Virus record (IMG/VR): IMGVR_UViG_3300050821_001630
Coordinates: 1 to 51,805 of that record
Origin: a virus
DNA: 51,805 nt
Direction: 5' to 3' (one strand)
Below are positions 1-51,805 of this stretch, one piece after another. The stretch's first letter is position 1. Each line of letters begins with the position of its first letter. The translations under genes were made by a program, and so were the position numbers. Below the pieces are notes generated by a model. That model worked only from the letters and a program-made list of their open reading frames with translations. It was not told the DNA's origin and did not search any database.

Positions 1-98
1 TTGGTTGTTATTTGCTTTAAATTTACGATTATTATTCTCTCCTTTAGCCCATGAACGAGTGTCTAAAGGAAACGCGACTAGTTTCTTATCAGACTCAA
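1..98. repeat. Terminal direct repeat (contig closure overlap)
   Basis: Bases 1-98 are identical to 51708-51805. The large-terminase reading frame continues in phase when the two copies are merged, so this is the overlap of a circular or circularly permuted genome rather than a biological repeat inside it. The length (98) is what a de Bruijn assembler leaves when it closes a circle, so physical ends are not shown by it. Confidence 0.93.
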
Positions 99-1764
99 TC
101 TCATCAAAAGGCTTCTCGTAGTTATCTGGAACTTCCTCGCGTGTAGATTTATAACCCCAGAAACACAGATTAACTGCATCAGCTCTATCAGGTGAGGGAT
201 AACCACGAGATTTTTGTTCAGTCTTCGTGAGTAGTTGATGGACATTTTGAGTTGTGATTTTGTAGTATCTTGTAGATAACTGCCTAATCATCTTGTCATC
301 CCTCAATAAGATAATCTCGCTTTTCTCAAGAAGAAGTCTCATATTGAAGAATACTTCTGCGCCTCTATTCTTATATGTTTTAGGAAGATAAGAAGTATTT
401 CTATTATCTACAAAACGAATATTCTTATAGCCGCGGCGCTTTAAACTATTCAACATTGGCTTACCCATACCACCAACATCAGCATATACTAGAGCTTGAG
501 GATGATTAAGTCCATTTTCCCTGAAAGTCTGGTCAAGAAAATCAATGGTATCTTCTGTATCTTGAAAGCGAAATGGAATCACTTTGAGAAGTTTATTACC
601 ATTACGAATACATAATACAGTCTCGTCACCACCATCTGAAAGGTCTAATCCTCCTATATTGTGTGGCTCTTGTATCCAGTTTATCTTACTATTTACTGCA
701 CGCCAGATATAGGTATAGGGGATAACTACCATTTCATCAGTAGTGCCAAACTCAGCTAGAATACCCGACTTGAATACAGAAGATTCTTTTCCTCCCGGTA
801 AACTGCGTGCAAAGTTCTCTATTTCCGTTTCACTAATATGAGAACATTTGTATGCAGTAATATGATAGCGAATTCTATCAATAGACGAAACTTCCTTAAT
901 ATCTTTAATACTTTCTCTTGGAACCGCCACTGAAAACTGGTCAAAGAAGTAACCCATTGGTAAACCGGGAGAAGATACATCCACACGATGAGTGATACCT
1001 AAACATCTTGCTAAGGCAGTAAAGATTGCATCAGGAATTGCTTTTGCTTCTGACGCGAATATCGCAAGTTTACAACCCGTTTCAATTGGATGAAATCCTT
1101 CTGCTTTATTCTCTTCATCGGTCGCGAATAGTGTTATTACTCCACCAGTAGGAATACAAGTGTAGGAACGGTAATTACATTTCCAAACCTCAACTCCAAA
1201 CTTAGTATTTACTTTCTGGCAGAGAGAGCGTATATGACGTTCTGTTTGATTGTCTAATTGAACTCCTGAACCATTAGTTGCTACTCCCCAAGCATGACGA
1301 TAACGCATACAAAGCCATACAATACAAGCCGCGAGGATATACTTGTCTTTTCCAGAACCATTAGCAGCACAAACTTCAGCCATGAAAGGATGTTCTTTTA
1401 TATTACGTTCATTAGCAAAATCCAGCATGAATTGGATTTGCCAGTCATGAAGGATTACTTTGGATGAGAGAATATCATCATCTACTAGAAAGAGAAGTTC
1501 TACTGGGTTTAAGAGTAGAATGCCATCAAGTGAGCTTTGTGTGGCTTCTAGTAATTGTGTGGCTTCTGGCTCAGTTGGCTGATTTAGCTCACTCACGAAA
1601 GTAGGCACAGACTGGATAGATGTTGAAGCACAACCAACAACATCAGTATTACACGTAGGTAAAGAAGAATTAAAAACCTCGTCACCAGTCTGCAAAATTC
1701 CACCAGAATTAAAGAATTCTTCTTGGGCTTCGGGAGAGAGTTTTATGAAGGATTCTTTTGTCAT
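1..1764 (-). CDS. terL: Terminase large subunit, N-terminal 588 codons
   Basis: Packaging motor ATPase and nuclease that pumps DNA into the prohead. The frame starts at ATG 1764 (its ATGA overlaps the stop of the upstream gene) and runs off base 1; it resumes at 51707 and stops at 51639, giving about 609 residues. A Walker A motif AANGSGKD is at about residues 133-140, and a Walker-B-region motif FASEAKAIPD at about 236-245. The RNase H-like nuclease shows GLDLSDGGDE at about 372-381, then ADVGGMGK, RGAEVFFN and SPDRADAVN, the usual order for TerL. The canonical Asp before Glu in the ATPase site is Ser here (SEAK), which is seen in some TerL lineages. It follows the small terminase and two membrane proteins in one overlapping operon. 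Confidence 0.93.
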   Translation of the reverse strand, partial: MTKESFIKLSPEAQEEFFNSGGILQTGDEVFNSSLPTCNTDVVGCASTSIQSVPTFVSELNQPTEPEATQLLEATQSSLDGILLLNPVELLFLVDDDILSSKVILHDWQIQFMLDFANERNIKEHPFMAEVCAANGSGKDKYILAACIVWLCMRYRHAWGVATNGSGVQLDNQTERHIRSLCQKVNTKFGVEVWKCNYRSYTCIPTGGVITLFATDEENKAEGFHPIETGCKLAIFASEAKAIPDAIFTALARCLGITHRVDVSSPGLPMGYFFDQFSVAVPRESIKDIKEVSSIDRIRYHITAYKCSHISETEIENFARSLPGGKESSVFKSGILAEFGTTDEMVVIPYTYIWRAVNSKINWIQEPHNIGGLDLSDGGDETVLCIRNGNKLLKVIPFRFQDTEDTIDFLDQTFRENGLNHPQALVYADVGGMGKPMLNSLKRRGYKNIRFVDNRNTSYLPKTYKNRGAEVFFNMRLLLEKSEIILLRDDKMIRQLSTRYYKITTQNVHQLLTKTEQKSRGYPSPDRADAVNLCFWGYKSTREEVPDNYEKPFDEIESDKKLVAFPLDTRSWAKGENNNRKFKANNNQ

Positions 1765-2006
1765 TGACCTATTGCTTTCTTAAAATCATTTTGAATCCTT
1801 TGAGAGATAATATGAGTCGGAAATATATTGAACACAAAGTTAGGGTCACTTTCAGTAGTTCCATCACTTGGAATACTTGCAATTCCTATATACTGAACAG
1901 CACGTATAATTACTTCATTTATTTCAACATTCACCAACTCCTTCAAAATTCCTACAGGAATAAGAGTTGCAATCAGTAATGCTTTAAATGAAGTTCTTCT
2001 ATTCAT
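1761..2006 (-). CDS. Small membrane protein, 81 aa, lysis candidate
   Basis: No family recognised. Residues about 7-25 form one hydrophobic segment (KALLIATLIPVGILKELV) after a short basic N-terminus (MNRRTSFK), so it is probably an inner-membrane protein or has an uncleaved signal anchor; the remaining 55 residues are polar. Its start overlaps the stop of the 47-residue gene upstream (ATGA) and its own stop overlaps the terminase start (ATGA), so three genes are translationally coupled. In T7-type phages, holin and spanin genes sit among the terminase genes, so a lysis role (spanin-like or antiholin) is a positional inference only. Confidence 0.6.
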   Translation of the reverse strand: MNRRTSFKALLIATLIPVGILKELVNVEINEVIIRAVQYIGIASIPSDGTTESDPNFVFNIFPTHIISQRIQNDFKKAIGQ

Positions 2007-2146
2007 GAAAAGCTAATGTGAATATGGTGATGACATAACCAAATAATTATATCAATCACTTTCCAGAGACCACCAACCATTCCTATACTGACCAATATAA
2101 TAAGTAACCAAGGCGGTGGTAAACAATTAAAGTCACTTCCAGTCAT
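2003..2146 (-). CDS. 47-aa transmembrane protein, holin candidate
   Basis: Starts at ATG 2146 and stops at TGA 2003-2005, sharing ATGA with the next gene. The sequence has a long hydrophobic middle (PPPWLLIILVSIGMVGGLW then VIDIIIWLC), with room for one or two membrane helices, and a His-rich tail. It lies directly between the small terminase and the large terminase, where T7-type phages keep a short holin. That position plus the membrane helices suggest a holin, but no family motif exists that could settle it. Confidence 0.55.
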   Translation of the reverse strand: MTGSDFNCLPPPWLLIILVSIGMVGGLWKVIDIIIWLCHHHIHISFS

Positions 2147-2148
2147 AA

Positions 2149-2556
2149 TTATGCTATCTTTTTAATTGCTTGTAAAGACTGCTCTCTAGCAGTAACAAGC
2201 ATTTGATTTATGTTGAGAATATTAAACTGCCCAGTATCACGAATTGCTTTTACAATTTCTTTGCGACCCTTTTTGTCATCGCGAATATAAGTTGCAGCTT
2301 TGAAACGTAAATGTTCATCTTCTGCATTGTGAGCTAAGTCTAGAATAACTTTATTAACGGATTTTAAATCCTCATCACCAAAGTTAAGCTCACTATCTTC
2401 AGAATCTTCTTGTCCACAATCTTTACGATACTTAGAACTAATCTGCATAAGTTTAGCCTTGACAGCAGTCACGTCTAGGGACTGGTCATCTGCGATTTGT
2501 GAAGGAGTCATTCCTTCATTCTCGTAGGAATTTCTTAGTTGATATTCGAGAGACAT
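2149..2556 (-). CDS. terS: Terminase small subunit (probable)
   Basis: A 135-residue acidic, helical protein. The N-terminal 40 residues read like a DNA-binding helix-turn-helix (MTPSQIADDQSLDVTAVKAK), the middle is very acidic (GQEDSEDSE), and the C-terminal half is a predicted helical oligomerisation region. This arrangement (N-terminal HTH, then an oligomer core), the size and the place two genes upstream of the large terminase fit a small terminase that recognises phage DNA and loads the motor. No sequence-level family match was possible, so the call rests on context and the HTH pattern. Confidence 0.6.
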   Translation of the reverse strand: MSLEYQLRNSYENEGMTPSQIADDQSLDVTAVKAKLMQISSKYRKDCGQEDSEDSELNFGDEDLKSVNKVILDLAHNAEDEHLRFKAATYIRDDKKGRKEIVKAIRDTGQFNILNINQMLVTAREQSLQAIKKIA

Positions 2557-2558
2557 TG

Positions 2559-3170
2559 TTAAGGTAATGAAAGATGATGGAGTGGGGCGGGGGCTTTTGG
2601 CAGAGTTGAAATTGGATTTATTAGATGCTTATAAACTCTTGCACATGCACGAACATCTGTTAAAGCATCATGAGCATCAATTAGTGGTTCATTGAAGAAG
2701 TAAGAGTAGCATTCTGATAATTTTGGCCATTTAGGACGACCATTCTTTTGGGTTAGATTCATTATTGGAGTTGTGGTCAACATTGTGCAAAATTCTGATT
2801 TAATGTAATTACCATTTCCTGCAACATTTAATCTGCTTAATTCACAATCAATCAAAAATTTATCGAACTTTAAGTTATGGCCAATTATAATATCACAACA
2901 TTTAAAGAAATGCAAATAAAGTTCTATTGCAAACTTTATTCTAACACCATACTTTTCTGCTCTTTCTTGAGAAACTCCATGAATAGCAGTCATCTCAGCA
3001 CTTATAATAAATCCCTCTGGCTTTATAAGTAATCCAACTTCATTCACTATCTCGTCTTTTTCGTCCAATATGAGCATCCCTAACTGCACAATATTAGGTT
3101 GTGAAGGATGATTAAGAGGCAAATCAAATCTCGCTAATCCCGTGGTTTCTGTGTCAAATACTAGTTTCAT
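2559..3170 (-). CDS. DnaQ-like 3'-5' exonuclease (DEDDh)
   Basis: Exonuclease of the RNase H fold that removes nucleotides from 3' ends. Exo I is FDTETTG with D6 and E8, Exo II is GHNLKFDKF with D103, and Exo III is HDALTD with H167 and D172, so all five DEDDh residues are present. At 203 residues it is a free-standing domain like the DNA polymerase III epsilon core. Its start overlaps the stop of a 42-residue gene (ATGA). Its position at the head of the packaging operon, far from the polymerase genes, is unusual; the polymerase has its own exonuclease domain, so this enzyme may act in end processing, recombination or RNA turnover. Confidence 0.88.
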   Translation of the reverse strand: MKLVFDTETTGLARFDLPLNHPSQPNIVQLGMLILDEKDEIVNEVGLLIKPEGFIISAEMTAIHGVSQERAEKYGVRIKFAIELYLHFFKCCDIIIGHNLKFDKFLIDCELSRLNVAGNGNYIKSEFCTMLTTTPIMNLTQKNGRPKWPKLSECYSYFFNEPLIDAHDALTDVRACARVYKHLINPISTLPKAPAPLHHLSLP

Positions 3171-3295
3171 TTCTTTTTAATTGGAATATCTAAATCAAGT
3201 GCTACACAAGCAAAATCCACCTTAACCACCTTCACTTTCTTTGGTGGCCATTCTTTACACTTCGATATATTAACAAAATCCGCAATCTTATTCAT
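3167..3295 (-). CDS. 42-aa basic protein at the head of the packaging operon
   Basis: Reads ATG at 3295 to TGA at 3167-3169 and shares ATGA with the exonuclease start. It is Lys- and Val-rich (PPKKVKVVKVDFACVALD) and ends IPIKKK. No family is recognised. It is supported by the exact 4-base stop/start overlap, the pattern used throughout this genome. A sigma-54-like promoter lies just upstream, with a predicted start only about 4 bases before the ATG, so the transcript would be nearly leaderless for this gene. Confidence 0.55.
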   Translation of the reverse strand: MNKIADFVNISKCKEWPPKKVKVVKVDFACVALDLDIPIKKK

Positions 3296-3308
3296 GTCAC
3301 TTAAACTC

Positions 3309-3326
3309 TAGCAACTTCTATGCCAT
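3309..3326 (-). promoter_or_regulatory. Sigma-54-type -24/-12 promoter (leftward, packaging operon)
   Basis: On the minus strand the sequence is ATGGCATAGAAGTTGCTA. The invariant GG and GC are 12 bases apart, exactly as in the three strong sites of this genome, and TTGCT is perfect; TGGCAC is changed to TGGCAT. The predicted start is near 3299, four bases before the first gene of the packaging operon. It is weaker than the other sites. Confidence 0.45.
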
Positions 3327-3532
3327 CCTTAATATCATTATTCCATTCCACTCTACATTATACTAGATATAACGGAGGGAGTGTGAAACGTGAAAATTGT
3401 GTGTTGTCCAAGAGCATCTGTTCGACATTTCCAAACCATTTCTGGGACAGAGGCAATCTTTACTAAATCAGTGGAGATACTTATGAATTGTAACTCGATT
3501 AAGCTTATAGAGATAGTTTAGTATTAGGATGT

Positions 3533-3603
3533 TACCTATACATAAGTATGTTGCGAATGATACTTAGGTATGGTATATGCTTGCCAGCATATTGTATGCC
3601 AAC
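3533..3603 (-). promoter_or_regulatory. Leader hairpin with weak sigma-54-like site upstream
   Basis: Bases 3533-3570 form a hairpin (TACCTA with TAGGTA, then AGTAT with ATACT). Just upstream on the minus strand, 3586-3602 reads TTGGCATACAATATGCT: correct 12-base GG-to-GC spacing, but TGGCAT and ATGC instead of TGGCAC and TTGC. A transcript from it would begin at about 3575, immediately before the hairpin, and run into the packaging operon. Between 3296 and 3532 I see nothing else I can name. Confidence 0.25.
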
Positions 3604-3630
3604 AATGTGGTATGATTATTGCTTTGCAAA

Positions 3631-3726
3631 CTACCATAATATCTCCTTATGACACTTGGCACAATAACTGCTTTCATAACCTAAACCTCTGAAGCTAAAA
3701 GGCTTGGCACAGTATATGCAGGTCAT
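3631..3726 (-). CDS. 31-aa zinc-knuckle microprotein
   Basis: ATG at 3726, stop TAG at 3631-3633. Two CxxC knuckles, CIYC at residues 3-6 and CAKC at 22-25, are separated by 15 residues (AKPFSFRGLGYESSY); this is a typical four-Cys zinc ribbon spacing. No longer gene surrounds it and it has no coupled neighbour. The repeated CAK codons create two sigma-54-like matches on the opposite strand, so coding and promoter readings compete here. Zinc-ribbon spacing is the stronger evidence. Confidence 0.5.
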   Translation of the reverse strand: MTCIYCAKPFSFRGLGYESSYCAKCHKEILW

Positions 3727-3762
3727 TTTACGGATTTTATATCACCTTCACTGATACGAGCC

Positions 3763-3892
3763 AACTTGTATAAGCGTTTTGTATTTTTCGTTTTTTGACC
3801 CCCGTTTATCTCTAGGAGGGTAAAATTGTATAAATCATATGATAAATATAACTATATATATTTTATATTTATAAATATATGATATACAAGTT
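3763..3892. ncRNA. Array A element 1: AT-rich segment closed by 10-bp inverted repeat
   Basis: AACTTGTATA at 3763-3772 is perfectly complementary to TATACAAGTT at 3883-3892. Inside are a GC hairpin (ACCC at about 3800 with GGGT at about 3820) and a 60-base stretch of almost pure A/T with nested palindromes (ATCATATGAT, ATATTTATAAATAT). It could be a structured RNA or, because it is the most AT-rich spot between the divergent operons, a DNA-unwinding element of an origin. The strand of any transcript is unknown. Confidence 0.4.
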
Positions 3893-3965
3893 GTTACATA
3901 TCAAAGAAGATACAACGTAATGGAAAGAGTAATGCGAAAGGTATGATTAACATTGTTAGGCGTGG

Positions 3966-4031
3966 CTATACATTAGGAATGCTAATATGAGTGTAAATAC
4001 TTAATAATTAAGGGTTTACATACGTGTATAG
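3966..4031. ncRNA. Array A element 2: 66-base cloverleaf-like element
   Basis: Closed by CTATACA (3966-3972) with TGTATAG (4025-4031). Inside, TTAG-GAATG-CTAA forms one hairpin and TGTAAA...TTTACA with CTTAA...TTAAG forms a second. Size and branching resemble a tRNA, but there is no T-loop consensus and no CCA. Strand unknown. Confidence 0.35.
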
Positions 4032-4038
4032 AATTGCT

Positions 4039-4118
4039 CACTATGGTCAAATTGATACAGTTGTAAGTAATTGATAATCAGATACTTACGTTGATACAGT
4101 TGATTATTGTCCATAGTG
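4039..4118. ncRNA. Array A element 3: 80-base element
   Basis: Closed by CACTATGG (4039-4046) with CCATAGTG (4111-4118). Inside, GTAAGTA pairs with TACTTAC around a 13-base loop, and TTGATACAGTTG occurs twice as a direct repeat, once on each side of that hairpin. It starts seven bases after element 2. Strand unknown. Confidence 0.38.
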
Positions 4119-4145
4119 TCTATTATTAAACAACGATGTAATTAC

Positions 4146-4363
4146 TAGAGATATTGATTAGCAACGATTTACGTGGTGGCATAGGGGGTGCTCTCTTAAA
4201 TTGTGGCTGAACTAGGCAAAATTTTCCTACGGACAAAAATTGCCTAGTTAACAAGGATCGGTTAGTATGGTGGTGAAGCGCGCTTTGTCGTGGCACACCT
4301 GAACTCATTGCGAGAGTGAGATTGATACGCACAGGCAGAGAGCCTCGTAAGAACATATCTCTA
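4146..4363. ncRNA. Array A element 4: 218-base nested structured element
   Basis: Three long-range helices nest correctly: TAGAGATAT 4146-4154 with ATATCTCTA 4355-4363; GCTCTCT 4190-4196 with AGAGAGC 4337-4343; AACTAGGCAA 4210-4219 with TTGCCTAGTT 4240-4249. Smaller hairpins (CTCA...TGAG, AAGCGCGCTT) fill the rest. No reading frame of convincing composition covers it. A 13-mer GTTGTAAGTAATT in element 3 recurs just after it at about 4398. It looks like a compact structured RNA; I do not recognise its class, and the strand is not fixed. Confidence 0.45.
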
Positions 4364-4523
4364 ATTAGGCTGGTATCAGTAGCTTAGACAGAATACGTTG
4401 TAAGTAATTACAATTCATGCTGTTAAGAGACTTTATCCGTTAAACCCTACGCAAGTAGTGTGTCCACAAGGATACAGGATATTTGAAGTAGAAAGGTTAA
4501 ACGGAATTAGGAGAAGAAAACAA

Positions 4524-4997
4524 ATGAAAGTAGCTACTGAAACACAATCCGCGCCGTCCTCGGCGAATGAAGTTGCACCTGTCCAGTCCAGCGACAGTGC
4601 CAGTATTGCCAAGCGTAAAGTCAAGCTTGGTGAGTTTGGCAATGGGCGTTACAGTCCGGCAATGAGTGAGTTATATCACGATTCGCAACGCTTGCTTGGC
4701 TTTGATAACAAACAAGCTCACGTAACTGCTTCGCGCCTGGGAATTGACGCTGGGCAATTGGGGGCTAGTAAGGTTAAGTTGTCCTATGGTAAGAGCGTTG
4801 ACAAGTCTGGTAAAATGACTCTCAAGGAGCTTACTCAGGGTGTCAAGATACTCTCAAGTTGGGCAATGAATGTTGCCAGTGTTTGCAGTCAGTTGGATGG
4901 CGCACGCAAGACCGGGCTGGTCATTAACGATTGCACAATGGACAAGGGTATCATGGCATTCGTCAATGAGGCAGCGGACAGGATTGAAGCGGAATAA
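4524..4997 (+). CDS. Unknown 157-aa protein, GC-richer than neighbours
   Basis: Function not recognised. I start it at ATG 4524 because AGGAG lies nine bases upstream, one of the few Shine-Dalgarno-like sites in the genome; an in-frame ATG at 4458 would add 22 residues of unlikely composition. Residues 1-30 are a low-complexity Ala/Ser linker (QSAPSSANEVAPVQSSDSAS), followed by a basic stretch and a mainly helical domain. The base composition is clearly GC-richer than the flanking DNA, suggesting recent transfer. A GC hairpin sequence in the linker (4552-4565) is repeated exactly in the helicase gene at 9351-9364. It is a single-gene unit followed by two terminator-like hairpins. Confidence 0.75.
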   Translation: MKVATETQSAPSSANEVAPVQSSDSASIAKRKVKLGEFGNGRYSPAMSELYHDSQRLLGFDNKQAHVTASRLGIDAGQLGASKVKLSYGKSVDKSGKMTLKELTQGVKILSSWAMNVASVCSQLDGARKTGLVINDCTMDKGIMAFVNEAADRIEAE

Positions 4998-5019
4998 TCC
5001 GCTGCAAGCCTAATTACAC

Positions 5020-5056
5020 AATGGCCAGTGAACACTTTACATGTTCACTGGCCATT
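5020..5056 (+). terminator. 15-bp perfect hairpin after the 157-aa gene
   Basis: AATGGCCAGTGAACA at 5020-5034 pairs perfectly with 5042-5056 around a seven-base loop. It is followed by TCACTTTC rather than a T-run, so it may be an RNA-stabilising or processing hairpin rather than a terminator itself. Confidence 0.55.
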
Positions 5057-5063
5057 TCACTTT

Positions 5064-5092
5064 CCCCTAAGTATTTGACTAAGGGGTTTTTA
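5064..5092 (+). terminator. Intrinsic terminator
   Basis: CCCCT 5064-5068 pairs with AGGGG 5082-5086, and AGT with ACT inside, followed at once by TTTTTATT. It closes the single-gene unit 4524-4997. Confidence 0.75.
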
Positions 5093-5103
5093 TTGACATA
5101 GCA

Positions 5104-5170
5104 TACGTAGTAGAAAAATCCATCGAATAAGGAGTAATATCTAAGTTCTTTAGATGTTCAAATCTACGTA
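5104..5170 (+). ncRNA. Array B element 1
   Basis: Closed by TACGTAG 5104-5110 with CTACGTA 5164-5170. Inside, ATCTAA-GTTCT-TTAGAT makes a six-base-pair hairpin. It starts 12 bases after the preceding terminator. Plus-strand direction is assumed from the flanking genes. Confidence 0.35.
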
Positions 5171-5183
5171 ATCACGACTCCCT

Positions 5184-5284
5184 TGAGAGTGGACAAATTG
5201 CGAAATTACTCTAACAATAGAATAATCCTTAACAAATCACTCTCAAATGGCATGGAGCAATCAGGGCAAGCCCTGAATTGAGAG
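5184..5284 (+). ncRNA. Array B elements 2 and 3 with mutually exclusive helices
   Basis: CACTCTCAA at 5238-5246 can pair with TTGAGAGTG at 5184-5192 (9 bp) or, through CTCTCAA, with TTGAGAG at 5278-5284 (7 bp). The downstream alternative encloses a very stable TCAGGG-CAAG-CCCTGA hairpin (about 5261-5276). The shared strand is what an RNA switch would use; two adjacent elements sharing an arm is the plainer reading. Confidence 0.38.
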
Positions 5285-5338
5285 GCTTCTTGTTAGCACT
5301 AGCTCAATAGCACGAATACTACCCTAATGAACAGAAGC
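5285..5338 (+). ncRNA. Array B element 4
   Basis: GCTTCT (5285-5290) and GTT (5292-5294) pair with AGAAGC (5333-5338) and AAC (5330-5332), nine pairs with one bulged T. It abuts the previous element with no spacer. Downstream, 5397-5420 holds a separate 8-bp hairpin (CGTTGTAT with ATACAACG). Confidence 0.33.
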
Positions 5339-5451
5339 AATCCAATAGAAGAATCAACCATCGAAGTGAAATATATCTTTAATCCACGACGATATGCGTT
5401 GTATATATAGAAATACAACGACATTATGAACTGTTTTACAGTAAGATTAAG

Positions 5452-5468
5452 TTGGCATGGTTTATGCT
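5452..5468 (+). promoter_or_regulatory. Weak sigma-54-like site
   Basis: TTGGCATGGTTTATGCT has the right GG-to-GC spacing of 12 but differs from the strong sites at TGGCAC (T for C) and TTGC (ATGC). If used, transcription would start near 5479, about 30 bases before the 17-bp-stem element and the early small-gene string. Confidence 0.28.
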
Positions 5469-5510
5469 AGCAGTAGATAGCTGTTGCAGTATAGGGTTGA
5501 ACATAGTTAG

Positions 5511-5655
5511 ATGATTGAATGGAGATTAGTTAGTAATATGTGATTAACTGGTTATGTGCGCACACAACTAGTATAGAGATATTGACAGTGTGGAAATCCA
5601 CGGTGAGCAGTATCGTTACATTGGCGCCAATTATTACTAATCTCCATTCAATTAT
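5511..5655 (+). ncRNA. Array B element 5: cloverleaf with 17-bp closing stem
   Basis: ATTGAATGGAGATTAGT at 5514-5530 is perfectly complementary to 5636-5652, and pairing extends outward to 5511/5655 and inward after a four-base bulge (TAGT duplicated). Inside are three hairpins: a near-perfect 13-bp arm at 5547-5572 centred on TGTGCGCACA; an arm at 5578-5614 (GATATTG with CAGTATC) carrying GTGG-AAAT-CCAC; and the palindrome ATTGGCGCCAAT at 5620-5631. The closing helix is far too long for chance. It has no coding potential. As RNA it would be a four-way junction just upstream of the first small gene; as DNA it could be a cruciform or an origin. Confidence 0.6.
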
Positions 5656-5687
5656 TAACTCATAACAAAAAGGAAAAGCACAAACTT

Positions 5688-5798
5688 ATGATTAAAACAT
5701 GGATAATAACTCTGTTTAATGGCGAAGGTTCTTTTATTCATTATGGTTCGGAAGAAAGCATACAGCAATTTGATTATTGCACGTATCGTGAACTATAA
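5688..5798 (+). CDS. 36-aa hypothetical protein
   Basis: First of a string of tiny early genes. It starts MIKTWIITLF and ends DYCTYREL. The N-terminal pattern (hydrophobic beta strand containing a Trp) resembles two other small proteins of this genome at 8088 and 8874, so it may be a distant member of that set. The start region is A-rich with AAAGGAAAA upstream. Function unknown. Confidence 0.45.
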   Translation: MIKTWIITLFNGEGSFIHYGSEESIQQFDYCTYREL

Positions 5799-5801
5799 TC
5801 T

Positions 5802-5882
5802 ATGCTAACCATCCTACTCGCCCTCTCACTAACCGCAACTGCTTTTATATTAGCAATTGTTTGTAATGGAATAAACAAATGA
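5802..5882 (+). CDS. 26-aa membrane peptide
   Basis: Almost entirely one hydrophobic helix (LTILLALSLTATAFILAIVC) with a short polar end. The stop shares ATGA with the next gene. Early phage membrane peptides often act on the host envelope or in superinfection exclusion, but nothing here shows which. Confidence 0.45.
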   Translation: MLTILLALSLTATAFILAIVCNGINK

Positions 5883-6079
5883 AAATAGAATTAACTGAAC
5901 CAAAACAAAAGCCTATTTTTAAACCTTTTGTTTTAACTCTCGAAACCGAAGAAGAACTAAGTGATTTTATTAATATTGTTTTTCAATCATACAAAGGAAA
6001 TCTTCTTCCTTCTCATATTAGGATGAGATACAAAATATTAGAATCACAAGGAATAATCTCACCACTACAATCCAAATGA
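5879..6079 (+). CDS. 66-aa hypothetical protein
   Basis: Not recognised. It has a Lys/Pro-rich start (KIELTEPKQKPIFKP), an acidic helix (ETEEELSDFINIVF) and a basic C-terminal half. It is coupled by ATGA at both ends to the 26-residue membrane peptide and to the 60-residue gene, so it belongs to the early small-gene operon. Confidence 0.6.
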   Translation: MKIELTEPKQKPIFKPFVLTLETEEELSDFINIVFQSYKGNLLPSHIRMRYKILESQGIISPLQSK

Positions 6080-6258
6080 ACGCTCGCGAATTCTACAGAC
6101 TAACCCAATACTCTATTGCACAACGAAACAAACCCACAATGGCAGTCAAACTAACATCCCGTCGTTCTGCTAAATCTATGGGCAATGGAACCGGACAGAA
6201 ATTTTTGAAAAATGGACGTGTAATTAGTGAATTAACAAGAAGTCAACTTGGATATTAA
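6076..6258 (+). CDS. 60-aa basic hypothetical protein
   Basis: Strongly basic, with SRRSAKSMGNGTGQKFLKNG in the middle; this composition would suit nucleic-acid binding, but no domain is recognised. The start overlaps the previous stop by four bases (ATGA). Confidence 0.55.
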   Translation: MNAREFYRLTQYSIAQRNKPTMAVKLTSRRSAKSMGNGTGQKFLKNGRVISELTRSQLGY

Positions 6259-6292
6259 TTAATAACACCCCTCCGCAACCTAAATTGAAAAG

Positions 6293-6457
6293 ATGAAAAT
6301 AATATATAGAATATTGGGATTTCCTATTGTGCTTTTAATGTTGTGCATTGTGTGGCCGTGGTCACTTTGTAAAAGGCTAAACTTCGCCAAAATAAAAGAT
6401 GCTTGGTGGGACGCGCTTGATTGGTTCACGCCAATATTCCCGGATGATGTTCCATAA
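6293..6457 (+). CDS. 54-aa membrane protein
   Basis: ATG 6293, preceded by GAAAAG. Residues 6-24 (RILGFPIVLLMLCIVWPWS) form a membrane helix, followed by an amphipathic Trp-rich tail (KDAWWDALDWFTPIFPDD). Function unknown; probably an early membrane-acting factor. Confidence 0.5.
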   Translation: MKIIYRILGFPIVLLMLCIVWPWSLCKRLNFAKIKDAWWDALDWFTPIFPDDVP

Positions 6458-6485
6458 TCCACCCCACAACTGAGGACATTATTTT

Positions 6486-6764
6486 ATGACACAAACATTT
6501 AAACAATGGAGTGAACAAGGTTATATTATCAAGAAAGGCAGCAAAAGCGTTGGTCGCAATGAAAAAGGAGAGCCTTTGTTTGCGGATAGCCAAATAACGG
6601 TCAAGCATGCTAAAATTTATACTTTATTTGGTGCGGCCTACTTTACAGAGCAATCGCCGGATGTTGGAATAGTAACGGCAGATTCAGGATTTGATAGTGA
6701 TTCAATAGCTGGACAGGAATTTGAAGCCTGTCGGAATGACCCGGATATTTCCAATTTTTGGTGA
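6486..6764 (+). CDS. 92-aa hypothetical protein
   Basis: No confident family. The N-terminal region (FKQWSEQGYIIKKGSKSV, then GRNEKGEPLF) loosely recalls the start of ArdC/LtrC-like antirestriction proteins, which have a W-x-x-x-G-x-x-x-x-K-G-x-K pattern. That is a weak resemblance and the protein is far shorter than ArdC. The C-terminal third is acidic (SGFDSDSIAGQEFE). It is not coupled to its neighbours. Confidence 0.6.
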   Translation: MTQTFKQWSEQGYIIKKGSKSVGRNEKGEPLFADSQITVKHAKIYTLFGAAYFTEQSPDVGIVTADSGFDSDSIAGQEFEACRNDPDISNFW

Positions 6765-6788
6765 CAGTGCGAGAAAGTATATTATTTT

Positions 6789-6875
6789 ATGAGAGAAAAA
6801 GATTTGCTTTTGAAAACTCTATACGATTTAGCTTATCCAATCACCCCGCCAGCGCAGGTAAAGAAAGAAATATGA
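6789..6875 (+). CDS. 28-aa peptide
   Basis: ATG 6789 to TGA 6873-6875, sharing ATGA with the next gene. Sequence runs MREKDLLLKTLYDLAYPITP and ends AQVKKEI. Supported mainly by the overlap pattern; it is short enough to be only a coupling leader. Confidence 0.35.
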   Translation: MREKDLLLKTLYDLAYPITPPAQVKKEI

Positions 6876-7036
6876 AAAAACTAAATCCAAAAAATACAGT
6901 CGAAAACACACAATACAATGAAGACAAACTAACCCGCGAATTTCTCTTAAGTTATTTAGACACCTATGAACAAGAGAAGTTTGAAGCACAAATAAACACC
7001 ATGTTTGCAATAGATGATTGGGATATATTTACATAA
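6872..7036 (+). CDS. 54-aa acidic hypothetical protein
   Basis: Starts at ATG 6872 (ATGA with the peptide before it); a longer in-frame reading from 6758 has poor composition and would cover the 28-residue gene. Acidic C-terminal helix (DTYEQEKFEAQINTMFAIDD). Function unknown. After it, 7037-7145 holds only a 12-codon frame at 7054, which I do not call. Confidence 0.5.
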   Translation: MKKLNPKNTVENTQYNEDKLTREFLLSYLDTYEQEKFEAQINTMFAIDDWDIFT

Positions 7037-7145
7037 CAAATACTAAATCCAACATGAACAACACAAAACAAAAACGTAAACTAAAAGACTAACGACAAGT
7101 AAGAAGGAATACAATACTTCAATTGAGTAAGGGTAAAAAATCCAC

Positions 7146-7243
7146 AAGTGTAGAAGGTAATCTTTGTATTGCTCTTGGTGGAGTGATGCAATGTAGTAAT
7201 CGTAATTACAACTATACCATTCTATAACCCTCTACCTTCACTT
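7146..7243. ncRNA. Inverted-repeat element upstream of the 207-aa gene's promoter
   Basis: AAGTG (7146-7150) and AAGGTA (7154-7159) pair with TACCTTCACTT (7233-7243), 11 pairs with a bulged TAG. Inside, ATTGC...GCAAT and GTAAT-CGTA-ATTAC form hairpins, giving the branched shape seen in the other arrays. It ends nine bases before the -24 box, so it is outside the sigma-54 transcript; it could be RNA from upstream readthrough or a protein-binding upstream site. Confidence 0.35.
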
Positions 7244-7252
7244 ATACAACCC

Positions 7253-7269
7253 TTGGCACGATTCTTGCT
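7253..7269 (+). promoter_or_regulatory. Sigma-54 promoter, consensus -24/-12
   Basis: TTGGCACGATTCTTGCT fits the sigma-54 consensus TGGCACG-N4-TTGCW at every position. GG at 7255-7256 and GC at 7267-7268. The predicted start is near 7280, giving an 85-base leader to the 207-residue gene. The activator encoded at 12650 is the obvious partner. Confidence 0.85.
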
Positions 7270-7364
7270 AAGAGTTACTTGTCTCTAAGTAAATAATCAA
7301 TTTCCTGTTAGATTAAATAAGCAGACATACAACTTGTCTCCTAACTAGAAAAACCACACAGTAT

Positions 7365-7988
7365 ATGTCAACAGAAGCACATAGTCACATAGCTCCAACA
7401 GCTCCTAAACCAGTTCTCGTAACTCGTAATGGAGTAACCAAACAGCTTGAACAGCAAGTTTTTGGTAAGAAAAGTCCGCTCAATGGTCACAAGTTCTATG
7501 CCCCAGTTCTTCGTCTTGCAACAGCCGAAGATGATTTGAAATGGGCTGGACTTGATTGGGTTATCAATGCAGTCAACAAAACAGCTCGCCGTATTTTTGC
7601 AGACATTTATACCGAGATTGTTTCTCCTGAAGTTCCGACAGAGATTAGTAAGAAATTTAAAGCAGATGGTATCTTTCCAATGGATGTATTTATCCATGAA
7701 GCAGAAGAGTTTACTTCTGGCTATCAAAAGATGTCTGACATTGAGACTGATTTGGAAGAACTATATGACCAGATTAATGCCTGTATTGAGAATCCCAAGT
7801 TTGGTGAAACCACTGATAATACTGAAGATGGCCCCAAAACTGAGGCTGCTCAAGAGCTTGAGGATACAATGAAGAAACTCAATGCTCAAGTTCGACCATT
7901 GAAGGCAACATATGCCTTGATGAAAGATAAGTATGCAGCGCGAGTTGCTGCTCGTAAAGCGAAAGAGGTTACGGCTAAGGCGGCTTAA
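7365..7988 (+). CDS. 207-aa protein, single-gene sigma-54 unit
   Basis: No family recognised. Residues 1-30 are a flexible Ala/Pro/Thr tail, 35-110 a mixed globular part (QQVFGKKSPLNGHKFYAPV, then GLDWVINAVNKTARRIF), and 115-200 a long acidic-to-basic helical region that should form a coiled coil (MSDIETDLEELYDQINACIE), ending in Lys/Ala repeats (AARVAARKAKEVTAKAA). It has the best sigma-54 promoter of the genome in front and an intrinsic terminator behind, so it is built for strong separate expression. A nucleoid-associated, DNA-binding or scaffolding role would fit the composition, but this is a guess. Confidence 0.82.
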   Translation: MSTEAHSHIAPTAPKPVLVTRNGVTKQLEQQVFGKKSPLNGHKFYAPVLRLATAEDDLKWAGLDWVINAVNKTARRIFADIYTEIVSPEVPTEISKKFKADGIFPMDVFIHEAEEFTSGYQKMSDIETDLEELYDQINACIENPKFGETTDNTEDGPKTEAAQELEDTMKKLNAQVRPLKATYALMKDKYAARVAARKAKEVTAKAA

Positions 7989-8016
7989 GTAGTTGTAGTT
8001 TAGTGTAAACAACAAG

Positions 8017-8053
8017 TTCCCTATTTAACTGTATAGTTGGATAGGGAATTTTT
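8017..8053 (+). terminator. Intrinsic terminator after the 207-aa gene
   Basis: TTCCCTAT 8017-8024 pairs perfectly with ATAGGGAA 8041-8048 and is followed by TTTTTATTT. It closes the sigma-54 unit; the following small genes need readthrough or another promoter, which I do not see. Confidence 0.8.
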
Positions 8054-8087
8054 ATTTGGACTAAACAAACAAAAAGAAAGGTAACAC

Positions 8088-8225
8088 ATGAAAATATTAC
8101 TACAACTTCATCTCACAAAATGGTATCTAACAATAGTTCACACACCACTAGAAAATATAAACGGAGCGATAAGTGATAAAGGATACAGATATTCCTTTCT
8201 GTGTTTTACTTTATTTGTTGAATGA
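8088..8225 (+). CDS. 45-aa protein of the WYLT family
   Basis: ATG 8088, stop shares ATGA with the next gene. Sequence has LLQLHLTKWYLTIVH near the start and YRYSFLCFTLF near the end. The gene at 8874 shows the same two blocks (HIHLNTWYLTMEH, NRYTFLCFT), so these are paralogues. They look like a small beta-rich fold; no outside family is recognised. Confidence 0.6.
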   Translation: MKILLQLHLTKWYLTIVHTPLENINGAISDKGYRYSFLCFTLFVE

Positions 8226-8701
8226 ATATAACTCTCCCACTCTCCGAACTAGTCTCTCTAGCACTAGGAGAAGACCCTCCCGATATATCAGGCAATCCAC
8301 AACTTCACCAAAGAACATGGTTTGCGCGGCCAATAAAACCACTCCTTGCGGAGATTATCATAGGTTTAACAGGTAATAAATCACACTGCTACATACAGTT
8401 TGCAGATGAACTATCACCACATCTAAAACAACCACTACTATGGGATTTAGCATCTTGGCAGACTCATCACGATATATGGAGTAGAGAAAAGATTGCTTCT
8501 GATAATAGACGGAAAGAACGTTTCATATTCGAGGCAAATGTTAAGATTCTCTCTAAGTGTATAGGATTAAGCACTGGGATGGACTTAGAATATTGTCTGA
8601 GGTCTGCGGAGAATTTATTAAGGAATAAGAAGAAAGCGGGTATGAACGTATTTCTAAGTGAACACAACAAAAAACTTATAACAAAAGCAGAGGATATATG
8701 A
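8222..8701 (+). CDS. 159-aa hypothetical protein
   Basis: Not recognised. It contains an acidic N-terminal third (LALGEDPPDISG), a central His/Trp-rich part (LLWDLASWQTHHDIWSREK) and a basic helical C-terminus. It is coupled by ATGA to the small protein before it and to the 59-residue gene after it, between two members of the WYLT set. Confidence 0.7.
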   Translation: MNITLPLSELVSLALGEDPPDISGNPQLHQRTWFARPIKPLLAEIIIGLTGNKSHCYIQFADELSPHLKQPLLWDLASWQTHHDIWSREKIASDNRRKERFIFEANVKILSKCIGLSTGMDLEYCLRSAENLLRNKKKAGMNVFLSEHNKKLITKAEDI

Positions 8702-8877
8702 AAAAAAGAGAAATGTCAACGAAAAGAACATTAATAATGGTTGCTGAAATAAAAGTTGATTCACTTGCTAGTAATACTAGCCTTAAAAAATATTTGATGT
8801 TACAAATGGCTAGGATGTTTGAAACAAGAGAGGGAAGTAAAAAATTAACAGTCAATGTTGCTGTTATAATCAAATGA
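8698..8877 (+). CDS. 59-aa hypothetical protein
   Basis: Starts at ATG 8698 and ends at 8877; both ends share ATGA with neighbours. Basic start (MKKREMSTKRTLIMV), then a beta-strand-rich pattern ending KKLTVNVAVIIK. Function unknown. The exact overlaps are the main support. Confidence 0.55.
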   Translation: MKKREMSTKRTLIMVAEIKVDSLASNTSLKKYLMLQMARMFETREGSKKLTVNVAVIIK

Positions 8878-9020
8878 TTATTTTAATTCATATACATTTA
8901 AACACATGGTATTTAACTATGGAACATTTTAAGCCATGTGATGAACAAAAAAATGTTATAGATACACACAATAGATATACGTTTCTTTGTTTTACTGTTG
9001 AAACAATCAAAAAGAAATGA
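8874..9020 (+). CDS. 48-aa protein of the WYLT family
   Basis: Second clear member of the family: HIHLNTWYLTMEHFK and NRYTFLCFTVE match the 45-residue protein at 8088. Coupled by ATGA to the gene before it and to the helicase after it (9017), so it may be co-expressed with the helicase in fixed ratio. Function unknown. Confidence 0.6.
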   Translation: MIILIHIHLNTWYLTMEHFKPCDEQKNVIDTHNRYTFLCFTVETIKKK

Positions 9021-11317
9021 AAAACACCATAGAAAAACAACAAGACAAGCAAAGAAAGAATCTCCAAATAATCCACAATGGAATTAAAGCTGCATATTCC
9101 TTTGGAGAGATGGAAAAAACTTGGGGTGGACTGTTCAAAAAGCTTGGTTACGATGACAAGTGGATTGATGATAACACAAACAGTATTTGGAATCACGATA
9201 TAAGTGATGCTGAAAATTGTCATCGATATCCATCACGCGATTCTGAATTAACATTTCCAGAACTAAAAGACTTTCTCCAAAAGCAAGTTGATGAACTTGA
9301 GAAGAAGTTAGTTGCCGAGCTTGGCGAGGCACAGTCCAGCGAAGTTGTCACGCCGTCCTCGGCGCCATCACAGCCCCAATCAAATGACTTATTGCTTCTT
9401 CACAAAGAATTACAACGTGAAGTTTTAGAAAAACAAACGGATAAAGCTTGTGAGATAGCAACCAAGAATGAGCCAAGTGATATTGTTTCTGAGGCCGCGC
9501 GAGCTATTTACTCTGCCGACAACAACTACGGACTCATAGAATCACCAAACGAAAACACATTTCTCTATTGGTTCCAGAAGAAAGCAACAGCAGAAATACT
9601 TCATAAAGTAGTTGTAGAAAAGAAGAGTGGCATTCTAGTTCTTGCTGGAACTGGCACTGGAAAAACATTTATAGCTGGCGCATTCTTTAGACGTCTAATG
9701 GATATGGGTTACCATGAGGATAAGACACTCTCTCATATCCCCTACTTATTCATTTCCAAGGCCACAATCGTAGAGCAAACTGGTAGAGTGATGAAGAAGC
9801 GATTTAATATTGAACCGAATGTTGATATGGAGATTATCAATATCGAGCAGTTGCGTAGTAAGAGAGGTGAAATGTGGCTCAAAAGAGAGCCTATAATCAT
9901 TGATGGCGAAGAACATGAAAAGTTTATCTGGAAGAAAGGAATGAATCCTTGCGTAGTTGGATTTGATGAATCTCAAGGAGCAAAGAATCCCGGCAGTAGC
10001 CAACATAAGTTCATGTGTGCTTATACAGAAATAAGAAAGAATGCAGTAATGGTTAGCTTTTCTGCGTCTCCTTTCGTTCGCGTCAGCGAAGCGAAATGTT
10101 TTGCAATATCAACTCATAGACCACTCGAGCATTTAGGCTTTCCACAAGGGACAGTGTTGAATGAAAATAACTGGAACTCCTATGCACATATAATTTGTGG
10201 AGATAAGAGTGACCCAGAAGATTATAACGAAGCAGCAGTTGAACGTCTGATGTCAGACTTAGACGATTATGTTGTTAGAGTTCGCGGAGTAAGACCTCAG
10301 TTTGAAGCACGAAATAGGGTCGAACTTGTAACTCCAAACCAAGAAGAATTTCTAGAATACACTAAAGCATGGCAGAAGTTTCAAGAAGAAAAAGCCAAGT
10401 TAGATATGGGAGCTTCCGAACATCCATTCGCGATTTTAACTGCATTCTCTATAGCCGCTGAAAGTATAAAGCATAAGCTATTTGCTAAGCGGCTTGATGA
10501 AGCAGTTCGGAATGGTTATGCAGTAGTCTTAGGAGTTAAGTGGAAGAAAACAATCATACTCACAGTAAGGGAACTTATAGAAACCTATAAGTGGAAGCGT
10601 TCAGATATATCTCTAATATGGGGTGGTGGTCAAACTGCTATGAACAAAAAGCAGAAAGCCAAAGCTAAGATGCGAATGATGGAGGATAAATTTAAGAAAG
10701 CAGGACTTGATGTCGAGGAAATGATGAAGGACTTAGACCTCGATAAGATAGAAGACTATGAACTCATTGGAGTTCCAAAAGAGTATGCTTTAGGGGCGCA
10801 GGATTTAACTGAACGGCAATCAGAGATTGATAATTTTCAGTCAGGTAAGAGTAAGTTTGCAATATTCACTTTCAAAGCAGGAGGTGTAGGGCTAAGTTTG
10901 CATCATACTGATGAATTAACAGAGTTCAAATGCCGTCGTAAAGAATCTGGATATGCACTTGAAGAAGATATACCTAAAGTTCCTACAAGACAGAGAAAGA
11001 CTTTTCTTGCTCCTTCTTATAGTGCAATAGAAATGGTTCAGGGTAGTGGTAGGGTGCCGCGACTTAATAGCTTGAGCTTCACTGAGCAAATCATGCTCTT
11101 CTATAAGAACACAATCGAAGAAGATATAGCACAAATAGTTAGTGTAAAATTCCGATGCTTGAGCAAGATATGTGGCGCACAGAGAGAATCGTGGGCTGAC
11201 TTTATTCTTGGCAAAAGAACAAAAGAAGAAGTAATAAAGACTACAGAAGGAGTTAAGGATGATACAGGGGAGATAGAACTTACTATAGAGAGTGAAGATG
11301 AAGAAGAAGCAGTATAA
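9017..11317 (+). CDS. SF2 (Snf2/DEAD-like) DNA helicase
   Basis: ATP-driven DNA translocase or helicase, probably for replication or recombination. Walker A AGTGTGKT is at about residues 212-219; motif II is DESQ near 317; motif III-like SASPF follows; in the second RecA domain motif V is FKAGGVGLSLH and motif VI is QGSGRVPR. The N-terminal 150 residues form a separate domain joined by a Ser/Pro/Gln linker (VVTPSSAPSQPQS) whose DNA is GC-richer and shares a 14-base hairpin with the 157-residue gene. With 766 residues it has a long insertion between motifs IV and V (Lys-rich, near residues 540-590). The DESQ box and QGSGR motif place it nearer to Snf2-like than to DnaB-like helicases. Confidence 0.88.
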   Translation: MKNTIEKQQDKQRKNLQIIHNGIKAAYSFGEMEKTWGGLFKKLGYDDKWIDDNTNSIWNHDISDAENCHRYPSRDSELTFPELKDFLQKQVDELEKKLVAELGEAQSSEVVTPSSAPSQPQSNDLLLLHKELQREVLEKQTDKACEIATKNEPSDIVSEAARAIYSADNNYGLIESPNENTFLYWFQKKATAEILHKVVVEKKSGILVLAGTGTGKTFIAGAFFRRLMDMGYHEDKTLSHIPYLFISKATIVEQTGRVMKKRFNIEPNVDMEIINIEQLRSKRGEMWLKREPIIIDGEEHEKFIWKKGMNPCVVGFDESQGAKNPGSSQHKFMCAYTEIRKNAVMVSFSASPFVRVSEAKCFAISTHRPLEHLGFPQGTVLNENNWNSYAHIICGDKSDPEDYNEAAVERLMSDLDDYVVRVRGVRPQFEARNRVELVTPNQEEFLEYTKAWQKFQEEKAKLDMGASEHPFAILTAFSIAAESIKHKLFAKRLDEAVRNGYAVVLGVKWKKTIILTVRELIETYKWKRSDISLIWGGGQTAMNKKQKAKAKMRMMEDKFKKAGLDVEEMMKDLDLDKIEDYELIGVPKEYALGAQDLTERQSEIDNFQSGKSKFAIFTFKAGGVGLSLHHTDELTEFKCRRKESGYALEEDIPKVPTRQRKTFLAPSYSAIEMVQGSGRVPRLNSLSFTEQIMLFYKNTIEEDIAQIVSVKFRCLSKICGAQRESWADFILGKRTKEEVIKTTEGVKDDTGEIELTIESEDEEEAV

Positions 11318-11322
11318 TAATT

Positions 11323-11793
11323 ATGAAAAAACAAACTAAAACAGTTGCAATGATGATAGCTAAGGTGTGGCAGTTGCATGACATGATAGCAAGGATAGAT
11401 CGTTATGTTATACAACACAATGTTGGTGGGGCAATGTGTGTTACGTTTCATCATAATGCTGAGCGTAAATTGATTGGAACAAGATGGAGTGACCAATATT
11501 ATGATTGTGATAATGCTCTTTCGCGAGAGACTTATTGTGAATATTCATATGAAGTTACTTCTAAAGGAATCTCGTTCAGGGGATACTCAACACATGAATT
11601 TAAAAATGGATGGTCACAGTGTTTAACTCATTGGTCAAATAGCGGTGATGATAATACGATATCACTATTAAATATTCCCAACAATCCTCCGCCAGATTAC
11701 AAAGGAACTATGTATCTTTTTCATCAAGAAAAAATTAGAGAAACACTATCTATACTTCCTGCGTGGGCTATAGCATGTATGTACCCGCAATAA
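11323..11793 (+). CDS. 156-aa hypothetical protein
   Basis: No family recognised. Basic N-terminus, many His, Tyr and Trp residues in the middle (CVTFHHNAERKLIG, YYDCDNALSRETYCEYSYE), and a hydrophobic C-terminus (SILPAWAIACMYP). It sits five bases after the helicase in the same direction. Confidence 0.65.
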   Translation: MKKQTKTVAMMIAKVWQLHDMIARIDRYVIQHNVGGAMCVTFHHNAERKLIGTRWSDQYYDCDNALSRETYCEYSYEVTSKGISFRGYSTHEFKNGWSQCLTHWSNSGDDNTISLLNIPNNPPPDYKGTMYLFHQEKIRETLSILPAWAIACMYPQ

Positions 11794-11796
11794 CCT

Positions 11797-12084
11797 ATGT
11801 TCTCCTTCAAAGACTTCTGTGAAGTTCAAACAGACAACCAACGATATGCTTGGTTTAATTTGGAAAAGAGATTTTATCATCATCTTTCTGATGAGGAAAG
11901 ATTACTAGTTCACGTTGAGGACTTCAGCAAAGAACCACTCCGATTATTTTACCCTCCAGATAAATACTGGAAATGTATGCCCAAAGAAGTAATACAACGA
12001 TTGTTAGTGAAAGCAGTAGAACAAGGTGATAGTGAAGAAATAATAAAACTAAAAAGAAAACTAAATGAAAAAGAAAACACGTAA
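11797..12084 (+). CDS. 95-aa hypothetical protein
   Basis: Not recognised. Aromatic-rich (RYAWFNLEKRFYHHLSDEE; PPDKYWKCMPKEV), with a charged helical C-terminus (EEIIKLKRKLNEKENT). It follows the previous gene after three bases and overlaps the next by 20 bases. Confidence 0.62.
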   Translation: MFSFKDFCEVQTDNQRYAWFNLEKRFYHHLSDEERLLVHVEDFSKEPLRLFYPPDKYWKCMPKEVIQRLLVKAVEQGDSEEIIKLKRKLNEKENT

Positions 12085-12217
12085 AAGAGTTCTATCAGAG
12101 TTTGAGATTGGTTTCATGGAAGGCCACCAAGCTGGATACTGGCTTTGCACAAGAGAGGTTGAAGTCTTTGTAAAGAAGTTACAAAATAAGTATAGAAAAA
12201 CGAAAGAAACAGTATGA
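12065..12217 (+). CDS. 50-aa basic hypothetical protein
   Basis: ATG 12065, stop shares ATGA with the next gene. Very basic at both ends (MKKKTRKRVL; KKLQNKYRKTKE) with a short central motif EIGFMEGHQAGYW. Function unknown. Confidence 0.5.
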   Translation: MKKKTRKRVLSEFEIGFMEGHQAGYWLCTREVEVFVKKLQNKYRKTKETV

Positions 12218-12552
12218 AAAAACACAACAAAGTAGTAGTTAATCTAAACAAAGTAGCTCATGCAGAGTTGTTATGGGTTACAGATAATAATGGAGTGAGG
12301 TTTGAGAGACATGCACCACTTAGACCTTATGTATTTAGTATTAATGGAACAATGTATTCCGAAAAAGAGTTTGTATTTGGAACTACTACATTGTTATTTG
12401 ACTTTGCAAAAACAAAAGGCTCCATTGATATTTGGTATCCTGAACTAACTCTAACATTTACAAAATACCACAAGCTAGTTTACACAGGAGATAAAGCACT
12501 ATCAATATGGAAAGAGTGGTGTGCTAAAATATTTGGAGGGAAAGGGAAATGA
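12214..12552 (+). CDS. 112-aa hypothetical protein
   Basis: Not recognised. Beta-rich pattern, with a basic start (MKKHNKVVVNLNKVAHAELL) and a basic end (AKIFGGKGK). Coupled by ATGA to the genes on either side, two genes ahead of the sigma-54 activator. Confidence 0.62.
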   Translation: MKKHNKVVVNLNKVAHAELLWVTDNNGVRFERHAPLRPYVFSINGTMYSEKEFVFGTTTLLFDFAKTKGSIDIWYPELTLTFTKYHKLVYTGDKALSIWKEWCAKIFGGKGK

Positions 12553-12653
12553 ATAGCATGACTTATACTGAATTATGTTTGTGGATATTAACTACTGAAG
12601 TATTTTATATCTGTTACATGCTGACATTAATTTATCTAAAGGAAAAGAAATGA
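12549..12653 (+). CDS. 34-aa membrane peptide coupled to the sigma-54 activator
   Basis: ATG 12549 to TGA 12651-12653; the ATGA overlaps the activator start at 12650. Mostly one hydrophobic segment (LCLWILTTEVFYICYMLTLI) ending YLKEKK. Because it is translated just ahead of the activator it could tether or modulate it at the membrane, as PspA-type partners do, but this is only a possibility from the coupling. Confidence 0.45.
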   Translation: MNSMTYTELCLWILTTEVFYICYMLTLIYLKEKK

Positions 12654-13570
12654 TATACGGACAAAAAGCACAACAACCAATCCCTGATACCCAACAAGAA
12701 TCTGCTTCTGTTATAGCAGAAAAGATTCGTAAGTTAAAAGCTCTAGTAGCCAACGATAATGAGGGTCAACTTACAGACTCTATAGTAAGATGGATTAACG
12801 ATAACAAGCTTCCGTTTACTTACGAGAAGTCGCTTAAGGAAGGTAAGTATGAACTCAAAAACATCCTCTCACGTGGAGAACAATTTCTACAACAGTTTAT
12901 AACAGTAGATGATGCCATGCTATCTATGAAGAAAGATGTTCGCAAGATGGCACAATCAAATCATGATGTTCTTATAACAGGTGAGACTGGAACTGGAAAA
13001 GAAATCATAGCACGCTCTATGATAGGCAATCGCGAGGGACAAATCCTAAGTATAAACTGTGCAGGACTTCCAGAAAATCTAATAGAAAGTGAACTCTTTG
13101 GCCATAGAAAAGGTTCATTTACTGGCGCAGAAAGTGATAAGAAAGGATTGTTTGTAGCTGCGCAAGACGGAATAGTATTTCTTGACGAGATAAATAGACT
13201 ACCTCTGCATTTACAGAGTAAGCTATTGCGTGCTCTACAAGATAAGAAAGTTAGACCTGTAGGTAGTAACAAAGAAGAGGATATTAACTGCAAGTTTGTT
13301 TGCGCTTCTAATCAGAATTTACTCAAGTTGTATGAGAATGGATTATTTCAAGGCGACCTCTATGCACGTATAAGTATGCTAGAGGTTGACTTATCACCAC
13401 TCAAAGAAAGAATGTGTGATGTAGTTCCAATAGCAGAAAGTATAGCTGGTGGAGCGAAGTTCTTGGAGAGATATAGAGATGATTTAACTTCTGGAAAGTT
13501 AGACTTACAATGGAATGTAAGAAGTATTCAACGACACATAACTCGGTATAATGTATTAGGGAGATTATAA
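12650..13570 (+). CDS. Sigma-54-dependent transcription activator (AAA+ core only)
   Basis: bEBP-type AAA+ ATPase that remodels sigma-54 RNA polymerase so that it can open promoters. Walker A is GETGTGKE (111-118); the sigma-54-contacting loop is GSFTGA (155-160), a Ser variant of GAFTGA, inside ESELFGHRKGSFTGAES; Walker B is VFLDE (176-180); sensor I region is CASNQ (218-222); the arginine-finger region is FQGDLYAR, with R240 kept and the usual first Arg replaced by Gln (Q234); sensor II is the NVRSIQR helix (289-295). The first 85 residues are a short helical domain, not a receiver or GAF domain. The protein ends at residue 306, just after sensor II, so the usual C-terminal Fis-type HTH is absent; it would act from solution. 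It lies in the early operon, 350 bases before a sigma-54 promoter. Confidence 0.93.
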   Translation: MIYGQKAQQPIPDTQQESASVIAEKIRKLKALVANDNEGQLTDSIVRWINDNKLPFTYEKSLKEGKYELKNILSRGEQFLQQFITVDDAMLSMKKDVRKMAQSNHDVLITGETGTGKEIIARSMIGNREGQILSINCAGLPENLIESELFGHRKGSFTGAESDKKGLFVAAQDGIVFLDEINRLPLHLQSKLLRALQDKKVRPVGSNKEEDINCKFVCASNQNLLKLYENGLFQGDLYARISMLEVDLSPLKERMCDVVPIAESIAGGAKFLERYRDDLTSGKLDLQWNVRSIQRHITRYNVLGRL

Positions 13571-13573
13571 AAT

Positions 13574-13888
13574 ATGAGTGAACCTGTGAATTATGACAAG
13601 CAAGAGTTAGAAGCAATGAGTCCAATGCAAGTATTGTGTATAGACAATAACACAACCTTTTATTGGGCAGATAATAACTTCAAAGTTCCCGGTGTATACT
13701 ATTGGGATGGAGTTGGAAACTGTCATGTGTTGAATGAAATAAAAGGACTACAGAAAGAGAATACGCGCATGGCACTTCTACTTAAACGTATTGAAGAAGA
13801 ATGTGATGGAGGTGATGGAACTATTGATGCAACTGCCTTAGAGAAGTTCCAGAATCGTATAAATGGAATATTGAAAGGCGAATGTTAG
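13574..13888 (+). CDS. 104-aa hypothetical protein downstream of the activator
   Basis: Not recognised. N-terminal part is beta-rich and aromatic (MQVLCIDNNTTFYWADNN; VPGVYYWDGVG), the C-terminal part a charged coiled-coil-like helix (LQKENTRMALLLKRIEEE). It starts three bases after the activator's stop, so it could be a regulator of it. A hairpin CCTATT/AATAGG (13897-13915) lies between its stop and the -24 box of the next promoter. Confidence 0.65.
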   Translation: MSEPVNYDKQELEAMSPMQVLCIDNNTTFYWADNNFKVPGVYYWDGVGNCHVLNEIKGLQKENTRMALLLKRIEEECDGGDGTIDATALEKFQNRINGILKGEC

Positions 13889-13926
13889 AGTATATTCCTA
13901 TTGTATATGAATAGGTATAACAGCAC

Positions 13927-13943
13927 TTGGCACACTTCTTGCT
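13927..13943 (+). promoter_or_regulatory. Sigma-54 promoter of the RNA array and replication operon
   Basis: TTGGCACACTTCTTGCT: TGGCAC and TTGCT are perfect, GG (13929-13930) to GC (13941-13942) spacing is 12. The same 17 bases occur at the capsid promoter on the other strand (47118-47134). The predicted start is about 13954, one base before the first helix of RNA array C. Confidence 0.88.
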
Positions 13944-13954
13944 TACAATATCCT

Positions 13955-14089
13955 GTAGGCGAAAACACTGTTCTTTGAATTTAGTTGATAGTGATTTACT
14001 GGAAGGCTGAGACCTCTTATGTTGCGGATAAAGCAAACAAAGTCGCGCTTTCAGCAAAGCAATCAGGAGTCGACTCCAACAGAATCTAC
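13955..14089 (+). ncRNA. RNA array C, element 1
   Basis: GTAG 13955-13958 pairs with CTAC 14086-14089, and after an internal loop CTGTT 13968-13972 pairs with AACAG 14078-14082. Inside are GCTTT-CAGC-AAAGC (about 14047-14060) and GGAG-TCGA-CTCC (about 14066-14077). The first paired base is the second base of the predicted transcript. Between this and element 2 a further hairpin lies at about 14090-14116 (CTC-TAGC with GCTA-GAG). Confidence 0.42.
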
Positions 14090-14131
14090 TCTAGCGTTTC
14101 TATAGTTGCTACGAGTGTGTAATCTGTATTC

Positions 14132-14212
14132 ATGACTGATTGTATAGTTACTGATGGATTAACTATAACATCCATCTGATTCCCTGATTGGGTTTAAGAA
14201 CCTATCAGTCAT
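14132..14212 (+). ncRNA. RNA array C, element 2
   Basis: ATGACTGAT 14132-14140 is perfectly complementary to ATCAGTCAT 14204-14212. Inside, TATAGTTA/TAACTATA competes with GATGGAT/ATCCATC, followed by small hairpins CCC-TGATT-GGG and GGTT-TAAG-AACC that overlap each other. Length 81 bases. It is not a tRNA: the arms do not fit 7/5 geometry. Confidence 0.5.
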
Positions 14213-14213
14213 C

Positions 14214-14278
14214 TCTCCCGTGCGTGGAAAGTGATACTATTACAGTGTCCTTAGTCTCACGGCTAAGACGAGGGGAGA
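14214..14278 (+). ncRNA. RNA array C, element 3
   Basis: TCTCCC 14214-14219 pairs with GGGAGA 14273-14278, enclosing CTTAG-TCTCACGG-CTAAG. It starts one base after element 2, so the two closing helices could stack. This is the shortest (65 bases) and its closing helix is only 6 bp. Confidence 0.42.
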
Positions 14279-14286
14279 AAGATTTT

Positions 14287-14383
14287 GGTTGTGTAAATGT
14301 TGCATGAGTGGTTTAAATGGCCTAGCAATAGGTATGTGGCTAAGGCTGCATCATTGGTTCAAATCCAATACAAATACACAATC
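14287..14383 (+). ncRNA. RNA array C, element 4 (tRNA-like T-arm)
   Basis: GGTTGTGTA 14287-14295 pairs with TACACAATC 14375-14383 (nine pairs, one G-U). Near the 3' side ATTGG-TTCAAAT-CCAAT (14353-14369) is an exact tRNA T-arm, and GAGTGGTTTAAATGGC resembles a D-loop. However five unpaired bases separate the T-arm from the closing helix, no anticodon arm fits, and there is no CCA, so I call it a tRNA-like element rather than a tRNA. Confidence 0.5.
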
Positions 14384-14386
14384 AGT

Positions 14387-14535
14387 TGATACCGTAGTGT
14401 AGTGTTGAGCAATGTGGCAAACACGCTTTTGATTGATAGGTATGGCTTTAGAATCCCGCCTGGAGCGTAGGAATAAAGTGATAACACATCGCATCACAAA
14501 AGAAAGAGTGGTAAAATCCCACCCATACGGTATCA
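14387..14535 (+). ncRNA. RNA array C, element 5
   Basis: TGATACCGTA 14387-14396 pairs perfectly with TACGGTATCA 14526-14535 (10 bp). Next to the 3' strand lies GTGG-TAAAATC-CCAC (14508-14522), a seven-base-loop hairpin in the same position as the T-arm-like hairpin of element 4. At 149 bases it is the largest of the array. It starts three bases after element 4. Confidence 0.52.
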
Positions 14536-14541
14536 TTTAAT

Positions 14542-14621
14542 TTAGTCCAGTCGAATATGCAATGATGATTAGCTCTAGATTAAGCAACTGTGGCACAATC
14601 AAAATTGTGTGGCTGGACTAA
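14542..14621 (+). ncRNA. RNA array C, element 6
   Basis: TTAGTCCAG 14542-14550 pairs perfectly with CTGGACTAA 14613-14621. CACAAT-CAAA-ATTGTG (14594-14609) is the 3' hairpin, again in the T-arm position. A central loop CTCTAGA could mimic an amber-suppressor anticodon, but its stem is poor and there is no D-arm. It ends 21 bases before the start codon of the 210-residue gene, so it may also shape translation. Confidence 0.5.
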
Positions 14622-14642
14622 TAACGATTTACAATTAATATA

Positions 14643-15275
14643 ATGCCAACTCCCGAACAACTAAACAATCTCCGTGAAGTATTCTCTGACCCAATAGTCC
14701 AGAATAAACTAGTGGATTTAGTGACTTCTAAGAAGCCAAAAGGATGGTCTCGTCGCAGCAATGCACCTTACTATAAACAGTATTATGCAGAAGCTATAAA
14801 AAAGGAAATAGATAAGATGCTAGTTGACAGAGTGGATATTATCTATGACTACAAAACATTCTGTGGAGAGAACGAAGAACTAATGGCGAAGAATACTCTC
14901 TATGCTCGCATCAACCAATCTATACACTTCCTCCTCGACTGCCTAGACCCTCAAGGAGTTTATAAAGCTTGGTATGAAGTAGTCCGTATCACCCAAGAAA
15001 AAGGCAGAGGTATAAGCATTCGATTTGCTGAGGATTTTCGACGCGAACAAAAAGAAATACAATCTCCTAAGCCTATAATGGCAACACAAGATGTTCCTTT
15101 ATGGAAGCGGAGAATGGATACTTGGTTAGAGTCAGATGATGTTACTCCATTTGTTATGGAGCCACTCTGTTTATCTGATGTTGAGGTTGCACAGATTAGA
15201 GAGGAATTGAATGGGCTTGATAGTGTGATGGCTCATGTGGAGAATACATTCATAAAGATAATGAGGATTGGGTGA
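14643..15275 (+). CDS. 210-aa protein, first gene after the RNA array
   Basis: No family recognised. Predicted helical throughout; a basic patch (SKKPKGWSRRSNAPYYKQYY) lies near the N-terminus, with acidic and basic helices after it. The start is ATG 14643, preceded by the AT-rich TTAATATA that marks many starts here rather than a Shine-Dalgarno site. If the sigma-54 transcript starts at 13954, the leader is about 690 bases and entirely structured RNA. It opens the replication and nucleotide operon. Confidence 0.78.
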   Translation: MPTPEQLNNLREVFSDPIVQNKLVDLVTSKKPKGWSRRSNAPYYKQYYAEAIKKEIDKMLVDRVDIIYDYKTFCGENEELMAKNTLYARINQSIHFLLDCLDPQGVYKAWYEVVRITQEKGRGISIRFAEDFRREQKEIQSPKPIMATQDVPLWKRRMDTWLESDDVTPFVMEPLCLSDVEVAQIREELNGLDSVMAHVENTFIKIMRIG

Positions 15276-15427
15276 ACTTAGAGATTTACTTTCCTAACAC
15301 ATGGTTATATCACGAGTGTTTAAACTATTTAAACCAAAAGTTTGATGAGTGGTGGCAAATACAGTTCTGGCTATACCAGCCAGATTATCCGAATAACTGT
15401 GCATTCATTGCAAGAATGAGACTATGA
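15272..15427 (+). CDS. 51-aa Trp-rich protein, GTG start
   Basis: Starts at GTG 15272, overlapping the previous stop (GTGA), and its stop shares ATGA with the next gene. The start LEIYFPNTWLYHE resembles the NTWYLT block of the WYLT proteins, so it may be a divergent member. Otherwise aromatic-rich (WWQIQFWLYQPDY). Function unknown. Confidence 0.5.
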   Translation: MNLEIYFPNTWLYHECLNYLNQKFDEWWQIQFWLYQPDYPNNCAFIARMRL

Positions 15428-15795
15428 ATTTACTATCATATTTTAAATGGTATCGTCGTGCTAGAGGGGGTTATTGGGCACAGGTTACTGGACTAATATT
15501 TGGTAAAAGATGGGTTAGGTGTCCTGAACGGGGACAGCCAACACCAGATAATATATGGGAATTTTATCCTTGGGCAAAGAAACAAATGGGAAATGGTTAT
15601 ATAGATGAATGGCATATTATAGAACCAATTCATGCTGTGCCAGTATCAACTATAACGATTAAAGCAATCAATGGGCTTAAATTAGCAATCAATACGGTTG
15701 AATGTGATTCAACAGATAAAGATGGAAATGAATTACCCTGGTATAAAAATGCTAAAGCTATAATAAAAGAGTTTGAAGGAGAAGCCAAGCTTTGA
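15424..15795 (+). CDS. 123-aa hypothetical protein
   Basis: Not recognised. Basic aromatic N-terminus (YFKWYRRARGGYWAQVTGL), acidic C-terminus (KEFEGEAKL). It shares four-base overlaps with both neighbours (ATGA before, TTGA after). Confidence 0.6.
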   Translation: MNLLSYFKWYRRARGGYWAQVTGLIFGKRWVRCPERGQPTPDNIWEFYPWAKKQMGNGYIDEWHIIEPIHAVPVSTITIKAINGLKLAINTVECDSTDKDGNELPWYKNAKAIIKEFEGEAKL

Positions 15796-16049
15796 CCATC
15801 GAGGAATTGTGTGAATGCTCATCCGAACAGCTGGAGCAAATGACTGATAGTCAACTACTAGAATACTTTAAACCATTTCTTACTGTTACTCGTCCTGAGT
15901 ATGCAGCAAGAGAACGAGCAATAAAGAAAACCGAAAGTCAGAAGCCATCTATGCCAGTCTTGTCTCCACAAAAGCAAGCTGCTTTAAGACAACTAAGTCA
16001 AGAGTGTGGAATGGAATTTGATTTTCTACTAAAGAGAAAAAAGAAATGA
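15792..16049 (+). CDS. 85-aa protein, TTG start
   Basis: Begins at TTG 15792, whose TTGA overlaps the previous stop. An acidic N-terminal helix (TIEELCECSSEQLEQMTD) is followed by a basic helical part ending LLKRKKK. Not recognised. It ends in an ATGA overlap with the next gene. Confidence 0.55.
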   Translation: MTIEELCECSSEQLEQMTDSQLLEYFKPFLTVTRPEYAARERAIKKTESQKPSMPVLSPQKQAALRQLSQECGMEFDFLLKRKKK

Positions 16050-16324
16050 CAATCACATTACAGATAGGTAACACAGATAATAAACTAACACAACAAGAAT
16101 ATCACCAGTTTTGTTGTGATATTGGAGAACTATTGGTTGATTATATAGATGAAGTTCATTTCTCAGCGCCTAGCACTGGGTGGGAAAAGTGGCAGAATGC
16201 TTGCTGGGTTGGAGAGATAAAAGAGTTTATGCTTTCAGGATTGAAGGAGAAACTTTCAATACTTCGCAAAAAATATAATCAAGATTCTGTTTCTATTACA
16301 GTCGGGCAAACAGAATTTATTTGA
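16046..16324 (+). CDS. 92-aa hypothetical protein
   Basis: Not recognised. Alternating beta/helix pattern with an acidic centre (DIGELLVDYIDEVHFSAP) and Trp-rich middle (GWEKWQNACWVGE). A sigma-54-like sequence at about 16189-16205 (TGGCAG...TTGCT) is fully explained by these Trp/Gln/Asn/Ala/Cys codons. One base separates it from the nuclease gene. Confidence 0.6.
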   Translation: MTITLQIGNTDNKLTQQEYHQFCCDIGELLVDYIDEVHFSAPSTGWEKWQNACWVGEIKEFMLSGLKEKLSILRKKYNQDSVSITVGQTEFI

Positions 16325-16325
16325 T

Positions 16326-17261
16326 ATGTCTAAACAACTAATCCGTCTTTCCTCCACAGCTTTAAGAACAATAGGTTGTGCTTTTGAGTTTGACTTAACA
16401 GTAATTAAGGGTTACAAACAACCACCATCATCTAAAGCAGTCTACGGTGTGGCACTTCACAAGTTCATAGATACAATGTATAAGACAGAATCAGATGTAT
16501 CATTGTCTCTAGCCAAAGCAAAGAATGCTTTCAATATCCTAAAAGAACCTGCTCCACCCAAGCAATCTTACTATGACGACTTCCGTCATCTAACTAACAC
16601 AGCCCTTACTCTCTGGACAGAATACATTGAGAAAGAATCCACGTTTGATATTCTAGTATTGGATGGTAAGGCCGCGACTGAGATTACATTCGATATTCCC
16701 TATTATGAAGATGACCACATCATAGTTCGACTCCAAGGAACAATAGATAAGATAGGTCAATTCAAAGGAGGATGTTTTGCTGTAGGTGATTGGAAAACCA
16801 CTGGACAATGGGACTTAACTAAGTTCTTCTCTAGTTTTAAAGTCTCAGCACAGTTACGTATCTATCACATGGTATGCCTTTTAATGTCACAACGTGAACC
16901 TGAATCCACACTTGGACGCATTGGCGCGACTAGAATGGGGACTTTTATAGAGGCAATTCAAATTAAACCAGACGCTAATGATAACGTCATAAAGCGCAGC
17001 GAAGTGTTTCAGTATAGTGCGAAGGAGATTGCAGACTTTCAACTTCAAATTGATGATGTGTGTCACAAGATAAGTAGGATGGTTTCGACTGGCTATATTC
17101 CCAAAGAAGGTATAGTAAATACTCATTGCACAAAACCTTGGGGCTTATGTAAGTTCGCGAATGTGTGTGCTAATAGTGAGACTATAGGCAATCTGATATT
17201 GAAGAAAGACTTTATAGTCAAGGAATTTACACCACTTAACTATGATGCTATGGAGGAATAA
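16326..17261 (+). CDS. Cas4/RecB-family nuclease with probable iron-sulphur cluster
   Basis: PD-(D/E)XK nuclease for DNA end processing in replication or recombination. Motif I-like GVALHKFID includes H45; motif II is GTIDK with D141; motif III is GDWKTTG with D155 and K157; the QxxxY helix is SAQLRIYH with Q176 and Y180. Cys18 near the N-terminus and three Cys at the C-terminus (268, 275, 281, in HCTKPWGLCKFANVC) match the four cluster ligands of Cas4 and AddB-type enzymes. At 311 residues it is somewhat longer than Cas4. There is no CRISPR array in the window, so a recombination role with the Sak4-like protein downstream is likelier than spacer acquisition. Confidence 0.87.
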   Translation: MSKQLIRLSSTALRTIGCAFEFDLTVIKGYKQPPSSKAVYGVALHKFIDTMYKTESDVSLSLAKAKNAFNILKEPAPPKQSYYDDFRHLTNTALTLWTEYIEKESTFDILVLDGKAATEITFDIPYYEDDHIIVRLQGTIDKIGQFKGGCFAVGDWKTTGQWDLTKFFSSFKVSAQLRIYHMVCLLMSQREPESTLGRIGATRMGTFIEAIQIKPDANDNVIKRSEVFQYSAKEIADFQLQIDDVCHKISRMVSTGYIPKEGIVNTHCTKPWGLCKFANVCANSETIGNLILKKDFIVKEFTPLNYDAMEE

Positions 17262-17264
17262 GAT

Positions 17265-17441
17265 ATGGAAAAATCTTTTTATGAATTACTTCCTAACAAT
17301 GAACATCGATGGTGTAAAACTCATAAGAGAAAAGCCACACATAAATTTCATGGCAAAGGTTGGGCTTGTATTTGTTGTGACCCAAATTTAGGTGGAATAA
17401 CCATGCCTTGTATAGTTGAACCTTTGAAACGAAAAATATGA
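17265..17441 (+). CDS. 58-aa Cys/His-rich protein
   Basis: Starts three bases after the nuclease stop, with GGAGGAATAAG upstream, and its stop shares ATGA with the next gene. Several Cys and His residues (WCKTHKRKATHKFHG; WACICCDPN; MPCIV) suggest a zinc site, but the spacing matches no named finger. Strongly basic. Function unknown. Confidence 0.55.
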   Translation: MEKSFYELLPNNEHRWCKTHKRKATHKFHGKGWACICCDPNLGGITMPCIVEPLKRKI

Positions 17442-17644
17442 TTCTAAATGACTTATCACCAATGCCATTTGGTAAACATAAAGATCTTCCAATGCAAGAT
17501 GTTCCTGCACACTACCTCCATTGGTTGTGGACTTCTAATAGTAAAACAAGTTCCAATGAAAAAACACAAGCAGTCTTAGATTACATTGAGACTTCTATGA
17601 CTGCACTTAAAGATGAGAATCCTGATTTGATTTGGACAAAGTGA
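17438..17644 (+). CDS. DUF3820 family protein
   Basis: The N-terminal half, MPFGKHKDLPMQDVPAHYL then WLW, is the hallmark of DUF3820 (MPFGKYKG...P..YL.WL), a short domain also found at the end of exodeoxyribonuclease X-type proteins. The biochemical role is not settled. With 68 residues it is the usual stand-alone length. Overlaps both neighbours by four bases. Confidence 0.8.
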   Translation: MILNDLSPMPFGKHKDLPMQDVPAHYLHWLWTSNSKTSSNEKTQAVLDYIETSMTALKDENPDLIWTK

Positions 17645-18261
17645 TTATGATTTACGGAAGATTCTTTGGTGGAACAAAACATGGAAAGATGATAGAGTTG
17701 AGAGACAATTCTGATGTTTGGTTCTTTATGACTATGTCAAAAAGAGGTTGTGTATCTTTAAAAGAAACATACCAAAGAGTTCGATATGAACAATTTGAAT
17801 TGGTTAATGCAACATTTAGGTTTAATTCAGTAATGCCTTCACAAGGCTCAGATACTTTTTATGAATTTAAAGTGAGAGAGTGTAATAGAGAAGCTCTTGA
17901 TAAACTAGAATGTCTGTATGAAGATTATATTTATGACCATGCTACATGTAGAACATGGCACCGAGAAATGTTAGGTGAGTGGCCAGAAAGTAGTAGAAGA
18001 ACTGCTACTGAAGTAAGATTACAACAAGAAGCACACTACAGGCGTTCAAGAAGAATGATTAATGAACGGAGTGTTGCATTTCCTTCTTGGTATGAACAAG
18101 AAAATTTTATTAGAGCAATAAATAATTTTGACCCACTCAACAAACCAAAACAAGAGATAAAAGATGCTACTCTAGCCATGAAAGACAGTGAAGATGTGCA
18201 TAAACAACTAGAACAGATTGCAGCTAAAGGAAGAAAACATTTAAGAGCATTAAAAAAATGA
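17641..18261 (+). CDS. 206-aa hypothetical protein
   Basis: I start it at GTG 17641 because GTGA overlaps the previous stop in the same way as many genes here; TTG 17632 is possible. The N-terminal half has beta strands (IYGRFFGGTKHGKMIEL), the second half is basic and helical (VRLQQEAHYRRSRRMINERS). No family is recognised. It ends ATGA with the kinase gene. Confidence 0.68.
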   Translation: MIMIYGRFFGGTKHGKMIELRDNSDVWFFMTMSKRGCVSLKETYQRVRYEQFELVNATFRFNSVMPSQGSDTFYEFKVRECNREALDKLECLYEDYIYDHATCRTWHREMLGEWPESSRRTATEVRLQQEAHYRRSRRMINERSVAFPSWYEQENFIRAINNFDPLNKPKQEIKDATLAMKDSEDVHKQLEQIAAKGRKHLRALKK

Positions 18262-18782
18262 ACCCCAAACACCGAATAATAGGCATAGCCGGCAAGAAAC
18301 AATCAGGCAAAGATACAGTCTGCAATATTCTAAAGACAATGATAGGATGGGAGAAATGTTTTAGAGTAGCGTTCGCAGATGAATTAAAAGATGAGATAGC
18401 AAAAGCTATAAGGATGGATAGAGAATATATCAATAAGCACAAAGAAAACTTCCGTCTTATACTTCAAGGATGGGGAACAGACTTCCGCCGCAAACTTTGT
18501 GGTGAAGATTACTGGATAAAAAAATGGCATGATAAGGTATGCTATATGCTATCTGAAATGCCTAACTGCACAATCATTACACCTGATGTGAGATTCCAAA
18601 ATGAGGCTGACATTATACATCAAATGGGTGGAATCGTTATAGGAATTAATACGGATGGATTCCCACCACTAATAGATACCCATGACTCTGAACAACTATT
18701 ATTTCCAGTTGACTTTGAAATCTCCAATACATTTGAACAACCAGAAAATCTTTTACCACAACTAAGAAAGATAATACAATGA
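18258..18782 (+). CDS. Deoxynucleoside monophosphate kinase
   Basis: Phosphorylates dNMPs to dNDPs to feed phage DNA synthesis, like T4 gp1. The P-loop GIAGKKQSGKDT is at residues 9-20 and the family's second signature DVRFQNEAD lies near residue 110. Its 174 residues are shorter than T4 gp1 (about 240), matching the compact form common in other phages. It is coupled (ATGA) to the unknown gene before and the Sak4-like gene after. Confidence 0.85.
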   Translation: MNPKHRIIGIAGKKQSGKDTVCNILKTMIGWEKCFRVAFADELKDEIAKAIRMDREYINKHKENFRLILQGWGTDFRRKLCGEDYWIKKWHDKVCYMLSEMPNCTIITPDVRFQNEADIIHQMGGIVIGINTDGFPPLIDTHDSEQLLFPVDFEISNTFEQPENLLPQLRKIIQ

Positions 18783-19660
18783 CACAACTAAAAGAAGAAG
18801 TAGAAATATACAAACCACCAGGCAGTATGACACTAGCCGAATCACCTGTTGACCCACAACTTAGACTAGGACTTCAAGGCTATCCAAAGACAGGTAAGAC
18901 ATGGGCTGCACTAACATTTCCTAATCCCATAGTTTTGAATCTTGATAGAGGCTTAGGAGCACATACAGGACGAGTTGATGTTATTGATGTTCCTTTTTAT
19001 AACCCTTCATTCGTTGATAAGATAAAGAAAAGGGATGGTATAATGGCGCCGCCTAATCGTCGAGATGCCATACTTCTATGGTTATCGTCTGAGGGAATGA
19101 AGCTGACTTCTAGTCAGACTTTAATTCTGGATGGTTCTACACAACTTCAAAACGCCTGTCTAGCACAGTATAATTTAAATCCAAAACTAACTAAGTCTGG
19201 CAAGATAGATGATTACGGAGAATGGTCTGATAAAATAACTTATTTTGGTGAAGTGTGTGAATTACTTAAACTTCTACGCTGTAATGTCATATACTTAATA
19301 CATGAAATAGCGGCGCGGAATGATGATGGTGACCTTAATGGTATGGTTAGACCTCTTCTTACAGGTCAGTTTGGTGACCAGATTATGGGACATTTTACTG
19401 ATTGGTTTAGGTGTCACGCATTTGGTAAGCCAGCAGATGATACTCAGGCTAAGAATTTTCTTGAGAAAGTATGTGGAGGGAATAAGTCTCTTTATGAAGA
19501 AGCAATAAAATCAACAAAGGAAGAACATAGGACAATATATATGTGGCAAACAACATCTGATAATGTAGCGAAGTGTGGGAGTAGCACACTGGTGAGTGCT
19601 CCAAAGTTTATTGTGGCAAGTGCGAAAAGCTTTAATAAGTATAGGAGGAAACTGATATGA
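18779..19660 (+). CDS. Sak4-like RecA-fold ATPase
   Basis: Probable single-strand annealing or recombination ATPase. Walker A GYPKTGKT is at residues 34-41, with LNLDRGLG soon after as in the Sak4 family; TLILDGSTQL is Walker B, and VIYLIHE is the following strand with the catalytic-side polar residues. At 293 residues it is in the usual range. It sits between dNMP kinase and a MazG-like gene and near the Cas4-like nuclease and the DUF669-like protein, a usual recombination set in phages. A generic AAA_24 ATPase is the alternative name. Confidence 0.8.
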   Translation: MTQLKEEVEIYKPPGSMTLAESPVDPQLRLGLQGYPKTGKTWAALTFPNPIVLNLDRGLGAHTGRVDVIDVPFYNPSFVDKIKKRDGIMAPPNRRDAILLWLSSEGMKLTSSQTLILDGSTQLQNACLAQYNLNPKLTKSGKIDDYGEWSDKITYFGEVCELLKLLRCNVIYLIHEIAARNDDGDLNGMVRPLLTGQFGDQIMGHFTDWFRCHAFGKPADDTQAKNFLEKVCGGNKSLYEEAIKSTKEEHRTIYMWQTTSDNVAKCGSSTLVSAPKFIVASAKSFNKYRRKLI

Positions 19661-19989
19661 TTGAAGAAAGGCAAAATTTATTGGTAGAATTGTTAGATGA
19701 GTTTGCAAATGAAATATGTATTCACATGACAAAACAAGGGTTTACTAAGTCAAGTAAGCTAGAAGATATTGCTTTAATGCATACAGAGCTTTCTGAGATG
19801 GTAGAAGGGATTCGTCATAACAATCCACCATCAGAACACATTCCAATGTTTACTGCTGAAGAAGAAGAGGGGGCAGACTTATTAATAAGACTTCTTCATT
19901 ATATGGTAAAACACAAGATTGCTTTGCCTATATTCACAAAACATGAATACAATTTAACTCGTCCTTACAAACATGGAAAGACGATTTAA
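19657..19989 (+). CDS. MazG-like nucleotide pyrophosphohydrolase
   Basis: Hydrolyses (d)NTPs to monophosphates and may alter host alarmone pools. The helix MHTELSEMVEGIRHN (about residues 41-55) and EEEEGADLLIRLLHYM (about 69-84) form the ExxE ... ExxD metal site of the all-alpha NTP-PPase superfamily. With 110 residues it is a single compact domain. Its start overlaps the Sak4-like stop (ATGA). Confidence 0.78.
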   Translation: MIEERQNLLVELLDEFANEICIHMTKQGFTKSSKLEDIALMHTELSEMVEGIRHNNPPSEHIPMFTAEEEEGADLLIRLLHYMVKHKIALPIFTKHEYNLTRPYKHGKTI

Positions 19990-20006
19990 AAGAAAGAAAA
20001 CATCAC

Positions 20007-20210
20007 ATGAATAAACTCCAAATACAAATAACACAAATTGATAATGGTTACGTCGTAGGTCATCCTGACATTAAGAAGATAGTATCGGCATCTGCTGTTG
20101 AACAACAAATGATGGCGCAGCAAGGAATGCCTTCTATTGCTCATCACGAACGAAGTCTTAGCTTGGCTTGTGATTACATTAAAGAGACGTTCTGCCAAGA
20201 TGGGGATTAA
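20007..20210 (+). CDS. 67-aa hypothetical protein
   Basis: Not recognised. Beta strands at the start (KLQIQITQIDNGYVVGHPD) and a C-terminal helix (SLSLACDYIKETFCQ). Preceded by AAAGAAAGAAAAC. Four bases separate it from the next gene. Confidence 0.6.
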   Translation: MNKLQIQITQIDNGYVVGHPDIKKIVSASAVEQQMMAQQGMPSIAHHERSLSLACDYIKETFCQDGD

Positions 20211-20214
20211 GATT

Positions 20215-20409
20215 ATGGATAACCAAACTAGTGATGACACAGCTAAGTCTATGTGCTGTTCGCGTGAACAAACATTTCGAGAAGTTTTAAGTGAACGAAT
20301 TGAAATGAAAGAAAAAGAATTGAGGGATTTGAAAGAATTAAGTAATGCTCTTCCGCTTCAATTAAATCATAACGCAGATAGAGCATTACGTCACATATTA
20401 AGAAAATAA
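20215..20409 (+). CDS. 64-aa hypothetical protein
   Basis: Starts at ATG 20215; a longer frame from 20137 would overlap the preceding gene and encode an unlikely extension. Contains a charged coiled-coil-like segment (LSERIEMKEKELRDLKELSN). Function unknown. Confidence 0.5.
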   Translation: MDNQTSDDTAKSMCCSREQTFREVLSERIEMKEKELRDLKELSNALPLQLNHNADRALRHILRK

Positions 20410-20478
20410 TTTCTAGATAATAAATATCTAGTATAGGCTGGTATCCTTACTACCAACAACAAAACAAAAAATAAAAAC

Positions 20479-21042
20479 ATGAGTGTAAAATGGAATAGCA
20501 AAATAATGTTCCCAACAGATAGCGCCTACAAAGCCCGTATTTGTGGAGCTGAGTTTGGACGTTCCAAGTCTAGCGGTAATCCAATGATTACTCTGACTTG
20601 GGAAGTAGTGGCACCACAAGAAGTTGAAGTAGCAGGTGAGCTAGTTAATATTGCAGGGGTGCAATGCACCCAATATTATTCTACCTCAACACTTGACTCA
20701 GATTCAGAGTCTGGTCTTGATGATGAAAAGACTAAGAACAATAGAAAGAAAACTCAAGAACTATACACAACACTTGGTATTGAAGACCCAATTGATTTCG
20801 AGAATCCTGATACTAAAGTTCTCTTAGGCAAGTGTGCCTATGTTGGAATGAAGTCTGACGTTAATGAACGTCGAAAGACTCCAACTATTGCACAGATTGA
20901 AACAGCTAAGAAAGCTGGTAAGCGTCCTGAAGGGGACTTAATGACTCATCCAATCACAGGCGCAAAGCTTGTGGATTACTGGCCCAAAATTACAGATGTG
21001 TTTGGGTTGTGTGCTGAGGATTCTGTAGCTGCAGCTTACTAA
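20479..21042 (+). CDS. DUF669-like protein, probable ssDNA-binding role
   Basis: The N-terminal 70 residues (Y-K-A-R-I-C-G-A-E-F-G with SSGNPMITLTWEVV) match the DUF669-type pattern of phage proteins that lie next to Sak4/RecA-like genes and are thought to bind ssDNA. A variable acidic loop (STLDSDSESGLDDEK) and a C-terminal end with Asp/Tyr (CAEDSVAAAY) follow. It is preceded by its own AT-rich leader and followed by a terminator, so expression may be strong. Confidence 0.65.
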   Translation: MSVKWNSKIMFPTDSAYKARICGAEFGRSKSSGNPMITLTWEVVAPQEVEVAGELVNIAGVQCTQYYSTSTLDSDSESGLDDEKTKNNRKKTQELYTTLGIEDPIDFENPDTKVLLGKCAYVGMKSDVNERRKTPTIAQIETAKKAGKRPEGDLMTHPITGAKLVDYWPKITDVFGLCAEDSVAAAY

Positions 21043-21068
21043 GAAGTAGTATAATCAATTACCCGTTA

Positions 21069-21099
21069 GCCGAGGGTTATAATATCGGCGTCTTTTTGT
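21069..21099 (+). terminator. Intrinsic terminator
   Basis: GCCGA 21069-21073 pairs with TCGGC 21085-21089, followed by GTCTTTTTGTTTT. Weak stem but a clear T-run; it divides the recombination genes from the polymerase genes. Confidence 0.55.
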
Positions 21100-21102
21100 T
21101 TT

Positions 21103-21303
21103 ATGGAAGAATTACAAGATTTACAGTGTTCAAGATGTCATGTTATGACAGAACAATACTGGAAGTATGAATCAAAAAGAGAAATATGTGTAGTGTGTAA
21201 TGATTGTTTGTTAGCTCTAGTTCAATACATGATTTCAAATGGAACTATCGCACCCCACAAAATAGTTGATTGGGCTTTAAGAACAAATGATACTTCGCCT
21301 TAA
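21103..21303 (+). CDS. 66-aa zinc-ribbon protein
   Basis: CSRC near residue 9 and CVVCNDC near residue 29 give a four- or five-Cys zinc site; the C-terminal half is helical. It overlaps the polymerase gene by 17 bases. Function unknown, perhaps a DNA-binding accessory to the polymerase. Confidence 0.6.
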   Translation: MEELQDLQCSRCHVMTEQYWKYESKREICVVCNDCLLALVQYMISNGTIAPHKIVDWALRTNDTSP

Positions 21304-22948
21304 ACCCACACTCAAGTATAATGGCCTAACAATTATACTATCAAATCCCTCTCGCTTTGACCACTCAAACGAGCGATTCCCTGATAGCGGCAGAGATATA
21401 CTTCTGAGTGCAAACGGAGGTCAAATGTTCAATGACTTCTGCCTGCGCCCAGAGTATAATATAATGCAGTGCGATATTCGTTTAGCAGATGATGAACAAG
21501 AGCCTCTGTTAGAAGGAACAAAATGTCTATTAACTCTAGGCGAATATGCAATGCACAAAGTCTGCCCTTACACAGTAAATAACACTCTCAACGAAATGAG
21601 AGGCAGTCCATTAACATCCAAGTATAACATTCCAACAATAGCATCTTTCTTTCCACAAGATGCAGTAGATTTTAAAGCACATGAACAAAGACTTAATACA
21701 GAATCAAAAGAGTATGTTGAAGATGGTTCAGAAGATAGTGAAGATGAGGACGAAGGAGATGGTAAAACTTTCTCTCGAACTAAAAGAGCCAATTACGCGT
21801 TCTGGCTTAGACGCGATTTGTGGAAGTGCAAACAGGTGCTCAAGGGAGATATTCAGAATAGGGTGGGACAACAACCTACCTATAGACTCTATCCCGGCGC
21901 AAATGAAGTTATTAACATCCTCTCCAAAACAAAAGGACAATTCCTCTACTTCGACATAGAGACAGATTATGAAGAACAAAATCTACTTTGCTTTGCGTTT
22001 AGTTTTGATGGTAATACTGTATATAGTGTGCCTGTTCTTGACTATAACTATCATCCAGCTCATTCTTCAATGGCTTTTATTCTCAGAGCCCTTTCCATTG
22101 CGTTTAGGGATAACACAGTAGTAGCACATAATGGTGCGGCTTTTGACTTCTTTGTATTGGCCTCTAAATATCATATTCCAGTATACAAATGTTATGATAC
22201 AATGCTTGCAATGCACCGTTGTTTTCCGGATGTGGAGAAGTCTTTAGGGCATTGTGTTTCATACTGGACATGGGAAAAGTTCCACAAAGATAGTGATAGT
22301 CGAGCCTATAGAACCAAAGAGCACATGATGGATAAGCTACTCTACTGTGCCAAAGATGTTTACACAATGTTTCTTGTTAAGGAGAAGATAGATGAATATG
22401 CCAAAACAATACCGGGCTTACAGCAATCAATTATTTGCGCGAATGATTCTATTCGACCTTACCTTATTACCACACTCCAAGGTATCAAGTATGACGAAGC
22501 GAAAGTCGAAGAAAAGAAAAAAGAAAACGACCGTTTGATGATGCAGTATATACGTATCATTCGTCTACTAATGGGTGAGTCTGTACATCTACAATGTCGT
22601 GCTTCAGTGAAGGGCAAAGCCAAAGCATTCCCCGGCTCTAATACTCAATGCTGTAATTACTTCCATACTCAACTAGAGTATCCAGTTTTGTTTCGTTCTA
22701 CCAAAACTCAGAAGCCTTCTCTTGGCAAGAAGATTATGTTTAGACTTGCTCTAAAATATCCTGATAATCCAGTGATAACTTTTACACTGTTGTATAGGCA
22801 GATAGCGAAAGAATACGGTGCTTTGAAATTCAATCCTTGGAAAGATAACAATAATGAAATTACTAAAGAACCAACCATTAGCCCCGAAGAAAAGATTCTA
22901 CAGTCTGGACAATCTCTCCTCAGAAGTGTGCAGGCTTTCATTGATTAA
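21287..22948 (+). CDS. DNA polymerase A, exonuclease and thumb part (split gene), UDG-like N-terminus
   Basis: N-terminal half of a split family A DNA polymerase. Residues 1-130 look like a uracil-DNA-glycosylase-superfamily fold (GRDILLSANGGQMFNDFCL, CLLTLGEYAMH, then RGSP and TIASFFPQDA, where the family has RG...tyHP). An acidic linker (DGSEDSEDEDEGDG) follows. The 3'-5' exonuclease has FDIETD (D223, E225), AHNGAAFDFF (D287) and AKDVYTMFLV (D357). The last 130 residues are the thumb (SLGKKIMFRLALKYPDNP, LLYRQIAKEYG). It ends before the palm, which is in the gene at 23084. The UDG assignment is weaker than the exonuclease. Confidence 0.85.
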   Translation: MILRLKPTLKYNGLTIILSNPSRFDHSNERFPDSGRDILLSANGGQMFNDFCLRPEYNIMQCDIRLADDEQEPLLEGTKCLLTLGEYAMHKVCPYTVNNTLNEMRGSPLTSKYNIPTIASFFPQDAVDFKAHEQRLNTESKEYVEDGSEDSEDEDEGDGKTFSRTKRANYAFWLRRDLWKCKQVLKGDIQNRVGQQPTYRLYPGANEVINILSKTKGQFLYFDIETDYEEQNLLCFAFSFDGNTVYSVPVLDYNYHPAHSSMAFILRALSIAFRDNTVVAHNGAAFDFFVLASKYHIPVYKCYDTMLAMHRCFPDVEKSLGHCVSYWTWEKFHKDSDSRAYRTKEHMMDKLLYCAKDVYTMFLVKEKIDEYAKTIPGLQQSIICANDSIRPYLITTLQGIKYDEAKVEEKKKENDRLMMQYIRIIRLLMGESVHLQCRASVKGKAKAFPGSNTQCCNYFHTQLEYPVLFRSTKTQKPSLGKKIMFRLALKYPDNPVITFTLLYRQIAKEYGALKFNPWKDNNNEITKEPTISPEEKILQSGQSLLRSVQAFID

Positions 22949-23087
22949 TAAAGATAGTGGTATTGGAGATTGTATTGAGATTGAGACTAATCCAGTTGGT
23001 ATATATCAACCTCTCTATAGTAGGGGTGTAAGTATTTTTATTAGGCAAGTTGGAGAAAATCTATGGCGAATATGGAGGATTAAGTGA
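22941..23087 (+). CDS. 48-aa protein between the two polymerase genes, TTG start
   Basis: Frame from TTG 22941 (overlapping the upstream stop by eight bases) to TGA 23085-23087, which shares GTGA with the palm gene. Sequence includes GIGDCIEIETNPVGIYQPLY and ends WRIWRIK. It does not resemble polymerase sequence and could be an inserted small gene, or a peptide linking the two subunits. The overlaps imply that it is translated. Confidence 0.5.
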   Translation: MINKDSGIGDCIEIETNPVGIYQPLYSRGVSIFIRQVGENLWRIWRIK

Positions 23088-24196
23088 GAAACTCAACCAC
23101 ATATAAGTTGGGTGGCCCAAAGACATTCCGCCGCGCCTCTACAAAAATACTTGGGAAGTGGGGCAGTAATCTTCAAAACATTGAGAAGTCAATGCGCGAG
23201 ATTTATATCTCAGATGGCTATACCAATAGCGTAAAAGACAAATGCAAATACTGGTTACAGACAGGCGACACTTCTGTATTCACAGAAGAAGAATTAAATA
23301 CTATAAGAGTCTTTGTTCAAGTAGACCAATCAGGTGCAGAGGCACTTATAGTAGCTTACGATTGCATTGCTGGCGACTATCGTAAACTTTTCATTCATGG
23401 TATAAAGCCACACGTTTATGTAGGTCTAAAGCTATTTGCTGATAAGTGGTATCAAGAAGCAATTGATGCACGACTAACAATTACAGAAGATGACATACTT
23501 CGTCTCTCTATGACTAAGATAGAAGACTTGAAAAAGAATCCTGCTTGGACTGATACTAAGAATCTTATTGCATCTAGTGATAATTGGCCATCCTCACGTA
23601 GGTATTATTACCATGCAAAACAAACATGTCATAGTGCAAACTATGGTATTGAAGCTAGTACTTTCATCATGAATATTTTAGAGAAATCAGCAGGCAAAGT
23701 TGTATTGTCCCGCGAACAGGGTGAGTATTTTCTTAACACATACCGTGCACTATTCCCTGAGATTGTAGAGCGTTGTCAGAGAATAGAGGAACAAGCTAAG
23801 AAGTATAGAATGCTTTACAACATGTTTGGATTTCCTTATACTATAACTTCCTATGAAGTAACTAAGAATATATATAAGGAACTTTACGCATGGGGAGCGC
23901 AATCGACAGTTGCAGAAATCACTCGTATAGCGTATAGTAGGATGCAGGAATTTATTGAAGCAGAGAAGAAAAAATGGGATATTCTAGCCGATACTCACGA
24001 TAGTTATTTACTGCAATGTCCCTTATTAGACGTGAAAGAATGCTCCACTAAAGCGAAAGAATTTATGAATCAACGACTAGTCTCACCCATAGATAACACA
24101 GAATTTAATATGAAATCAGAATGCAATATAGGCTTTAATTGGAGTCCTTTTAAGAAAGAAGTTAATGAAGTAGGATTGCAAGAAATACAATGGTAA
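23084..24196 (+). CDS. DNA polymerase A, palm and fingers part (split gene)
   Basis: C-terminal catalytic half of the split polymerase, 370 residues from GTG 23084. It begins with the T-x-R-x-S...NLQNI region (RRASTK, SNLQNI). Motif A is VDQSGAEAL with D81 and E86, where DYSQIELR is usual; motif B is K179-x7-Y187-G; motif C is DTHDSYL with H305-D306 followed by Ser where most enzymes have Glu. The two catalytic aspartates are present, so the enzyme should be active once joined with the exonuclease/thumb chain. No intron or intein borders are visible at the split. Confidence 0.88.
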   Translation: MRNSTTYKLGGPKTFRRASTKILGKWGSNLQNIEKSMREIYISDGYTNSVKDKCKYWLQTGDTSVFTEEELNTIRVFVQVDQSGAEALIVAYDCIAGDYRKLFIHGIKPHVYVGLKLFADKWYQEAIDARLTITEDDILRLSMTKIEDLKKNPAWTDTKNLIASSDNWPSSRRYYYHAKQTCHSANYGIEASTFIMNILEKSAGKVVLSREQGEYFLNTYRALFPEIVERCQRIEEQAKKYRMLYNMFGFPYTITSYEVTKNIYKELYAWGAQSTVAEITRIAYSRMQEFIEAEKKKWDILADTHDSYLLQCPLLDVKECSTKAKEFMNQRLVSPIDNTEFNMKSECNIGFNWSPFKKEVNEVGLQEIQW

Positions 24197-24202
24197 ACAA
24201 AT

Positions 24203-25663
24203 ATGAAAACAACCACAGCAAGTCCGGCAGATGATAATTCATCTAATTATAAACCGTCTAAAAAGTATGTTAAATTAATAAAAGAAAAATTCAAGATAAA
24301 AATGTCTAATATGACAAACAAACAACGGTGGGATAACTACACATCCAACCTCTCATCCCCACAGTCTTTTGTCGACTGGGGTTATCTATTTCTTATATCC
24401 TCTTGTCTCCAACGCCGCGTCTGGTTATCTGCATCTAATCAGCCATGCTTTCCTAATATGTATGTCATACTCGTAGGAGAGCCAGGTATAGGTAAGGGTC
24501 TAGTTATACGAGAGGTTAATGAGTTCTTGAGGTTTTGGAAGAAGGATGATATTAAGCCTAAGACTGAAGGAATGAACAAAGACCAAGCCTTAATTGCTCA
24601 GGCACTCCACGAAGAAGATACTACTAAGGCCCAACAATCTGAGTTTCAAGGTAAAGGTCAAGGTTCAAAAGATATACTAAAACCACTTGCATTCTCAGTC
24701 GCGGCTGATGCAACCACTTATGAGGCGCTAGTGGATGCAGTTAGCCAGAGCTATAGAAGAATCAATTACTTAGAGTGGAATGAGACTCACAATAAGTTTG
24801 TGTCAAAGATTATAGGGCATAGCAGTATTACTTTTGCATTGCAGGAGTTGGGTAGTTTGTTGAGAAAACATACTTCTGATACAGTAAACTATCTCCTAGG
24901 ACTTTATGACTGTCCACTTGACTATGAATATCTAACTAGAACAAGAGGAAAAGAGAGAGTAAGAAGGGCTTGCTTGAATCTTCTTGCAGGAACTACTCCA
25001 TCCTTTATGCAAGGGACATTTGATGATAAATTAGTAGGGGAAGGATTTACAAGTAGAGTGTTCTACATATTCGCTAAGAAGAATCGCAAGAATCAATTCT
25101 TTATTCCAGAACTTACAGAGGAACAGAAAACCGCGAAGACTGAATTACTAAACCACATCAAAGAACTAGCCTCATTATATGGTCAATGCACCATAGACAA
25201 AGATACAATGGACTATCTTCAAACATGGTGGCATGAACAAGAAGAAAATAAGCATAAGAGAATTAATCAGTCTTTGCAGATGATGCCTTACTATGCACGT
25301 AAGAATATTCATGTAATGAAAGTCGCGATGGCTTATCATTTTGGGGAGTCTATAGATAAGCATATTCCTTTAAGCGCGTTTACTTGGGCAATACAGTTTC
25401 TTGAAAAAGCAGAAATGTATATGCACTTAGCGATAACGCTAGAGGGTTCTACTCCATTCTCAAAGTGTTGTCAAAGGATACTAGAATTCCTAAGAAATGG
25501 ACAGAAGAAGTCTTATGTAGAGATTGCTATTACAGCAATGGTGGGAAGGAAGGAACTAGAGGAATGTTTGACTTTCTTGCAGGATACGGAACAGATAAAT
25601 GTGGAGGCGGTGGATGATGAAAAGACAGCTAAAACAATGTTGTGGTATCAGTTAACAAAATAA
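24203..25663 (+). CDS. DUF3987-type primase/helicase ATPase
   Basis: Replication protein of the group with a RecA-type P-loop (GEPGIGKG, residues 92-99) inside a DUF3987-like domain: the region FVDWGYLFLISSCLQRR, then VILVGEPGIGKG, later LQELGSLLRK and LNLLAGTTPSFM followed by GEGFTSRVFYIFA. These proteins act as replicative helicase or helicase-primase in phages without DnaB. At 486 residues it lacks a separate TOPRIM primase domain. It sits directly after the polymerase. Confidence 0.78.
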   Translation: MKTTTASPADDNSSNYKPSKKYVKLIKEKFKIKMSNMTNKQRWDNYTSNLSSPQSFVDWGYLFLISSCLQRRVWLSASNQPCFPNMYVILVGEPGIGKGLVIREVNEFLRFWKKDDIKPKTEGMNKDQALIAQALHEEDTTKAQQSEFQGKGQGSKDILKPLAFSVAADATTYEALVDAVSQSYRRINYLEWNETHNKFVSKIIGHSSITFALQELGSLLRKHTSDTVNYLLGLYDCPLDYEYLTRTRGKERVRRACLNLLAGTTPSFMQGTFDDKLVGEGFTSRVFYIFAKKNRKNQFFIPELTEEQKTAKTELLNHIKELASLYGQCTIDKDTMDYLQTWWHEQEENKHKRINQSLQMMPYYARKNIHVMKVAMAYHFGESIDKHIPLSAFTWAIQFLEKAEMYMHLAITLEGSTPFSKCCQRILEFLRNGQKKSYVEIAITAMVGRKELEECLTFLQDTEQINVEAVDDEKTAKTMLWYQLTK

Positions 25664-25670
25664 AGGAAAT

Positions 25671-25886
25671 ATGCAATACCTATTGACAGAAGAAGAATAT
25701 AAACACTTAGATGCAAAGTATAAAGAAGAAGCTAAAGAAGAAAGGATTAAAATGCTAAAAAGACTAGAAGGAGTTTTCTTGAAACATCAAATATCATTTA
25801 TAGATACATTAGAAAATTCCATTCTTTTAACTATAATTAATGATATTAAGAAAGCTATGGAACCAACTCCCCCTTCGCCTCATTAA
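25671..25886 (+). CDS. 71-aa charged helical protein, end of rightward operon
   Basis: Starts seven bases after the primase/helicase. Highly charged helix (EEEYKHLDAKYKEEAKEERI) and a Pro-rich end. Its last 32 bases overlap the end of the leftward ejection-protein gene tail to tail, where the two transcription domains meet; I see no terminator there. Confidence 0.55.
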   Translation: MQYLLTEEEYKHLDAKYKEEAKEERIKMLKRLEGVFLKHQISFIDTLENSILLTIINDIKKAMEPTPPSPH

Positions 25887-28800
25887 CAACCTTATGCTTA
25901 AAGTAATCCATCATAGCATCCTGCGCACTTTGCGCTCCATCCTTCTTAGTTAAGTATGCCATATACTTTGCAAAGCTTAATGGCATATCATCTACAGAAG
26001 GCATAGTCGCATAATCATTTCCCTCTTTAAGAGACTTTAGCTTAGCCATCATAACATCAGGCTTATCGTGATACGTTTCTATAATATTATTTATCAGTCC
26101 GGGAAGCATTTTTGCAGCTTCACCTATATCCTGTGTGGATTTAAACTTCTTTTGTTCGATATTCATATATGGATTCGAGGAGGAAGTGTCTTGGTCATTA
26201 TATGGCAACCCACTAACCATATTAAATCTCCGCAAGCTTTCGAGCTTGTCAGTCAACATCTTCTTCTCAGCAGGTTGGCCAGTGATAAATCCAGAATTGA
26301 TACCTTGATTATAGGCAATACGGCCAAGTTGTATGTTAGATGTAAGGACATGAGCAGTTACAGCTTTAGCTAAGTCAAGGTAGTTTACATTGGGGTCATT
26401 TGCTATAGCCGATGAGACGTGACCTAATGTTTGAGCTAAGTCAGTAGCCACACTATCAAGAGGAAATGTTGCTCCCTGTGGATTATTCTTATACATAAAA
26501 TCCATAGGATACTTTGCTACTTGGCTTAGAAGTCCGCCAAATCCTGCATACTGAGCAGATGCTATAAGATTATAAAGAAGGAGTTTTCCATTACCACTTA
26601 GTCCCTTATCAGAAGCTGCAACCTCACTTAAGGAAGGAATCTGTCCTTGTTTACCTTGAATCTTCTCTCTTATATCCTTAATCAAATATCCACCAATAGC
26701 CGCGCCGAACAATGAAGTTATCAGTGGCTTATAATCACCCTTAACTGCTGGTGTATAAACATCATGAAAGAAGTTATTTGTCTGTGCCACAGACCAGTGA
26801 GCTAGTTTAAAGAAGCCTGCTAGTTCAGAGTCACCTGACATCCAGCTAGGAAGTGTGCGACCATCATGAGTTCCGTGAATGTAGGATGTTAGAGTAGAGG
26901 CGAGTTTAGTTACTTGGTCAGGGGTATATGTCTTTCCTTTAACATAATCAGGGTCAAGTCTGCGTAGTAAATTCTGTGCAGTAGTGTCACCTTTATTAGC
27001 CTGTTGTATCTTAAGTGGAATAGTATATTCTGCACCAGCTTGCATAAGTCCTGCACCCCACTTATCAGTAAGCATTCCTAGCGAGCTTATCTTCCTCACT
27101 CCATAAGCAAGTGCTTGCATACGTTCAGCCATTGTGCTATCACGATTTAGACTGTCAGTAACACTACGAGATGTGAGTTTAGTTGCGCCATTCTCAACTG
27201 CATGTTCAATACCAGATTGGAAATCAGTGACCATTCTAGAAAACATCCTTGCAGTCTGAACTGGATTTTCAGCTAAAGAAGCTAGTTTAACTAGATTAGA
27301 TACTGCTTTATGAACTTCAAGAGCAGGACTGGCTATGAATAAAGAAGTTGCCAATGAACTAATCGCTTTCTCATTATGAGAACTCAAATCTCCAGCACTT
27401 CCTTGAAACTCTTTAAGCTGTGCCTTAACTTCTTTATTACCCGCAATACCTCCTGTAGGGTCAGGAGGAATAGGCTTATTCCAAGCATCAGTGGTATTAC
27501 CTAAAGCAGCCCATACTTTAGGATTACTTTCTACATTCTTATAGAAGCTATTGTCTATTGCTTGGCGATGGTAATAAGCTTCGAGATTTTGAAGTAAGTC
27601 TGGACGAGCAAATTCTTTGGGTAATGGAATACCTTGAGCACGTCGCGCAGCATTATAGTATTGCATATTGTTGCCTGTATCCTGTGCATTACCTTGAACA
27701 CCTGCTTTCCATCTAGCTAATTCATCTTCGGCAGCTTTTTGACTATAACCATAGTTCTTTGTTGCATTATCAATGAAGGCTTTATCTAGTCGTGCTATTT
27801 CTGCTGTATCAGTATTTGTCTTATAAACATCCACTACTTTAGGAGATGGAGTTGTAGGATGAGCATAAGGTTTCTGTTGTAACTTTGTGGGCTGTCCATT
27901 CCTATAAACAGGCTCATTATTAGCTAATCTGTATTCACCACTTTCAGCATAGACTTGCCTCTCGACTTTATAGAATTCACTTTGAGCTTGATTGCGGAAC
28001 ATACTAAGGGGAGAGGCGGAGTTATTTTGGTTTTCATAGTCGAATACTTTTTGTAGTTGTTCTTTGTCTTTGGAGCTTAGTTGTAAGCGTTCAGCAGTAT
28101 CAATAAGCTTATTGCCTGTTACTCCATATCTCTGCTGGATTTCATTGAGAGTTTTTTCAAAAGCAGTTCCAACATCCCGCGCGGCTGGATGATTGATTGC
28201 TTTGATGTTATCAATCATACTTCGAGTGAAGCGTCCTACTCGTCCCATGCTATACGTTTCATCTTCTTTTGGGATAGGATTAACTTTTGATTGGGGGGCT
28301 TCTTTTGCGCTTGAAGTTCTGTATTCCTCAGTCATTGGTTTGCTAACAATATCTTGATTTGCTTTTAAAGCTCTCTCAAGTAACGAACCTTGTTTGACTG
28401 GAATTTTAAGTATCTTACTTATACTATCAACAAATCTACTCCACATACTTTTACCATCGTTCTTTCCAGACGGCATTTCATTCATTACATGTTGTAGTTT
28501 TCTATCGGAAAGCATAGCATCAGTATATTCATGTAAATCGCCAATCTGATAACCCAATCCCGGAAGATGTTGTTCGACAGTATCAGGCTTACCAGCAATA
28601 CCTCTTTTAAAAGCAGACATACCACTATTACTTTTAACCCCTTTATCGTTGAATAGCATATCATATACACCTAGATTTCTAGTAGTGTCGTAGTATGTTC
28701 TAATAAGCTCTTTAACTGACTCATCACCATCTTTATTAGTCAGATACTTATCCATCTGATTACGTAATGCTTCACCTCTTAGTCCCTCAAACTCTTTAGG

Positions 28801-30453
28801 AATGTTGTTAGAAGTAAGAGCATGACCAATTTCATGCATAACAGCCCAAGTAGCATTTTGGTCTCCTGCATTTACGTTTAGATTAATGCGTCTATTAACA
28901 GGGTCATAGTGACTTCTATCCGTTAGATTAGCTTTAACAGGAACATTAAGTTTTTGTTCATTGGCAGTTGTTAATAAATCTTTTGCTAAAGGTGCAAAAT
29001 CAGATGTTCCTTTAGACATAATATCCAAAGAACTTTTGACTGTTGCTTTTCCAGTAGCTATATGTTCCCCTAAATTCTGGTCATAGAGATTAGCAACATT
29101 CAATGAGTCTGTTCTTCCAGTGTTGTTGTCACCGGGTGTTTCTTTTGGAGTAGTAGTCTGTCCCTTCAACTTCTGAAACTCAGACATCATTTGATTCTTA
29201 ACATCATCAGACTTCGCCTGCAAAGAATCTCTCTCCTGTATCTGTTCAGGAGTTGGATTTTCTATATTCTTTAATTCATTCAATCTAGCTGCTTGACCAT
29301 TGTCTTGAGAAGGTGGAGCATTCTTATTCATCCCTGCTTCTTCTAATGCAGCACGTTGTTCTTCTTCACTTATAGGGGGTTCAGTTACATCTGAAGTAGA
29401 AGCAGGTGGTTTAGAAGTATCCTCTGTAGGTGGAACAACAGGTATACGTTCAGGTTGTTTAGTCTTGTCAAATGCTTCTTCAGTCCTAACTTCTCCCTCA
29501 GCAGGTGGTTGTTTGCCTACACCATTCCTTAACTGTTCGTTAAGAGTTTGTGCAGCAGTAGCACTAGAAGCTTCTCTTTGTGCAATATCTTGAGTAGTTG
29601 GAGCAAGTGGGCTTGTTCTTCTAGTTGCAATTTCAGGTGCAGGTTCTGGTTGTGGTTGATTGATTTGTGCACCTTCTTCTGCTGGTTGTTGAATACTATT
29701 CTCTAGCACAACTCCACCCTCTTTCTCAGGTGATTGAGTAATCTCAGGAGCAGGTTCAGAAGGTAGTGTTACATGGCCACTTAAACGGTGTGCCCATTGT
29801 GCTCCTTCACTAAACAAAGCCCCTCCAACTGCTTGAGTAGCAACATCCTTTGCTGTTGGAAGTTCACCTGTAGCTGCATAATTAATGCCAGTATTGATAG
29901 CAGGATTAACAAGACTATTGAGAGCTATTTTACTTATAGCAGATTTATCTCCACTTAGAGCTTTAGGTATATTGCTTAAATTAAATTTCGCTCCAGAAGC
30001 TAATGCTCCACTAATTATATCAGTCGCGGCAGCAATCTTAGGATTTTCACTAGCTGATGCTTGAGCCTGCTCCTCTAACTTCTGTTGTTCTTCATCACCC
30101 AATATCTTACTCTGAGCCTTCTGCCCAACATATCCACCACCAAATGCCCCTAATGCACCACCAATAAGAGTAGCAGGAATACCAACCTCAGGGCCAAGTA
30201 AGTATGATGCACCAATAGCTCCTGCTCCACCGACAAGTGTTCCACCAGCATGGGCTTTGAGGGTGTCAGATATTGTTTGGAGTTTTCCAGCAGGTTGTGC
30301 ATTAGTGTCAGAAGGAGGCGCGGCTTGTTGTTGAGCTTGTAGCTCATCATCCGTTGCGAGAGTTAATTTTTGTCCTCTATAAGCATCTGAATCTATGCCT
30401 TGTTCATCAAGAGACTTTAGTTCATCATCTGTAAGTTCACGTGTGATTGGCAT
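25855..30453 (-). CDS. Large ejection (internal virion) protein with metallopeptidase motif
   Basis: A 1532-residue virion protein probably injected with the DNA, in the position of T7 gp16. Residues about 70-115 form a glycine-zipper membrane segment (GGTLVGGAGAIGASYLLG, then IGGALGAFGGGYVGQ). Residues 230-440 are a Pro/Glu/Thr-rich disordered region. A zinc-protease motif HEIGHAL at about 540-546, in AVMHEIGHALTS, may open the cell wall. The C-terminal 700 residues are helical with further hydrophobic stretches (LITSLFGAAIGGYLI). No lysozyme or transglycosylase signature is visible. It is the last gene of the leftward transcript. Confidence 0.8.
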   Translation of the reverse strand: MPITRELTDDELKSLDEQGIDSDAYRGQKLTLATDDELQAQQQAAPPSDTNAQPAGKLQTISDTLKAHAGGTLVGGAGAIGASYLLGPEVGIPATLIGGALGAFGGGYVGQKAQSKILGDEEQQKLEEQAQASASENPKIAAATDIISGALASGAKFNLSNIPKALSGDKSAISKIALNSLVNPAINTGINYAATGELPTAKDVATQAVGGALFSEGAQWAHRLSGHVTLPSEPAPEITQSPEKEGGVVLENSIQQPAEEGAQINQPQPEPAPEIATRRTSPLAPTTQDIAQREASSATAAQTLNEQLRNGVGKQPPAEGEVRTEEAFDKTKQPERIPVVPPTEDTSKPPASTSDVTEPPISEEEQRAALEEAGMNKNAPPSQDNGQAARLNELKNIENPTPEQIQERDSLQAKSDDVKNQMMSEFQKLKGQTTTPKETPGDNNTGRTDSLNVANLYDQNLGEHIATGKATVKSSLDIMSKGTSDFAPLAKDLLTTANEQKLNVPVKANLTDRSHYDPVNRRINLNVNAGDQNATWAVMHEIGHALTSNNIPKEFEGLRGEALRNQMDKYLTNKDGDESVKELIRTYYDTTRNLGVYDMLFNDKGVKSNSGMSAFKRGIAGKPDTVEQHLPGLGYQIGDLHEYTDAMLSDRKLQHVMNEMPSGKNDGKSMWSRFVDSISKILKIPVKQGSLLERALKANQDIVSKPMTEEYRTSSAKEAPQSKVNPIPKEDETYSMGRVGRFTRSMIDNIKAINHPAARDVGTAFEKTLNEIQQRYGVTGNKLIDTAERLQLSSKDKEQLQKVFDYENQNNSASPLSMFRNQAQSEFYKVERQVYAESGEYRLANNEPVYRNGQPTKLQQKPYAHPTTPSPKVVDVYKTNTDTAEIARLDKAFIDNATKNYGYSQKAAEDELARWKAGVQGNAQDTGNNMQYYNAARRAQGIPLPKEFARPDLLQNLEAYYHRQAIDNSFYKNVESNPKVWAALGNTTDAWNKPIPPDPTGGIAGNKEVKAQLKEFQGSAGDLSSHNEKAISSLATSLFIASPALEVHKAVSNLVKLASLAENPVQTARMFSRMVTDFQSGIEHAVENGATKLTSRSVTDSLNRDSTMAERMQALAYGVRKISSLGMLTDKWGAGLMQAGAEYTIPLKIQQANKGDTTAQNLLRRLDPDYVKGKTYTPDQVTKLASTLTSYIHGTHDGRTLPSWMSGDSELAGFFKLAHWSVAQTNNFFHDVYTPAVKGDYKPLITSLFGAAIGGYLIKDIREKIQGKQGQIPSLSEVAASDKGLSGNGKLLLYNLIASAQYAGFGGLLSQVAKYPMDFMYKNNPQGATFPLDSVATDLAQTLGHVSSAIANDPNVNYLDLAKAVTAHVLTSNIQLGRIAYNQGINSGFITGQPAEKKMLTDKLESLRRFNMVSGLPYNDQDTSSSNPYMNIEQKKFKSTQDIGEAAKMLPGLINNIIETYHDKPDVMMAKLKSLKEGNDYATMPSVDDMPLSFAKYMAYLTKKDGAQSAQDAMMDYFKHKVVNEAKGELVP

Positions 30454-30458
30454 AAATA

Positions 30459-31868
30459 TTATTTACGTGCATCTGAGATAACACCAGAAGCAATAAGCCT
30501 TTTAACTAGAGCTTTAAGAGCATCAGTAGTTGTTCCACCAGATTGTTGTGATTGTAAACTATTCTGAGAAGGAGTGATGTTAGAAGTATTAGTATCCTGT
30601 GCAACTCTCATTTGTCTTTGAGTAGAAGGTGCAATAGAGGTTGAATTAATTGGAACACCACTTCCTGCTGTTGGAACAATGTTTAATCCATTCCCAAGTG
30701 ATACTGGCCTAGAATTTCCACCAGCAGATATAGGTTTATTAATATCATTAATCCCACTCATCTTAACTGCGAGAGGATTAACATAAGATGGATTAGTGGT
30801 TAGTTGTCCGGAAGGAGTAACTGCATACTTATTAGGCGCAGTAGGTTGATACATCAATGAACGACGCTCTTGTAAGGTTCTAAGTCTTTCATTTCCAGCT
30901 TCAATAGGAGCAGTTCCTAGGCGTCCGGCATTAAGAGTGTTCTGTATGACTGATTCTTGTGTCTGATTATTAAGGAGTCTTTCTCTTAATTCTTCATACT
31001 TAGGTTCACGTCCTAGTTCACCTTGAAGTTGTTGTTGAGCTAGTTGAATCTTGATAGGGTCAACGCCTGTGACTGTATGAAGTCTGTTGATTGTGTCAGC
31101 ATCTAATACTTTCTGTTCCGTTGGCTGACGTTGCAATGCACCAGCAGTTTGACCAATATCATATTTAAGTCCAAGACCAGTATCAATAGCGGCTGCTTGA
31201 GGATTGCCCAACTGTCCAGCAGTCAATGATTGTGTTGCACGATTACTCAAATCACTTGTATTAGCAAGTGCTCTCTTGTATGGAGTGTTAAGGAATTGTT
31301 CTGCTGATGCTTCATTACTATTAAGTGCTGCGGCATCAGATGGATTATTTCCAGTCCTATATGCAGCAGTAGTTGGAGATACATCAGGCGAAGTTATTGG
31401 AGTAGCATATCCTCCATTATTACGGATAGCAGCAATTTTAGAAGCAGCAATCCCAGATTGAATATCAGACTCATTTTGAGCTAATGGATACATAGATTGA
31501 TAGCTCTGATTAGCTCTATTAGCTTCACCTGCACCTTGAGGATTAGCAAACCTCTCCCAGAAATTAGGCTGTTCCATAAGCCTATTAGTGCCATAATTAG
31601 AAGTATCCTGTGCATACTTTGTTACATCTTTTCCATTCCTGTCAACATAAATAGGAGTAGAAGGGATAGGTTTAAAAGATGGGTCACCAGTATTAGCATT
31701 CTTATTGTAGTCATCTACACTATCATACTGTTCATCTTCATCAAGCCCACTATTAGCAGTAGCAAGCATTTCTTCTGGTGTAACCTGTCTTGCACCAGCA
31801 GCAGGATTGCTAGTGTTGGGTGCAGTAGCAGCGAGTAGATTGTAGAGTAAAGGAGCAGCGCCAGCCAT
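30459..31868 (-). CDS. Ejection-type structural protein, 469 aa
   Basis: Ala/Asn/Thr/Gln-rich, largely helical and low-complexity, with no catalytic motif. Repeated short hydrophobic Ala/Asn blocks (NLLAATAPNTSNPAAGARQ). Place and composition resemble the T7 gp15-type internal proteins that line up with the giant ejection protein. It is preceded by TAAATAATATGG, an AT-rich start region. Confidence 0.6.
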   Translation of the reverse strand: MAGAAPLLYNLLAATAPNTSNPAAGARQVTPEEMLATANSGLDEDEQYDSVDDYNKNANTGDPSFKPIPSTPIYVDRNGKDVTKYAQDTSNYGTNRLMEQPNFWERFANPQGAGEANRANQSYQSMYPLAQNESDIQSGIAASKIAAIRNNGGYATPITSPDVSPTTAAYRTGNNPSDAAALNSNEASAEQFLNTPYKRALANTSDLSNRATQSLTAGQLGNPQAAAIDTGLGLKYDIGQTAGALQRQPTEQKVLDADTINRLHTVTGVDPIKIQLAQQQLQGELGREPKYEELRERLLNNQTQESVIQNTLNAGRLGTAPIEAGNERLRTLQERRSLMYQPTAPNKYAVTPSGQLTTNPSYVNPLAVKMSGINDINKPISAGGNSRPVSLGNGLNIVPTAGSGVPINSTSIAPSTQRQMRVAQDTNTSNITPSQNSLQSQQSGGTTTDALKALVKRLIASGVISDARK

Positions 31869-31873
31869 ATTAT

Positions 31874-32242
31874 TTAGTCCTCAGATGTTGCATAAGTGCC
31901 ATCATTTGCAGATGGATTTATAGTATTGTATGCTTTCTTGGCAAAATTAATCCCTTGTCCAATTTTAGTCTGCCCTAATATATTACTAAGTGCAGAACCT
32001 AAATCATTACTTCCTGCTAAGGAATTATTCGCAGGAGTATTAGCTTGTCCTTGACCAGACCAGAATCCTGTATCTCCTTGTGCTACTTGTTGAGCTAAGG
32101 GATGAGCATCAACATAACCTGATGATATATCTGGATTAACAACAGCTTCATCACTTCCTGATTGAGTATCAGTAGGAGCTTTTCCATTACCAAAAATACC
32201 GCCCGTAGCTTCAGAAATAAGACCTTTTATAATTCCTGCCAT
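31874..32242 (-). CDS. 122-aa structural protein
   Basis: Small Gly/Ser/Asn-rich protein (GLISEATGGIFGNGKAPTD; SGQGQANTPANNSLAG) between two ejection-type proteins, five bases or fewer from each. No family recognised; probably a minor virion or ejection component. Confidence 0.55.
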   Translation of the reverse strand: MAGIIKGLISEATGGIFGNGKAPTDTQSGSDEAVVNPDISSGYVDAHPLAQQVAQGDTGFWSGQGQANTPANNSLAGSNDLGSALSNILGQTKIGQGINFAKKAYNTINPSANDGTYATSED

Positions 32243-32243
32243 A

Positions 32244-33425
32244 CTAATTATATCTCCATGTCATAGCATAATCTTGTTCAGATTTTCCTTTACCAAGAAT
32301 AGACCATACTCGTAACCAGAAGTGAGTAATACGAGAATTATAGTTATATCTTTTTGTCCCAGTCACTCTGCGCAAGTGAGACGTGATTGGCGCGACCATA
32401 AATACCCAAACCATAGCTCTAACAAAACTAAAGTTTTGCATTAATGGAACCAACCACTTAGCCATTCTACGATAACCAGTTGCAATATCTGGATTGAGAT
32501 TGTAATACTTATCCCTTCCATATCTCACACACCACGGTAACTTACCATGATATGCCTCCAAGAATATAAAGCAGCATACTGCACCTAAGTAAGAAGCAGG
32601 ACTATTTGCATTGATTTGAGCCGCACCTGTTTGTGCATTAGCACCAATTAGAGCATTATTAGAACTATTCATTCCATTAAGAAGTCCTCCTGCAAAATTA
32701 AAAGCATTACCCTGAGCGCCAGCTGATGTAGAACTATTAGCAGGAGTAAGTTGTGATGAACCGAAGTTAGTTCCAGTAGAAGGATTGGGTTGACCAAGTG
32801 CAATTGATACTGGATTCACTCCACTATTTCCAGCAGTATTAGCAGCAGTAGAAGCTGCTCCTACAGCATTATTAAGAAGTGCAAGTTTGTTATTAAATGC
32901 TCCACCAAAATCAACTGCATTCTTTACGGTGTTTTCTGTATTAAGTAATCCTAGATTACCTGTTCCAATATTACTCTGATTCAAAGAACGCTCAGTAGCA
33001 GCTTCTTCACCGGGAGATAATCCAGTAAGATTAATTGCATTTACCCCTTCCTCTGCACCTTTAGATGCAGCATCTTGAGCCTGATAATAGTCAGGATTAA
33101 GTGCTCGGTTGAGTCCTGTAGCAGCTGCAGCAGCTTGTCCACCAGCTCCTTCTATCTGTTGTAGATTAGTTTCTGCTCCTGCTTGAGCATTGCTATTAGC
33201 TACTTGTTGTCCAACTTGTGCTTCTGGTAAAGCATACTGTTGCAATTGACTCAAATTTAGAGCATTGTAACCAGGTTGAGTTTGTTGCGCAGCATTCAAT
33301 CCAGCTTGTGCAACTTGAGGTGTTGCAGCAGCAGCTTCATTGGTAAGAGAAGGTAAGTATTGTTGGTAAGCCTGCAATACTTCAGCCTCTGTTTGAGGGG
33401 CTGGTTGATTATAATTTTCTCCCAC
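32244..33425 (-). CDS. Ejection/structural protein with conserved Cys-Cys domain, 393 aa
   Basis: The first 270 residues are Ala/Asn/Gln-rich and helical, as in DNA-ejection proteins. The last 120 form a distinct domain (CCFIFLEAYHGKLPWCVRYG, then GYRRMAKWLVPLM) that I recall from virion proteins of other short-tailed phages of environmental origin, where its function is unknown. It overlaps the gene before it by one base. Position corresponds to T7 gp14. Confidence 0.62.
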   Translation of the reverse strand: MGENYNQPAPQTEAEVLQAYQQYLPSLTNEAAAATPQVAQAGLNAAQQTQPGYNALNLSQLQQYALPEAQVGQQVANSNAQAGAETNLQQIEGAGGQAAAAATGLNRALNPDYYQAQDAASKGAEEGVNAINLTGLSPGEEAATERSLNQSNIGTGNLGLLNTENTVKNAVDFGGAFNNKLALLNNAVGAASTAANTAGNSGVNPVSIALGQPNPSTGTNFGSSQLTPANSSTSAGAQGNAFNFAGGLLNGMNSSNNALIGANAQTGAAQINANSPASYLGAVCCFIFLEAYHGKLPWCVRYGRDKYYNLNPDIATGYRRMAKWLVPLMQNFSFVRAMVWVFMVAPITSHLRRVTGTKRYNYNSRITHFWLRVWSILGKGKSEQDYAMTWRYN

Positions 33426-33781
33426 TATTTTATCCTCCGAAGCAATTTTTTGGGGTCATTGAAAATCCTAACTCTCCCCCTACAAGTTCCGACAATCTTC
33501 TTGTCAGGATACAAATTGATATAATGTTTCATAAATTTTTTAAGGACACTACTATCTGTTATTAAAATATCTTTAATCCAAATCTCTCCATCATGAGTAT
33601 GTTCTCCAACAACAACTCCATTAAGTCTTTCTTCAGAATCGAAACTGTAACAAAATACATTCTGGTCAACTGACTTCTTTACTTGAAGTGCAATACCATC
33701 TGGATGACCAGAGAAAACACCCTTAATTCTATTTTCTAATATCCATTCAACAAGTTCTTCAATCTTGATTACTCTATTCAT
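33425..33781 (-). CDS. 118-aa protein, possibly gp13-like
   Basis: Located between the tail-tube gene and the ejection proteins, exactly where T7 has gene 13. The pattern of strands then helix (EIWIKDILITDSSVLKKFMK, ending GTCRGRVRIFNDPKKLLRRI) suggests a degenerate GNAT-like fold, as proposed for phage gp13 proteins. No acetyl-CoA loop can be pointed to. The start overlaps the upstream stop by four bases. Confidence 0.5.
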   Translation of the reverse strand: MNRVIKIEELVEWILENRIKGVFSGHPDGIALQVKKSVDQNVFCYSFDSEERLNGVVVGEHTHDGEIWIKDILITDSSVLKKFMKHYINLYPDKKIVGTCRGRVRIFNDPKKLLRRIK

Positions 33782-35676
33782 GTTGTTGTTACTTGACTGT
33801 TTAGTGGGTTTGTTGGAGTATTATTAACCAGTTCAGCACTATACTGTGTAATAACTCCTGTTGTCCATGTCAGTATTCCTGCTACTTTCCACCCTTGTCC
33901 AGTATTAGGTAAGCTGAATAAAAGATTACGAAGCGTAGTATTGATATCAGGAAGATTAGTTGGATTGACATAAGGATTATCTGGTGGAGTATAAATTATG
34001 TTTTTAGTTATAGCAGACTGTCCTGTAAGATTATTATCTACAAGTGGAGTAAACGTAACTATTCCATTCCCCACTATCTTGTTTACTATACAACGAAAGT
34101 TACTCAACTTAATTTCAGTGTCAGGATTGTTCATTTTAATATTATAGTTCGCGTATAACATATTAGCACATATCCCCACCGTTCTAACACTTGCTATAGC
34201 ATCTTCTGGGCCAATGTAAAGTGTGTATAATTCATCATCCTCTGTTATTGCGTAAAGCCTCTGAATTGTAAGCTCTATCTTCGCAACTATCTTTACTCTC
34301 TTGCCACCAGTCTGACTAATATCAAAAGAAGTCCAACACTGATTAATAGTATCAAACTTCGCAATTGCAAATCCAAATATAGTATTGACAAAGTAGAGTT
34401 CATAATCATCAAATAGTATACCACATGCAAAATTAGCATCCTGAATAATTGATGTAAAGGCTGCGGCTACTGTTGATGTAAAGGGAGTATTTCTACCTTC
34501 ATTCTGTGTTTGTTCAATTGCATTAAAAGACCTTACTCCTGTTAGTGCAATAAATCTAGTATCACCTAGCGTATCGAATATAGCTCTGTCAGAAAGACAG
34601 ACTGAATTAAATAGAAATGTTCTTATAAACGTATATTCACCAAACAGTGTAGGAGCATTTGGTGTCATGTTTTGAGTCACCGCAAAACAAGCATTACCAG
34701 CCGCAACAAATATCCCACCACTAGACATCTGCCTGAGGCATACAATTCCAGCAACTCCTACACTGTAAGCTGTTGTAGTGGCATCACCACCTGCATTAAA
34801 ATTAGAGGCATTGTCGAAAGAGCCTCCTCCAGATTGAGTAAACTTAGGAACACTAACAACCGTAGATTTCCCGCTTATTGGGTCAGTGTAAGTCCATGAT
34901 TGGGTGGTGATATTTGTCGCGAGAATATTACTTATTGCAATAACAAAATCAAGTGGACGACCAGATACTGATTGATATATAACTGTTCCATCTTGAGAAG
35001 CGATAAATAACTTTCCATTGTTCCAAGTCATACTATTACCAATAGGAACATATTCACGGAAATCTTGAGGAATATTATCCACAGTTGCAACAGTAGTGTT
35101 ATTGGCATCAGTATAAGTTATACTCCATTGTGTGAAGGACTGCGTAACTCTACTTACTGGAATTCCAGTTGGCCCAATGAAAATGAAAGTTGGTTGATTT
35201 ATATTATCCTGAACAAGTAATCCCGGTAAGTTACCTTGTGCTGCACCAGATATTGAAGCAACATTGACTATTCCAGCTGGATTAGCTCTATTATCAGATG
35301 TACTTATAGTAGCAGCGATACGAGCATAGTTTGTTACTGCTACTGGAATAGCACAAGTCCAGAATCTTATAGCAGTAGTTGACATTTTGAATCCGTCTAT
35401 CATTGTCCATCCAGTCGAAGTATAGTAGCGATAATAAGCAAACCCTGCAATAAATACTATGATATAATTACCAAATGTAACCATCTCTTGTTTTAGTCCT
35501 ACTGGAATAGAAGGGTCTTTTGAAGATTGCAAGACTGGGTCTAGCTCATCATAGCGATTAGTTAAGTCGAATCCAATACGGTATTGGTTTGGCTGTAAGC
35601 GTGAATCATCACCAAGAAGATTCATTCCTCCAATGAATGATGATTGATTATACTTACTAGGCACTGGGTCACTCAT
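33778..35676 (-). CDS. Tail tubular protein B-like (nozzle), 632 aa
   Basis: Large beta-rich protein that likely forms the tail nozzle. The opening (SSFIGGMNLLGDDSRLQPNQ, then a segment on rotation of blades with repeating W/Y strands) is the form seen in tail-tube B/stabiliser proteins, which start with 'GG...d...l...q' before a propeller. It follows directly the adaptor-like gene, the T7 gp11-gp12 order. No enzymatic motif is visible. Confidence 0.7.
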   Translation of the reverse strand: MSDPVPSKYNQSSFIGGMNLLGDDSRLQPNQYRIGFDLTNRYDELDPVLQSSKDPSIPVGLKQEMVTFGNYIIVFIAGFAYYRYYTSTGWTMIDGFKMSTTAIRFWTCAIPVAVTNYARIAATISTSDNRANPAGIVNVASISGAAQGNLPGLLVQDNINQPTFIFIGPTGIPVSRVTQSFTQWSITYTDANNTTVATVDNIPQDFREYVPIGNSMTWNNGKLFIASQDGTVIYQSVSGRPLDFVIAISNILATNITTQSWTYTDPISGKSTVVSVPKFTQSGGGSFDNASNFNAGGDATTTAYSVGVAGIVCLRQMSSGGIFVAAGNACFAVTQNMTPNAPTLFGEYTFIRTFLFNSVCLSDRAIFDTLGDTRFIALTGVRSFNAIEQTQNEGRNTPFTSTVAAAFTSIIQDANFACGILFDDYELYFVNTIFGFAIAKFDTINQCWTSFDISQTGGKRVKIVAKIELTIQRLYAITEDDELYTLYIGPEDAIASVRTVGICANMLYANYNIKMNNPDTEIKLSNFRCIVNKIVGNGIVTFTPLVDNNLTGQSAITKNIIYTPPDNPYVNPTNLPDINTTLRNLLFSLPNTGQGWKVAGILTWTTGVITQYSAELVNNTPTNPLNSQVTTT

Positions 35677-35679
35677 ATC

Positions 35680-36660
35680 TTATTGACGACGTCCTGCATA
35701 AAAGTAATAACGCCTGCGTAATCCAGAGCCTATTCGACGAAGGAAAGTGTCATGCGGATTTGCTACTAAAGCAACCATATCTTCTGTCTCTCGATTTTGG
35801 TCCTCGTGTTTCCTTGCCATAGAGCGAGTTGCTTTATTATCATAGGCTAATGCAATATCAGACTTATTCTGTTCTTCATTCCATAACTGCATCACCTTAT
35901 TAACTATAATATTGTCATAGTTAAAAGCAGGAAACTCATCTCCGTCATTTGTTAGAATAGGAAGAAATCTCTTATAAAGAACCTCCATATAATTACACTG
36001 AGGATTACCCTGTGATTGAGGCAACCAAGGACATGTAGAAACATCTATGATTTGATAGGAGGCATTAAGTTCTGTGTTGGGAATAGTAGTTAGAAGCTTA
36101 CCATCAACATCATTAATTGTAATGTCATAAAGGTTAGGAGCATTCTTGCTTATTGCATCAAAGTCAAGAAACTGATTTTTACTATTTACAGAAGTAGAAT
36201 TTAGTGTAATAATCTCTGTGCACTTAGACGCAGTAGCAGTAGGCCCAGTGAGAGTAACTACTACAGGAGGATTCTCAACCGCAAAAGTATTTATAGTAAC
36301 CACTGATTGATTAGTCACTGTGGCCTGTAAGCATTGTTTATTCCTCAAACGCCAATTCTTCCACTGGTCTTGCCAATTGAATTGATTGTATCTTGGCCGC
36401 ATCTGATTAACATGCCATGCTTGGAAAGAAGCACATTCACGAATGGCTCTTATAGTTCCCACATACCAAGGTAGAGATAATGTCTGGTCTCCATTAACTC
36501 TAAAAACCATTTCCATTAGTGAACCAGCCATATCAGCTTGGTCATAAAGTTCCACTGTTGCTTCATTTATAAAGCGCAGCATTACAGTTCGTTGTGCAGG
36601 ATTAGTTGGGTCTAATCCCATCTTATAACCAACCTGAGTAATAATATAGCCTAAACTCAT
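35680..36660 (-). CDS. Tail tubular protein A-like (head-tail adaptor), 326 aa
   Basis: Helical N-terminus (TVMLRFINEATVELYDQADM) typical of gp11/gp4-type adaptors that ring the portal, then beta-rich insertions and a helical C-terminus (MQLWNEEQNKSDIALAYDN). Its start overlaps the fibre gene's stop by four bases. Assignment is by fold pattern and order, not by a diagnostic motif. Confidence 0.65.
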   Translation of the reverse strand: MSLGYIITQVGYKMGLDPTNPAQRTVMLRFINEATVELYDQADMAGSLMEMVFRVNGDQTLSLPWYVGTIRAIRECASFQAWHVNQMRPRYNQFNWQDQWKNWRLRNKQCLQATVTNQSVVTINTFAVENPPVVVTLTGPTATASKCTEIITLNSTSVNSKNQFLDFDAISKNAPNLYDITINDVDGKLLTTIPNTELNASYQIIDVSTCPWLPQSQGNPQCNYMEVLYKRFLPILTNDGDEFPAFNYDNIIVNKVMQLWNEEQNKSDIALAYDNKATRSMARKHEDQNRETEDMVALVANPHDTFLRRIGSGLRRRYYFYAGRRQ

Positions 36661-37865
36661 ACAATCTCTGTAATTTTAACTGTTGAATTAACGATAGAAC
36701 CACCAAACATTGCCGTAGCTCCAACCTTATTTATTGAGAACTCCCCAGCATTTACTGGAACAACATATATCTCGAAGGAGAGTGGGGTTGTTACACCACT
36801 AGTCATCTCAAAAGAGAATGTTAATCCTGTACAAGCACTGGCAGTATAAATCTGTGCTACACCACCAGCTTTTGGAGTTGTGCTAAGAAACAAAAATGCA
36901 GCAAGAACAGTCGCACTTTGAGATGAACACTGTAATGTAACATCAACAAGTATCTTAGATGTTGCACTGATTGGTGTAAATGTCATTGTTCCACTTGCGC
37001 CAAACAGTGTAACTAAGGTAGTATTGGATGTTGTCGGTGGAGTTCCAATAGCAAGAGTCTTACTACCACCATCAGTAAATACTCCTGTAGATTGAAACAA
37101 TACTTGTTGAACAACATTAGCGCCTGTAGGAGCATACTCATACCCTGTTCCTGCCGCATTAGCACGAATTACTTTCAACGGACTAGTAGCAAGATTAGTC
37201 TCTAAAGAAGTCTGTGCAACTAAAGTCTTTGCTGGTGAAAACCACTCTGTAATTGTAGGAGCACCCACAACCCCCGCTCTAAGCATATCACCAGCAGAAC
37301 CATCACCTGCTAAAGCTACTTGAGTTAATCCTTGATTAGCTATATTCGCTTGAACTATTGTAAGTGCTGCAATCTTTGCAGAAGTAATAGCTAGTGCTGC
37401 AACTGAAGGATTGGGAAATGTTCCAGTCAAATCACCGCCAGCCGCGCCAGTGGGAGGTAATCCAGTAGGTGCATTTGTAATCTTGCTATAGTCAACTGAA
37501 GCAATCTTTACATCAGTAATAGTATTATCAGCAATCATGCTATTGACAATAGAACCAGCCCCAATGCCAATCGTATTTAAGGATTGCCACTGAAGATAAG
37601 TCGAGTCAGAAGCTCCATTTGGATTCCAAAGATAGAGTGTAACTAGAGTTGCACTAACTCTAATCCATCCATTGACTTGCCATTTAGTAACAGTCGCGGC
37701 ATTTGGCACCTGGGGATTACCAGCTACGTCAGTGGTAATCATAAAAAGTCCTTTGTCAGTAAAGGGTGATGTTCCACCAACTAATTGTTCTAGTTGAGCA
37801 CCACTTATAGTAAGATACGAAGTAGGGTCGAAAGGTGTTTGTAAATCTGTGAGTGAGGGTTGCAT
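36657..37865 (-). CDS. Tail fibre protein, 402 aa
   Basis: Contains the collagen-like/triple-helix junction GAAGGDLTGTFPNPSVA, a motif found in many phage fibres, at about residue 140-157, and an N-terminal part with repeated short strands (MIADNTITDVKIAS). The C-terminal 130 residues look like a beta-sandwich receptor-binding head. It probably trimerises. Confidence 0.72.
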   Translation of the reverse strand: MQPSLTDLQTPFDPTSYLTISGAQLEQLVGGTSPFTDKGLFMITTDVAGNPQVPNAATVTKWQVNGWIRVSATLVTLYLWNPNGASDSTYLQWQSLNTIGIGAGSIVNSMIADNTITDVKIASVDYSKITNAPTGLPPTGAAGGDLTGTFPNPSVAALAITSAKIAALTIVQANIANQGLTQVALAGDGSAGDMLRAGVVGAPTITEWFSPAKTLVAQTSLETNLATSPLKVIRANAAGTGYEYAPTGANVVQQVLFQSTGVFTDGGSKTLAIGTPPTTSNTTLVTLFGASGTMTFTPISATSKILVDVTLQCSSQSATVLAAFLFLSTTPKAGGVAQIYTASACTGLTFSFEMTSGVTTPLSFEIYVVPVNAGEFSINKVGATAMFGGSIVNSTVKITEIV

Positions 37866-37866
37866 A

Positions 37867-39048
37867 TTAGTTATGTTGTGGAACTGAACCAGTAGGGAAT
37901 GTTAGAGGAAGTGAGAAACCTCCGTAGGTTGCAAAAATATAATTCAAGATATTTTGTAAACTATTATTGTTAAAGTAGCTAAACATTTCTAACACTCCAC
38001 ATGTTTGAGACGCGTTTACTGCTAAGGTTGTAGAAGCAGTTATTGACGCAGGAGTAAGAAGCACAAGATACTCTTGTTGTGTATATACATTATAAACATA
38101 CCCTATATTATTCACATAATCAGCCCATACAAAATATAGTGTATTGGACGCTGGTAGAGTAAGCATGTTTGACCCAAACAATAAATTTATTCCATTAATT
38201 GCAATTGGTGGGGAATTGTTGTATTGAACCAAATCTCCTATACTGCCAAGAGTAACATAAACTAATAGACCTATATACCGAATTATAGGAGTTGCTCCAC
38301 CACCAAAACTAGAACAAGTTAATGCAGTTCCACCCGTGGTTACAGCTTTAAAAATATTTGGGCCTTGGTTTATACTACTAAGAACTGCAGTTCCAGATGA
38401 TATTGTGGTTATATCACTTAAACTATTCCAATTAGGTGAGGCAAAACCATTTGTAGATACAAAGTGTTGTGTAAGAGTGTTCTGTGAGTTATTTGGTATG
38501 GCTGCTGTTTTAATATTATCATAGAAATTAGTTACTATAGGGTCAGACGATACAAGCGCACTATCAACTCCAAATCTATAATCATAGATTCCTAACACTG
38601 AAGTATAGAAGTTAATACTGGCGCCATTAATAGCAGGATTTCCAGTGGCAGTTGACCACACTTCAAATCGAAAATTCTTTCCTATTTTCTGTCCAGTGTA
38701 TACTGGAATATTAAAATATATAACCTCCCCAACTCCACTCCAAAGAGAGTATCTATAAACACTCAAATTACTATCAGACCACATTATACATAGAAAATAA
38801 TTAGGACTTATAGGAAGTTCTGTCTTTAGAGAAGTCAATGAGAAATTATTAGGCCCTTCAAAGTTAAATGCCGCTACAATCTCACTATAACCTTTCCATG
38901 TGTATGCAACATTAAAGGAAGGGAGTGTAATAAAAGTCTGTGTTCTACCTAAAGGTCCACCCTGCGGATTAATATCCAACCAACGATTTAGCTGACGCGG
39001 CTGAATAATTGCAGTAGAGACAAAAGGTGGAGAGAGTATGTCAGGCAT
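37867..39048 (-). CDS. Beta-rich tail or fibre protein, 393 aa
   Basis: Nearly all beta strands, rich in Asn, Tyr and Thr, without signal peptide (MPDILSPPFVSTAII). The C-terminal half has jelly-roll/LamG-like spacing (NTLYFVWADYVNNIGYVYNV). It lies between the fibre and a DUF1353 gene, one base from the fibre, so a baseplate or receptor-binding role is likely but not shown. Confidence 0.6.
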   Translation of the reverse strand: MPDILSPPFVSTAIIQPRQLNRWLDINPQGGPLGRTQTFITLPSFNVAYTWKGYSEIVAAFNFEGPNNFSLTSLKTELPISPNYFLCIMWSDSNLSVYRYSLWSGVGEVIYFNIPVYTGQKIGKNFRFEVWSTATGNPAINGASINFYTSVLGIYDYRFGVDSALVSSDPIVTNFYDNIKTAAIPNNSQNTLTQHFVSTNGFASPNWNSLSDITTISSGTAVLSSINQGPNIFKAVTTGGTALTCSSFGGGATPIIRYIGLLVYVTLGSIGDLVQYNNSPPIAINGINLLFGSNMLTLPASNTLYFVWADYVNNIGYVYNVYTQQEYLVLLTPASITASTTLAVNASQTCGVLEMFSYFNNNSLQNILNYIFATYGGFSLPLTFPTGSVPQHN

Positions 39049-39051
39049 ATA

Positions 39052-39474
39052 TTAGGTTATTGGCTTTGCTAAATCATCACTAAAAGAACTATCACCAAAA
39101 TCTTTTACTGCATTATAGATTGTCCATTGAGTATTGTGGTCAACTCCAAGGCCGTTCATTGCTTCAAGAAGTAGTCTATCAGCTACATCTTTTTGAACTT
39201 GAGTTCTAACCCATCTCTGTTCACTCTCACTCCATATCTCAACTGCTGCTCTATAGAGAAAATCATGAAAGATTGCTGCTAACCAATACTGTCCGAATGG
39301 TGGAAATTTACTCCAAACTATCTGCGGAGTAGATGCACCATCAGTGGTTGCTCCAACCATTCCTCTATACTTAGTTCCATCTTCGGCAATATAATAGAGA
39401 TTGTCAACAAGAACAAAATTCCTCCCATCACCTGATGGACAAGCAAAGGGAGGATATGGTTTAATAAAACCCAT
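39052..39474 (-). CDS. DUF1353 family protein
   Basis: Matches the pattern of DUF1353 phage proteins: GATTDGASTPQIVWSKFPPF then GQYWLAAIFHDFLYR and ADRLLLEAMNGLGV. The conserved His-Asp (FHDFLY) and Asp residues suggest a metal site, perhaps a peptidase of the cell wall, but no activity is established for the family. I start at ATG 39474, six bases after the upstream stop; a longer start at 39543 would overlap by 64 bases. Confidence 0.72.
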   Translation of the reverse strand: MGFIKPYPPFACPSGDGRNFVLVDNLYYIAEDGTKYRGMVGATTDGASTPQIVWSKFPPFGQYWLAAIFHDFLYRAAVEIWSESEQRWVRTQVQKDVADRLLLEAMNGLGVDHNTQWTIYNAVKDFGDSSFSDDLAKPIT

Positions 39475-39479
39475 ACAAC

Positions 39480-40151
39480 TTATAATGTTCCACCAATCTC
39501 CCAAGCAAGAGTAGTCCCATGTCCAGGAGTAGAAGTGCGCCAACTAATTGCTGGGCCAGTAAATGTATGGTCTGTAAGTGCTTTCCAAACTCTAACTCCA
39601 ACTTCAGCAGCTAAAGGAGAAGAATTAGCAGAACGATTAAACTCATAACTAGCATCAATGAATGCCTGAAATTCAACATCCTTGTAAACATAGTGAGCAT
39701 TAATTCCAATATTCTGACTTAGAATAGTCCCGCCAACCCCTGCTGCTCTAGTCTCAGAATCAATACCAATAAAGATATTGGTAGTTATATGAGTAAAAGA
39801 TGGATTATAACTAATACCTAATGTAGCAGCAGTATTATTACCGCCTACTTGTTCAGCACCAGTATAGATTTCAATAGTATCATTTGTTTGGAATGTTTGC
39901 AGTCCAGTGAAAGATGTAAAAAATCCCTGAACTGTAGTAAGTAAACTACTATCACTTGTAGGAATATCAGCAGTTGGAACAGGGCTTAATGTAATACCTC
40001 CTACTGTAATATTTGTTGTTCCAAAGGGTAGATTATTAGTTGCAGGAATACCGTTGGTAATATATGTTATATTCGTAACTGCAATTACATTTGTCTGAGC
40101 ATTAAGCTTTAGACTCAATAGGAGTAATAGGAGGATTAACTTTAATTTCAT
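39480..40151 (-). CDS. Exported beta-barrel-like outer-membrane protein, 223 aa
   Basis: Signal peptide MKLKLILLLLLLSLKLNAQ with a cleavage site after NAQ. The mature part is Thr/Asn-rich, and its second half alternates polar and aromatic residues (AHYVYKDVEFQAFIDASYEF; LAAEVGVRVWKALTDH), like the strands of an outer-membrane barrel. The start overlaps the gene before it by 50 bases. A phage-coded outer-membrane protein could block superinfection or be a lysis/adsorption factor; neither is shown. Confidence 0.6.
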   Translation of the reverse strand: MKLKLILLLLLLSLKLNAQTNVIAVTNITYITNGIPATNNLPFGTTNITVGGITLSPVPTADIPTSDSSLLTTVQGFFTSFTGLQTFQTNDTIEIYTGAEQVGGNNTAATLGISYNPSFTHITTNIFIGIDSETRAAGVGGTILSQNIGINAHYVYKDVEFQAFIDASYEFNRSANSSPLAAEVGVRVWKALTDHTFTGPAISWRTSTPGHGTTLAWEIGGTL

Positions 40152-40458
40152 TTGTTTTACTTTCTGTGGTTATTACTGTTTGTTTACTATCACCGTCAAT
40201 TATTGCTTGGTCTGTTTTTACCTTAGCCAAATGGTCACTGTATGAAGTAGAACGAAACATCTTTATTGCTGTAACTACTTCCAATAACCAAACTACTATG
40301 GTTTTGCTATAGTATATGAAATATACATTCAAATATTTGAACGCTTCATCACTTGTGAATGTGGCTTCCATTCCACCAAATAATGCAATCAATACATAAA
40401 GGAATCCATCAAGTATAACAGGCTTAACTGTAAATACTTGAATTAGCCAGTTTTTCAT
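40102..40458 (-). CDS. 118-aa membrane protein, holin-family candidate
   Basis: Two or three hydrophobic segments (PVILDGFLYVLIALFGGME; YFIYYSKTIVVWLLEVVTAI) and a long charged C-terminal tail rich in Lys and Thr. Multispan topology with a polar C-terminus fits a class I/III holin, or a phage membrane-anchor protein. It starts in the overlap TAATG with the 44-residue gene. Confidence 0.55.
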   Translation of the reverse strand: MKNWLIQVFTVKPVILDGFLYVLIALFGGMEATFTSDEAFKYLNVYFIYYSKTIVVWLLEVVTAIKMFRSTSYSDHLAKVKTDQAIIDGDSKQTVITTESKTNEIKVNPPITPIESKA

Positions 40459-40592
40459 TACGCTTTGATAAAACCATCAATTGCCAATAGTATAACTGCT
40501 ACTCCTAATAAGGGCCATGCTGGACGAATTATACCACACACTCCCAGTACTAATGCTATGCCACATAGGACATAGTGGACATTGTGATTCAT
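40458..40592 (-). CDS. 44-aa two-helix membrane protein
   Basis: ATG 40592 to TAA 40458-40460. Two hydrophobic runs (YVLCGIALVLGVCGIIRP and LLGVAVILLAIDGFI) separated by a turn with Arg-Pro, with almost no polar domain; holin-like. It directly precedes the 118-residue membrane gene (TAATG overlap). Confidence 0.5.
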   Translation of the reverse strand: MNHNVHYVLCGIALVLGVCGIIRPAWPLLGVAVILLAIDGFIKA

Positions 40593-40599
40593 ATTTTTA

Positions 40600-40998
40600 T
40601 TAGGGCATTATATTACGCATTAATTTGTGTTTTGACAAATCATTAGCCAAACAAGCTAATGCAACTATTGCTGAGGCAGAAAGTCTTTTTCCAGGCTCAC
40701 GAGTCAAATCATCTTTAATTTGTGCACTCAATTTTTCTAAAGATTGCCATTCATCTAAAGTTAAATCATAATTATGGTCGTGGTATGATTTAACCAGTTT
40801 TTCAAGCAATATATCTAATTCTGGCGTATCATCATTATGCAGAACCTCAGCCGCGCCTTTGATATAAATTTTTATAAATGTTTCTAGTGCAGTCATTCTC
40901 GTGCTAATAGATAGAATAAATCCTATAATTCCACCACTAGCAAGTGATAATGCAGTTATTAAAACACCAAATATCCAAAGGACAGCTTCTTGATTCAT
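40600..40998 (-). CDS. 132-aa membrane-anchored protein
   Basis: I choose ATG 40998 (MNQEAVLW...); a frame start at 41055 would overlap the lipoprotein gene and add 19 basic residues. Residues 5-35 are one or two membrane helices (LWIFGVLITALSLASGGIIG), then an acidic helical domain (HNDDTPELDILLEKLVKSYH). Possibly a spanin-like or anchor protein coupled to the adjacent lipoprotein, but this is positional. Confidence 0.55.
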   Translation of the reverse strand: MNQEAVLWIFGVLITALSLASGGIIGFILSISTRMTALETFIKIYIKGAAEVLHNDDTPELDILLEKLVKSYHDHNYDLTLDEWQSLEKLSAQIKDDLTREPGKRLSASAIVALACLANDLSKHKLMRNIMP

Positions 40999-41002
40999 AA
41001 TT

Positions 41003-41599
41003 TTATTGCAATACCAGTTTAACCGAGTTCGTCGCCAATAGCCAGTCCCGCGCACAGCAGGGAGTCTGCGGATTGTCCAATGCCGTCGGAACTACTATGG
41101 CATCGTAAAACATCGGCATTTTGGCCCCGACCTGTGTTAGATTTGACGCCGTGACAATACGGAACAAGCACGAGGTGTTCGTCACTATTATTGGGTAAAA
41201 GCATTGCACCGCGCACGCGATAAACTGCGGGGTGAAGTTCGACCATCCTGCTCCCTGATTGGACTGAATCCAGTTCACAAAAATGCCGTTGTTTACCGGC
41301 CAAGAGGATGACGGCGGTGGGTTCGACCAGACTAGGAACATGTATGGGCTGAGATTAGTTGGAACAGGATGCAGTAGTCGCCATGCGTCCCAGCCGCCCG
41401 GAGGGAAGGTGTTCGTGGTTACGACAACCAGTTTTCCGGGCGTGAGCGAGTCGGGCAATGCGGAGGTGCGAGTGATTGGCCCATTTGTCGCCATAGGCAT
41501 AGTGACAGGCGGCGACGTTTTGCAACCGCATAGTATCAGGCACAGCGACACTACGCCAGCAATCCACTGGATGTGACGGGTTTGTTGGGTGGGGGTCAT
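41003..41599 (-). CDS. Lipoprotein, GC-rich and probably acquired, 198 aa
   Basis: Signal peptide with lipobox (WIAGVVSLCLILCGCKT), so the mature protein is lipid-anchored at Cys. I start at ATG 41599, just after the previous stop; 41623 is possible. The mature part is Pro/Trp/Thr-rich (FPPGGWDAWRLLHPVPTN) and contains several Cys, in the style of exported Verrucomicrobia proteins. The DNA is much GC-richer than the rest of the phage. Because the preceding and following genes are membrane proteins, an outer spanin role is possible. Confidence 0.65.
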   Translation of the reverse strand: MTPTQQTRHIQWIAGVVSLCLILCGCKTSPPVTMPMATNGPITRTSALPDSLTPGKLVVVTTNTFPPGGWDAWRLLHPVPTNLSPYMFLVWSNPPPSSSWPVNNGIFVNWIQSNQGAGWSNFTPQFIACAVQCFYPIIVTNTSCLFRIVTASNLTQVGAKMPMFYDAIVVPTALDNPQTPCCARDWLLATNSVKLVLQ

Positions 41600-41600
41600 G

Positions 41601-42071
41601 TTAATGTCCGTAAGTCGTGACAAAATGAATCAAAGTATTGGTTCCGACTGACTCTAAAGTGTATAAAGTAGCACCGTAATTTGTGACGGATGCACCGATA
41701 CGATTAGTTCCGGTTTTACTCTGCGGTTGCTTAAAATCATCGGCGAATGTGATAGTGCTGAGCGTTGATGGTGTCAAAGTATAATTATTAGTCGTAGAAT
41801 TTATGGTGAACAATTGATATTCTTTCCATAGGGTTGTATTTGTAGGTAGGTTGATAACATTCAATTCGGCATTATTTGTCAGCAAAAGAAAACCGGAATT
41901 GTTCACCAAATCAAGCGTGACGACATTATTTGTGGTTCCATCAAAAGCACACTGTTGAGCGGGGCCATAAGTTGTTGCTTGGGCTGGATAAGGAATTAAT
42001 CCCGGCCATATAGTCTGAGCATTGGCTAATAAAAACGGTGTAAAACACAAAAGAAGCAACAAGCTTTTCAT
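41601..42071 (-). CDS. Exported protein, 156 aa
   Basis: Signal peptide MKSLLLLLCFTPFLLANAQ, cleavage after NAQ. The mature part is beta-rich and full of Thr/Asn (NNVVTLDLVNNSGFLLLTNN; NSTTNNYTLTPSTLSTITFA), with no catalytic motif. It lies among other exported proteins of similar composition. Confidence 0.65.
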   Translation of the reverse strand: MKSLLLLLCFTPFLLANAQTIWPGLIPYPAQATTYGPAQQCAFDGTTNNVVTLDLVNNSGFLLLTNNAELNVINLPTNTTLWKEYQLFTINSTTNNYTLTPSTLSTITFADDFKQPQSKTGTNRIGASVTNYGATLYTLESVGTNTLIHFVTTYGH

Positions 42072-42072
42072 A

Positions 42073-42651
42073 TTAATTAGGTGTCAATAACTTCAACAGG
42101 TGCCACTCGAAATAGCACGTCCCTCCGAGTGAAGCACTGTTGCTAATTCCTATGCAGACTTTATTTGTGTTTGGTGAGCCCCCCCCAATATACACTTGAT
42201 GCGTGTTGTCATTTGTATCATACGATGTAATGCCTGACCCGACATTGTTTGCCAACAGTGTTGAAGTGGCGTTGTTGGTAATAAGCCAGCACGCGGAGTT
42301 AGTCGTTATGGCTATTCCAGCAGAAGAAAAAACGTGGTAAGTCAGGTTGAAATAAATACCTGGTTCATTTATCCACTGACCAATGTTGGCGAATGATCCA
42401 TTTGCAAAACTTCCGCCGCGAAGCGGATAAAACACCATTCCCGCACCAGCATTTACGCTACTTGAGCCACCAATATCAACAACGTTGTATGATATATTAG
42501 TCAACCCGCCGCCGTTGCCTTGGAAATTAGTAGAACTTACCGTATTGGCTTGAATCGAGTCGGCATAATTGGTCTGCGCCTGTGCATACCCAATGCTTCC
42601 CACTATCAGACCACACAATATTACCAATATGTTTTTCATAATTATTGCCAT
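42073..42651 (-). CDS. Exported protein with GNGGGLTN motif, 192 aa
   Basis: A signal peptide is present (MKNILVILCGLIVGSIGYAQA after a short AI-I extension). The motif FQGNGGGLTNI near residue 45 also occurs in the 662-residue protein (FTGNGGGLTNL), and 20 bases of DNA are identical between the two copies. The remainder is beta-sandwich-like. Probably a surface fibre accessory; function unknown. Confidence 0.65.
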   Translation of the reverse strand: MAIIMKNILVILCGLIVGSIGYAQAQTNYADSIQANTVSSTNFQGNGGGLTNISYNVVDIGGSSSVNAGAGMVFYPLRGGSFANGSFANIGQWINEPGIYFNLTYHVFSSAGIAITTNSACWLITNNATSTLLANNVGSGITSYDTNDNTHQVYIGGGSPNTNKVCIGISNSASLGGTCYFEWHLLKLLTPN

Positions 42652-44630
42652 CTTACAAGGGCAGTGCGTAGTGAATATGTGGCAGTTCCAACCGAGTTAA
42701 CCTCTGTGGTTGACACTGTAACCGATGTGGCATTAGACACCACAATCTCCGTATCTACAAAAGGAGTGGTGCTTTTGGCAGCGGTGCTTAACGCGCTTAA
42801 TGGGGTAAATGTTTGAGCGCCGTTCTGATTAGTCCACGCATAAGTCACTGTAAGCGTTCCTGTGGTAGCAGCCGTTGTGACCTCGTTCTCTCCCTTGATT
42901 GTCATAGCCACATATCCGCCAGTTGTGTTGGTGTATAGAACTACTGAGGCAATACTGCCGCTCTGTGCCAAGGCTGAATATGCTCCGTTCGTGGCAATTC
43001 CAGAAAATGAACTATTGACATTTGAAATGTTCAAAGCGAACGGAACTGCCACAGTGGTTCCGGTAGCATTTGTGAAGGCTTTACCAGCACCAGTAATAAC
43101 AAGTTGGTTGGTTCCAAGAGCACTATCCACGATAGCCCCGTTCGCATTCATTCCAAAAAGGTCTGCCTTTAAAGTACTGGTGTCACCAGAACCTGAATCA
43201 TAAATGGCTGTTACTCCATAAAGAGTAGCCCCAGTGAAAGAGTTGAAATTACCGGTGACGTTAAATCCCCCATTCGCCGTTAACAGCCCGGTGACGGTTA
43301 GGTTGCTGTTGAGTGTTAATGCCCCATTCATCACTCCATTCTGAATCGTGCTACCATCATTGTCTCCGAAAACTGTGGTCGAGGTATTTCCATAATATTT
43401 AAACAAGCTGGAATCTAAAGCGACGAGTCTTAACCCCGCGTTGTTCGCCCCCCAAGTTCCAGAATACGTATTATTAATTACGGTGCAAATATTGGCACTT
43501 GTTCCACCTGTCGGAATGATTGTTCCGTATGCAAAGTCGCACCCAGTAAACACCACTCGAATACAGTTCGTAAGCCATATCGAACCATTTCCGGCATAGA
43601 ACTGGCAGGCTTCAAACAATTCCCCAGCGGGAAGTCCGTTTGCAACAAAGTCGTTACCAGCGTTGTGATTGAACGAACATCCAACAAAGCTACCATGCGC
43701 GGCATTGATTGAAGTTCCAGGCAGCCACGCGCCATCGTTAAAATTACCGTCAAAATTACACTTGGAATATTTAACATTTCCAGCATCAAGAATGCCCCCA
43801 ATCCAGTTGTCTTCACATCTCGCACCGCTGATGCTCAAATACTCGCCAACTCCGTTTGCATCCGAGTAATTATTGATACCGACATAATTGGACTGACAGT
43901 AAAAATTGTTAATGTTGATGGCCGGAATGGTGTAAGCTGTGTTTCCATTTTGATTGGTGGAATAGAGCGTGACTCCATTATTGTTGAATCCCTTGAACGT
44001 GCAGTTCTCTACACGGCTATTAGTTCCGCCAAGGCAATTAAAAAAGCAACCACTACGCGAACCACTAACTCCGGTTTGACACGCAGAAGCGTCGCCACCG
44101 TCAAAAGTGATATTCTCGATTATCACGGTATTGGTGTTGTTATAGGCATTAAATAAATATCCTGTTGAGCCAGCCTTAAACAATATTACCGCGCCTGGCA
44201 TACCTATCCAATGAATCGGGCTGCTATTTGTGATGTTGGAGCTTATCCAAGTGCCCGAAGGAATATAAACTGTCTTTCCTAAGTTGGCCGCAGCCTGAAA
44301 TACCGCCGTGTCGTCGCTGGTTCCTATGGAGTTAATATCAGACAAAAGAATGCCAGTCTCCAAATTCGTCAACCCGCCGCCGTTGCCGGTGAAGGAAGCA
44401 TTACTGATAGTATTACCAGCACCATTAACATTATTTGTTAGCGGAGTTTGCGAACCATTTACTGAACCATTGGTTGATATTACTCCACCAGATATAATTA
44501 TACCAGCACCAGCCGTGAGACTATTACTTCCACCATTTCCTACTCCACTAATAACAGGAGTAACCAATGCACCCTGTCCATAAGAATAGAGTGGAGTAAT
44601 AAGAAGCAATAGAAGTAATAGTTTTTTCAT
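42642..44630 (-). CDS. Beta-helix tail spike/pectate-lyase-like protein with signal peptide, 662 aa
   Basis: N-terminal signal peptide (MKKLLLLLLLITPLYSYGQ), then GNGGGLTNL, then a right-handed parallel beta-helix of pectate-lyase type (residues about 100-400, with repeated N/C/F-rich turns such as ENITFDGGD, ENCTFKGFNN, FVGCSFNHN, FEACQFYAGN, FTGCDFAY). The C-terminal 200 residues are beta-sandwich-like (TIKGENEVTTAATTGTLTV). Polysaccharide binding or depolymerisation is the usual role of such spikes. A Sec signal on a spike is very unusual, since virion proteins are assembled in the cytoplasm. Confidence 0.8.
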   Translation of the reverse strand: MKKLLLLLLLITPLYSYGQGALVTPVISGVGNGGSNSLTAGAGIIISGGVISTNGSVNGSQTPLTNNVNGAGNTISNASFTGNGGGLTNLETGILLSDINSIGTSDDTAVFQAAANLGKTVYIPSGTWISSNITNSSPIHWIGMPGAVILFKAGSTGYLFNAYNNTNTVIIENITFDGGDASACQTGVSGSRSGCFFNCLGGTNSRVENCTFKGFNNNGVTLYSTNQNGNTAYTIPAININNFYCQSNYVGINNYSDANGVGEYLSISGARCEDNWIGGILDAGNVKYSKCNFDGNFNDGAWLPGTSINAAHGSFVGCSFNHNAGNDFVANGLPAGELFEACQFYAGNGSIWLTNCIRVVFTGCDFAYGTIIPTGGTSANICTVINNTYSGTWGANNAGLRLVALDSSLFKYYGNTSTTVFGDNDGSTIQNGVMNGALTLNSNLTVTGLLTANGGFNVTGNFNSFTGATLYGVTAIYDSGSGDTSTLKADLFGMNANGAIVDSALGTNQLVITGAGKAFTNATGTTVAVPFALNISNVNSSFSGIATNGAYSALAQSGSIASVVLYTNTTGGYVAMTIKGENEVTTAATTGTLTVTYAWTNQNGAQTFTPLSALSTAAKSTTPFVDTEIVVSNATSVTVSTTEVNSVGTATYSLRTALVRWQ

Positions 44631-44989
44631 GGAATAAGATTACCACCACGATAATACTGCTCTTGTTGAGTAAAGTCATCAGTCACTATTTCAATAATAG
44701 CAAATGTAGTTCCTGCAACACTAAAAGCATTAACTCTCTGACAAGATTGAAGTGCAAATTGTTGACCCGCAGCAAGAGAAATTATGTAATTAGTGGTTCC
44801 ATCACAGTCTGCTCCAACATTTATAAAGGAAGCGTTAGTTCCTACATTCTGAATAAATCTTGCAAGAAATTCTCTCCTATCAGAAGTCCTATCTTTCATA
44901 ACAAGAGTATTAGCATTTGCCGCAACTACAATAGGCGGAGTAGTGATATAAATTGCATTCTTCTCTATAACTCCAATTGTTCTATTCAT
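44627..44989 (-). CDS. 120-aa structural protein
   Basis: Beta-rich, without signal peptide (MNRTIGVIEKNAIYITTPPI). Sequence such as NANTLVMKDRTSDRREFLAR. Its start lies directly behind the terminator of the capsid unit. It could be a head-decoration or head-completion protein. Four-base overlap with the spike gene. Confidence 0.55.
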   Translation of the reverse strand: MNRTIGVIEKNAIYITTPPIVVAANANTLVMKDRTSDRREFLARFIQNVGTNASFINVGADCDGTTNYIISLAAGQQFALQSCQRVNAFSVAGTTFAIIEIVTDDFTQQEQYYRGGNLIP

Positions 44990-44994
44990 ATATT

Positions 44995-45047
44995 AAAAAG
45001 AATGGGTGTTGTCAGTTTTGGGTAAGAAGGAACTAACAACACCCATA
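44995..45047 (-). terminator. Intrinsic terminator closing the capsid unit
   Basis: On the minus strand ATGGGTGTTGT pairs perfectly with ACAACACCCAT (forward 45036-45046 and 45002-45012), followed by TCTTTTTAATAT. The long (23-base) loop lowers efficiency, which would allow some readthrough into the spike genes. Confidence 0.75.
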
Positions 45048-45066
45048 TTTAGAAGTAACAAGTATT

Positions 45067-45579
45067 CTACTGTTGATAAGTAATCGTCACAACAGCATTA
45101 CCAGATGATGTATTGGTAATCCAAATACCATTTTGGAAGTAGTAGTTAACTTGGTCAACTTTTATGGTAGTGTTAGAAGGAGCAGAAAGAACCATAACCT
45201 GATTAAAGCTATTGGTCGTTCCTGCTACTAGATTAGTAATATCAACGAGTGATGCTTTATTGGTAACAGTGTTTGTAACACCATAATAGTTTGTCCAAAC
45301 ACTTACGTAGTTAGTTACATACGTAAGAATATTACTATATGCAGCATTAGTGAATAGTGTTTGATTTGTATAAGTATCCCACAACTGAACAGAAGTGTTA
45401 GTTGCTGTTGATGCTGTGAGAATAACCTGAGTAACTTTCAAACTACCTTGAGATAGTAATGTAAAGTTTGTCATTACTCCCGGAGCAACTGTTACAGAAG
45501 TAGTTGCGGCTTGTGCTCTAAACGATAAACTAACTACTGTAAGGAGTGAGACAAGGAATTTTTTAAACATATATTTCAT
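45067..45579 (-). CDS. Exported protein in the capsid unit, 170 aa
   Basis: Signal peptide MFKKFLVSLLTVVSLSFRAQA (the start may be Met1 or Met4) with cleavage after AQA. The mature part is all-beta, Thr/Asn/Val-rich, with repeated NT pairs (TNQTLFTNAAYSNILTYVTN). It is the only gene that shares the capsid's sigma-54 promoter and terminator, so it is made at late-stage, high level. A head- or surface-decorating protein or a host-surface protein; cannot be told. Confidence 0.65.
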   Translation of the reverse strand: MKYMFKKFLVSLLTVVSLSFRAQAATTSVTVAPGVMTNFTLLSQGSLKVTQVILTASTATNTSVQLWDTYTNQTLFTNAAYSNILTYVTNYVSVWTNYYGVTNTVTNKASLVDITNLVAGTTNSFNQVMVLSAPSNTTIKVDQVNYYFQNGIWITNTSSGNAVVTITYQQ

Positions 45580-45593
45580 ATTCGTATGATGTA

Positions 45594-46907
45594 TTAAGAG
45601 GTTTTGATTGCAGGACGTTGGCGAAGAACAATGATTGGCATTGCATAACGACGTTCACCAACCAAATAACCATGAGTCAACTGGGAGAGGAATTTGAGAT
45701 TCTCACCATAGTTGTTAAGACTAATACTACCATCAGGATTAGTAATAAGAATCTGGTCAGTTAAACGAACTTCACCATTCCAGCGAAGTTTATAGAACTT
45801 CTCAGCACTCATGTTCATTGTTGCGAACTCTTTAGGTGGAGGGCCAACCTTAATGGTCTTGGCATAACTATCTCCAAGAATCCAGTTGATTTCATAGGGA
45901 GCAGTAATCAGAGAAGTATAATAAGGATTTGGTTTCCACTTATTATCGGTATTATCAAATACTTCAGGAGCAATTGGAGTTCCGGCAGACCACATAACAT
46001 TCGCTCCACCATCTAGAATATTCACTGTAGAAAAGCGAATAGGATAAGGATGAATCTTAACTGTTGCTGTTCCAAATAGACTACCCTTAAAGTCATTGAA
46101 AAGCAAATCTAGATTTAAAGGCTTAAGGGTTTGAACATCAGGGTCATAAGTCCAATTCATGAATCCCTCAGAAGATGTTACAATAACATACTTATCTTTA
46201 ACACCTTCATTATCCTTGGGCATATTAACAACACCTTTGAATGGCGGAGCCTTAAAATCTTCACTCAAAGCCATAATCACGCGATAAGCATCACGCAAAC
46301 GAAAATTCTGTCCAACACCCGGAATACCACCTGTTCCATTAACTGTAGCAATAAGCCAGTTAGCAGTCTTAGAATTAGCAGCAGTTCCAGCAGCATTACC
46401 CATTTGAATTGGGCAACCAGTAATAACTCCTACTCCACAGAGATATACATTAGTGGCATTAAACCACATGTTAGTTTCAATGAATTGCTCATTGGAAATA
46501 ACAATCTTCTCAACAATATCCTTGTTTGCAAACTGCAAATAGGTTTCCCAAAACGCAGTAAATGAAGGCATGAAATTGAATTCAAACGATTCATATTGAT
46601 GTTTGAATACAACCGCCGTCTCAACACTCTCAGTAACTTGAAAAACATCCTTATTGCTGACAGTAGTGATTGGATTAGGGAAGAAGAACGAACGTCCGAC
46701 AGGTGAACGCTGAGGGGTAACACCCTTCATTACGTTGCCTTGATTTGTTTGCCAATCAATCTTGCCATAGAGTTGGTTAAACAAGTTCCATCGTGGATAT
46801 TGTTGAACCTCATTCTTGACTAGATAGAAAGGAAGCTGATTGAACCTATTAATATCTTCAACAACACCTGTGCCAAAGATACTAGGTTGGTCATAATATG
46901 CGGGCAT
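45594..46907 (-). CDS. Major capsid protein, 437 aa
   Basis: Follows the scaffold gene and has the size and pattern of a podoviral major capsid protein: N-terminal arm (DINRFNQLPFYLVKNEVQQY), a long mixed domain with Pro/Gly-rich loops (NPITTVSNKDVFQVTESVE), and a C-terminal beta-rich part (ISLNNYGENLKFLSQLTHGY). HK97 fold is inferred. The start is ATG 46907 in the AT-rich context AAATATATG, with no Shine-Dalgarno sequence. It is under the strong leftward sigma-54 promoter with a 200-base structured leader. Confidence 0.87.
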   Translation of the reverse strand: MPAYYDQPSIFGTGVVEDINRFNQLPFYLVKNEVQQYPRWNLFNQLYGKIDWQTNQGNVMKGVTPQRSPVGRSFFFPNPITTVSNKDVFQVTESVETAVVFKHQYESFEFNFMPSFTAFWETYLQFANKDIVEKIVISNEQFIETNMWFNATNVYLCGVGVITGCPIQMGNAAGTAANSKTANWLIATVNGTGGIPGVGQNFRLRDAYRVIMALSEDFKAPPFKGVVNMPKDNEGVKDKYVIVTSSEGFMNWTYDPDVQTLKPLNLDLLFNDFKGSLFGTATVKIHPYPIRFSTVNILDGGANVMWSAGTPIAPEVFDNTDNKWKPNPYYTSLITAPYEINWILGDSYAKTIKVGPPPKEFATMNMSAEKFYKLRWNGEVRLTDQILITNPDGSISLNNYGENLKFLSQLTHGYLVGERRYAMPIIVLRQRPAIKTS

Positions 46908-46935
46908 ATATTTGAAAGAGAATTGCTAAGTTAAA

Positions 46936-47107
46936 CTCGAATTACATGACTGTCCGTCAGTCATACCGAGCTAATGCCCTTTAGCAGATTCTTGAGGCGA
47001 GTTTGTATGCCCTTACAAATTATTAGAGGCGAAGTGAAGGTGTTTTGAGTGGTTATCCTTCGACCAACATTGTCAGTAGAATCTTATGTCACTAAAAAAC
47101 TCTGACA
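46936..47107 (-). ncRNA. Structured leader of the capsid mRNA
   Basis: From the predicted start (about 47108) the RNA forms TGTCAG/CTGACA (forward 47071-47076 with 47102-47107). It then forms two hairpins with the same six-base loop AGGGCA: TTTGTA/TACAAA (forward 47002-47019) and GCTAA/TTAGC (46970-46985). Last comes ATGACTG/CAGTCAT (46946-46964) inside CTCG/CGAG (46936-46939 with 46967-46970). The twin identical loops look like two sites for one binding partner, so control of capsid translation is likely. Confidence 0.55.
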
Positions 47108-47117
47108 GTTAATCTAT

Positions 47118-47134
47118 AGCAAGAAGTGTGCCAA
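47118..47134 (-). promoter_or_regulatory. Sigma-54 promoter of the capsid gene
   Basis: The minus strand reads TTGGCACACTTCTTGCT, the same 17 bases as the promoter at 13927. It lies in the 231-base gap between scaffold and capsid, five bases from the scaffold stop. Predicted start about 47108. Confidence 0.88.
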
Positions 47135-47138
47135 ACCA

Positions 47139-48374
47139 TCAGAACTCAATTCCAGAGCCATTTACATCAAAGTTTCTAACACCATTAACTGTAGCTGGTT
47201 CTTTGCTAACTCTTGCTTTACTAGAAGGCTCTGCTCTCTTAACTTCTTCTAGTTTTGTTTCAGTGACTTTCGAGGCGCCCTTGAGTTCATTAAGCTCTGC
47301 TTTTACAATAGCAAGTGCAATAATAAGGTTTTTTGCTACCCCTGTCATAGGATGTTTGCGATGGTATATTGGCATTTGATTTAGAAAATCATTTCCAATT
47401 TTTTCTAGTGATTGGTCTCCTTGCTCAGTCAATACTTCACACTTCATAAGAGAAGGGTCTTCAACCCAACCAAAAAGTTGTTTGGATATACTATCTATAA
47501 TACCATTATCTCTGGTTACAACATCCTTAAATTGCTTTGGAAATTCCTGTAACTTCTTATTGAAGTCATTCTTAGTTTGTAAACTATTCTGCATACAAAC
47601 ACGAATCTGTTCTTCAAGCTCATCAGAAGGCTTCATTACTGCACCATACACTGGATTACCTCTGTCATCAAATCCCTTTAGGTCTGTAATATCTTCACCC
47701 TTCTTGCACTTCTGTAATTGAGCTTTCCAGTGTTCATACTCACTCCCCACCAGTATAGAATTTACTTGAAGCTGCTTATACTCTGGATTCAAAACATAAG
47801 CTTCTTCGTGCTGCAAGTAAGTGCTATCTTTCAGCTTAGATAGTTCCGTATTCTCTTTCTTTAACTTTGCGAATAACTGTCTCGACTGTGGAGACATATT
47901 CTTGAGAGCAACCTGTTCTTCATTTGAATAGCCAGTATAGTCAAAAGCTGTATTATCTTTCGGCTTAGGAACTATTTTTGTAATTGGCTTTTCGCTAGAA
48001 ACTTCTTCCTCTACTTCACCCTCTTTCTTCTCTTTCTTTGGCTGCTTTAATGCAGTTGATACCTTATTTTTTACTATATCTTCAGTCGCGGCTTCCTTCT
48101 TCAGTTCTTCAGTAACCTCTCCAGAAGGTTCTTCAGTCTTGACTTCTTTGGGAGTTTCTTTAGAAACTGGCTTCTGTTCAGTTGTAGAAGTAGAAGATTG
48201 ATTAGTTGGAGCTTCCTCTAATCCACCCAACTCAGGCAACTGCTCTACACTAAAATTAGTTCCTTTTAAATTCGCAGGTAAGTCTCTTTCAACGGTTGCA
48301 GGTGCAAGAGATTTGGAGATACTACCTTTATCATTTGCTACAATATCTTTGATGATTCGTGTTTCGTCTGGCAT
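47139..48374 (-). CDS. Capsid scaffold protein, 411 aa
   Basis: Very charged, helical protein ahead of the capsid gene. Pro/Glu/Lys-rich disordered region (EKKEGEVEEEVSSEKPITK) and coiled-coil stretches (FAKLKKENTELSKLKDS), with a C-terminal basic tail, the usual make-up of a scaffolding protein that directs prohead assembly. No protease motif is seen, so it is probably recycled rather than cleaved. Confidence 0.72.
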   Translation of the reverse strand: MPDETRIIKDIVANDKGSISKSLAPATVERDLPANLKGTNFSVEQLPELGGLEEAPTNQSSTSTTEQKPVSKETPKEVKTEEPSGEVTEELKKEAATEDIVKNKVSTALKQPKKEKKEGEVEEEVSSEKPITKIVPKPKDNTAFDYTGYSNEEQVALKNMSPQSRQLFAKLKKENTELSKLKDSTYLQHEEAYVLNPEYKQLQVNSILVGSEYEHWKAQLQKCKKGEDITDLKGFDDRGNPVYGAVMKPSDELEEQIRVCMQNSLQTKNDFNKKLQEFPKQFKDVVTRDNGIIDSISKQLFGWVEDPSLMKCEVLTEQGDQSLEKIGNDFLNQMPIYHRKHPMTGVAKNLIIALAIVKAELNELKGASKVTETKLEEVKRAEPSSKARVSKEPATVNGVRNFDVNGSGIEF

Positions 48375-48376
48375 AA

Positions 48377-48667
48377 TTAATTACTTGATTGTGGTGTTTG
48401 TTTTTCTACGAAGATTTTTGTATTTCCTAGTGCTTCAATAATTGCATCTGTATTTGCAAGTGATACACACAAGTGACGTATTGCTGCATCAGGTATAGCT
48501 AAAGTATTTGCAGAAGCAGAAATTTTGTTGGAAGTATTTTCTCTATGAGATTTCAATAGCATAAACATCCTAGAAGTAACAGGATGCTTAAGCCACTCAA
48601 TATGCTGAGTGGTAAGCGCGGCTACTAACTGCTGACGAAGTTCATCTTGTTGTGTAGATATACTCAT
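48377..48667 (-). CDS. 96-aa hypothetical head protein
   Basis: Helical, with QDELRQQLVAALTTQHIEWL at the start. It overlaps the portal stop by four bases and precedes the scaffold, so it is probably a head-assembly factor. No family recognised. Confidence 0.55.
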   Translation of the reverse strand: MSISTQQDELRQQLVAALTTQHIEWLKHPVTSRMFMLLKSHRENTSNKISASANTLAIPDAAIRHLCVSLANTDAIIEALGNTKIFVEKQTPQSSN

Positions 48668-50574
48668 ACATGTCCTAGCGGTTTAGGTTTTGGATTTGGT
48701 GGAGCTTTGCCTCCCTGATTGATTTGTTTCTCTAGTGCTTCAAGCTGGTCTGCATAATGTTCTACTATTGGGAAAGCATGAACTCGTCCAATATCAGAAA
48801 ACATCTGAGGTTCTTTGCTTAGCTTAATAATACCCTGCGCCAGAGATTTGAGCATTTGCAGACCATATTGAAGCATCTGCATTTGTGAAGACTGTTGTTG
48901 CTGTTGCTGTTGTTGAGCTTGTTGTTGTATCGCTTGAACATACTTCGCAGCATTGAGAGGAAACAGTAAACTAATCAAGTCTATCATGAAAGGAGAAGCC
49001 GCAGCAGTCTGTTGCATAACTGGCCAAGCTTGTTGCATTGCTTGAATCATTTGTTGTTTCTCTACAACATCAGTATCACCAGAAGGCTTTACTATAAATG
49101 TTCTGTCATACAACGGTCTAACAGCTTGATTAACAACAATCAATCCTGCTTGAACTCTTGACTTGATAACATCTGACATTGTAGTATAAAGAGACTTCAA
49201 TGCAATAGAAAAAAGAACAACCTGCACAGTGCTTAAAATCTGTGCTTGCTGAGAAGCAACTTGAATTTCTTTTGCAGTCTTGCGACTATCTTTTCTATTC
49301 TGAACAGCAAAGTTTACTTGAGAAGTTTCGTTTTGATTTCCTGTAACAAGTGCATTAATCGCACTAAATATTCCAGGGTCGTTGCCTTGAAGTGTAAAGG
49401 CTTGCACTTTGGCATTAATCACACTACCTGAACGAAAGAAGATATTCTTCTGCAACATCAAGTCATCATTGGGGTCAGAAACATCTTTAGAAAAATACAT
49501 TCCAGCTGCACGACGTTCCTTTGTGCAAGCAGTTGATAATAGAGAAGTGACTGCTTCTTGTAAGTCTTGGTCAAGAAATACTCGACCCTTTAGCATACTT
49601 ATAGTGTCATTCTCACTAATTAAATATGGAAATAAGAAGTAGGGATACTGTGTCTCATAAGCATTTTCAGACTGAGGTTGTGGAGTTTTTCCAACCATTT
49701 TACTCAATCCAGCACCCACTTTTTGCATTGTTGAGGGAGGATTAATCTTCCTACGGCCTATATAAAGAGGTCTAGGTTTACGTAACCAATCATCACAAAT
49801 TGTTGGACAAGTCCAAGCAACATTGACAACTCCATTGATACGAAACATTACCTTCTTAATACGATATAAAGAACGACCCTCATTATCAATTTGGTTATTT
49901 GTGATTGTAGTATCAGCTTGTTCAGGAGAACTATCAATAACTTTCTTACATTGATTGTAATCAAAGTCGTCATCTTGAAGATTTTTAGGGTCTCCACAGA
50001 GTTCTAGGAGTCTAGTTTTAGTGAAGTAGTAGGCGCGCTCTGTGTATTCAACAGCCTGCAAGTCACGTGTATCTTGCAGATAAGCAAAATCCCCAAACTG
50101 CACTGACTCTGTTCCTAGTTCTCCAGGATTATTTAAATCCATTACTAGTTCCATAACCCCATATCCGTTGGCTTGGAAGTTATCTATATTCGAAAACATA
50201 GATAACTGCCAGCCATCGAATCGAATTTTCTTGGTTAGGTCTTTCTCCAACAATGATAAGTCAACTGTTGGGTCAAGACTATCCTCAAGAATTACTGCTC
50301 TTGGGGATTGAGTAATATACTGGACATAAGCACTTTGTTCACGCCTAATATTGGTATCAATGATATGTTGAGGAATATACATCTCATCAGGCTGTAAACG
50401 CCCTTCTTCACGCTCTGCCTCAATATCAACTTCAGCATAACGTAATCTGCGAGATGCAATAGACTTAAGAGCCAAGTCCTCCATAACTTGGTCTAACTCT
50501 TTAAGTTTTGTTTCAACAACTTTGTAGTCGGCTGAGTTTATATACCGACTATTATCATCATAACCGTAGTCCAT
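48664..50574 (-). CDS. Portal protein, 636 aa
   Basis: Dodecameric head-vertex channel. Size and order (after small head genes, before scaffold and capsid) and a helical N-terminal region followed by a long mixed domain fit a podoviral portal. A Gln-rich stretch (residues 540-565, QQQAQQQQQQQQSSQ) precedes the C-terminal helical barrel (LQMLKSLAQGIIKL). I see no motif that identifies a family more exactly. Confidence 0.8.
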   Translation of the reverse strand: MDYGYDDNSRYINSADYKVVETKLKELDQVMEDLALKSIASRRLRYAEVDIEAEREEGRLQPDEMYIPQHIIDTNIRREQSAYVQYITQSPRAVILEDSLDPTVDLSLLEKDLTKKIRFDGWQLSMFSNIDNFQANGYGVMELVMDLNNPGELGTESVQFGDFAYLQDTRDLQAVEYTERAYYFTKTRLLELCGDPKNLQDDDFDYNQCKKVIDSSPEQADTTITNNQIDNEGRSLYRIKKVMFRINGVVNVAWTCPTICDDWLRKPRPLYIGRRKINPPSTMQKVGAGLSKMVGKTPQPQSENAYETQYPYFLFPYLISENDTISMLKGRVFLDQDLQEAVTSLLSTACTKERRAAGMYFSKDVSDPNDDLMLQKNIFFRSGSVINAKVQAFTLQGNDPGIFSAINALVTGNQNETSQVNFAVQNRKDSRKTAKEIQVASQQAQILSTVQVVLFSIALKSLYTTMSDVIKSRVQAGLIVVNQAVRPLYDRTFIVKPSGDTDVVEKQQMIQAMQQAWPVMQQTAAASPFMIDLISLLFPLNAAKYVQAIQQQAQQQQQQQQSSQMQMLQYGLQMLKSLAQGIIKLSKEPQMFSDIGRVHAFPIVEHYADQLEALEKQINQGGKAPPNPKPKPLGHV

Positions 50575-50580
50575 AATGTT

Positions 50581-50862
50581 TTATTCTCCAACAGAAGAAG
50601 GAGCACCCTCCATACTATACTCTTTAGGAGTATCTTGTTCCTCTTGACGCATAGCATCCTCACGGTCATTCATCTTGCTGCGCAAATGAGACAACTCATG
50701 CTTCGTAGCTTTATGAGTAATCTTATGCGCAGCAGATTGATATTCTTCACTAACATCTACACCTTGCATTGGTGCATTTTGTTTATCTTCCTCTAGTCCA
50801 GCATTCTCTTTCTTGACTGCTTTACCGGGCTTATGGTAGTCGTCCATTTTATCAGATAGCAT
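50581..50862 (-). CDS. 93-aa charged protein before the portal
   Basis: Very hydrophilic, Lys/Glu-rich (GLEEDKQNAPMQGVDVSEE; HKATKHELSHLRSKMNDRED), predicted mostly coil and helix. Six bases before the portal start. Probably a minor head component; function unknown. Confidence 0.55.
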   Translation of the reverse strand: MLSDKMDDYHKPGKAVKKENAGLEEDKQNAPMQGVDVSEEYQSAAHKITHKATKHELSHLRSKMNDREDAMRQEEQDTPKEYSMEGAPSSVGE

Positions 50863-50865
50863 ATG

Positions 50866-51057
50866 TTATGAGGGTTCTATAGTTAACCATGTAACTGTGC
50901 AACGAATAACAACATGATAAGCAGATGGAATATTTTCAAAAGTTCCTCCATCAACTGCAACCAATATTGCTCCGTCTTCTTCATCTGTAATAGTAATACC
51001 ACGACCACGAACTGTAGCACCACTTGCTAACCAACTGACTATACTTCCTTTTTTCAT
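50866..51057 (-). CDS. 63-aa hypothetical protein
   Basis: Small beta-rich protein (GSIVSWLASGATVRGRGITI; DEEDGAILVAVDGG), in the manner of a small SH3/OB-like barrel. Three bases separate it from each neighbour. Function unknown. Confidence 0.55.
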   Translation of the reverse strand: MKKGSIVSWLASGATVRGRGITITDEEDGAILVAVDGGTFENIPSAYHVVIRCTVTWLTIEPS

Positions 51058-51060
51058 ATA

Positions 51061-51384
51061 TTAGATATTAGAAGGAACTCGCACACTAACAGGAGATTCA
51101 ACAGGAACATTCTGTGGAATCACAGGTGCTTTCTTAACTGGAATCTCTTGTTTAGGAACTGTTGGCGGAATGGCAGAAGCAGTATCAGCAACAGATGTAG
51201 TTCCAACCTTAACCCAATTACCTGCAACCCTCCCCGGCCCCGGAGGAATCTCAAAACTCTCTCTATCATCATTAAACATACCTACTTCACCAGTATCTTT
51301 GTTCTTATACTGTGACATGATATGACCACGATATTGAATGTTAGTAGGTGGCTCGACATAACCGCATTTAGGACATGTTTCCAT
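51061..51384 (-). CDS. 107-aa protein with zinc knuckle
   Basis: Begins METCPKCGYVEPP, one CxxC knuckle, then a GNWVKVG strand and a Pro-rich disordered tail (PKQEIPVKKAPVIPQNVP). Probably a minor head or packaging factor; its partner cysteines are absent, so zinc would be bound by a dimer or not at all. Confidence 0.6.
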   Translation of the reverse strand: METCPKCGYVEPPTNIQYRGHIMSQYKNKDTGEVGMFNDDRESFEIPPGPGRVAGNWVKVGTTSVADTASAIPPTVPKQEIPVKKAPVIPQNVPVESPVSVRVPSNI

Positions 51385-51401
51385 AATATTATATTAGTTG
51401 A

Positions 51402-51629
51402 TTATTTTTTAGTTGAATCAGGCACTGTCGCAGCCTTTATATCGTCTGCATGAAGAACTTCTTGCAAATTAGGGTATGGGTCATTTGGTGTAGTAATTGC
51501 TACACGACCATTACATGAATCATTGCCTGCAACAGCATCATAAAGAATCCCACCATAAGCAATTCCGTTTGATAATACTGCTACGACCTTGTCACCATTC
51601 TTAGCTTCTCTACCATTTTTATAGTGCAT
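51402..51629 (-). CDS. 75-aa hypothetical protein downstream of terminase
   Basis: Beta-rich N-terminal half (DKVVAVLSNGIAYGGILYD). It starts ten bases after the terminase stop, with TAATATAATATT in front of its ATG. Function unknown. Confidence 0.58.
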   Translation of the reverse strand: MHYKNGREAKNGDKVVAVLSNGIAYGGILYDAVAGNDSCNGRVAITTPNDPYPNLQEVLHADDIKAATVPDSTKK

Positions 51630-51638
51630 AATATTATA

Positions 51639-51805
51639 TTAGTTATTTGTTAACTGTCTAGCTGCATTGTATCTAGCAATCTCGTTGTTGAGAATACTAA
51701 AATCTTGTTGGTTGTTATTTGCTTTAAATTTACGATTATTATTCTCTCCTTTAGCCCATGAACGAGTGTCTAAAGGAAACGCGACTAGTTTCTTATCAGA
51801 CTCAA
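51639..51805 (-). CDS. terL: Terminase large subunit, C-terminal end
   Basis: Continuation of the terminase from base 1. The last 21 codons lie at 51642-51704 plus the junction codon, reading QDFSILNNEIARYNAARQLT before the TAA at 51639-51641; 51708-51805 repeats the first 98 bases. Merging the repeat keeps the frame. Confidence 0.93.
   Translation of the reverse strand, partial: ESDKKLVAFPLDTRSWAKGENNNRKFKANNNQQDFSILNNEIARYNAARQLTNN
51708..51805. repeat. Second copy of the 98-base terminal repeat
   Basis: Identical to bases 1-98; see that entry. It marks the closure of the circular sequence and should be counted once. Confidence 0.93.

Follow-up and report, generated by a model that had tools for sequence, protein, structure and literature searches.

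Introduction

Phages redirect the host polymerase through their own sigma factors, anti-sigma proteins and polymerases. With T4 gp55, the sigma factors of phiEco32 and 7-11, and the N4 polymerases, a phage product made early shifts transcription to promoters that serve later.

A sigma-54 activator, for its part, does not need to bind DNA in order to act. The engineered, AAA+-only protein DctD250 activates sigma-54 promoters in Salmonella without enhancers or a DNA-binding domain (PMC3844500), and FlgR of H. pylori is a natural sigma-54 activator that lacks a DNA-binding domain and activates while unbound to DNA (PMC3930126). CtcC-type activators likewise lack such a domain. Among phages, a sigma-54 type regulator has been found in the genome of the Bdellovibrio phage phi1422, where it was reported as a co-opted cellular regulator (PMC3391216). 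Sigma-54 activators, activators without a helix-turn-helix (HTH), and phage factors that redirect the polymerase are all, then, already known.

Here we analyse one whole IMG/VR virus record of 51,805 bases, which we call the window, and which encodes a sigma-54 activator of its own. Like PspF 1-275 and DctD250, this protein has an AAA+ core with the GAFTGA loop and no receiver. PspF naturally keeps its HTH, however, and DctD250 is a laboratory truncation, whereas the HTH-less form of the phage protein is natural, viral and linked to phage promoters. FlgR resembles the phage protein in being natural and without a DNA-binding domain, and the usual Fis-type HTH is, on this precedent, not essential; but FlgR has a receiver, which is absent from the phage protein, and some relatives of the latter consist of the AAA+ domain alone. 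As for phi1422, the passages that bear on its regulator describe neither promoters nor a missing HTH, and the regulator was not retrieved in a protein search with the window activator. Finally, whereas T4, phiEco32, 7-11 and N4 encode a sigma factor or a polymerase, the lineage of the window apparently uses the host's sigma-54 and supplies only the ATPase that activates it.

Results

The activator and its domains

The activator gene and the parts of its product are as follows.

12650..13570, + strand: sigma-54 activator gene (bacterial enhancer-binding protein type), 306 aa, ATG start
12650..12889, + strand: N-terminal domain, residues 1-80, predicted alpha/beta, with two helices and a beta hairpin
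12980..13003, + strand: Walker A, GETGTGKE, residues 111-118, invariant in 27 aligned phage homologues
13112..13129, + strand: sigma-54 contact loop, GSFTGA, residues 155-160; T158 invariant, G159 and A160 at least 90% conserved
13175..13189, + strand: Walker B, VFLDE, residues 176-180, from the homologue alignment
13355..13369, + strand: DLYAR with the arginine-finger region, residues 236-240; D236, L237 and R240 invariant
13514..13525, + strand: sensor II region, NVRS, residues 289-292; N289 and R291 invariant

Residues 85-246 match Sigma54_activat (PF00158) with an E-value of 3.9e-56 and 189.8 bits. The 306-aa protein has no Pfam match to an HTH family or to a receiver. The AlphaFold (AF2) model has a mean pLDDT of 92.2. 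Its nearest solved structures in Foldseek are the AAA+ domains of sigma-54 activators, namely NtrC4 (3dzd), FleQ, FlrC, NtrC1, LuxO and PspF, and a sequence-profile search concurs in placing sigma-54 activators as the best matches. The residues of Walker A, Walker B and the arginine finger are invariant over the 27 homologues, divergent as these are. In a few members of the family the contact loop reads GAYTGS, GAFTDA or NSFTGA, a point against the mechanism proposed below. Residues 81-281 also match PHROG phrog_7998 (E 1.9e-39), a model of 339 positions with no assigned function.

A preliminary description, made from sequence alone, had claimed a complete sigma-54 AAA+ core (GETGTGKE, GSFTGA, VFLDE, DLYAR) that ends right after sensor II, with neither a receiver nor a Fis-type HTH. 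These claims held: all the motifs are present, the reading frame stops 14 residues past NVRS, and Pfam finds neither regulatory domain. The HMM search and the structure prediction that it had proposed as checks are those reported above, and a better match to an unrelated AAA+ family, which it had said would refute the assignment, was not found. We add one element that it did not describe, the predicted N-terminal domain of about 80 residues. Residues 1-80 have no Pfam match, including to receiver, GAF or PAS regulatory domains, and the domain is missing from the shortest relatives (241-247 aa). The architecture is thus an AAA+ core with a short N-terminal domain and no HTH. A detached HTH in the adjacent reading frame at 13574-13888 was considered and ruled out, as that frame has no Pfam match.

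We conclude that the window protein belongs to the sigma-54 activator family and lacks a DNA-binding domain. Family, motifs and missing HTH are shown, while the fold rests on a model. That the protein is a hexameric ATPase which opens RpoN promoter complexes is consistent with fold and motifs, and is inferred without biochemistry.

Candidate sigma-54 promoters in the window

The window contains four exact matches to TGGCAYN5TTGCW, each of them intergenic. Three have the TGGCACN5TTGCW form, and the fourth, at 3310(-), has TGGCAT. When up to one mismatch is allowed there are 9 matches, compared with a mean of 1.82 in shuffled sequence; the largest shuffled count was 5, and 0 of 100 shuffles reached 9. 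The sites, with the adjoining genes that concern us, are listed here.

7254..7269, + strand: putative -24/-12 promoter TGGCACGATTCTTGCT, exact match, ahead of the run of genes in which the activator lies
7365..7988, + strand: gene of unknown function, 207 aa, first gene past the 7254 promoter (cluster 21)
13928..13943, + strand: putative -24/-12 promoter TGGCACACTTCTTGCT, exact match, preceding the replication/middle gene block
47118..47133, - strand: putative -24/-12 promoter TGGCACACTTCTTGCT, exact match, upstream of the major capsid gene
45594..46907, - strand: major capsid protein with an HK97/N4-like fold (AF2 model, Foldseek match to the phage N4 capsid 9e99, E 1.1e-10)
3310..3325, - strand: putative -24/-12 promoter TGGCATAGAAGTTGCT, exact match in the TGGCAT form

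The preliminary description had placed promoters at 7253 and 13927, and both are borne out as exact plus-strand matches one position further on; it had missed the two minus-strand sites. All four fit the sigma-54 pattern TGGCAY-N5-TTGCW with its fixed spacing. Their transcription starts, expected about 12 nt downstream, and their dependence on RpoN are inferred, as we have no RNA data. Counts of sigma-70 promoters in the window equal those in shuffles, and hence cannot be interpreted. No RNA families or tRNAs were found.

A site of the 7254 type is kept upstream of the orthologue of gene 7365 in 11 of 14 genomes. Lying upstream of the activator's own gene run, it would make a positive loop possible, by inference; a terminator-like hairpin at 8014-8051, between this site and the activator, may restrict such a loop. 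The 13928 site lies 358 nt past the activator stop. A distance of 211 nt separates the capsid site, 47133(-), from the major capsid gene downstream of it, whose product is modelled with a pLDDT of 69. Downstream of the 3310(-) site are an exonuclease gene (2559-3170) and a conserved 135-aa gene adjoining the terminase, and sites precede the orthologue of the latter gene in 7 of 17 genomes.

Two further features of the window may be recorded. Some 700 nt without a convincing gene or an Rfam match (13944-14642), possibly a leader, an RNA or an origin, separate the 13928 promoter from gene 14643. The equivalent gap varies widely among relatives, two of which (L002 and L003) have a reading frame of 112-115 aa there. 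In addition, DNA polymerase A is seemingly split (21287-24196) into a 553-aa protein with the 3'-5' exonuclease and a 370-aa protein with the polymerase domain, encoded by adjacent genes.

The activator across the lineage

A profile search of IMG/VR with the activator returned 80 loci, 30 of which have short activators, about 240-320 aa long where complete and mostly on contigs of 43-55 kb. According to Pfam, Sigma54_activat is present in 27/27 aligned phage homologues and an HTH in 0/27. The activators of L045, L054 and L056, at 241 aa, are essentially the AAA+ domain alone. In a phylogenetic tree, 42 phage sequences fall cleanly apart from 31 activators of other viral records, with a support of 0.78.

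In order to avoid the bias of searching with the activator itself, we used the capsid protein as an independent query. This search gave 31 virus records that are 40 kb or longer, and each of the 31 has one activator of this family; the capsid-selected records without it are all fragments shorter than 34 kb. The short activator is therefore a lineage-wide trait, which occurs together with the capsid in every record tested that is complete enough (at least 40 kb).

We found no relatives of the window capsid among named phages, and only distant ones of its polymerase. To judge from their annotations, most 'phage' matches of the activator resemble bacterial contigs deposited as phage records. In three records (G098, G100 and G102) there is one in-frame TAA within the matched activator stretch, possibly because the match extends too far upstream or because the stop is recoded. 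A human-faecal phage (L088, MT121960.1, 20001-20612) encodes a distant, short protein resembling a sigma-54 activator, in which Walker A is altered to GETGTDKE; the stretch of this phage that was read contains no strict -24/-12 site.

Conservation of the promoters

We asked how often the element recurs at capsid loci found by the capsid alone, a set of 80 made up of 78 viral loci and 2 from genome assemblies. In 69/80 of them the 350 nt before the capsid start contain a -24/-12 element with no more than one mismatched position, against 1/80 on the opposite strand and 0/80 in the gene interior. Another 3/80 have a site with two mismatches, and the other 8/80 have no canonical -24/-12 element and retain only GG-N10-GC. 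For five of these eight the activator locus is available, and all five have a site with one mismatch next to the gene for the activator.

A core set of 24 related genomes was read in pieces. The capsid gene is preceded by a site in all 20 genomes that could be scored; for the majority of the other conserved genes there is no such site. In 24/24 genomes the activator stop is followed on the same strand, 25-575 nt further 3', by a site (18 exact, 6 with one mismatch). Over the 1.13 Mb of these genomes there are 74 strict sites, compared with a mean of 1.64 and a maximum of 9 for 300 block-permuted patterns. The excess is specific to the spacer: a spacer of 5 yields the 74 sites, and other spacers yield 1-7. 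In the 30 phage records with a short activator we count 77 strict sites, versus 1 for the reversed pattern; in 34 viral records with other, mostly longer, activator proteins we count 9, versus 1.

The sigma factor and the host

No Sigma54_DBD was detected in the window or in two relatives, the three genomes tested for a phage sigma-54; sigma-70 families were not systematically covered. Therefore, host RpoN must serve. One relative's contig, which carries both the capsid gene and an activator of 253 aa, is binned in a Deltaproteobacteria MAG where RpoN is encoded. This is weak evidence for a possible host, and the host remains unknown. Another contig of the lineage (L145, JACTVG010000014.1) is binned in the MAG of a Methanoregulaceae archaeon, which we reject as a host, as no RpoN was found there and mis-binning is probable.

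Discussion

Proposed mechanism

The evidence shown above comprises the family of the protein, its motifs and predicted fold, the absence of an HTH, the conserved positions of the promoters, and universal co-occurrence within the lineage. We consider it likely, with a probability of roughly 0.8, that the activator sets off host RpoN-polymerase at the phage's middle and late promoters. Against this stand the lack of transcription data and the capsid loci that have no canonical -24/-12 element. The preliminary description had linked the activator to phage sigma-54 promoters through host RpoN; that link is supported throughout the lineage, and activation itself is inferred.

Under this reading, the phage-encoded activator would be made ahead of the late genes, although this timing is inferred, and would assemble into an ATP-driven ring, an assembly and ATPase activity equally inferred. 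Its GSFTGA loops would then remodel host RpoN-RNA polymerase poised at the phage -24/-12 promoters, opening the late capsid operon and the block after the activator gene. The activator's own gene run might be opened as well, giving a feed-forward switch, but this autoregulatory loop is again an inference. By analogy with FlgR and with engineered AAA+-only activators, the closed complexes may be contacted from solution. Solution contact is the most probable mode because the activator has no HTH, and it is favoured further since DctD250 and FlgR show that an AAA+-only or otherwise DNA-binding-free activator suffices in principle.

Alternative explanations

The alternative that survives best, and which we regard as possible, is that the activator is delivered to the phage promoters by a DNA-bound partner, either a phage protein or a host factor, sitting at upstream motifs. 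In its favour, RGTATAAY half-sites cluster 14, 27, 39 and 49 nt upstream of the -24 element in several genomes and often form the palindrome ATTATACT-N5-AGTATAAT; RGTATAAY occurs at 2 of 10 held-out exact sites, versus 0.9% of background windows; and TAGAAGAT repeats lie upstream of sites in the group whose activators are the AAA+ core only. Against it, 9-mers shared upstream within genomes show no excess (58, compared with a null mean of 74; p 0.51), the RGTATAAY motif is missing from the capsid promoter of the window, none of the ten small window genes that were scanned matches a DNA-binding family, and the RGTATAAY motif was initially spotted by eye. A universal upstream activating sequence is rejected, given the lack of 9-mer excess, and what remains are leads in subgroups. 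Examples of the palindrome are L009:4962-4982 and L009:10874-10894, with half-sites at roughly helical spacing. The TAGAAGAT repeats are found upstream of sigma-54 sites in L024, L026, L027, L028 and L067, where the activator is little or nothing more than the AAA+ domain.

A DNA-bound partner thus stays possible in some members. The preliminary description had the protein activating from solution at every competent promoter, which is an inference only, as the upstream motifs of some subgroups leave room for a partner. The choice between pure solution action and a bound partner is unresolved; by inference, we favour solution.

It is less probable, and in our view unlikely, that the activator chiefly switches host RpoN genes, as a host takeover or stress response, with the phage promoters secondary. 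One would indeed expect an activator without an HTH to act at the host's sigma-54 promoters also, as DctD250 does (PMC3844500). Yet the phage capsid promoter is kept at 69/80 loci, and the activator-adjacent site in 24/24 genomes.

Least credible of all, to the point of being very unlikely, is that host activators, responsive to the physiology of the host, read the phage promoters and the AAA+ protein serves some unrelated function such as replication initiation or packaging: AAA+ proteins do fill many phage functions, and this gene is situated among replication genes, but the sigma-54-specific GAFTGA loop is kept, the best matches are sigma-54 activators, and the protein is found together with the promoters across the lineage.

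Novelty and significance

The preliminary description had also held that few phages are known to carry such a gene, and that the novelty of its combination with matching promoters needed a literature search. In the open-licence literature that we searched, we found no phage lineage described as using an HTH-less activator for its central switch together with late promoters that match it. As the search was confined to open-licence papers, the judgement of novelty is a partial one. A bolder reading, towards which we lean by a narrow margin, is that host sigma-54 carries the late programme of a widespread podovirus-like lineage, as yet uncultured. The dedicated switch would be a natural, HTH-less AAA+ activator, reduced in some members to a single domain, which works from solution and boosts the operon that encodes it, and the strategy would be one not described before.

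If our preferred reading, in which the phage activator drives host RpoN-polymerase, is true, then natural minimal activators, some of only about 241 aa and AAA+ only, would be available as tools, and sigma-54 regulons could be triggered at will. For the phages themselves, late transcription that relies on the host's ATP-driven sigma-54 system would constitute an additional strategy for redirecting the host polymerase. Lytic development would be tied to hosts that bear RpoN, and a host without rpoN should block the infection or bring it to a halt.
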